Of a DNA stretch of 32,494 nucleotides, positions 1 to 32,494 are shown one piece after another; the stretch's first letter is position 1; the number at the start of each line of letters is the position of its first letter. The notes under the pieces are model-generated. The model saw nothing but the letters and a program-made list of their open reading frames with translations, had not been told where the DNA came from and ran no database searches. The stretch is from Polyangium sp. 15x6 (GTDB lineage Bacteria > Myxococcota_A > Polyangia > Polyangiales > Polyangiaceae). The position numbers and the translations under genes are program-made. The stretch is taken from positions 1 to 32,494 of the forward strand of contig NZ_JASBQE010000124.1 in assembly GCF_029960785.1 (NCBI RefSeq), written 5' to 3'.

Positions 1-373
1 CCGTTGCCGACAAGCCCGGCGAGCATGCCGACGAAGACCCCAGCCGTTGCCGACAAGCCCGGCGAGCACGTCGACGAAGACTCCAGCCGTTGCCGACAAG
101 CCCGGCGAGCATGCCGACGAAGAGCCCAGCCGTTGCCGACAAGCCCGGCGAGCATGCCGACGAAGAGCCCAGCCGTTGCCGACAAGCCCGGCGAGCATGC
201 CGACGAAGACCCGAGCCGTTGTCGACAAGCCCGGCGAGCACGTCGACGAAGACCCGAGCCGTTGTCGACAAGCCCGGCGAGCATGCCGACGAAGACCCGA
301 GCCGTTGCCGACAAGCCCGGCGAGCATGCCGACGAAGACCCCAGTCGTTGCCGACAAGCACGGCGAGCATGCC
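1..373. repeat. 43-bp tandem repeat (minisatellite), about 8.7 copies
   Basis: A 43-base unit begins at 1, 44, 87, 130, 173, 216, 259, 302 and 345, and the last copy breaks off near 373. Copies differ at a few fixed positions, for example catgccgac against cacgtcgac and ttgccgac against ttgtcgac. Because 43 is not a multiple of three, each copy shifts the reading frame, so all three plus frames stay open and give the same low-complexity peptide in rotation. That openness is a by-product of the repeat and not evidence of a protein. The array may continue to the left of the window. Confidence 0.95.
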
Positions 374-394
374 TTCGACCTCTCGGCACCGCGT

Positions 395-670
395 TCACGG
401 TCCACCCATCGACTTCGCCTGACCGCCCCGCCCCTTCAGCGGCCCCCGCGCGCCCTCCTTCGCTGCCGCCCCGGGGTGCTCCTTGGCCTCGACGAGCGCC
501 GCGATCGCGAGCTCACGCTGGCCACGCGCCGCGAGCGCCCTGCCCTGTTCCCGCAGGATCGATCCGAAGAGAGCGCGCGCGGAAACCTCCTTGCCGGCCA
601 CCGCGCCCCGCGCCGACCGCACCGCGAGGTCCGTTCGGCCCGCCCGCGCGAGGGCCAGCGCAAAGGCCGC
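395..670 (-). pseudogene. 3' fragment of a TPR-like protein gene
   Basis: Read on the minus strand, this frame has strong G/C at third codon positions. It encodes an Ala/Leu-rich helical sequence typical of tetratricopeptide repeats, with motifs such as FALALARAGRTDLAVRSARG and QRELAIAALVEAKEHPG. It ends in TGA at 397-395. Going upstream, an in-frame TGA at 673-671 interrupts it, and only a weak internal GTG at 622 could start it. It looks like the C-terminal end of a longer gene whose 5' part has been lost. The TPR assignment rests on pattern only. It could still be translated as a short peptide of about 75 residues from the GTG. Confidence 0.4.
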
Positions 671-671
671 T

Positions 672-968
672 CAGAAGCGCGGCGGCGCGCAAGCGGCCCT
701 CGATCTCGAAGCGAAGGCGACGGCGCTCCGTGTCGCGGCCAAGGCCAAGGCCGAGCCGAAGGGGACCCCTGTCGAGACCGAGACGCTGGATCTCATCGAC
801 GGGATCATCGTGAGCCTCGCGCGGACGGCGCGCGAGGCGGCCGAGGCGGCGGCGCGGGAGCTCGGCGAGCCCGCGATTGCGACGGCGTTCGAGCTCTCGG
901 CGCTGTACAAACGGCGGGGCAGGAAGAAGGCCGACGAGCCGAACGGCGGTGGGCCGCAGGGCAGCTAG
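672..968 (+). pseudogene. 3' fragment of an unrecognised basic, Ala-rich protein gene
   Basis: From about 672 to the TAG at 966-968 this plus frame shows strong third-position G/C bias and encodes a plausible helical protein tail, including ETETLDLIDGIIVSLARTAR and ELGEPAIATAFELSALYKRR, followed by a basic, Gly-rich end. No good start codon lies near its beginning. The frame can be followed back to an ATG at 483, but 483-670 reads against a convincing minus-strand frame and has poor codon bias. I see it as the remaining 3' end of a gene. I do not recognise the family. A full gene starting at 483 (161 residues) is the alternative. Confidence 0.35.
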
Positions 969-980
969 AACGACGACATC

Positions 981-1009
981 TCGACTTCCGGATCGGGGGG
1001 CGTTATCTT
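981..1009 (+). promoter_or_regulatory. Candidate sigma-70-type promoter for rnpB
   Basis: TCGACT at 981-986 and TATCTT at 1004-1009 are separated by 17 bases. Each matches the housekeeping -35 and -10 consensus at four of six positions. Transcription would start around 1016-1018, exactly where the P1 helix of RNase P RNA begins. The agreement in position is the main support. Confidence 0.45.
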
Positions 1010-1017
1010 CGCCGTGT

Positions 1018-1422
1018 CGCAGCGGAGCAGGTGATCGCCGGCGGGTTTCCGCGGGAGGAAAGTCCGAGCTCCGCAGGGCAGGGTGCCGGGTAACGCCCGG
1101 TGAGGGTGACCTCGAGGAGAGTGCAACAGAGAGAAACCGCCGGCTCGAAGGTGCCCTCGTGGTGCTCGTCCAGTCGGTAAGGGTGAAACGGTGGGGTAAG
1201 AGCCCACCGCACCTCCGGTAACGGAGGTGGCTAGGCAAACCCCACCCGGTGCAAGGCCGTGTAGGGAGGCGATGGGATCGAGAGGTCCCGAGAGGACGGC
1301 CCGTCCGATGCCTCCGGGTTGGCTGCTGGAGGCACGTAGCAATGCGTGCCCTAGAGGAATGATCGCCGACGCTCCGGGGGTGACCCCGGGGCGAGACAGA
1401 ACTCGGCTTATGAGCCGCTGCG
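1018..1422 (+). ncRNA. rnpB: RNase P RNA (bacterial type A)
   Basis: This is the catalytic RNA of ribonuclease P, which matures the 5' ends of tRNAs. The hallmark segment GAGGAAAGTCCGAGCTCC lies at about 1057-1074. It is followed by AGAGTGCAACAGAGAGAAACC, by GGTAAGGGTGAAACGGTGGG with the AAGAGCCCACCGC block, by the GGTGCAAGGCCG segment, and by AGAGGAATGATCGCC and ACAGAACTCGGCTTA near the 3' end. The first and last bases pair as the P1 helix: CGCAGCGG at 1018-1025 with CCGCTGCG at 1415-1422. The length of about 405 nt is normal for type A. Ends are set from P1 pairing and could be off by a few bases. Open frames across this region are accidental. Confidence 0.97.
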
Positions 1423-1424
1423 AC

Positions 1425-1465
1425 CGAGGGGCTCCGATCGAACGATCGGGGCCTCTCGCTTTTTT
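1425..1465 (+). terminator. Rho-independent terminator of rnpB
   Basis: A near-perfect stem pairs cgaggggctccgatcg with cgatcggggcctctcg around an AA loop at 1441-1442. It is followed directly by a run of six T residues at 1460-1465. It sits just after the P1 helix of RNase P RNA. Confidence 0.9.
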
Positions 1466-1613
1466 GTCGCCGCGCACGAAGCGAGCGATATCAGCCGTCG
1501 CGAGCGGGCTCGTCCATTCATGTTTTTTCAGGGCATGACAGGGACGTCCTCGCCTGGCGTGGCCTCGCTCGTATGTTACGTTGCAGCACCCCCGTTCGTC
1601 ATCCATTCACCCA

Positions 1614-3263
1614 ATGCAGGAAATCATCACCCCCGAAGCGCCTCCCGCGCGCTCCACGTTCGCCGTGATCTGGCCGTGGTTGCTCGCGATCTCCGCAGCC
1701 GTGGCCTCGGTCTCGATTGCCGCAATGCTGATCCGGCCGCTCGGCGGCCTGTTCCTCTTCGGGCCGATCGGGATCATCGCGCTGCTCGCGCTCGTCGTGG
1801 GGTTTCTTCCGAGCCTCGTTTCGCTCGTCGTCTCCGCGGTCGGCTTCGGATTTCTCTGGTCCGTGACGACGTCCGGGGACGCCCATTCGGATTCCGTATC
1901 TACGTACGTATCCAGGCTCGTCGTGTTTTTCGTGACCGGCGTGGTCGTGATTCTCGTCATGGGCTCGGAGCGCAGGTTGCGGCAACGCGCGCAGGCCGAG
2001 CGTTTGCTCGCCGAGCGCTCCAGGCTGGAGGCCGAGCGGGCCGCCGCGACGGCTCGGGCGTCACTCGCGGCGCTCCACGAGAGCGAGGAGCGCCATCGCG
2101 TTCTCGCCGAGGCGCTGCGGGAGGCCGATCGTCGCAAAGACGAGTTTCTGGCCATGCTTTCCCACGAACTCAGAAACCCATTGGCTCCGGTCCGCAACAG
2201 CCTCTACGTGCTCGGCCGCGCAGCGCCGGGGAGCGAGCAGGCGAAGCGCGCCGAGCGCGTGATCGAGCGGCAGATCGTCCACATGACGCGGCTCATCGAC
2301 GATCTGCTCGACGTGACGCGTATCTCGCGCGGCAAAATCCTCCTCCAGCACGGGCCGATCGAGCTCTGCGAGCTCGTCTATCGCGCCGCCGAGGATCACC
2401 GCTCGGTCTTCGAACAGGGCGGGGTGACGCTCGGCGTGGAAGTACCGGTCCGGCCCGTCTGGGTGGACGGCGACGGGACGCGGCTCGCGCAGGTCGTCGG
2501 CAATTTGCTGCACAATGCGGCCAAATTCACGGATCGCGGGGGGCGGGTGCACGTCACGGTCTCGCGCGCGGAGCCGGCGCGGGCGTCCATTTGCGTGAGC
2601 GACAACGGCGCCGGCATCGCGGCGGAGATGTTGCCGAGGTTGTTCGATGCGTTCACGCAGGCCGACCGGACGATCACGCGGAGCCGCGGGGGGCTCGGCC
2701 TCGGCCTCTCGCTGGTCAAGGGCCTGGTGGAGCTGCACGGCGGTGCCGTGCGCGCCGAGAGCGACGGACCGGGGCGGGGCGCCACGTTCACGATCGAGCT
2801 GCCCGTGCGGGAGCCCGTGGCCTCGAACGGCGCGGCGAGCGTGTGCCGCGAACCGCACCGCTGCAGCCGCATCCTGGTCATCGAGGACAACCACGACGCG
2901 GCCGCGAGCCTGGCCGAGGCGCTCGCGCTCGGGCAGCGCGACGTGCAGGTGGAGGTCGCCCACTCCGGCTCCGAGGGGATCGAGAAGGCGCGGCTCTTCG
3001 ATCCCGAGGTGATCCTGTGTGATCTCGGTTTGCCCGAGATGAATGGCTACGAGGTCGCGCGGGCGCTCCGGTCGGATTCTGCGCACCGGGACAGGATCCT
3101 CATCGCGCTCACGGGGTACGCCTCGCCCGAGGATCGGAAGCGCTCGCGGGCGGCTGGCTTCGATCGGCATCTCGCGAAGCCGCTGGATCTCAAAACGCTG
3201 GATCGGCTCCTCGCGGAGGTCTGTGGTCCCGCCCGGCCCCCCGGGCGCGCCTCCGCGGCGTAG
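1614..3263 (+). CDS. Membrane hybrid sensor histidine kinase with C-terminal receiver domain
   Basis: The 549-residue protein begins with four hydrophobic segments (about residues 15-115) in the style of the KdpD/DUF4118 membrane domain. A charged coiled-coil linker (about 118-165) follows. The HisKA domain has the motif FLAMLSHELRNPL, with phospho-accepting H184. The ATP-binding domain has N-box NLLHNAAKF (N301), DNGAGI and GGLGLGLSLVKGL. The C-terminal receiver has D470 in CDLGLPEMNG and K522 in LAKPLD. It should autophosphorylate and pass phosphate to its own receiver or to a partner. ATG at 1614 is preferred over an in-frame TTG at 1581, because the extension is unlike a membrane N-terminus. 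No partner regulator is adjacent, and the ligand is unknown. It converges with the gene ending at 3281. Confidence 0.93.
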   Translation: MQEIITPEAPPARSTFAVIWPWLLAISAAVASVSIAAMLIRPLGGLFLFGPIGIIALLALVVGFLPSLVSLVVSAVGFGFLWSVTTSGDAHSDSVSTYVSRLVVFFVTGVVVILVMGSERRLRQRAQAERLLAERSRLEAERAAATARASLAALHESEERHRVLAEALREADRRKDEFLAMLSHELRNPLAPVRNSLYVLGRAAPGSEQAKRAERVIERQIVHMTRLIDDLLDVTRISRGKILLQHGPIELCELVYRAAEDHRSVFEQGGVTLGVEVPVRPVWVDGDGTRLAQVVGNLLHNAAKFTDRGGRVHVTVSRAEPARASICVSDNGAGIAAEMLPRLFDAFTQADRTITRSRGGLGLGLSLVKGLVELHGGAVRAESDGPGRGATFTIELPVREPVASNGAASVCREPHRCSRILVIEDNHDAAASLAEALALGQRDVQVEVAHSGSEGIEKARLFDPEVILCDLGLPEMNGYEVARALRSDSAHRDRILIALTGYASPEDRKRSRAAGFDRHLAKPLDLKTLDRLLAEVCGPARPPGRASAA

Positions 3264-3280
3264 GCTCGTCTGCTCGAGCG

Positions 3281-4795
3281 TCAGGGGCCCAGGAACTTCG
3301 TGAGAAAGCCGTACCCGTAGCCGGAGTAGCTCGGCTGCGCGGCGTTATGGACGGGGAAATCCGTGGAGGTCGTGCGACCAGCCACGAAGGCGTTTCCATG
3401 ACCATCGACGGCGATGCCGAACGAATAATCGATGCCGCTCCCGCCCAGATACGTCGCGTACGCCGCCGCCGATCCCGAAGGATTCAGCTCCATCAAGAAT
3501 CCGTCGAAGGAGCCGTGGTGAGACGTCTGAAGCGCATTCGCCGTCACTGGGAAGCTGGTCGATTCCGCCACCCCCGTGACGTACGCCTTTCCGCTGCTGC
3601 TCACGGCGATGCTGGGGAAGTCGTACCCGCTCTCGCCGCTCCCCACCCAGGTGGAGTACAAAAGGGCGCTGCCAGGCTCGTTGACCTTCGTCACGAATAC
3701 GTCTAGTTGATGGGAAAGTCCGCTCTTGGCGCTGCGGAACGCGCCCGGCGTCGTGGGGAAGTTGGTGGACCACGACGTTCCAACCACGTATGCATTGTAA
3801 GCGCTGTCCACCGCGATCCCGACCCCGGAGTCGCCGTAGCTGCCTCCGATCAGGGTCGAATAATAAGGCGCCGACCCGTTCGGGACGAGCTCGGTGACGA
3901 AAACATCATAACCCCACCAGGGGTCACCGGGGTTCCTCTGATATGCGCCGGGCGTCGTCGGGAAGGGGAGGCCGGCGACGTTCGGTAGAGGGGTCGTGCT
4001 CCCGACGACGTAGGCATAACCGGCCGCATCGACGGCGATGTCCATGGCGGCGTCGTAGCCGCTCCCTCCGAGGTACGTCGAGTACACGAGGCTCGAGCCC
4101 GCCGCATTCAGCTTCGTGACGAATGCATCCGAGTCCCCGTGGTGTGCTTGCTGCATTGCCCCTGGCGTCACGGGGAAATCGACCGAACGCGTCTCGCCCG
4201 TCACGTAAGCATTTCCCGCGGAATCCACGGCGATTCCGTTCGGCTGGTCATCACCGCTACCGCCGAACCGGCTGTAGTAGGCGAGCGCATTGCCCGCGGC
4301 ATTGAGCTTCGCGACGAGGATCGTCTGCGTCGGGCCGTACGAATCGGTCTTCGCGAGCACGTACACGCATCCCGCTTTGTCCACCGCGACATCCCGGACA
4401 TCCTCCCAGCCCTCGCCGCCGAAGGTCACCGTCCACAAGGGCACGCCGCTGGCGCTGTATTTGGCTACGAAGATATCCTGGCTATCGGAACCCGCCACGT
4501 ACACGTTCCCCGCCGGGTCCACCGCCGGCTTGGTGCGCCAGTCTTGTCCCGTTCCTGCGACGAACGTCGAGAACCCCAGCGAGCTGAGCGCCTCCGTCGC
4601 CTCGGCGACGTTCTCCTCTTCGTCCACCACGTCGGAGCCGCCGCCCACCTCGACCTCCTCCCACTCCTCGACGACCATCTCGTCCACAGGCGCGCAACCC
4701 AGCATCACAGGCGCGAGGCAGGCCAAACAGAGCCCCGCAGCCGTCCATCGGCCCGTCGTCATCATCGCTTTGCCCAAGGTATGCGCAGGATTCAT
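3281..4795 (-). CDS. SBBP-repeat beta-propeller lipoprotein
   Basis: A secreted, lipid-anchored protein of 504 residues. The start at 4795 places a signal peptide with lipobox VMLGC (Cys34) at the N-terminus, and a GGAGG ribosome site lies a few bases upstream, so the longer frame from 4912 is rejected. After an acidic linker (about 36-70) come about seven SBBP-type repeats. Each has the pattern VD-x-x-GNxYVxG, for example VDPAGNVYVAG, VDSAGNAYVTGET, VDAAGYAYVVGST and VDGHGNAFVAGRT. These alternate with TYLGGSG-type strands, as in beta-propellers. The repeat family is known from deltaproteobacterial surface proteins, but the function here is unknown. Two identical palindromes lie upstream (4902-4911 and 4942-4951) and may regulate it. 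Confidence 0.9.
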   Translation of the reverse strand: MNPAHTLGKAMMTTGRWTAAGLCLACLAPVMLGCAPVDEMVVEEWEEVEVGGGSDVVDEEENVAEATEALSSLGFSTFVAGTGQDWRTKPAVDPAGNVYVAGSDSQDIFVAKYSASGVPLWTVTFGGEGWEDVRDVAVDKAGCVYVLAKTDSYGPTQTILVAKLNAAGNALAYYSRFGGSGDDQPNGIAVDSAGNAYVTGETRSVDFPVTPGAMQQAHHGDSDAFVTKLNAAGSSLVYSTYLGGSGYDAAMDIAVDAAGYAYVVGSTTPLPNVAGLPFPTTPGAYQRNPGDPWWGYDVFVTELVPNGSAPYYSTLIGGSYGDSGVGIAVDSAYNAYVVGTSWSTNFPTTPGAFRSAKSGLSHQLDVFVTKVNEPGSALLYSTWVGSGESGYDFPSIAVSSSGKAYVTGVAESTSFPVTANALQTSHHGSFDGFLMELNPSGSAAAYATYLGGSGIDYSFGIAVDGHGNAFVAGRTTSTDFPVHNAAQPSYSGYGYGFLTKFLGP

Positions 4796-4901
4796 CGTGT
4801 GCCTCCAGTTGTCGGAGGCAGCATTGGCAGGAACCGGGCCAACGCTCGGGAAGCGGAAATAGCGGGTAAAAGCCCGAGCGGGTTTGGCCGTGGAGGGCGG
4901 C

Positions 4902-4951
4902 TGACGCGTCAATCGCGCGCGGGTGACGGCAACGGGACCGCTGACGCGTCA
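4902..4951. promoter_or_regulatory. Pair of identical palindromes TGACGCGTCA, 40 bp apart
   Basis: The perfect 10-base palindrome TGACGCGTCA occurs at 4902-4911 and again at 4942-4951. The centre-to-centre distance is 40 bases, close to four helical turns. Both lie upstream of the SBBP lipoprotein gene, which reads leftward from 4795. Paired dyads at helical spacing suggest binding sites for a dimeric regulator, which is an inference. Confidence 0.4.
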
Positions 4952-4959
4952 GCTCATGG

Positions 4960-5312
4960 GGTCTCATCTGGGAGGCGCTTCGCTGGGGCGTTGCCCCAGG
5001 CCCCACCAGGGGCTATCCGCCCCTGGACCCGGACCAGCGCAAGCGCTGGACCCGAGGTCGATGAACTGCGCGATGCGCAGTTCATCGAACAGGCCGAGGC
5101 AAGAGCAGCTACGACCCTGCCAACCAAAACTGCCGCGCGGACCTCTCAGCCGGCAACGCCGTCCCTGGTCTTCCAACGGGCCCGTTGGAAGAACTGCGCG
5201 GAGCGCAGTTCTTCCACCCTCGGTCCAGGCCGTGCCTGGTCCGGGTCGAGGGGCGGACAGCCCCCGCGGGGTCCGGGGCAGCGCCCCGGCGAAGCGCCTC
5301 CCAGATGAGACC
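4960..5312. repeat. Two inverted copies of a dispersed multi-hairpin repeat
   Basis: Copy A reads rightward from 4960 to about 5098, and copy B reads leftward from 5312 to about 5165. Their outer 75 bases form terminal inverted repeats beginning ggtctcatctgggaggcgct. Within each copy the order is a GGGGC-GCCCC hairpin, an AGGGGC/GCCCCT-type hairpin, a GACCAG-CTGGAC hairpin, and a 12-13 bp hairpin with core AACTGCGC-N3-GCGCAGTT (5060-5086 in A, 5188-5214 in B). B also holds the 20-base palindrome 5171-5190. A third copy lies at 32370-32490. There is no transposase and no clear target duplication. The right end is 5 bases from the stop of the formate dehydrogenase gene, so it may also act as a terminator. 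Confidence 0.88.
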
Positions 5313-5317
5313 AACGC

Positions 5318-8167
5318 TCAGGCAGGTGGCAAGGCCTCCGCCGTGTCGCCGGAGGGGCGCGAGAGGCGGACCGCGCAGAACTTGAATTCGGGGATCTTTC
5401 CGAAGGGATCGATTGCGTCGATCGTGAGCACGTTGGCGGCGGCCTCGCGGAAATGGAACGCGATGAAGACGCTGCCGACGCCGACCTTCGTGCTCGATCG
5501 CGCGACGAGCTCGATCGAGCCGCGGCGCGAGGTGACGCGGACGCGCTCGCCTGGACGAACGCCGAGGCGGGCGAGGTCCTCGGGGTGCACCTCGACGAAG
5601 GCCTCGGGGGCGATGGCGTCGAGCGCGTAGGAGCGCCGGGTCATGGTGCCCGTGTGCCAGTGTTCGAGCAGGCGGCCCGTGTTGAGGACGAACGGATACT
5701 CGGCGTCGGGCGTCTCGCGGGCTGGCGTGTATTCGCAGGGCACGAGCTTTCCGCGGCCGTCGGGGGTCGGGAAGCCGTCGTCGAAGAGGATCTGGACGCC
5801 GTCCTTGGCCGAACGATCCGGCGCGGGCCAGAGGCGGCCGGCCTTGCCGAGGATGTCGTAATCGAGGTTCTGGTAGGCGTCCGTGAGCGAGGTGAACTCG
5901 TCGAAGATGTCGGAGACCTTCGTGTACGGCATGGGATAACCCATGCGGTTCGAGATCTCGCAGACGATCTGCCAGTCGAGCCGCGCCTCGCCCGGCGGTT
6001 TCAGGGCGGGGCGGCCGATCTGGACGCGGCGATCGGTGTTCGTGTAGGTCCCGAGTTTTTCGAGGTAACTCGTGGCCGGGAGGATCACGTCGGCGAACTC
6101 GGCCGTCTCGGTGAGGAAGATGTCCTGCACGACGAGGAAATCGAGCTTCGCGAGGGCTTTTTTGACCTTGTTGACGTTGGGATCCGAGAGGAACGGGTTT
6201 TCGCCCATGCAATAGAGGGCCTTGAGCTTGCCTTCGAGCGCGGCGGTCGTGATTTCGGTGACCGTGAGGCCCGGCTTCGGGTCGAGCGGGACGCCCCAGG
6301 CGCTCTCGAATTTGGCGCGGATGGCCGGGTCGGCGACGCGCTGATAATCGGGGTACATCATCGGGATGAGGCCGGCGTCGCTCGCGCCCTGGACGTTGTT
6401 TTGCCCGCGCAAGGGGTGCAGGCCCGTTCCGGGCCGGCCGACGTTGCCCGTGACGAGGCAAAGCGAGATGAGGCAACGCGCGTTGTCCGTGCCGTGCGTG
6501 TGCTGGGAGATGCCCATGCCCCAGAACGTGATCGCCGCCTTTGCAGAGCCGTACGCCCGCGCGATCTCGCGGATGAGATCCGGCGCGACGCCGCAGATCT
6601 CGCTCGCGACCTCGGGGCTGTAACGCGCCACGGTTTCCTTCAGGGCCTCGAAGCCGGTCGTGTGGTTTTCGACGTAATCGGCGCGGTACAGGCCCTCGGC
6701 GAGGAGGACGTGGAGGATGCCATTGTAGAATGCGACGTCGGTGCCGTTGCGAATGCGGGCGTAACGCCAGGCGTATTGCGCGACATCGGGGCGGCGCGGG
6801 TCGACGACGATGAGCTTCGTGCCGCGCGCCGCGGCCTGCTTGAAGAAGGACGAGGCGACCGGGTGGTTCGCCGTGGTGTTCGTGCCCGCGAGCAGCGCGA
6901 CGTCGGCCTCGGCGATGCCGGCGAACGTGTTCGTGACGGCGCCCGAGCCGATCGTCTCGAGCAGCGCGGCCACGCTCGACGCATGGCAGAGCCGCGTGCA
7001 ATGGTCGACGTTGTTCGTGCCGAAGACGGCGCGCACGAGCTTCTGGAAGACGTACGCCTCCTCGATCGAGCATTTCGCCGAGCCGAAGCCGGCCATCGCC
7101 GCGGGGCCGTGGGTATCCCGCGCCTCGCGCAGGCGGGTCGCCACGAGGTCGAGCGCTTCGTCCCAGCTCGCCTCGCGGAATGCGGGCAGGACGTCCTCGT
7201 ATCGCACGAGGTGCCCTTTCCGGCGCCCGCCGCGCGCCTCTTCGGGCGCGTCGGAGAGCGAGCCTTTCGGATATCGCACGCGGACGAGCGGCTTCTGGAG
7301 CCGCTGCGGGTGCATGGCGTAATCGTAGCCGTATCGGCCCTTCACGCAGAGCCGCTCGTGGTTCGCCTCGCCGTCGCGGCCGTCGACGTACACGATGCGA
7401 TTCGCCTCCTCGTCGACGTTGTACGTGAGCGCGCAGCCGACGCCGCAATAGGGACAAACGCTGTCGACCTGCTTCAAATGCACGCGCGGCGCGAGCGGCG
7501 CGCTCACGGGCTTGTTGACGAGCGCGCCCGTGGGACAAACGGCCATGCATTCGCCGCACGAGACGCACGTGCTCTCGCCCATCGGGCGATCGAGGTCGAA
7601 GCCGATCCGCGCGCCATAGCCCTTGCCCGTCCGGCCGATGACGTCGTTGTGCTGGATCTCGTCGCAGCCGCGGACGCACCGATCGCAGAGGATGCAGGCG
7701 TCGTGGTGGACGGAGATGACCTTCGACGAGCCGTCCTCGCCGCGGCCCTTTCCGTGGGGCAGGCGGCTGCCATCAACGCCGTAGCGGCGGGCGAGCGCGT
7801 AAAGCTCGTTTCCCCCGGTGGTGCTCTCCTTGGGGCAAACCTCGGGCTGGTCGCTCATGAGCAGCTCGACGAGGACCTTGCGCTGGCGCTCGACGCGTGG
7901 TGACGCCGTGGCGACCTTCATGTTCGGCTCGCAAGGCCGCACGCACGAGGCCGCGAGCGTCCGGCCGCCGACGTCGACGACGCAAAGGCGACAGACGCCG
8001 ACGGGGCGGAGGCGCTCGTCGTGGCAGAGGACCGGGATGTCGATGCCGAGGGCCTTCGCCGCTTCCCAGATGGTGGTGCCCTCGGGGACGGTGACGCTCT
8101 TTCCGTCGATCGTGAGCGTGACGGTGCGCGGGGTCGTGGCCATCTCCGGTGCCGCGGGCGCTTGCAT
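5318..8167 (-). CDS. fdhF: Molybdopterin formate dehydrogenase-like catalytic subunit with NuoG-type iron-sulfur domain
   Basis: A cytoplasmic oxidoreductase of 949 residues, likely oxidising formate to CO2. The N-terminus has a NuoG-like 2Fe-2S domain (C48, C59, C62, C75). Two 4Fe-4S clusters follow (C158/161/164/168 and C201/204/207/211), then a further 4Fe-4S site in CPYCGVGC (238-245) plus C274 at the start of the molybdopterin domain. RLCHASSVAALLETIGSGA carries C394-H395 at the position of the Sec/Cys-His pair of formate dehydrogenases, so this is a Cys enzyme. The C-terminal domain has LNTGRLLEHWHTGTMTRRS. This order matches NAD-dependent FdsA-type subunits, but no fdsB, fdsG or fdhD is nearby. 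The start at 8167 is a choice; 8143 and GTG 8239 are also possible. The symbol is by family only. Confidence 0.9.
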   Translation of the reverse strand: MQAPAAPEMATTPRTVTLTIDGKSVTVPEGTTIWEAAKALGIDIPVLCHDERLRPVGVCRLCVVDVGGRTLAASCVRPCEPNMKVATASPRVERQRKVLVELLMSDQPEVCPKESTTGGNELYALARRYGVDGSRLPHGKGRGEDGSSKVISVHHDACILCDRCVRGCDEIQHNDVIGRTGKGYGARIGFDLDRPMGESTCVSCGECMAVCPTGALVNKPVSAPLAPRVHLKQVDSVCPYCGVGCALTYNVDEEANRIVYVDGRDGEANHERLCVKGRYGYDYAMHPQRLQKPLVRVRYPKGSLSDAPEEARGGRRKGHLVRYEDVLPAFREASWDEALDLVATRLREARDTHGPAAMAGFGSAKCSIEEAYVFQKLVRAVFGTNNVDHCTRLCHASSVAALLETIGSGAVTNTFAGIAEADVALLAGTNTTANHPVASSFFKQAAARGTKLIVVDPRRPDVAQYAWRYARIRNGTDVAFYNGILHVLLAEGLYRADYVENHTTGFEALKETVARYSPEVASEICGVAPDLIREIARAYGSAKAAITFWGMGISQHTHGTDNARCLISLCLVTGNVGRPGTGLHPLRGQNNVQGASDAGLIPMMYPDYQRVADPAIRAKFESAWGVPLDPKPGLTVTEITTAALEGKLKALYCMGENPFLSDPNVNKVKKALAKLDFLVVQDIFLTETAEFADVILPATSYLEKLGTYTNTDRRVQIGRPALKPPGEARLDWQIVCEISNRMGYPMPYTKVSDIFDEFTSLTDAYQNLDYDILGKAGRLWPAPDRSAKDGVQILFDDGFPTPDGRGKLVPCEYTPARETPDAEYPFVLNTGRLLEHWHTGTMTRRSYALDAIAPEAFVEVHPEDLARLGVRPGERVRVTSRRGSIELVARSSTKVGVGSVFIAFHFREAAANVLTIDAIDPFGKIPEFKFCAVRLSRPSGDTAEALPPA

Positions 8168-8284
8168 GCGGCGGATTGTGGCACGAGGAGGCCCGGACAG
8201 AAGCCGTGGAAATGCATCGGCTCGCCGCGTCATGAACACGCGGGCCGCGTCAAGCAGAGCAGAGCGGACGGACGGCGACGACCG

Positions 8285-8788
8285 TCATTCGCAGCCCATT
8301 CCTTCGGCGGGCAGGCCGCAGGTGGACAGCCAGTCGAGCAGGATCTGTTTGTCCGCCTCGGGGAGCGTGGCCATGAGGGGCATGAAGCCGCTCTCGACGA
8401 CCTCGGCCATACGCACGAAGCGGGGCTTGGTGGTCATGCCATGGGGCAGGCGGGTGTCCTCGTACGTGAGCAGCGAGTAAGGCGCGTTGTTGAGTGGCGG
8501 CGATTGGTGGCAGCCGTGGCAGTGCGTCTGGAGGACGGTGAAGACGTCGCAGGGGAAATCGCCGGTGGCCGGCGTGTCCTCGCAGGTCGGGCCGGCGTCG
8601 CCGCCCCCGCCGCCGCCCGCGCCGCCGCCCCCGTCGCTCGTCGGGAGGGGAGGGATCGGAGGGCTGCCAGGCGGGACACATTGCCCGCCGAGACAGCCTT
8701 CTTCGAGCTCCGCGGTGCACGCGGGGCCGAGGACGGCGAGGAACGAGAGCAAGGCGAGCGGCGCGAGTCGACGGAAAAGGAGAGGCAT
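8285..8788 (-). CDS. Monoheme cytochrome c-like lipoprotein
   Basis: A protein of 167 residues. It has a signal peptide ending in lipobox LGPAC (Cys24), a Pro/Gly-rich linker with a run of glycines (about 53-66), and one heme-binding CxxCH motif, CHGCH, at 90-94. A possible axial methionine lies in ESGFMPLM near residue 130. The end resembles small cytochrome domains in which the heme Cys-His follows a phrase like VLQTHCHGCH. The start at 8788 is chosen because it sits directly before the signal peptide; the longer frame from 8851 adds a poor N-terminus. It probably carries electrons outside the inner membrane. It lies just upstream of the formate dehydrogenase gene on the same strand, with a 117-base gap, but a functional link is only a guess. 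Confidence 0.82.
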   Translation of the reverse strand: MPLLFRRLAPLALLSFLAVLGPACTAELEEGCLGGQCVPPGSPPIPPLPTSDGGGGAGGGGGGDAGPTCEDTPATGDFPCDVFTVLQTHCHGCHQSPPLNNAPYSLLTYEDTRLPHGMTTKPRFVRMAEVVESGFMPLMATLPEADKQILLDWLSTCGLPAEGMGCE

Positions 8789-8894
8789 TGCGGGAGAATA
8801 GCGCAACCGGGCGGGCGTCGGGTGGTGGCTTTCTCGGAGGAAACGCGCCACGCGCCGCGCTCGCCCGGGGGCGAGGGCCTTCTATCTCACTTGC

Positions 8895-9560
8895 TCACTT
8901 GCAGGTCTCGGACATCGCGATCGTGTGCTTGCAATGCTCATCCGCCGCATCCGCGTCGGTCGCCGCCACCGAGAGGTGATAGAGGCGGCACTCGGTCGTA
9001 TTGCCGCCCGTGAAGTTCACCGCGTTGTACGGCATGCCCGCGGCCGTCCACGCCATGCACGACGTCATGCATTCGCCCTCCTGCGGCCACTCGGTCGGGC
9101 AGGTCTTCACCGCGAGCGAGCAGAAGGCCTGGCAAAGCGAGCCGCACATCGCGCCGCCGCTCGGGCCGCCGTGCTGGCAGTGCGTCGCCGGATCACCCGT
9201 CGCCGCGCTCGTGTGATAAATGCGACACTGCATCGTGTTGCCGGCGGCGTCGCCGTCCTTGCCGTCGGCCGGGAGGCCCGTGCAGCTGCCCATGCAGCTC
9301 GCCTTGTCGGCATACTGCTGGTATTCGCCCGCGCAGTTCGTCGCGATGTCCGTGCAATACTTGTCGCAGTCGACCGCGTTCGCGCCGCCGCCCGCGCCGC
9401 CCGCGCCGCCCGTACCGCCCGCGCCGCCCGTACCGCCGGCCGCACCGGAGCCGCCCGTACCGCCGGAGCCGCCGCTGTTCTCATCGCCGCAACCCGTGGC
9501 CGCGATGAGGGAGATGGAAGCCAGCAACGCACCCAGGAAAACAAGGCCATGTTTGGTCAT
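8895..9560 (-). CDS. Cys-rich lipoprotein with a duplicated domain
   Basis: A secreted lipoprotein of 221 residues. It has a signal peptide with lipobox ATGC (Cys24) and a Gly/Thr/Ala-rich linker (about 28-60). Two related Cys-rich domains of about 75 residues follow. Each begins with a CxxxC pair (CDKYC, CQAFC), then CMGSC or CMTSC, and later QCRIYHTSAATG or ECRLYHLSVAAT, ending with HC. The even cysteine spacing suggests disulfides. ATG at 9560 has GGAGAG about ten bases upstream. I do not recognise the domain by name; similar proteins with Gly-rich spacers are common in myxobacteria. Function unknown, likely surface or periplasmic. Confidence 0.85.
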   Translation of the reverse strand: MTKHGLVFLGALLASISLIAATGCGDENSGGSGGTGGSGAAGGTGGAGGTGGAGGAGGGANAVDCDKYCTDIATNCAGEYQQYADKASCMGSCTGLPADGKDGDAAGNTMQCRIYHTSAATGDPATHCQHGGPSGGAMCGSLCQAFCSLAVKTCPTEWPQEGECMTSCMAWTAAGMPYNAVNFTGGNTTECRLYHLSVAATDADAADEHCKHTIAMSETCK

Positions 9561-10125
9561 GTAAAGCACTCTCTCCGTTCCGACCAGAACGTCGAGCCTG
9601 GGCGTCCCCCGTGCGAAATTCGCTCGCAAAGCGGAGCACGTCCATGGCGAAAGGAGGTCGGAGTCCCTCGCATACGCGCAGCGGGACGCGGCGGTTGCAT
9701 GCCTCGATGTCCGCGAGCCGTGTGCGAATTTGGGTGGCAGTGATTTTGCTCACGATCCCCGGAGCTCCCGATTTCCGGGTCATCGCTGCGCCATAAGGTC
9801 GACACCGGGGGCGCGTTGACTCTCTGCGGTTTCGAATACGAATCAGGGGCAGCCGGCAGAATCTGAAAAGAATGGAGTCGGACCGACGGAGGCTCTTTCC
9901 GCGACGGGAAACTGCGACTGCGCACTGGCTCTACCGTGTCCGCGCCGCACACCGATCCGACCTGCGCGATACGGAAATGCAATCGGCGTCGGTCACATGG
10001 AAAGAGCTGCTCGCCCGCTCTCGCCTCCCGACCGTCCAGGGTCTTCGTCCTCCGTCCAGGTTGCTCGTCAGGCGTACATGGCGGAGTCCAGGCGTCTGGT
10101 CCGGCGATTGCTCCGAATCCCGAGC
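9561..10125. other. Long spacer without a convincing gene
   Basis: The stretch is less GC-biased than its surroundings. It separates the leftward lipoprotein from the rightward zinc-site protein, so it must hold both promoters, though I see no strong consensus. A minus frame at 9481-9783 (100 codons) overlaps the lipoprotein start and has mediocre codon bias. The plus frame of the next gene can be extended back to 9997, but third-position G/C there is clearly lower than further on. Confidence 0.5.
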
Positions 10126-10791
10126 ATGTCGACGCGGTCCTCGCCCAGCAGGAACGTTCTTGCCACGAAGAGCGAAGGAACAAGCGACGCGGCGCCCGTC
10201 TCGTCGAACCGGGGCAGCGGCATCCGTCGCGCGGTCCTCCCCGAGCCCCTGCCGCCGCCGAGCGACGCGCTCGCCGCGGCGCTGACGTTGCTCGAGGGCG
10301 TCGCCTCCCGGCGGATGTGCCGGGAAGAGCTGCGCTCGTGGATCGACCGGAACCTCGTGCACACGGGTTACATGGCCCGTCCCTGGCGCATCCAGGAGCC
10401 GCTCTTCGGCGCCCTGCCCGCCGACAAGCACTGCAGCTCGTTCCTGCCCGAGATCCCGCCGACGGACGAGACGGCCGCGATCCTCGTGCGCACACGCGCG
10501 CGCGTGGTCGGGCAGCTGCGCGGGCTGCTCCAGTCGCCGGTCGACGACCGCTTTCTGTCGGCCGCGATCTTCGCCGGTCGGGTCCGTCGGGTCGTCGTGG
10601 GCGAATCGATGCAGTGGGTGCCGCGTCCGCGCAGCCACGACATCCTGAGCGATATCGTGACGAGCCTGTTCGTTTCGGACATCCTCGGCCGGCGGGAGTT
10701 TTACGCGCAAAACCTGTGCGTTTGCGACACCTGCGGCCGCGTGCGTTTCGACCCGGAGCCGCCCCAGCGCGACAAGTGCTTCTTCTGCTAG
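10126..10791 (+). CDS. Conserved-looking protein with C-terminal zinc-binding Cys motif
   Basis: A soluble protein of 221 residues from this start; the frame is open back to 10078 and 9997. The first 40 residues are Ser/Arg-rich and probably disordered. The middle is helical with motifs such as SDALAAALTLLEG, MARPWRIQEPLFGALPA and SHDILSDIVTSLFVSDILG. The C-terminus holds CVCDTCGRVRFDPEPPQRDK and then CFFC, five cysteines that form a likely zinc ribbon. I chose 10126 because codon bias rises there; no good ribosome site marks any candidate. I do not recognise the family. It ends 90 bases before threonine aldolase on the same strand and could be in the same transcript. Confidence 0.75.
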   Translation: MSTRSSPSRNVLATKSEGTSDAAPVSSNRGSGIRRAVLPEPLPPPSDALAAALTLLEGVASRRMCREELRSWIDRNLVHTGYMARPWRIQEPLFGALPADKHCSSFLPEIPPTDETAAILVRTRARVVGQLRGLLQSPVDDRFLSAAIFAGRVRRVVVGESMQWVPRPRSHDILSDIVTSLFVSDILGRREFYAQNLCVCDTCGRVRFDPEPPQRDKCFFC

Positions 10792-10881
10792 CACGCGCTG
10801 CGCAGCGCCCCGCCCGCCCGTCCCGCGCCCCGCCCGCGAACAAGGCGTTGCCAAGCGCGCTTTTCCAGGTGAAGTAGGGGC

Positions 10882-11919
10882 ATGATCGATCTGCGCTCGG
10901 ATACCGTGACGCGGCCCACGGCCGCGATGCGGGAGGCCATGGCCCGGGCCGAGGTGGGCGATGACGTGTACGGGGAAGACCCGACGATCACGCGCCTGGA
11001 GAAGGTGACCGCCGAGATCACCGGCAAGGCGGCGGCGCTGTTCGTGCCGAGCGGCACGATGAGCAACCAGATTGCCCTGCTCTGTCATACGCAGCGCGGC
11101 GACGAGGTGATCATCGGCGAAGGCGCGCACTGCGCATTCTACGAGTCGGGCGCGGGCGCGGCCTGGTCCGGTGTGCAGTTCGAGATCGCCGGGCGCGGCG
11201 GGCTGTTCGGGCCGGACGAGCTGAAAGAGGTCATCAAGCCGCCGTACGACTACCACCCGCGGCCGCGCGTGGTCGCGCTGGAGAACACGCACAACCGGGC
11301 GGGCGGTCGGGTGTTTCCGCAGCGCGACGTGCTCTCGATCGCGGAGGTCGCGCGGGCGCACGGGCTCGCGATGCACCTCGACGGGGCGCGTGTGTGGAAC
11401 GCGTCGGTGGCGTCGGGGCTCTCGGTCGCGGAGCTCTGTGCACCGTTCGACACGGTGAGTGTTTGCTTCTCAAAGGGTCTCGGCGCGCCGGTGGGATCGG
11501 CGCTCTGCGGCGACGCGCAGACGATCGTACGCGCGCGTAGGTTCCGGAAGATGCTCGGCGGCGGCATGCGGCAAGCCGGCGTGCTCGCCGCGGGCGCGCT
11601 TCACGCGCTCGAACATCATCGCGCGCGGCTCGCGGAAGATCATGCCGCTGCGCGCGTGATCGGCGCGGCGATCCGCGAGGTGTCCGGGGCGTCCGTGCGC
11701 GAGGTGGAGACGAACATCGTGCAGATCGATCTGCCCGTGGCGGCCGACGAGCTCGTGGCGGCAGCGCGCGCGCGTGGCGTGCTCGTCGGAGCATCGGGCG
11801 CGCGGCGCGTGCGCGTGGTGACGCACCTCGATCTGCCGGCCGCGCGTGTCTCCGAGGCCGCCGCTGCGCTCGCCGACGCGACGCGCGAGGTGGTCACGCG
11901 AAAGGCGACGCCCACGTGA
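10882..11919 (+). CDS. ltaE: Low-specificity L-threonine aldolase
   Basis: A PLP enzyme of 345 residues that cleaves L-threonine or allo-threonine to glycine and acetaldehyde. It opens with the family signature [20 protein letters not shown] and then [12 protein letters not shown]. It has the [13 protein letters not shown] segment, [10 protein letters not shown] near the cofactor, and the PLP lysine K198 in [14 protein letters not shown]. Length is normal for the family. The ATG at 10882 is preceded by purine-rich AGGTGAAG/TAGGGG. Its stop overlaps the GTG start of the TPR lipoprotein by four bases, so the two are translationally coupled, although no metabolic link is evident. Confidence 0.95.
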
Positions 11920-13037
11920 GCGCGCGGCGTGGCTTCGGGTTCGTCCTCGCGTGGTGGCTCGTGGGGTGCGGGCCGAGCCTCGGCGACGCATACGAGCGCT
12001 CGTTCGCCGCGGGGCAGAGGGCGTATCACGCAGGACGCTACGAGGAGGCCGCGAAGAGCTACGACGAGGCCGCGCGTGTCGCCGAGCGCGTGAAGGATCG
12101 CGACGAGGCCCTCTTCCTCGTGGCGCGCATGCACGAGCGGCGCGGCGCGCACGCCGAGGCGAAGGTCGCGCTGCAGAAGCTCGCGGAGACCTCGCCCGAC
12201 GGGCCACGCGCAGGCCGCGCCGCGTTCGAGCTCGCCGATCTCGAGATCGAGCACGGCGACGCGGAGCGCGGCTACGCGATGCTGTTCGACGCGACGGCGA
12301 AGCACACGAAGAACGGCCTCGCGCGGAGAGCGGTGAAGCGGCTCGTGGAGCACGAGCGCGAGCGCGGCGGCGACGAGGCGGTGCTCGCATGGGCAAAAGG
12401 CCCGGCGCGGATCCTCCGCAACACGGACCTCGAAGAGAACGTCGACTACGAAGCGGCGTTCGCGCTCGAGCGGCTCGGGCGCCTCGCGGAGGCCCGCGAT
12501 GCGCTCGTCGCGCTCTCACGCGCGCATCCGTACCCGTTCGGGACGCTGACGGACGACGCGCTCTGGCATGCGTCGCTGATCGAGGAGAAGCTCGGGCGCT
12601 ACGAGGCGGCGATCGATCATTTGCGCACGCTGCTCGCGGTGCGCGAGTCCTCGCACCTCACGGGCAGTTACGAGCGTCCGCGTTTTTCACCGGCGCAGAT
12701 GCGCGTCGCGGAGCTCTACCGCGATCGGCTGCACGATCATCGCGCCGCGCGCCGCGAGCTGCACAAGCTCTACGCCGATCATCTGACGTCCACGCTACGC
12801 GACGACGCGCTCTGGGCCGAGGCGCGGCTCGCGCGCGAGGACGGCGACGCCGGCGAGGCTTGCGACCTCGCCGAACGCTTGCGCAAGGACTTTTCCGACT
12901 CGCGGTACGCGCGCTGCGCGCACCTCGTCTGCGACGAGATCAGGCCCGCGCCGAACGAAAAGCCGTGCGCGGGCTACATCGAGCGAGAGGCGAGCGGACA
13001 GAAGGACGAGGAGCCAGCGGATCCCGGGGACAACTGA
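11916..13037 (+). CDS. TPR-repeat lipoprotein
   Basis: A 373-residue protein. It has a short signal peptide and lipobox LVGC (Cys18), then helical repeats in TPR style, for example [40 protein letters not shown] and [22 protein letters not shown]-terminal part with paired cysteines (CAHLVCDE) precedes a hydrophilic tail. The GTG start lies inside the stop of ltaE as GTGA. Lipid-anchored TPR proteins of this kind often act as assembly scaffolds or pilotins. Nothing here shows which complex it serves. Its end is only nine bases from the convergent acidic-tail gene. Confidence 0.85.
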
Positions 13038-13046
13038 CGGCGGGCG

Positions 13047-13436
13047 TCAGTCCTCCTCGTCGTCCTCTTCCTCGAGCTCCTCGTCCTCGTCGTCGTCGAG
13101 GTCGTCGTCGTCGTCGAGGTCTTCGTCGTCATCGACCTCCTCCTCGTCCTCTTCTTCACGCTGCTCGTACTTGAGATCGATGCCCATCTCGCCGAGCTGC
13201 GTTTCGAGGAGCTCGAAGAGCTCGTCGACGTCGTCGCCACTCCACTCGTCGAGGACGTCGGTCAAGAATTCGAAGAAATCACCGCTGTCGAGCCGACGCT
13301 CGATCTCTTCGACCTGCTCCTCGCTGAACGCCTCGAGGACGTCTTCGCGCAGGGCCTCTGTATCGCCTTCGTCGATCGCGTCCGCAGCGGAGAGGCGGAT
13401 CTGCTTAACCGCACGCTTGTCGAGGTGGATCTCCAT
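13047..13436 (-). CDS. Small protein with a poly-acidic C-terminal tail
   Basis: 129 residues from ATG at 13436, which has CGGAG nine bases upstream; the frame also opens at 13466. The N-terminal 90 residues form a compact, acidic helical region (MEIHLDKRAVKQIRLSAADA, later DDVDELFELLETQLGEMGID). The last 37 residues are almost entirely Asp and Glu, encoded by a gtc/gtcctc-type microsatellite on the plus strand. Such tails can bind basic proteins, metal ions or nucleoid proteins. I do not recognise the domain. It converges with the TPR lipoprotein and is divergent from the gene at 13717, with 280 bases between them. Confidence 0.8.
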   Translation of the reverse strand: MEIHLDKRAVKQIRLSAADAIDEGDTEALREDVLEAFSEEQVEEIERRLDSGDFFEFLTDVLDEWSGDDVDELFELLETQLGEMGIDLKYEQREEEDEEEVDDDEDLDDDDDLDDDEDEELEEEDDEED

Positions 13437-13716
13437 GAGCGTGGCTCCGTTTAGGCGACCAACCATGGCGACGTCAAGCGCGCCGATGATCGGCGAAAAG
13501 GTTTCCGAGACGTTGGCGCAGGCGCGCGCCGCGTCAAGGCGAGAGCTCCCGGAGACCATCGTGACCAGGCGCCCCCCGTCCGTCGCATCGGGCCACGCCT
13601 TCCTCGGCCTCGCCCGGAGCGGAAAGGGGAGGAGTCGAGAGGCGCCGCCCCCGCCGGGCGCTCCGGCGCGCGCGGCAGGTTGCGGGCTCGCGCGCACGCG
13701 CGTAGCGTGAGCGCCG

Positions 13717-14400
13717 GTGAGCGCGCGACGGCTCTTCGGTCTGCTCCTCTGCGCCTCTCTGCTCGCCGCCTCCGGTCCGGCGCGTGGTGAGCCGAGCGCC
13801 CCGCTGCCTCCCGCGAACGAGCCTCTGCGTGTCCTCGGGGGTGTCCGTCCACCGCCGCTCCACGTCGAGTACTTCCAGTACGGCGTGGCGATCGTGGCCG
13901 AGACGAACCTCGACGCGGGCGCGGTCTGCGCGCCGCAAGGTGGAAAGGCCGCGCCGTGTATCCTGGGCGGAGCCGGGGGGCTCGCGATCCGCGGCGGGTA
14001 TCGATCCGCCGGGCCCTGGTACATCGGCGGCGCTTACCAGTTCGCGAAGATGGACTCGAGCAATCTCTACCGGCTCGGGATCTTCCAGCAGCTCCGCTTC
14101 GAGATGCGCTACCTGCCGGACTTCGGGACGCGCGCCGCGCCCTACGCTTCCTGGGGGATCGGGGCGCTCGCCTACGGGAACGAGTGGGGCGTCGAGACGG
14201 GCGGCGGGCTGCTCTTCGGGGGCCTCGGCGTCGAAATCGAGCTTTCCCGGGTAGCGATCCTCGGCTTCGGTCTGGTCTATCGACCGATGCTCATCGCTGG
14301 ATGGACCGATACGGCGGGGGCCGTCCGCGCCACGGGTGTGGCGCACTTTCTGGGGGCCGAGTTCCAGTTCGAGCTCCGCAGCGAGATCGGGCGCAGGTAG
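13717..14400 (+). CDS. Secreted beta-barrel-like outer-membrane protein
   Basis: 227 residues from GTG at 13717. A signal peptide (RRLFGLLLCASLLAASGPAR, likely cut before EPSAP) is followed by alternating aromatic/Gly strands such as WYIGGAYQFAKMD, QQLRFEMRYLPDF, GTRAAPYASWGIGALAYGNE and VAILGFGLVYRPMLIAGW, as in small outer-membrane barrels. The two Cys residues (CAPQGGKAAPC) may form a loop disulfide. Family not identified. It precedes the FHA/zinc-ribbon gene by 88 bases on the same strand. Function unknown. Confidence 0.78.
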   Translation: MSARRLFGLLLCASLLAASGPARGEPSAPLPPANEPLRVLGGVRPPPLHVEYFQYGVAIVAETNLDAGAVCAPQGGKAAPCILGGAGGLAIRGGYRSAGPWYIGGAYQFAKMDSSNLYRLGIFQQLRFEMRYLPDFGTRAAPYASWGIGALAYGNEWGVETGGGLLFGGLGVEIELSRVAILGFGLVYRPMLIAGWTDTAGAVRATGVAHFLGAEFQFELRSEIGRR

Positions 14401-14488
14401 CTCGGAGCGGGCCGCGGGGCGCGGTTTTCGTGTCGAGCTTGCGCTCGGGCTCTTGACTCGAAAGCGCCTCCGCGGTCCTCTCGCGGCT

Positions 14489-16144
14489 GTGATCTGCGAC
14501 GTCTGCGGTCGTGATAACGAGGGCAACCTGACGTTTTGCCTGGATTGCGGCAGGCGCCTCCGGACCCAGGGGCGCGGCGTCCCGCCCACGCCGCCCCACG
14601 GCATCGAGCGCGTCGAGCGCGCTGCCGTCGCCGAGGTCCGAAGCACGGACGACACGCCGAACTCCGCGCCCGCGATCGCCTCGAATCCCGCTCCCTCGGC
14701 GAACCCGACATCCGGTAGCCCGACGTCCGGCAGTCCGACGTCCGGTAGCCCAACGTCTGGCAGCCCGACGAGCGGCAGTCCGACGAGCGGCAGCTCGGCT
14801 TCGTCCCCGAAGCCCTCGGCGCCGCGCTCCAGGCCCGAAGCGCCCGCCCTCCAGTTCACCGTCTCGTTTGGTGCCGACGCGATCACGACGTGCCCGAGCT
14901 GTCGCTCGTCGAATCCGCCCGGCTATCGCTTCTGCGTGACGTGCGGCGCGTCGCTCGGGCGTCCCGCCGCAACCGCTGCGAGCGACGCCGCCGTCGTGCG
15001 GCGCGCGCCGGAGTCCCAGCCCGAGCCCGAGCCGATCTCCGCGCCCGTGGCCGCGCCGCCTGCGCCGTCTTCGCCGCTGCCCGCGGCTGCTCCCGCACAG
15101 CCTCCCGCGCCCGCGTCGATCGCGTCGACCCCCACGGCCCGGCCTGCGCTTCCTCGTGCGGTCGTCACGTCGAACCCGGAGAGCGCGCCGGCCACGACGC
15201 CCGACGATACGGGCGACAAGATCATCGGCGCGCCCGTCGTCGGCATCGCGACGGCCCGGACCGGGCCTCCGCGGCTCGTCCGTTGTGCTCGCTGCCACGG
15301 TCATTCCGCCGAGGGCATGCGCTTCTGCAAGTACTGCGGCGCGCCGCTCGACGAGGGGGAGAAGGCCGCCCGTACGGAGGCCGAGCCCTCGTTCGCCGAG
15401 CCCGTGACCGCGGGCCGGAGGGACGAGCGGCTCGCGTCCACCTTCGTGGCGCCCGCGCCCGTCGCGCCTTCGGTGACCCCGAGTGGTCGCGTCCAGACCG
15501 GCCGGCTCGTCGTGATCGTGGAGGATGGCAGCGAAGGCAAGTCGTTTCCGCTCGTGGACCGCCAGGTCGACGTGGGCCGGACCGAGGGAGACATCCTCCT
15601 GCCGGACGATCTGTACGTCTCCCCGCGGCATGCGCGCCTCCTGCCCCAGGGGGGTCACTGGATCCTCCGGAATCTTCATTCCACGAACGGGGTCTACCGG
15701 CGCATCCGGGAACCGCACGCCCTGAAAGACGGCGACTTGCTCCTCCTGGGCCTCGAAGTGTTACAGTTCGAAACCGTGAACGACGCGGAGCGAGGGCTCG
15801 GGCATGCAACCCAGCATGGGACCCTGTTGTTCGGGTCTCCCTCGACCCCACGGCGCGCACGGCTCTGTCAGCGGACGGTCGAGGGGGTGACCCGCGACGT
15901 GTACCATCTGTTCCGGGATGAAACGGTGATCGGTCGAGAGGTGGGAGACATCGTGTTCACGGCCGATCCGTTCCTGTCGAGGCGGCACGCCGTCCTTCGC
16001 AGGAGCTCGATGAGCGGCGAGTTCACGATCACGGATCTGGACTCTTCGAACGGCACCTACGTCGCGATCCGTTCCGACGTGACCCTCGACAACGGCGACT
16101 ACCTACGCATCGGCCAGCACCTGTTCCGGGTGGACCTCTCGTAG
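14489..16144 (+). CDS. Triple zinc-ribbon, double FHA-domain protein
   Basis: 551 residues from GTG 14489, directly before the first zinc ribbon; the frame is open back to 14336, and TTG 14453 is another option. The order is: zinc ribbon 1 (CDVCGRDNEGNLTFCLDCG, residues 2-20), a disordered part with six PTSGS repeats (73-102), zinc ribbon 2 (CPSCRSSNPPGYRFCVTCG, about 135-153), a Pro/Ala linker, zinc ribbon 3 (CARCHGHSAEGMRFCKYCG, about 266-284), FHA 1 (about 338-430; VDVGRTEGDI, SPRHARL, HSTNGVY) and FHA 2 (about 443-551; TVIGREVGDI, LSRRHAV, SSNGTYV). FHA domains bind phosphothreonine, so this is probably an adaptor reading Ser/Thr kinase signals. It lies seven bases before a PP2C phosphatase gene. 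No kinase is in the window. Confidence 0.92.
   Translation: MICDVCGRDNEGNLTFCLDCGRRLRTQGRGVPPTPPHGIERVERAAVAEVRSTDDTPNSAPAIASNPAPSANPTSGSPTSGSPTSGSPTSGSPTSGSPTSGSSASSPKPSAPRSRPEAPALQFTVSFGADAITTCPSCRSSNPPGYRFCVTCGASLGRPAATAASDAAVVRRAPESQPEPEPISAPVAAPPAPSSPLPAAAPAQPPAPASIASTPTARPALPRAVVTSNPESAPATTPDDTGDKIIGAPVVGIATARTGPPRLVRCARCHGHSAEGMRFCKYCGAPLDEGEKAARTEAEPSFAEPVTAGRRDERLASTFVAPAPVAPSVTPSGRVQTGRLVVIVEDGSEGKSFPLVDRQVDVGRTEGDILLPDDLYVSPRHARLLPQGGHWILRNLHSTNGVYRRIREPHALKDGDLLLLGLEVLQFETVNDAERGLGHATQHGTLLFGSPSTPRRARLCQRTVEGVTRDVYHLFRDETVIGREVGDIVFTADPFLSRRHAVLRRSSMSGEFTITDLDSSNGTYVAIRSDVTLDNGDYLRIGQHLFRVDLS
14705..14794 (+). repeat. Six 15-bp repeats coding PTSGS
   Basis: Six in-frame units of 15 bases each encode Pro-Thr-Ser-Gly-Ser within the disordered linker of the FHA/zinc-ribbon protein. 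Third-position variants alternate (ggtagc/ggcagt). The Thr and Ser residues could be phosphorylation sites; this is a guess. Confidence 0.85.
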
Positions 16145-16151
16145 TGAGCCC

Positions 16152-17429
16152 ATGAGCGAACAAGCCTCCCGAGAGACGCAGCCCGACTCGAACCGCCCCG
16201 CGGACAGCGCCGAAGGTCTACCCGGCGAGCGCAAGCTGAAGAAGTCCGCTCCGATCAAGCTGCGCTTGTTCGGCCGCACGGACGTGGGCCAGGTACGCGA
16301 GCACAACGAGGACAACTTCATCGTCGCGGACCTGACGAAGGCGAGCCGCGGCCTGATGGAGACCGACCGCAACCAGGTCGTCGGCGAGCGCGGCGTGCTG
16401 CTCGGCGTCTGCGACGGCATGGGCGGAGCGGCCGCCGGCGAGGTCGCGAGTCAGCTCGCGGTCGACATCATCTTCCAGAAGATGATCTCGGGCGAGCCGC
16501 CGAAGGATCACGACGAGATCGCGGCCAGGCTCGTGCACTCGATCGAGTCGGCGGGCCTGCGCATCTTCAGCGAAGCGAAGCTCGATCGCACCCGGCGCGG
16601 CATGGGCACGACGTCCACCGTGTCGGCGCTCGTCGACGATCACCTCTTCATCGGCCAGGTCGGCGACAGCCGCGCGTACATCCTGCGTGGCGATCGGCTC
16701 GTGCAGGTCACGCGCGATCAGTCGCTCGTCAACCAGCTCATCGAGGCCGGTCAGCTCACCGAGGAGGAGGCCGAGACCTTCGAGCACAACAACATCATCC
16801 TGCAGGCGCTCGGCACCTCGGACAGCGTGCAGGTGGACCTCACGTTCGTCGAGCTCAAGCGCGGCGACACGCTGCTGCTCTGCTCCGACGGCCTCTCGGG
16901 CATGGTGCGCAACGAGGAGATCCGCGAGGTCCTGCGCACGATCGATGATCCCCTCGAGGTCTGTAAGACCCTGACGGATCGGGCGAACCAGGCAGGCGGT
17001 CACGACAACATCACGGTCGTCGTGTCGAAGTTCGAGGGCGAGGCGCTGCCCGAGCCGACGGAAGAGGACATTTCGGGGCTGCGCTACCGCAAGTACCAGC
17101 TCCCCGAGCCCCTGCCGCCGAGCTCGCTCAACGCCCCCGATCCGAGCCGCCGTGTCAAGGAGCTCGATCAGCCGAAGATCTCGGTGCCGCTCACGCCGCT
17201 GCCCTCGTCGTCCTCGTCGGAGGGGCACCGCCGGGAGAGCGACTCGGAGCGGCGGGAAGATCCCTCGAAGGACGGAGAGGGTCCATCTTCGTACGGGCCG
17301 CGTTCCCACGGCTCGGACGATCCGATTCACATCCCGACCGACGGCGCGCCGCAGTGGCTCATCGTGATGATGATCGCGAGCGCGCTCGCGTGTATCACGA
17401 TCGCCGGGTACTACCTGCTCAAGCCCTAG
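16152..17429 (+). CDS. Membrane-anchored PP2C-type Ser/Thr protein phosphatase
   Basis: 425 residues. After a basic N-terminal stretch the PP2C domain (about 37-300) carries RTDVGQVREHNEDN, VCDGMGGAAAGE, GMGTTSTV, VGDSRAYILR, CSDGLSGMV and GGHDNITVVV. These supply the acidic metal ligands for Mn/Mg-dependent dephosphorylation of Ser/Thr. A Ser/Pro-rich charged linker (about 310-398) leads to one C-terminal membrane helix (WLIVMMIASALACITIAGYY), so the catalytic domain faces the cytoplasm. It follows the FHA protein by seven bases and is very likely co-transcribed. Together they form the reader and eraser of a Ser/Thr phosphorylation circuit. Confidence 0.95.
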   Translation: MSEQASRETQPDSNRPADSAEGLPGERKLKKSAPIKLRLFGRTDVGQVREHNEDNFIVADLTKASRGLMETDRNQVVGERGVLLGVCDGMGGAAAGEVASQLAVDIIFQKMISGEPPKDHDEIAARLVHSIESAGLRIFSEAKLDRTRRGMGTTSTVSALVDDHLFIGQVGDSRAYILRGDRLVQVTRDQSLVNQLIEAGQLTEEEAETFEHNNIILQALGTSDSVQVDLTFVELKRGDTLLLCSDGLSGMVRNEEIREVLRTIDDPLEVCKTLTDRANQAGGHDNITVVVSKFEGEALPEPTEEDISGLRYRKYQLPEPLPPSSLNAPDPSRRVKELDQPKISVPLTPLPSSSSSEGHRRESDSERREDPSKDGEGPSSYGPRSHGSDDPIHIPTDGAPQWLIVMMIASALACITIAGYYLLKP

Positions 17430-17472
17430 CGTTCGGCTGGCGAAGCCCGCCCGCCAAAAATATACTCGCGGG

Positions 17473-18501
17473 ATGCCGAGCGAGGTGCCGCGCGAGGCGA
17501 TGGACGCGGACGGTCGTGTGGACGTCGCGACCGCGCAGCGCATCGTCGAGAACGCTGTCACGCGCGCCACGAGCGGGCCCGACAAGAGCGCGAGCATCAT
17601 CGAGGCGAAGGTCGCCGAGGCGACGCGGCGAGGCGCGCGGCTGAACGCGCTGCTCGCCATCGGCGTGGCCGTGACGCTGGTCGCGCTCGTGGTGGCAGCC
17701 TTCGTCGTGTACCGATCGCAGCGCGCGGCGGCGATCCTGAAGGCCGAGGCGGGGCTCGACACGCGTCCAGCGGCCGCGCCCGTGGGCACGTTGCCGACGA
17801 AGGTGCTCTCGGGACGAGAGATCTACGAGCAGAACAAAGGCGCGCTCTACGTGCTCGCGTACACGCAGAACCGCCGCATCAGCGGCTGCTGCAGCGCGTT
17901 CGCGATCAACAAGACCCAGCTCGTGACGAACGCCCACTGCGTCACGTCGTGCGGAGCCCGCGGCGGAAAGCCCGTCGTCGTGCAGAACGAGTCGGCGGGG
18001 AAGGTGGAGCTCGAGGTCGTCGCGCAGCGCGCGCACCCGACCTACGACGCCAACTCGAAGCGCGCGGACACGCCCGACGTGGCGCTGCTCCGCGTGAAGG
18101 GGACGCTGCCCGTGGCCGTCACGCTGGCGAGCGACACGGAGCTCCGCGCGCTCGGCCCTGGCGACGACGTGTACGTGCTCGGCTTCCCCGGGCGCGTCAT
18201 GGATCCGGTGAGCCCGTCACTGACGTTCCTGAGCGGGCACCTCGGCCGGATGATGGGCTTCGACGAGCAGGCCACGTCGGGGGACAAGGCCACGGTGATC
18301 CTGCACGACGCGGTCACGCGCGGCGGCAACAGCGGCAGCCCCATCTTCAACCAGTACGGACACGTCATCGGCGTCCACGCGGCCCACGTGGACGACGAGG
18401 AAAACATCTCCATCGACGGGAAGAAGACGACGATCGTGCAAGCCTCTCCATACCGCATCGGCATGCGGATCGATCTCGTCCGCGGGGTGCCCACGCCGTG
18501 A
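17473..18501 (+). CDS. Membrane-anchored trypsin-like serine protease
   Basis: 342 residues. A cytoplasmic N-terminus (1-57), one membrane helix (about 58-80) and a trypsin-like domain beyond it, presumably periplasmic. The triad is visible: H155 in LVTNAHC, D202 in TPDVALLRV and S287 in GGNSGSP. The end QASPYRIGMRIDLV recurs in the next gene, so the two are paralogues from a tandem duplication. The 43-base gap after the phosphatase gene and the overlapping GTGA with the next start support one operon. Substrate unknown; it could be a quality-control or signal-processing protease. Confidence 0.9.
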   Translation: MPSEVPREAMDADGRVDVATAQRIVENAVTRATSGPDKSASIIEAKVAEATRRGARLNALLAIGVAVTLVALVVAAFVVYRSQRAAAILKAEAGLDTRPAAAPVGTLPTKVLSGREIYEQNKGALYVLAYTQNRRISGCCSAFAINKTQLVTNAHCVTSCGARGGKPVVVQNESAGKVELEVVAQRAHPTYDANSKRADTPDVALLRVKGTLPVAVTLASDTELRALGPGDDVYVLGFPGRVMDPVSPSLTFLSGHLGRMMGFDEQATSGDKATVILHDAVTRGGNSGSPIFNQYGHVIGVHAAHVDDEENISIDGKKTTIVQASPYRIGMRIDLVRGVPTP

Positions 18502-19931
18502 ACCTCCGGATCGTGCACATCGCAGGGCAGAGGGCCGGGACGTTCCAACTCTTCGAACGCGACGTCGTGCGACTCGGTCGCTCGCCCGACAACGACGTCG
18601 TCTTCGACGCGAACCACGACCGCGAGGCGAGCGGCCATCACGCGGAGCTGCGTCGCGAGGGCGGCGCCTGGTACGTCCTGGATCTCGGCAGCCGCAATGG
18701 AACGTACGCGAACGGGCAGCGGATCCAGCAGCGGTACCCGCTCGCGCCGGGGACGGAGGTGAGCTTCGGCGCGAAGGGGCCGCGGATCCGGATCGAGCTC
18801 GTGCCCGCCGCCGCGCCGCCGCCGATGCCGCCGATGCCGATGCCGATGCCGGAGATGGCGCCCGTCGCCGCGCCGCCGCGCGTGCAGATCGCGCAGGCCG
18901 TGCAGCCGGCGCCGCCCGCGGGCGCGCGCGTCGGACAACGGACGATCGCGATGATGATCTCGCAGGCCGTCGCCGCTGCGAGCGGGCGCCAGAAGTTCGG
19001 CCGTACGGCGGAGCTCAACGCGATCGTCGAGGAGAAGGTCACGGCGGCGACGGCGTCGCAGCGAAGGACGGCGTACGCGCTCGGCGGGCTCCTCGTCGTC
19101 GCATTGCTCGCGCTCGGCGGGCTCATCTTCTGGAGCACGCGCTCGCAGGACGAGATCCAGCACCTGCGCGAGGAGCTCGCGCAGATGCCGCCCGAGGATC
19201 CGCGCCGCAAGGAGATCGAGGGGCGGCTCGGCAACCTGCACCCGTCGAACGCGAGCTTCGGTCGAAACCTCTACGACCGATCGAAGAAGGGCATCTTCAT
19301 GCTCGCCTCGAAGGGCGAGGGCTTCTGCACGGCGTTCGCCGTGAGGCCCTCGATGCTCGCGACGAGCGCGCACTGCATCCAGGAGGCGAAGGCGAAGGGC
19401 TCGGTGGTCGCGCTGGAGAACGAGGGGCGCGGGCAGGCGCGCTTCGACGTGATCGAGATGCGCACGCATCCCGGTTATCGCCCGACCGATCAGGAGAGCA
19501 TCACGCCCGACGTCGGTGTCGTGACCATCCGCGGTCGCTCGACCGTCGTGCTGGAGATCGCGACGAAGCAAGAGCTCTCGGCGATGGGCGCGGGCGACGA
19601 TGTCTACCTCATCGGCTTCCCCGGCCGCTTGATGGACGCGACGAACCCTGCCGCGACCTTCCTCGCTGCGCACATCGGACGCGTCACGGGCGCGTCGGGC
19701 CGGCCCGCGGCATACCAGGACGCCTGGCTCGTGCAGCACGACGCCGCGACGACACGCGGCTCGAACGGCAGCCCCGTCTGGAGCGGCCAGGGCAAGGTGA
19801 TCGCGGTGAACTCGGGCGGCTACCTCGAAGAGGGCGAGGAGAAGATCGCAGGTCGGAAGACGGAGGTCGTGAAGGCCTCGCCGTACAAGTTCGGCATGCG
19901 GATCGATCTCGTCGAGGCGCTCCTCAAGTAG
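18498..19931 (+). CDS. FHA domain-TM-trypsin-like protein with Asn at the catalytic Ser position
   Basis: 477 residues from GTG 18498, overlapping the previous stop as GTGA. An N-terminal FHA domain (about 1-100; VRLGRSPDND, ASGHHAEL, GSRNGTYANG) is followed by a Pro/Met-rich linker, a membrane helix (about 190-213), a short charged stalk and a trypsin-like domain. H292 (ATSAHC) and D338 (TPDVGVV) are kept. The serine motif reads GSNGSP, against GNSGSP in the paralogue, which puts N423 where the nucleophile should be. It is probably a pseudoprotease, or uses a shifted residue. The design would let cytoplasmic phosphothreonine binding be relayed to a periplasmic domain. Confidence 0.9.
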   Translation: MNLRIVHIAGQRAGTFQLFERDVVRLGRSPDNDVVFDANHDREASGHHAELRREGGAWYVLDLGSRNGTYANGQRIQQRYPLAPGTEVSFGAKGPRIRIELVPAAAPPPMPPMPMPMPEMAPVAAPPRVQIAQAVQPAPPAGARVGQRTIAMMISQAVAAASGRQKFGRTAELNAIVEEKVTAATASQRRTAYALGGLLVVALLALGGLIFWSTRSQDEIQHLREELAQMPPEDPRRKEIEGRLGNLHPSNASFGRNLYDRSKKGIFMLASKGEGFCTAFAVRPSMLATSAHCIQEAKAKGSVVALENEGRGQARFDVIEMRTHPGYRPTDQESITPDVGVVTIRGRSTVVLEIATKQELSAMGAGDDVYLIGFPGRLMDATNPAATFLAAHIGRVTGASGRPAAYQDAWLVQHDAATTRGSNGSPVWSGQGKVIAVNSGGYLEEGEEKIAGRKTEVVKASPYKFGMRIDLVEALLK

Positions 19932-19936
19932 TCACG

Positions 19937-21460
19937 ATGCTCAGGCTGGCGATCCGCAGGCTGCTGCTCATTCTTCCGACGCTGATCGCCGTCTCGGTCG
20001 TCACGTTCCTGTTTCTCTCGTACGTCCCCGATCCGACGGACGATCCGGCGCTCGCCGTGTCCCCCTCCGAGCGGGCGCGCCTGCGCCGCGAGCGGTTCCT
20101 CGACTTGCCGCGCTTCGTGAACCTCGGGACGCGTGACGTCCGCGCGCGGTCGGCCGAGGCGATGCGCGCGATCGTCGACGGCGACACGGAGAAAAAAGCG
20201 CGTGGGCAGGAGGAGCTCGCGCGGCTCGGCGGCGCGGCGTTGCCGCATGTGCTGCCCGCGCTCGACTCGCTCGCGCCCGGGCCACGCGCCGAGGTCGCGC
20301 TCGCGCTCGCGCCCGTGGGCGAGCGGATGGGCTTTTCGGCGGAACGGCTCGCGGATCCGGCGCGCGCGGTCGCGTTCTGGACGCGGTTCTGGGACGACCG
20401 CGGCATCGAGTTCCGTCGCGCCTCCGTGCGCAGCGCGGTCCGCAGGCTCTCGCGTTACGGCAGCACCTCGCGCGCGGCCGAGCTGCGCGAGCTCGACACG
20501 TTCGTGCTGGAGGACGTGCTCGGCGCGCTCGAGCACCCGACCGACGCCGCCTCGTTCGAGCGAGCGCGGGCCCTCGTCGACATCGCCGCGTACGTCACGG
20601 GTCGCGACGATCGCATCTCGCCCGGCGACGACCACGAAACGGCCCGCGCCTGCGTCGAGCGGTGGGGCTCGTTCTGGATGGTCTACAAGAACGACTTCGT
20701 CACGCTCGACGGCCCCTCGCGGATCGCGGCCATCGTGCTGGAAACACGCTACGGCAAGTGGGCGCTCGGCGCCGTCACACGGCGGCTCGGCGTGGGCATC
20801 GACGGCGTGCCCGTCCTCGACGGCATCTTCCGACGCGCGCCCGTCACGCTGACGCTCGTTTTCGGCTCGATCGCGCTCGCGTACGCGGCGGCCCTGCCGA
20901 TCGGTCTCGTCGGGGCGGCGTCGCGCGGGCGGCGTCGCGACGGCATCACGGCGGCCATCGTGCTCGTGCTGTACGCGATCCCCACGGCGTTCTTCGCGAT
21001 CCTCGCGGCTCGCGGATACGACGGGCACGGGCTCATCTTGCCCACGGTCGTGCTCGCGCTCGGCCTCGTGGCCGCTCCGGCGCGTCAAGCGCGCGCGGGG
21101 CTCGCGTCGGCGTTCGCGCAGGATCACGTGCGGGCCTCGCTCGCGCGGGGGGCGAGCCGCGCGCGTGCGCTCATGGTCCACGCGCTCCCGGGCGCGCTCC
21201 TCCCGGTCGTCACGCTCGCCACGCTCGAAGCCCCGATGGCCCTCGGCGGCGCGTTCGTCGTCGAGCGCGTCTTCGGCCTCGAAGGCCTCGGCGCGGCCAC
21301 GATCGTCGCCGTGCAGTCGCGCGACACGAGCTGGCTCATGGCCGTCTCGATCTTCACGGCCGCGACCGCGACGCTCGGGGTCATCATGACGGACCTCGTG
21401 TACACCGCGCTCGATCCTCGGCTCGCGCAGAGCATCCTGCGCCAGAGGCCACGCACATGA
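19937..21460 (+). CDS. Peptide-type ABC permease (DppB/OppB family) with large N-terminal insertion
   Basis: 507 residues, against about 310-340 in usual DppB/OppB permeases. The N-terminus has the expected first helix (RRLLLILPTLIAVSVVTFLF, about 8-28) and RxLxILPTL style. A soluble Ala/Arg/Glu-rich segment of about 240 residues (about 35-280) follows, with helical HEAT-like character (for example LARLGGAALPHVLPALDSLA). The canonical part then resumes (GVPVLDGIFRRAPVTLTLVF), with further helices and the EAA-type loop [20 protein letters not shown]. By topology the insertion falls in the outer loop after helix 1, so it may be periplasmic. ATG 19937 is five bases after the previous stop. Its stop overlaps the next permease. 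Confidence 0.9.
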   Translation: MLRLAIRRLLLILPTLIAVSVVTFLFLSYVPDPTDDPALAVSPSERARLRRERFLDLPRFVNLGTRDVRARSAEAMRAIVDGDTEKKARGQEELARLGGAALPHVLPALDSLAPGPRAEVALALAPVGERMGFSAERLADPARAVAFWTRFWDDRGIEFRRASVRSAVRRLSRYGSTSRAAELRELDTFVLEDVLGALEHPTDAASFERARALVDIAAYVTGRDDRISPGDDHETARACVERWGSFWMVYKNDFVTLDGPSRIAAIVLETRYGKWALGAVTRRLGVGIDGVPVLDGIFRRAPVTLTLVFGSIALAYAAALPIGLVGAASRGRRRDGITAAIVLVLYAIPTAFFAILAARGYDGHGLILPTVVLALGLVAAPARQARAGLASAFAQDHVRASLARGASRARALMVHALPGALLPVVTLATLEAPMALGGAFVVERVFGLEGLGAATIVAVQSRDTSWLMAVSIFTAATATLGVIMTDLVYTALDPRLAQSILRQRPRT

Positions 21461-22497
21461 GCCACCGCGCGATCGTGCTCCGGCGCGTCGCCCACAGCCG
21501 CCGCGCGGGCATCGGCGCCGCGCTGCTCGGCTTGCTCGTGCTCATCGGCGTCTTCGCCGAGATCCTCGCCGCGCCCGCGCCGCTCCTCGCCGTCGGGCCG
21601 CGCGGCGTCGAGCTCCTTCCGGCGATCGTGCACGCCGAGCGGTACGAGCGCCTCTCCGAGGACGAGATCGCGCGGTCGTATGCGGACAGCTTCGCCGTCT
21701 GGCCCCTCGTGCGATCCGGCCCCAAGGAGCCGAGCGCCGCGGGCCCCTTCGCACCCTCGTCCCGCGTGCACCCGCTCGGCACCGACGAAAAAGGCCGCGA
21801 CCTCTTCGCGCGCCTCGTCTACGGCGCGCGCACGGCTCTCGGCCTCTCGCTCGCCGCCGTCCTCGTGAGCGCGCTCCTCGGCGTCCTCCTCGGCGGCCTC
21901 TCGGGCATCCGCGGCGGCGCCTCGCGTGACGCCCTCGTGCGCCTCGTCGAGACCGTCGACACCTTCCCCGCCATCCTCGTCGTCGCGCTCGTGCGCGCCA
22001 TCGAGCACGAACCCTCCGCGCTCTCGCTCGTCCTCGCGGTGGCCTTCGTACGCTGGGCCGAGGTCGCGCGCCTCGTGCATGCCGAGACCTTGCGTGGCGC
22101 CTCGGAAGATTACGCTCTCGCCGCGCGTGCCCTCGGCGCCTCGCGTGCGCGCATCTTCCTGCGCCACGTGCTCCCGAACGCGCTTGGCCCCGTCACCGTG
22201 AGCTCGGTGTTCGGCGTGGCGTCCGTCGTGCTCCTCGAAGCGGCGATCTCGTTCCTCGAGATGGGCGCGCCGACGTCGGCGGCGTCCTGGGGCGAGACGC
22301 TCGCGCAGGGCGCGCGAAACCCCGCGGCGCTGCGCCTCCTCGTCTTGCCGGTCTTCTTGCTGCTCGTGACCGTGGGCGGCTCGTACCTCGTCGCGGATGC
22401 GCTGCGCGACGCGATGGATCCGCGCGCCGCGCGAAAGCGACGGGCCGAAACGTACGGTTCGCTCGGGCCCTCCACGGACGAGCCGCACGCGTCCTGA
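21457..22497 (+). CDS. Peptide-type ABC permease (DppC/OppC family)
   Basis: 346 residues from ATG 21457, which overlaps the stop of the first permease as ATGA. It has an N-terminal helix (IGAALLGLLVLIGVFAEILA), an extracytoplasmic loop ending in the family phrase HPLGTDEKGRDLFARLVYGA, further helices, and the coupling motif YALAARALGASRARIFLRHV followed by LPNALGPV. It should pair with the preceding gene as the membrane channel of a peptide or nickel-type importer. No ATPase or binding protein is present in the window; the operon stops here at a terminator, so these would have to be encoded elsewhere. Confidence 0.93.
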   Translation: MSHRAIVLRRVAHSRRAGIGAALLGLLVLIGVFAEILAAPAPLLAVGPRGVELLPAIVHAERYERLSEDEIARSYADSFAVWPLVRSGPKEPSAAGPFAPSSRVHPLGTDEKGRDLFARLVYGARTALGLSLAAVLVSALLGVLLGGLSGIRGGASRDALVRLVETVDTFPAILVVALVRAIEHEPSALSLVLAVAFVRWAEVARLVHAETLRGASEDYALAARALGASRARIFLRHVLPNALGPVTVSSVFGVASVVLLEAAISFLEMGAPTSAASWGETLAQGARNPAALRLLVLPVFLLLVTVGGSYLVADALRDAMDPRAARKRRAETYGSLGPSTDEPHAS

Positions 22498-22556
22498 TGA
22501 CGATACGTCACCATCCGTGATGGGCTTGCAACGCGTCGCGCACCCGACGTACGTTG

Positions 22557-22628
22557 AAAAAAGCCCGGTCTCCTTGGAAGGCTTGGGCTCGGCCCGGCGT
22601 GCTGACCAACCTCGCCGGGCCTCTTTTC
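22557..22628. terminator. Terminator between convergent operons
   Basis: For the plus-strand permease operon, a nine-base stem GGCCCGGCG (22591-22599) pairs with CGCCGGGCC (22613-22621) and is followed by TCTTTT. For the minus-strand operon, a weaker GCCC-GGGC-based stem is followed by a run of T (seen as AAAAAA at about 22557-22562 on the plus strand). The site lies between two converging gene ends, as expected for a bidirectional terminator. Confidence 0.7.
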
Positions 22629-22673
22629 ATTTCAGCCCCAAGGATCTCGCCGGGGGAGCGAGCGCACGCGGCG

Positions 22674-23054
22674 TCACGACTCGACGCTGATGAGATCCAC
22701 CGCGAAGCACCGGAGCGCGTGCAGGCTGCGGCGCTGCCAGTGCATCTCGGCGTTCGAGAGCAGCCGGATCTTGTACTCCTTGCTCCTTTCGAGCTCGCCG
22801 ATCTCGCTGATCCAGGACACGAAGCTCTTGAAGCAAGACGAGTTCATGAACTCGAGGTTGCGGAAGTCCACCTGCACCTCGGCGACGCCGATCCGCAGCG
22901 CCTCGGCGTGCATGCGCGGCAGGAGCGAGTCCAGGCTGTCTTTCGCCGCCATGTCCGCGTTGCCCGAGAGGACGAGGACGAGCGAGCGACCCTCGGCGCG
23001 CACGTTCGCCGAGAAGTCGCGGAGCGAGACCGAGAGATCCGATGCCGCGCTCAC
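22674..23054 (-). CDS. STAS-domain anti-sigma-factor-antagonist-like protein
   Basis: 126 residues that make up one STAS domain, as in SpoIIAA/RsbV. SLVLVLSGNADMAAKDSLDS and VQVDFRNLEFMNSSCFKSFV match the family core; the Ser pair in MNSS is where the regulatory phosphoserine lies. In partner switching, the unphosphorylated form binds the kinase/anti-factor and releases its target. It is the last gene of the six-gene minus-strand operon, its start overlapping the ATPase gene by four bases. No sigma factor is adjacent, so the output may be a non-sigma target. Confidence 0.88.
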   Translation of the reverse strand: MSAASDLSVSLRDFSANVRAEGRSLVLVLSGNADMAAKDSLDSLLPRMHAEALRIGVAEVQVDFRNLEFMNSSCFKSFVSWISEIGELERSKEYKIRLLSNAEMHWQRRSLHALRCFAVDLISVES

Positions 23055-23542
23055 GAGCTCCTCCGCGCGGCGACGGTCGTCTGCGCCAGGATCGTGACCC
23101 TGTCGTCCTCGATGGTGTAGCTCATCGTCATCTCTCCTTCGGCCTGCACGCGCACGAGGCCGAGCCCCGAGCCCACCTTTCGCTTGGCGGTGCGCGCCAT
23201 CGCGATCTGGTAGTGGGCGAAGGGATCGTCGTACCGGCTCATCTCCTCGAAGATAGTGGCGAGCGCGGCGATGTGCTCGGCGTTCGCCCGGTTCACGAGC
23301 TGGATGGAGACCGTGCTCGCCGTGTCTCCGGGCTCGAACGTGATGGACAGAAACGTCGCGCCGTCGCTCCCGTACTTGACGGCGTTCTCCAGGAGCTCGT
23401 GGGTCGCGAGCGCGATCCGCGACACGGTGTCGCGGTCCTCGATCATCCGCTCGTAAAAATCGGTCACGAACCTCCGAACGATGGAGATGAGCTCGACGTT
23501 GGGCCGGAACGTCAGCTCGAATGAGGTCGGGGGTTCGGTCAT
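23051..23542 (-). CDS. RsbW/SpoIIAB-like ATP-binding regulatory kinase
   Basis: 163 residues forming a GHKL ATPase domain. The N-box is ALATHELLENAVKYG and the glycine box KVGSGLGLVRVQAEGE. The size and lack of any His-phosphotransfer domain fit serine kinases of the RsbW/SpoIIAB type, which phosphorylate a STAS partner and sequester a target. The partner STAS gene follows with a four-base overlap, and the SpoIIE-type phosphatase precedes it by 32 bases, giving the full three-part switch. The acceptor site and target are inferred from family knowledge. Confidence 0.9.
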   Translation of the reverse strand: MTEPPTSFELTFRPNVELISIVRRFVTDFYERMIEDRDTVSRIALATHELLENAVKYGSDGATFLSITFEPGDTASTVSIQLVNRANAEHIAALATIFEEMSRYDDPFAHYQIAMARTAKRKVGSGLGLVRVQAEGEMTMSYTIEDDRVTILAQTTVAARRSS

Positions 23543-23574
23543 CGTTCCTCTGTGGATCGGTAGCCCAATCTATC

Positions 23575-25374
23575 TCAGCCTTCGGCGCTCGTCTCGCTCG
23601 CTCGGAACCGCACGATGACGAGCGTCACGTCGTCCTCTTGCCCCTTGCCGTGTGAGAAGCGGGCCAGGTCTTCGAGGATCACGTCGCGGATCCGCTCCAC
23701 GGGCTCGCCCGCGAGCGCCTCGATCTGCGCCGTGAGTCGGTCCATTCCATACATTTCGCCCGACGTGCTCCGCGCCTCGGTAACGCCGTCCGTATAGAGC
23801 ACCATCACGTCGCCGTCTTCCAGGACGAGCTCGTCGTCCTGCACCGTGCGCGCGACGTCGCGCATCGCGCCGACCCACGGGCCGAGCGTGGGGATCGCCT
23901 CGATCTTCCTGGTGCTTGCGCGCAGGACGAGGATGTCCTCGTGCGCGCCTGCGAACACCACGCGGCCGCTCCGGTGGTAGCGCATCACCGTGAGCGTAAC
24001 GTGCTCGTCGTTCCGCAGGCGGTTGCGGATGTTGTCGTAGAGCACGAGGTTCAGCACGCGCACGAGGTCCTTCGGCCGCGCCGATGGATCCTCCCGGCCG
24101 AGCGCCGCGAGCGCGCTCTGCACCATCAGCATCACGAGCCCCGATTGCAGCCCGTGCCCCGCCACGTCGCCGATCGCGAGGATGCCCCCGCCCTCCACGG
24201 GGAAGACGTCGTAGTAGTCGCCGCCGACCTCGCTCGCCGGGATCATCCGCGCCGCCACTTCGAGCCCCGGCACGTCGAGGCGCCGCGGCAGGATCGACGT
24301 CTGGATCCGCGCGCTGATCTCGAGCTCTTTTTCGAGCCGCTCCTTCGCCGCCATCTGCTCGCGTGACTCCGCGAGCTCGCGCGCCATCCGGTTCATCGCG
24401 TCGCCGAGCGCGCGGAGCTCCGTCGGGCCTGCCACGGTCGCCTGCGCGTCGAGCTTTCCGCGCGACACGTCGCCCACGAACGCCATGAGCCCGTCGAGCG
24501 GGCGCGAGAGCCTGCGCGAGAGAACGATCGCGAGCGCCGCCGCCGCCGCGAGCGCGACGAGCGCGATGAGCGCCACGCGCGCCTCGAGCTCGCGCGACGG
24601 CGCGAGCGCGCGATCGAGCGAGCGCGCGAGGTGAACGGTGCGCGCCCCGCCTGCGGCCGTATCCAGCGTCCGCGACGTCGACAGATATGGCCCGCCCTCG
24701 CGCGCGGAGGACGCCGTCACCATCTGGAGCACCTCGCTCGGCGCCTCCGTCCCGTCTTCGAGCTTCGAATGCGCCACCACCGTGGCTCCATCCGTCACCA
24801 CCACGAGGCTCCCCGTCTGGAGACGCACCTCCTCGACGAGCGCATGGTCGAGCTTGAAGCCGAGCACCAGCACGCCGACCGTCTCGGTCCCGAACGCGAG
24901 CCGCCGCGCGACCACCTCGTAGAGCTTCCCCTCGTTCGTCCAGAGCCCGGACTTCTCGCCGTCGCGCAGCGCGCCCGCGATGATCGGATCCTTCGACATG
25001 TCGAAGCCCGACGCCTTCGGATCGGCCACGTCCGCGAGCAGGATCCCCGTCCCGTCCGTCATCAGGAACAGCTCGCTCTTCACGGCTTTGTAGAGCTCGT
25101 CGGCCACGCCGTGGACCGTCTCCGGCGACACGTCTTCCGTCGCCACCACGGCCTTGACCCGCGGCTCTTCCGCCACCACGTGCGCCTTCGCTGCGTGCGC
25201 GCGCAGCCGCTCTTTGCGGTGCGCCTCGAAGACCCGCGCGCTCCGTTCGAGCGCCTCTCCGAGCTCCACCCGCGCGCGCCGCTCCAGCACGATCGCCGCG
25301 CTCCCCGCCGTGGCCACCGTGATCGCCGCGATGAGCAGCACGATCCAGAGGAGCAACGTGCTGCGAAACTTCAT
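23575..25374 (-). CDS. Membrane sensor with HAMP and SpoIIE-type PP2C phosphatase domain
   Basis: 599 residues from ATG 25374, which overlaps the cytochrome stop as ATGA; a longer frame from 25518 is rejected. Order: membrane helix 1 (about 8-30), a periplasmic sensing region of about 210 residues resembling a single Cache-type domain, helix 2 (about 250-275), HAMP (LSRRLSRPLDGLMAFVGDVS onward), a coiled coil with EISARIQTSILPRR, and the SpoIIE phosphatase with GGDYYDVF, IGDVAGHGLQSG, LYTDGVTEA and EDDVTLVIV. It should dephosphorylate the STAS protein when an outside cue is sensed. Its place right after the cytochrome gene suggests a cue linked to electron transfer. The layout resembles RsbU- or SiaA-like phosphatases. 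Confidence 0.93.
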   Translation of the reverse strand: MKFRSTLLLWIVLLIAAITVATAGSAAIVLERRARVELGEALERSARVFEAHRKERLRAHAAKAHVVAEEPRVKAVVATEDVSPETVHGVADELYKAVKSELFLMTDGTGILLADVADPKASGFDMSKDPIIAGALRDGEKSGLWTNEGKLYEVVARRLAFGTETVGVLVLGFKLDHALVEEVRLQTGSLVVVTDGATVVAHSKLEDGTEAPSEVLQMVTASSAREGGPYLSTSRTLDTAAGGARTVHLARSLDRALAPSRELEARVALIALVALAAAAALAIVLSRRLSRPLDGLMAFVGDVSRGKLDAQATVAGPTELRALGDAMNRMARELAESREQMAAKERLEKELEISARIQTSILPRRLDVPGLEVAARMIPASEVGGDYYDVFPVEGGGILAIGDVAGHGLQSGLVMLMVQSALAALGREDPSARPKDLVRVLNLVLYDNIRNRLRNDEHVTLTVMRYHRSGRVVFAGAHEDILVLRASTRKIEAIPTLGPWVGAMRDVARTVQDDELVLEDGDVMVLYTDGVTEARSTSGEMYGMDRLTAQIEALAGEPVERIRDVILEDLARFSHGKGQEDDVTLVIVRFRASETSAEG

Positions 25375-26597
25375 GGCCGCACCACCACCGTCTTCGGCAG
25401 GTGCTCGCGCCCCTTGCCGCTTCGCTTTCCGCCGAACGGGATCTCGATCTTCCCCATCGAACGCTCCTCCGCGGGCACGCCGAGCGCCTCCGAGAGCGCT
25501 GGCGACGCCGAGCGCCACACCACCTCGATCACGAGCGATCCCGATTGCGGCGCGTCGAGCTCGAACGCGAACGTGCGCGCCTCGCCCGGCGCGATCCGGT
25601 CATCGCTCTTCTCTGCCCGCGCGAGATAAAACGGCACCTCACGCCCCGCCTCGTCCACGAGCACCCGCCCGAGCGTGCGCTCCTCGCGCGCCTGCGTTTG
25701 CCCCTTGTCGTCGAGCGCCTGCACGCGCACCGCGACCTGCCTCCCGGCCACCCCCGACGGCACCGCGTGCCCTGCGCCTTCGTTCTTCAGCACCACGGAC
25801 ACAGCGATCTTACCTGCGTGGTCCGCCGCCGACGCCACGATCCCGAGCGCCTTGCGCACGAGCTCGCCCTTCTCGCCCATGAACCCGTGGTGCGCCACGC
25901 GCACCTTCCGCTCCGTGCCCGTCGCCGCGTGGGTCACCTCCGCCGGCATGTGGCACTCCTGGCAGGCCGTGCCCGAGACCGCGAAGCTCGACGCGCGCCA
26001 CTCGGTGAACTCGGTGATGATCGGCAAGCTCTTGCCGTCCGCGAGCGGCATCGAGAACGCGTGACAGCCTCCGCAGACGCGCGCGTCGCGGAACGCGGGC
26101 GCGCAGCCCACCTTGTGGAAGTAGTTGTCCTTCGCGTCGCAGTACGGGCCGAATTTGCGATTTCCTTCGAGGTCAAACGTATAACGCGGCTCGGCCGCGT
26201 CCTGCCCGACGTCGCGGATCGCGTGGCACGCCTCGCACGTCACGCCCTCGTCGACCGCCCGCGCCGCCGGATCCGTGAGCCCCGCGAGCGGCGCGTGGCA
26301 CACCTCGCACACGGGGCTCTTCGAGCGATCCCGCATCGCGACGTAGAGCGGCGCGTGCCGCGCGCGCGCGTGCGCCGACGTCTTCCACTCCGCGTGGAGC
26401 ATGCCGTGGCAGTCGCCGCATCGATCGGCGGGGAACGCGTGGGCGCGCGGTTTTTCGAACGAAGGTTTGTCCGAGGACGGGGACGGGGACGCGGACGCTC
26501 CGAGGTTCGCCTCCGCGCGCGGTGCTCCTTCCCGCGGCGCTCTGGGATCGCAGCCGAACGTGAACGCGAGGAGCGCCGTTACTTGTAGCGGCCGTAT
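25371..26597 (-). CDS. Five-heme cytochrome c lipoprotein
   Basis: About 408 residues with five CxxCH motifs: CGDCH, CEVCH, CEACH, CGGCH and CQECH. The spacing resembles cytochrome c554-like multiheme proteins, and a beta-rich C-terminal domain follows (KIAVSVVLKNEGAGHAVPSG). A short hydrophobic stretch and lipobox FTFGC indicate a lipoprotein. The start is a problem: there is no ATG, GTG or TTG near the signal peptide, and the next in-frame GTG, at 26723, lies 145 bases inside the previous gene. I place the start at the ATA of 26597, which has AAAGGA upstream, but this is unproven. It follows the cupredoxin gene and overlaps the sensor gene; it likely moves electrons in the periplasm. Confidence 0.85.
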   Translation of the reverse strand: MRPLQVTALLAFTFGCDPRAPREGAPRAEANLGASASPSPSSDKPSFEKPRAHAFPADRCGDCHGMLHAEWKTSAHARARHAPLYVAMRDRSKSPVCEVCHAPLAGLTDPAARAVDEGVTCEACHAIRDVGQDAAEPRYTFDLEGNRKFGPYCDAKDNYFHKVGCAPAFRDARVCGGCHAFSMPLADGKSLPIITEFTEWRASSFAVSGTACQECHMPAEVTHAATGTERKVRVAHHGFMGEKGELVRKALGIVASAADHAGKIAVSVVLKNEGAGHAVPSGVAGRQVAVRVQALDDKGQTQAREERTLGRVLVDEAGREVPFYLARAEKSDDRIAPGEARTFAFELDAPQSGSLVIEVVWRSASPALSEALGVPAEERSMGKIEIPFGGKRSGKGREHLPKTVVVRP

Positions 26598-27277
26598 GGC
26601 GTCCCGTCCTTTCTCAGGTGTCGCTTCGGCGCCGCGCCTTCCGCGAGCGTCGGCTTGAACGACGCCGTCCCGCCCGCTGCCACCGTCACCTCGCCCCGCA
26701 CCTCCGGCCCGTGCGCGTGCCACGCCACGACCGGGTAGGTCCCCACCGGCACGTTCTTGATCTGGAACGATCCATCCGCGCCCGTCACGGCGTAGAAGCC
26801 GTTGTCGAGCACCTTGATCTTCGTGACCATGTGCGGGTGGATGTTGCAGTAGACGTCCACCACGCCGGCCTCGCGGAACGTGACGGACTTGCTCTCGCCG
26901 CTCTTGTAGAGCCCGAGATCGAAGCGCGCGGCCTTCGAGACCGAAAACACGTTGTGGAAGACCTTGTCGTCGTTCGGGAACTCGACGGTCGTTCCTTTCA
27001 CGATGACCATCAGCCCCGGCGTGAACGTGAGGTTCTTCTGGCGAATCTCACGCTTGCCGGACGGCGCCGCCGGGCCGGGCACGTTCTCCAGGTAGATCAC
27101 GATGCCCGATCGATCGGCCTTCGGCGCGTCGTCCACGAGGACCGTGACCACGCCCGAGACCTGGCCCACGGCCGGCGCCTCGGCGCGGCTCACGCGCGGG
27201 GAGAAAGAGACGGTGAGCGGGATCGTCACCACGCCGAGGGGGATCAGGAGGCCTAGGAGGCGAGACCAGAGACGCAT
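26579..27277 (-). CDS. Secreted cupredoxin (plastocyanin-like copper protein)
   Basis: 232 residues. A signal peptide (LLGLLIPLGVVTIPLTVSFS, cut near SRAEA) precedes a cupredoxin fold. A type 1 copper site is visible: H108 in KVFHNVFS, C144 and H147 in VYCNIHPHM, and M150 as axial ligand. VKGTTVEFPNDDKVFHNVFS is typical of MauL/plastocyanin-like periplasmic proteins. The C-terminal part (GFYAVTGADGSFQIKNVPVG, TYPVVAWHAHGPEVRGEV) resembles a carboxypeptidase-regulatory-like beta domain. It probably shuttles electrons to or from the neighbouring multiheme cytochrome. It follows the porin-like gene by 21 bases. Confidence 0.92.
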   Translation of the reverse strand: MRLWSRLLGLLIPLGVVTIPLTVSFSPRVSRAEAPAVGQVSGVVTVLVDDAPKADRSGIVIYLENVPGPAAPSGKREIRQKNLTFTPGLMVIVKGTTVEFPNDDKVFHNVFSVSKAARFDLGLYKSGESKSVTFREAGVVDVYCNIHPHMVTKIKVLDNGFYAVTGADGSFQIKNVPVGTYPVVAWHAHGPEVRGEVTVAAGGTASFKPTLAEGAAPKRHLRKDGTPYGRYK

Positions 27278-27298
27278 GCGCCATTCTCCTCGGGAGCG

Positions 27299-28768
27299 TC
27301 AGTATTTCAGGAGCATCGAGCTCGTGAACACGTCGTTCGGAAACTGGGGGGCGCGGCCCAGCTCGCGGTTCAGATTGTACTCGGCCTTCAGGATGAGATG
27401 GGTCCCGAGCTCCATCCGCACCCCGGCCGTCGCGCGCAGGACCTGGGACTGGTAGACGAAGCTCACGCCGCTTCGATGTACCGCGTCCCGCGCGTCGACA
27501 CGGGCATACGGCATGAGCCAGTTCAGCACCCGATACCCCACGAGCGCATAACCGCCGCGATACCGGAGGCAGGGCGCGAGGCCACATTTCGTGTCCCCCG
27601 TCGCGCTCTTCCCATCGATGACGCCCTGCATGACCTCGGCCGTTACCTCCAGATCGCGCCAATCGAGGTGCAGGTCCACGCCGACGTGCGTGTGCAGCGC
27701 GTCCTCGGCGCTTTGCAGGTCCTGCGCGCCGATCGAGCCCGAGAGCCCGACCTCGAGCCCGGCCCCGAGCGGCGCGCGCGAGGCGATCCGGCCCGCCACG
27801 GTCTTCCAGTCGTTTCGATCGATCTCGCCGTGAAATGGGAACGTCTCGGCCCCGTGGCTGCCGTTCGTCACGGCCACGTTCAGGATCATCGCGCCGTCCC
27901 AGAATTTCCCGCGCGCCTTCAGCCCGAGCGGCGATCCGCACGTGTATCGGCAGAGCAAGGACGGCGTCACGGTGAGCCTGTCGGGCGCCTCGCGGTTTCG
28001 GTACTCCCAGCCGAGCACCGAATCGAACTTCCCGGCATAGAGGCTGAGCTCGAAGCGCTCGATCGGGACGAGGTACTCGGCGTACGCCAGCTTGACGTCG
28101 ATGAAATCGCCGAGCGCCCGATCCCCGGGCGCCGAGACGTCCCGCGCCCGCGGCGCGAAGTCGATCGAGGCCGTCAGCGTGAGGTCCTCGCGCGGCGCCG
28201 CGAAGAGCTGCATGTTGAGCGCGTTCACCGCGAACGACGATTTTCCGCCGCTATCGATGGCGTCGAACGTGAGCGCCCGTGATTCGCCCGTGTCGGCCGG
28301 CTCGCCGCGCGCGTTCACCATCGTCGAGAGCGGGTCCCCATAAAAGACCCACGACGCCGGGATGTCGCCCTCGTACTCCGGGAAATACCGGTATCCGCGG
28401 TCGCTCCGTATCCCGGAGCCGTTACCCGTGGCCCTGAAAAACCCGAAGTCGAGGTAGCCGCCGAGCTTGTTCACGATGGGCAAGAGCCTCGTGATCTGCT
28501 GATCGAAGTAGCTCGCGTCGTCCTCGAGCTTCGCGATTTTCTCGCGCGCGGCCTCGTTCTGCTTTGCCGCGCGCTCGAGCTCCGCCACGCGCTCGCGCAT
28601 GCGGCGGTTCTCCTCTTCGAGCGCCCGCAGCCGCGCTTCGACCCGCTCCGCGGCCGTAGGTTCACGCGCGTTCGTCGCGGTGTTCCCATCCCCGTCGGTA
28701 GCCCGCGCAACACGAGGCACGATTCCGACGACGGACAGGAAGAGCACGATCTCGAGCGGCTTCCTCAT
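27299..28768 (-). CDS. Outer-membrane porin-like beta-barrel with N-terminal coiled coil
   Basis: 489 residues. A signal peptide (EIVLFLSVVGIVPRVARA) is followed by a coiled coil (about 35-85; RVEARLRALEEENRRMRERV) and then a large beta-barrel from YLDFGFFRATGNG onward, with many alternating strands. The chain ends in an aromatic Tyr, as barrels recognised by the Bam machinery do. A coiled coil ahead of a barrel is seen in phosphate-selective (OprP-like) porins and some multiheme conduits. First gene of the minus operon; its start is 152 bases from the divergent CheA-like gene, so that gap holds both promoters. Substrate unknown. Confidence 0.87.
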   Translation of the reverse strand: MRKPLEIVLFLSVVGIVPRVARATDGDGNTATNAREPTAAERVEARLRALEEENRRMRERVAELERAAKQNEAAREKIAKLEDDASYFDQQITRLLPIVNKLGGYLDFGFFRATGNGSGIRSDRGYRYFPEYEGDIPASWVFYGDPLSTMVNARGEPADTGESRALTFDAIDSGGKSSFAVNALNMQLFAAPREDLTLTASIDFAPRARDVSAPGDRALGDFIDVKLAYAEYLVPIERFELSLYAGKFDSVLGWEYRNREAPDRLTVTPSLLCRYTCGSPLGLKARGKFWDGAMILNVAVTNGSHGAETFPFHGEIDRNDWKTVAGRIASRAPLGAGLEVGLSGSIGAQDLQSAEDALHTHVGVDLHLDWRDLEVTAEVMQGVIDGKSATGDTKCGLAPCLRYRGGYALVGYRVLNWLMPYARVDARDAVHRSGVSFVYQSQVLRATAGVRMELGTHLILKAEYNLNRELGRAPQFPNDVFTSSMLLKY

Positions 28769-28920
28769 GTCCCGATGCGACCCTACAGGGACCGAACGGC
28801 CCCGTCGAGCGTTGATTGCGCTCCCGCTTCTCTCTTTGCTTCGGGTATGATGCCTCCCGTCCAGGGGGCGCCATTGTTGTCCGAACCCGTGAGCGATCCT
28901 GCCGTGCGGCGAGGGGCGAC

Positions 28921-30417
28921 TTGAGCCCGAGTGCGCTTCCCAGCGAGCTCCTCGCGCGTTTCCGCGGCGTGGCGCTCGAACGGCTCGACCGCGTCGAGGC
29001 CGATTGGGGCCGCTTCATGCACGGCGACGGCGGGCCCGAGGTCGCCGCCGTGATGCAGCAGGAGCTGCACACGCTGAAGGGCGAGGCCCGGATGATGCAC
29101 TTCGGCGGGCTCGCCACCCTCTGCCACGCGCTCGAAGGCCTCGTCGCGGCCGTGGCGAGGCGCGGCCGGCGCGTGCCCGAGGAGGTCGACCTCGTCGTGA
29201 CCATGGCCATCCGGTTCATGGTCGTGATGATCCGCAAGAAGGACGCGGCCTCGAGCGCGGGGATGGACGTCGACGGGTTCGTGCAGCAGATCGAAGAGGT
29301 CCTCGCCGAGGTCTCGGCCGACGAGCCCCAAACCCCCGCGCCCGTCCCCGAGTCCCGCAGCGTCCCGGTCGACGTGCGCGATCGCGTGTCGATGGCCACG
29401 CAGCAGCGCCTCGCGGCCCTCGCGGTGCGGGTCTTTCTGGAGCACGTCGCGGCCGGGCGCGCGCGCGGGCGGCTCGGCGACGTGGTCCGCGCGCTCTCCG
29501 AGGAGGTCACCTCGCTCTCGGCCGTCTCCCTCGCGCCGCGGCTCGCGCCCCACGAAGCGGGGGTGCGTGGCCTCGCCGAGAGCCTCGGCAAGGAGGTCCG
29601 CGTGGCCTTCGACGTGGGCGACGTGCGCGTCCGCGCCGAGGTCGCCGAGTCCGTCGAGGTCGTCCTGCTCCACTCCCTGCGCAACGCGGTGGATCACGGC
29701 ATCGAGCGGCCCGAGGCCCGCCGCGCCGCGGGCAAGGCGCCCGTCGCGTCGGTCCACGTCTCGGCGCGGCAGAAGGGCGGCGAGATCGAGATCACGGTCG
29801 AGGACGACGGCGCGGGCGTGAACCTCGAGGCGGTGCGGAGGCGCGCGATCGACCTCGGCATCTCCACGCCCGAGATCGCCCTGCGCGCGCCGGACGACGA
29901 GCTCACGGAGCTGCTCTTTCGCCCGGGGCTTTCCACGCGCACCGAGGTCACGGACGTCTCGGGCCGCGGCATCGGCCTCGACGCGGCGCGCGCCGCCATC
30001 CAGCGCGTCGGCGGCTGTATCTCCATCACCACGCGCCGCGGCCAGGGCACGCTCCTCCAGCTCCGCGTCCCCCAGGCGAGCCACCTGCTCCCCGTCGTGT
30101 GTTTTCCCGCGCGGGGCGCCGACCTCGTCCTCGCCGTGGCGGCCGGCCCCGGCGTCCGCGTCGTGCCCGCCGAAGGTGGCATGCCGGCCCTCGATCCGGT
30201 GGAATACTTCGATATGGCGCCACCGGGCGGCGCGCGGAGCGGCGAGGGCGTGCGGATCGAGGTCCGACGCGGGGAGGCACGCTTCACGTTGCGGGCCGGC
30301 GGCGCGCCTTACGCGGCCGTGGCCACGCGCCTTTGTCCGACCGCCGACGATTGCCCTGCCGAGATCGTGACCGTCGACGGGGCCGAGGTCTTGCTCGTGC
30401 GGCCCGAGGTATTCTGA
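28921..30417 (+). CDS. CheA-like histidine kinase (Hpt, GHKL ATPase, degenerate CheW-like end)
   Basis: 498 residues from TTG 28921, with GAGGGG just upstream; the frame is open back to 28816. Order: Hpt domain (about 5-120; ELHTLKGEARMMHF with phospho-His H50), a linker, a dimerisation-like region ending in ESLGKEVRVAFDVGDVRV, an ATPase domain (LLHSLRNAVDHGIE, VEDDGAGVNLEAV, VSGRGIGLDAAR), and a C-terminal part of about 100 residues in the position of the CheW coupling domain but weakly matching it. It should phosphorylate a receiver; the response regulator at 30565 is the obvious candidate. No chemoreceptor, CheW or CheB/R is present. Confidence 0.9.
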   Translation: MSPSALPSELLARFRGVALERLDRVEADWGRFMHGDGGPEVAAVMQQELHTLKGEARMMHFGGLATLCHALEGLVAAVARRGRRVPEEVDLVVTMAIRFMVVMIRKKDAASSAGMDVDGFVQQIEEVLAEVSADEPQTPAPVPESRSVPVDVRDRVSMATQQRLAALAVRVFLEHVAAGRARGRLGDVVRALSEEVTSLSAVSLAPRLAPHEAGVRGLAESLGKEVRVAFDVGDVRVRAEVAESVEVVLLHSLRNAVDHGIERPEARRAAGKAPVASVHVSARQKGGEIEITVEDDGAGVNLEAVRRRAIDLGISTPEIALRAPDDELTELLFRPGLSTRTEVTDVSGRGIGLDAARAAIQRVGGCISITTRRGQGTLLQLRVPQASHLLPVVCFPARGADLVLAVAAGPGVRVVPAEGGMPALDPVEYFDMAPPGGARSGEGVRIEVRRGEARFTLRAGGAPYAAVATRLCPTADDCPAEIVTVDGAEVLLVRPEVF

Positions 30418-30478
30418 CTCCGTCCATACCCGGTTTTTCCGCTGCCCGCGCGAATCGTGCCCTGGGTTTACGTCCTTC

Positions 30479-30507
30479 TTGCCGTGGCAACGGCTCCTCG
30501 ATACCAT
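30479..30507 (+). promoter_or_regulatory. Possible sigma-70-type promoter before the response regulator
   Basis: TTGCCG at 30479-30484 and TACCAT at 30502-30507 are 17 bases apart, a fair housekeeping match. It lies 57 bases before the ATG, in the 147-base gap after the CheA-like gene, so the regulator may have its own transcript. Confidence 0.35.
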
Positions 30508-30564
30508 GCCGGCAATGGCCCCAGCATGACGCTCGGGCAGAACCACCTCCCGCGAGAGGCATCC

Positions 30565-31245
30565 ATGAGCGCGAGCGCGACGAAGCGGCGGATTCTCGTG
30601 GTCGACGACAGCGAGATTTGCCGTGAGCTGGTCAAGCTGCTCCTGCAATCTCGCGGCTTCGATGTGATCACGCTCGACTCGCCGTTCGGCTTCGGCGCGG
30701 CCGTGGCGCGCGAGCAGCCGGATCTCGTGCTCGTGGACGTCAACATGCCGGCGCTCCACGGGGGCAAGCTGGTCGAGGTGGCGCTCCAGAAGGGCATCCT
30801 CTCGTGCCCCATCGTTTTTCACTCCGACCGGCCGGCGCGGGAGCTCCAGAGCCTCGTTTTGAGCACGGGCGCCTCGGGGTTCATCCCGAAGACGAACGAC
30901 GGCGACGAGCTCGTCTCGCGCATCGAAGAGTATCTGAATGGCACGTGGCAGAAGCGCGACCGCGCCCCGGAGAGCATCCGGCCGAGCACGGCGCCTCCGG
31001 GCCCGCGCACCGACGTGCCGCCGCGCGTGACGCGCCCCTCGGAGGTGCCGCCCCTCTCCGGCTCCACGTCCCAGTCGCTCCCGCCCTTGTCCGCCGCCGC
31101 GCTCTCGGCCCGTACCTCGGACGCCGCGCCCTTGTCGCAGCGCAGCTTCGACGCGGCGCCTCACTCGCAACGATCGCCGGACGCGGCGCCCCACTCGCAG
31201 CGGACGATCACCTCGTCCACGGGCTGGGTGCGCGGGAAATTCTGA
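30565..31245 (+). CDS. Receiver-domain response regulator with disordered Ser/Pro tail
   Basis: 226 residues from ATG 30565 with AGAGG six bases upstream; 30526 is also in frame. The receiver (about 8-130) has ILVVDDSEICRELVKLLLQS, the phosphorylated D58 in LVLVDVNMPALHGG, and GFIPKTNDGDELV with the conserved Lys. No DNA-binding or enzyme domain follows. The last 95 residues are Pro/Ser/Ala-rich with repeats such as DAAPLSQRSFDAAPHSQRSP. Single-receiver proteins can carry phosphate or act through protein contacts. The likely donor is the CheA-like kinase 147 bases upstream. Confidence 0.9.
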   Translation: MSASATKRRILVVDDSEICRELVKLLLQSRGFDVITLDSPFGFGAAVAREQPDLVLVDVNMPALHGGKLVEVALQKGILSCPIVFHSDRPARELQSLVLSTGASGFIPKTNDGDELVSRIEEYLNGTWQKRDRAPESIRPSTAPPGPRTDVPPRVTRPSEVPPLSGSTSQSLPPLSAAALSARTSDAAPLSQRSFDAAPHSQRSPDAAPHSQRTITSSTGWVRGKF

Positions 31246-31369
31246 CGCGTTTTTCGGAAGTCCTCGGCTCCTGCGATTCGAGGGTTTGCTTTCGCCTGGC
31301 CGCGCCGCGCGCTAAGGAAGCGCGGGTCCGACCGTGCTCGGTCGAGCCCCTCGCGCCGGATCCTCCTCC

Positions 31370-32353
31370 ATGACCATCCGCGGCTTCACGATAGACGGTT
31401 TTCTCCTCGCGCTCGTCGCCGTCGTGGCGCTCGCGATCGTGATGCCCGGGCCCGGCTCGACGGGCGGCCTCCTGCACATGAACGAGGTCTCGACCTACGG
31501 CATCGCCGTCGTCTTCTTTCTCTACGGCCTGACGCTCGCGCCGGAAAAGATGAAAGCCGGCATCAGGCATTGGCGGCTGCATCTCTGCGTCCAGCTCTGC
31601 ACCTTCCTGCTGTTCCCGGCGGTGGTGCTGCTGTTCGGCACGCCGCTGAAGAGCTTCATGCCGCAGGAAGTCTGGATCGGCTTCTTCTATACCGCGGCGC
31701 TCCCCTCGACCGTCTCCTCCTCGGTCGCGATGACCTCGCTCGCGCATGGCAACGTGCCGGCCGCGATCTTCAACGCCACCCTGTCGAGCCTGATCGGTGT
31801 CTTCGCGACGCCGCTGCTGATGGCCTGGTTCCTGTCGACGGCCGGCGTGGCGATGCCGCTCGGGCCGGTGATCGGCAAGGTCGTCCTGCTCGTGCTGCTG
31901 CCGATCGTCATCGGTCAGGTGGCGCGCCATTGGCTCGCTGCCTGGGCGCAGCGCAATGAAAAGCAGATCAAGCTGGCCGACCGGGCAATCATCCTCGCGA
32001 TCGTCTACAACTCGTTCTCCGATTCGATCGTCGAGGGCGTCTGGCAGGGCCATGACGCCCTGCGAATCGTGGGGATCCTCATCGGCGTCGTCGCGCTGTT
32101 CTTCCTCATCTACGGGCTCATGTCGATTCCCTGCCGCCTGCTCGGCTTCGACCGGCCGGACACGATCGCCTGCCTCTTCTGCGCATCGAAGAAATCGCTC
32201 GCCACCGGCGTGCCCCTCGCGCCGCTCATCTTCGGCGCCAACCCGGCGCTCGGCCTGATCATCGCGCCGATCATGCTCTACCACTTCTGCCAGCTCGTGA
32301 TCGTCAGCGTCATCGCGAACCGCAGCGCGCGCCTCACCCTGGCGACAGCCTGA
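31370..32353 (+). CDS. Bile acid:sodium symporter (BASS/SBF-like) family transporter
   Basis: 327 residues with about nine or ten membrane helices, for example FLLALVAVVALAIVMPGPGS, VSTYGIAVVFFLYGLTLAPE and LPIVIGQVARHWLAAWAQRN. Family motifs include FFYTAALPSTVSSSVAMTSL, FNATLSSLIGVFATPLLMAW and CASKKSLATGVPLAPLIFGA. This type (YfeH-like) probably moves organic anions with sodium; the substrate is unknown. ATG 31370 is preferred over 31334. Codon use in the middle of the gene is richer in CTG than its neighbours, which use mainly CTC (about 22 CTG to 27 CTC in all by hand count), and it is followed 16 bases later by the dispersed repeat. Gene transfer is possible. Confidence 0.93.
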   Translation: MTIRGFTIDGFLLALVAVVALAIVMPGPGSTGGLLHMNEVSTYGIAVVFFLYGLTLAPEKMKAGIRHWRLHLCVQLCTFLLFPAVVLLFGTPLKSFMPQEVWIGFFYTAALPSTVSSSVAMTSLAHGNVPAAIFNATLSSLIGVFATPLLMAWFLSTAGVAMPLGPVIGKVVLLVLLPIVIGQVARHWLAAWAQRNEKQIKLADRAIILAIVYNSFSDSIVEGVWQGHDALRIVGILIGVVALFFLIYGLMSIPCRLLGFDRPDTIACLFCASKKSLATGVPLAPLIFGANPALGLIIAPIMLYHFCQLVIVSVIANRSARLTLATA

Positions 32354-32369
32354 GTTTCTTGTTGGGACC

Positions 32370-32490
32370 GCTGCGCTGGGGCGTTGCCCCAGGCCCCAGC
32401 AGGGGCTGTCCGCCCCTGCACCCGGACCAGCCAGGGGCTGGACCCAGGACGATGAACTGCGCGATGCGCAGTTCATCGCACAGGCCCGGT
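32370..32490. repeat. Third copy of the dispersed multi-hairpin repeat
   Basis: It matches copy A (4977-5098) base for base over most of its length: the GGGGC-GTT-GCCCC hairpin, AGGGGC-tgtcc-GCCCCT, GACCAG-CTGGAC and the 12-bp hairpin GATGAACTGCGC-GAT-GCGCAGTTCATC at 32451-32477. It lacks the outer ggtctcatctgggaggcg end seen in A and B. The window ends four bases after it, so an inverted partner may lie beyond. Confidence 0.85.
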
Positions 32491-32494
32491 CGAG

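Follow-up and report, generated by a model that had tools for sequence, protein, structure and literature searches.

The window analysed here, the whole 32,494-nucleotide stretch of Polyangium sp. 15x6 and a complete contig (C27) of an assembly of 13.4 Mb in 275 contigs, carries repeated sequences that fold into successive hairpins. This raises the question of what kind of element they represent, and of what keeps their stems paired. The original prediction had recognised three copies, A, B and C, with four hairpins each, taken paired changes in the stems as a sign of selection on a folded RNA or single-stranded DNA, and named as candidates a REP/BIME-like or MITE-like family, a terminator and an RNA.

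The three copies were found at the predicted positions with all four hairpins. A covariance-model search, using an alignment from which A, B and C had been left out, recovers each of them (E-values 1e-24 to 1e-20; matches at 4967-5099 on the plus, 5175-5305 on the minus and 32360-32490 on the plus strand). Their mean column identity is about 80%, and the folding z-scores of A, B and C are -6.4, -4.2 and -4.6, respectively, with no shuffled sequence folding as well. The stem letters that had been quoted (GATG/CATC versus GAAG/CTTC; CC/GG versus GC/GC) are correct, and so are those of the three third-hairpin loops, but these "loops" prove to be largely stem themselves. Likewise A and B are real, but they are the two arms of one inverted composite element of about 350 bp rather than independent copies. 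The window spans the whole contig, and copy C, lying at its terminus, is a half element truncated there. The features are as follows:

4960-5321, no strand assigned: entire composite element, made up of the A half, the spacer, the inverted B half and the right 15-bp terminal repeat
4960-5098, plus strand: A half, outer to inner; outer terminal repeat damaged, with GGTCTCATCT kept
4983-4999, plus strand: A hairpin 1, CTGGGGC/GCCCCAG
5006-5026, plus strand: A hairpin 2, CCAGGGGC/GCCCCTGG
5034-5049, plus strand: A hairpin 3, CCAGCG/CGCTGG; the hairpin entered by an IS in congeners
5059-5087, plus strand: A hairpin 4, 13-bp stem CGATGAACTGCGC, loop GAT
5099-5164, plus strand: spacer between the halves
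5165-5312, minus strand: B half, inverted
5186-5216, minus strand: B hairpin 4, stem TGGAAGAACTGCGC
5225-5239, minus strand: B hairpin 3
5247-5266, minus strand: B hairpin 2
5273-5289, minus strand: B hairpin 1, CCGGGGC/GCCCCGG
5307-5321, minus strand: terminal inverted repeat CTGAGCGTTGGTCTC, one mismatch to the consensus
32354-32490, plus strand: copy C, a half of type A lying immediately behind the stop codon of the called gene 31370-32353
32376-32392, plus strand: C hairpin 1
32399-32419, plus strand: C hairpin 2, GCAGGGGC/GCCCCTGC
32427-32441, plus strand: C hairpin 3
32450-32478, plus strand: C hairpin 4

No gene is called within the composite element, and both this and its length of about 350 bp are as in MITEs. 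The TGA of its right terminal repeat (5318-5320) also provides the stop codon for the adjacent gene (called at 5318-8167, minus strand); copy C has no partner half before the contig ends. At curated scores the sole Rfam match in the window is a class A bacterial RNase P RNA (1019-1425, plus strand), with none on the element. Elsewhere in the window, positions 1-373 are occupied by a tandem array of a 43-bp unit (8.7 copies at 94%) that begins at the first base of the contig.

The element belongs to a large family that is practically confined to one genus. The hairpin 4 pattern GAACTGCGCNNNGCGCAGTTC has 480 matches in the window's genome (G000) and 37, 431, 248, 183 and 177 in five congeners; beyond Polyangium it was encountered once each in two of 284 other genomes, and its backward control gave no match in any genome. 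A 21-base pattern of the element end has three exact matches, all in Polyangium, in a named genome collection that may omit records very near the window's genome. A profile search of 457 kb of the window's genome (81 pieces picked around known copies, hence not a random sample) detected 201 half elements, 170 of which are arranged head to head as 85 pairs, separated by a spacer with a median length of 68 bp. Sixty-one of these pairs consist cleanly of one A and one B half, and the other 24 are incompletely typed or odd. The remaining 31 halves (of 116 units) stand alone; several lie at contig ends or are cut by the fetched stretch, and some have a long insert ahead of the partner. A full copy thus comprises a terminal repeat, the four hairpins of the A half, a spacer of about 68 bp, the four hairpins of the B half in inverted order and a second terminal repeat, the core of each half being about 110 nt. 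Halves at site 4 of the congener G004 and beside the IS of the congener G002 (see below) retain this plan with a very different hairpin-4 stem. Four long elements of the window's genome (C239:5612-6144, C23:10435-10927, C22:175530-176079 and C7:10388-11037) contain, by eye, a minisatellite of GCGCACGTGCTCGTGCCCGGAGAGGATGAGGACG-like tandem units in or beside the spacer. At C32:9611-9691 (L291) there is an 81-bp mini palindrome, apparently derived from the element by internal deletion, which retains two terminal repeats and little beyond hairpin 1. Gene ends were also seen to carry a further dispersed hairpin, GGGGCTACGCTCGG/CCGAGCTACGCCCC or a sequence near it (L136 on C23 and L217 at site 14 of the congener G005).

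The 19 bp CTGAGCATTGGTCTCATCT are common to the outer ends of the element, which read CTGAGCATTGGTCTC(ATCT). At up to two mismatches CTGAGCATTGGTCTC occurs in 66 places in the window's genome, versus two for the backward control; in the 30 of these loci that were read, an intact hairpin 1 follows 36 of 38 ends, and a damaged or mini form follows the other two. Both ends are recognisable (at most five mismatches each) in 12 of the 85 pairs, and in five of these 12 the flanks match in eight or nine of 9 bases, a level reached by none of 132 mismatched flank pairs. Nine bases is also the only length with a peak in flank identity (0.61, versus 0.24-0.35 at lengths 4-8 and 10-13), and a named P. 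fumosum copy has GGCCATGGG on either side. When all 82 pair elements tested are considered together, the frequency of direct repeats at the flanks does not exceed that in mismatched flank pairs, and at sites 13 and 17 additional bases or a longer duplication, of about 22-25 bp, take the place of a clean 9-bp one. A preference of the element for palindromic targets was considered and rejected, as only one of the six duplication-bearing sites is a strong palindrome (12-bp stem); stems at the other five are 2-5 bp, the mean at gene ends being 3.7.

Comparison between species is also consistent with mobility. Twenty element sites were located in three congeners through their flanking genes, and among the resulting 60 comparisons the element is present in 13, a weak version in one, and none in 46 (both flanks lay within the fetched stretch in 38 of these and one flank in eight). 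In six of the seven shared sites tested the best match of the spacer is not the orthologue, suggesting that even shared sites may be separate insertions or replacements.

A candidate for the enzyme that moves the element came from the DDE_Tnp_1 matches in four congeners. These include five copies of an IS of 1503-1504 bp with an open transposase frame: four in G005 (1504 bp, 99.6-100% alike) and one in G002 (1503 bp, 86.7%). The IS ends in CTGAGCAYTGGTCTCATCT or CTGAGCATTGGTTCCATCT, and the right end of the G002 copy equals the element end over 19 bp. Its transposase of 475 residues matches the IS4 model NF033590 (E = 1.4e-75), scores above the cut-off for the Pfam domains Tnp_DNA_bind, DDE_Tnp_1 and Dimer_Tnp_Tn5, and is matched by the Tn5 transposase structure 1mus (E = 4.5e-36); the residues that we take to be catalytic in Tn5 (two D and one E, in a Y-R-E-K motif) are kept in that alignment. 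Both the transposase model and domains, and the 9-bp duplication together with 19-bp ends, place the IS in the IS50 group of the IS4 family. The target duplication is exact in three of the five copies, extends to eight of 9 bases in one and is lacking in one. Four of the five sit in hairpin 3 of an element: two of them duplicate GGCACGGCC and one AACCAGGGC, while in the fourth hairpin 3 flanks the IS on one side only, without a duplication. The fifth lies outside any element, with eight of 9 bases duplicated. As elements cover about 0.2% of G005, the chance of four landings in five is roughly 1e-10. The single IS copy outside an element is at 5.33 Mb in G005 (L210/L288), some 1 kb away from site 7; the gene end at that site is occupied by an element in the window's genome and in G002, but not in G005. 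In the window's genome itself there are seven DDE_Tnp_1 matches, none with these ends, and no intact IS was found; one of the seven, on contig C144, is a diverged relative (L290; 62% amino acid identity over 217 residues, with the end CTGACCATTCATCTCATC).

Taken together, the evidence makes it likely, judging from sequence comparisons, that these repeats are a single Polyangium-restricted MITE mobilised in trans by a Tn5/IS50-type transposase of the IS4 family, the IS itself favouring hairpin 3. The enzyme would recognise the 19-bp ends CTGAGCAYTGGTCTCATCT and duplicate 9 bp upon insertion, and the same IS would prefer hairpin 3 of the element as its own target, making the hairpin array both cargo and landing pad. 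We infer that this partner transposase moved the copies now found in the window's genome. The MITE-like reading among the original candidates has therefore held up, through the terminal inverted repeats, the 9-bp duplication, the element-free sites of congeners and the IS with the same ends.

The high copy number, the inverted pairs, the intergenic position at gene 3' ends and the use as an IS target are also typical of REP/BIME sequences, in which palindromic units are spread as single-stranded DNA by a RAYT tyrosine transposase and the inverted pair (REPIN) is the mobile form; halves that lack ends or stand alone resemble REP units. However, a search for the RAYT that the original prediction had envisaged found none in the window's genome: its sole Y1_Tnp match is an IS200-type fragment (NCBIfam IS200, 52.9 bits against a cut-off of 55), and the surrounding 3.2 kb contain no element. 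Moreover, the readable ends are of the IS type and are accompanied by 9-bp duplications, which a RAYT would not make. The element is REP/BIME-like in look and placement, but a REPIN mechanism is improbable.

Orientation relative to gene ends had been singled out for checking in the original prediction. With genes called by our own script, none of the 81 pair elements having at least 600 bp on both sides lies inside a called gene; 38 are between convergent, 34 between codirectional and nine between divergent genes. Most of the sampled elements touch gene 3' ends, and each half is in the sense of the gene that ends at it. In 400 kb of G005 taken at even spacing, the element occupies three of 62 convergent, three of 179 codirectional and none of 58 divergent gaps. 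Of 133 gene ends, 14 have a stop codon at the position of the terminal-repeat TGA, and about 12 of these retain a readable repeat. Such placement, with the strong hairpins and the double changes in their stems (see below), would suit a cis-acting RNA at mRNA ends, namely a bidirectional terminator or stability element of which each half serves the abutting gene and which is kept by selection on the transcript fold. At site 7 of G005, where the element is absent, a GC-rich hairpin followed by nine T was seen by eye, suggesting that the element may replace a terminator there.

Several observations weigh against this role. Special nearness to stop codons was rejected as a property of the element, because element-free convergent gaps are equally short (median 12 bp in G005, n = 59; 17 bp in the sample of the window's genome, n = 25) and the summed stop-to-hairpin-1 distances where the element is present have a median of 51 bp. 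Convergent genes almost meet even without an element, so that abutting stop codons are ordinary. The elements come and go between species at most of the compared sites. None of 132 element-side 3' ends fits a U-tract rule of our own, a result that says little as the rule also fails at 197 other ends of the sample and holds for one of 303 in G005; with the U-tract absent after the hairpins, the terminator proposed earlier was not demonstrated. Considering also the base-pair composition described below, we regard an RNA-level function at mRNA ends as unlikely. If the element is instead a MITE of the Tn5-like IS, its position at gene 3' ends could mainly reflect selection that removes insertions from genes and promoters.

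Along the chromosome of G005 the 92 exact-match places, in which a palindrome read in both directions is counted once, merge into 87 sites and are restricted to 2.3-10.0 Mb of 13.2 Mb, and 82 of the 87 fall in the middle half of the record (P = 5e-19). A region of some 5.5 Mb around dnaA (at 11.65 Mb) is thus free of them; among the first one-mismatch places listed, at least one, at 1.31 Mb, is an exception. The A-type exact matches number eight plus and nine minus before 6.6 Mb and four of each after it; splitting them at 5.0 Mb, opposite dnaA, gives one and six, and 11 and seven, respectively. Other DDE_Tnp_1 matches do occur in the stretch avoided by the element.

The covariation of the stems is genuine. 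The 222 distinct cores were reduced to 35 representatives less than 92% alike, 31 of which were aligned, with four omitted because a hairpin was missing or interrupted (L008, L095, L134 and L128). Double changes affect 15 of the 35 pairs of the four helices in these 31 halves (shuffle mean 8.2) and 91 cells (shuffle mean 28.4), and none of 500 shuffles attains either count; the 20 further pair types are equalled by 45 of the 500 and are not exceptional. Paired cells make up 98.7% across the 31 sequences, and one-sided variation is absent from every pair. When the partner is shifted by 1-3 columns at most four pairs and eight cells with double changes remain. The paired changes underlying the original prediction therefore exceed chance, but they bear no sign of selection at the RNA level. 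In 29 pairs of the 222 cores there are 6388 Watson-Crick cells, 11 G-U (five of them in one column pair), seven A-C, 22 other mismatches and 10 with gaps, 6438 in all. An RNA under selection should favour G-U, and here G-U is hardly commoner than A-C, so that nothing favours RNA over DNA. The covariation is thus real without being good evidence for an RNA.

Paired changes need no such selection, because copying between copies and template switching can produce them; template switching is a published source of compensatory changes (PMC8794818). Under this explanation, which is compatible with the MITE, stems are rewritten by template switching or gene conversion, one arm or one hairpin at a time. 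The absence of one-sided variation in the 31 sequences is in line with this, as is one locus, site 8. Here the nearest relative of the spacer is the G004 orthologue (rank 1, 87% over 100 bp), whereas for the A core a paralogue from the same genome is an identical match, with the orthologue only in 44th place (5.6% away). However, this one clear case concerns the A half, the B-core orthologues ranking 6th and 14th (5.7 and 6.6%, versus 3.8% for the best paralogues), and homogenised cores could be mimicked by repeat collapse in an assembly fragmented into 275 contigs. Furthermore, hairpin inversion, which template switching can cause, was dismissed as more than a rare source of changes because loops mostly keep their orientation (GAT 129 versus ATC 7; TCC 44 versus GGA 1). 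The chances that rewriting, rather than selection, accounts for the compensatory changes seem to us evenly balanced.

The state of the ends bears on the same issue. A recognisable end (at least 13 of 15 bases) is preserved in 22 of 89 A halves and 10 of 81 B halves. A cores have on average 3.8 mismatches with an end (n = 22) versus 2.9 without (n = 57; P = 0.25), and 7.5 (median 4) in ten intermediate halves; the corresponding means for B cores are 7.9 (n = 10), 8.9 (n = 67) and, in between, 5.0 (n = 4). As the loss of ends is not clearly accompanied by greater divergence of the core, it is not accounted for by simple ageing, and homogenisation of cores would explain the combination of lost ends and uniform cores. 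For the MITE of the Tn5-like IS this would mean that DNA-level processes, such as copying between copies and template switching at hairpins, contribute more to keeping the stems perfect than does selection on an RNA. Extending this, one might tentatively picture a self-sustaining IS/MITE pair, in which the arrays multiply through the IS ends, the IS multiplies by entering hairpin 3 instead of genes, and copying at the DNA level preserves hairpins that are perfect and, inside any one genome, alike, giving compensatory changes without RNA selection; on balance we would not yet expect all of this to hold.

Covarying stems are usually taken as proof of a functional RNA. Here the strong covariation belongs to a transposon that shows no preference for G-U pairs and whose hairpin variants are not the same even in copies occupying a single site. 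The family hence offers a test case both for how much trust covariation deserves and for the part of template switching or gene conversion in producing it. With hundreds of sites it also provides a marker system for a genus with large genomes.

In summary, this is a new MITE family of a Tn5-like IS that is BIME-like in look. In the literature searched, no paper deals with both Polyangium and miniature inverted-repeat elements, and among the 15 of 412 matches listed for myxobacterial or Sorangium REP and MITE sequences no title points to a family of this kind, which is no proof of unpublished status. With REP, BIME and REPIN sequences it shares inverted pairs of palindromic units, intergenic location, gene 3' ends, hundreds of copies and use as an IS target, but no RAYT partner was found for it, its four-hairpin halves are about 110 bp long, and it has ends of the IS type and duplications of 9 bp; a REP unit measures 20-40 bp by the definition in PMC3733652. 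ERIC is a bacterial MITE with terminal inverted repeats and target duplications, non-autonomous and mostly intergenic. The same properties are reported for RUP, Correia and QMITE2 in PMC10969869 and PMC2229807, and unlike these MITEs the present element has two four-hairpin modules with covarying stems and acts as a landing pad for its partner IS. The BrickBuilt MITE of Porphyromonas gingivalis (PMC4596501) has a minisatellite within the MITE as do four long elements here, but its sequence and host are different, and in the present family the tandem repeat is exceptional rather than a fixed part. REP sequences are known IS targets, among others for the IS4-family element ISRm22, which enters palindromes and whose Sinorhizobium meliloti copies all lie in REP sequences (10 of 10 in the table of PMC1525189, nine in its text); the sections consulted make no mention of IS ends shared with the palindromic repeat, whereas the target family described here carries them. 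Tn5/IS50 itself is homologous in the DNA-binding, catalytic and dimerisation parts of the transposase and has a 9-bp duplication in common with the present IS. Tn5 ends are 19 bp long and begin with CTGA, a further likeness to the ends seen here. Unlike Tn5/IS50, the present IS is accompanied by hundreds of copies of a MITE family that bears hairpins and shares the IS ends, and one of these hairpins is the preferred target of the IS. Two habits of IS elements, the making of MITEs and the landing in REP-like palindromes, are thus joined in one pair: REP-targeting IS4 elements and bacterial MITEs were already known, and what is new is an element that shares its ends with the IS that lands in its hairpins.
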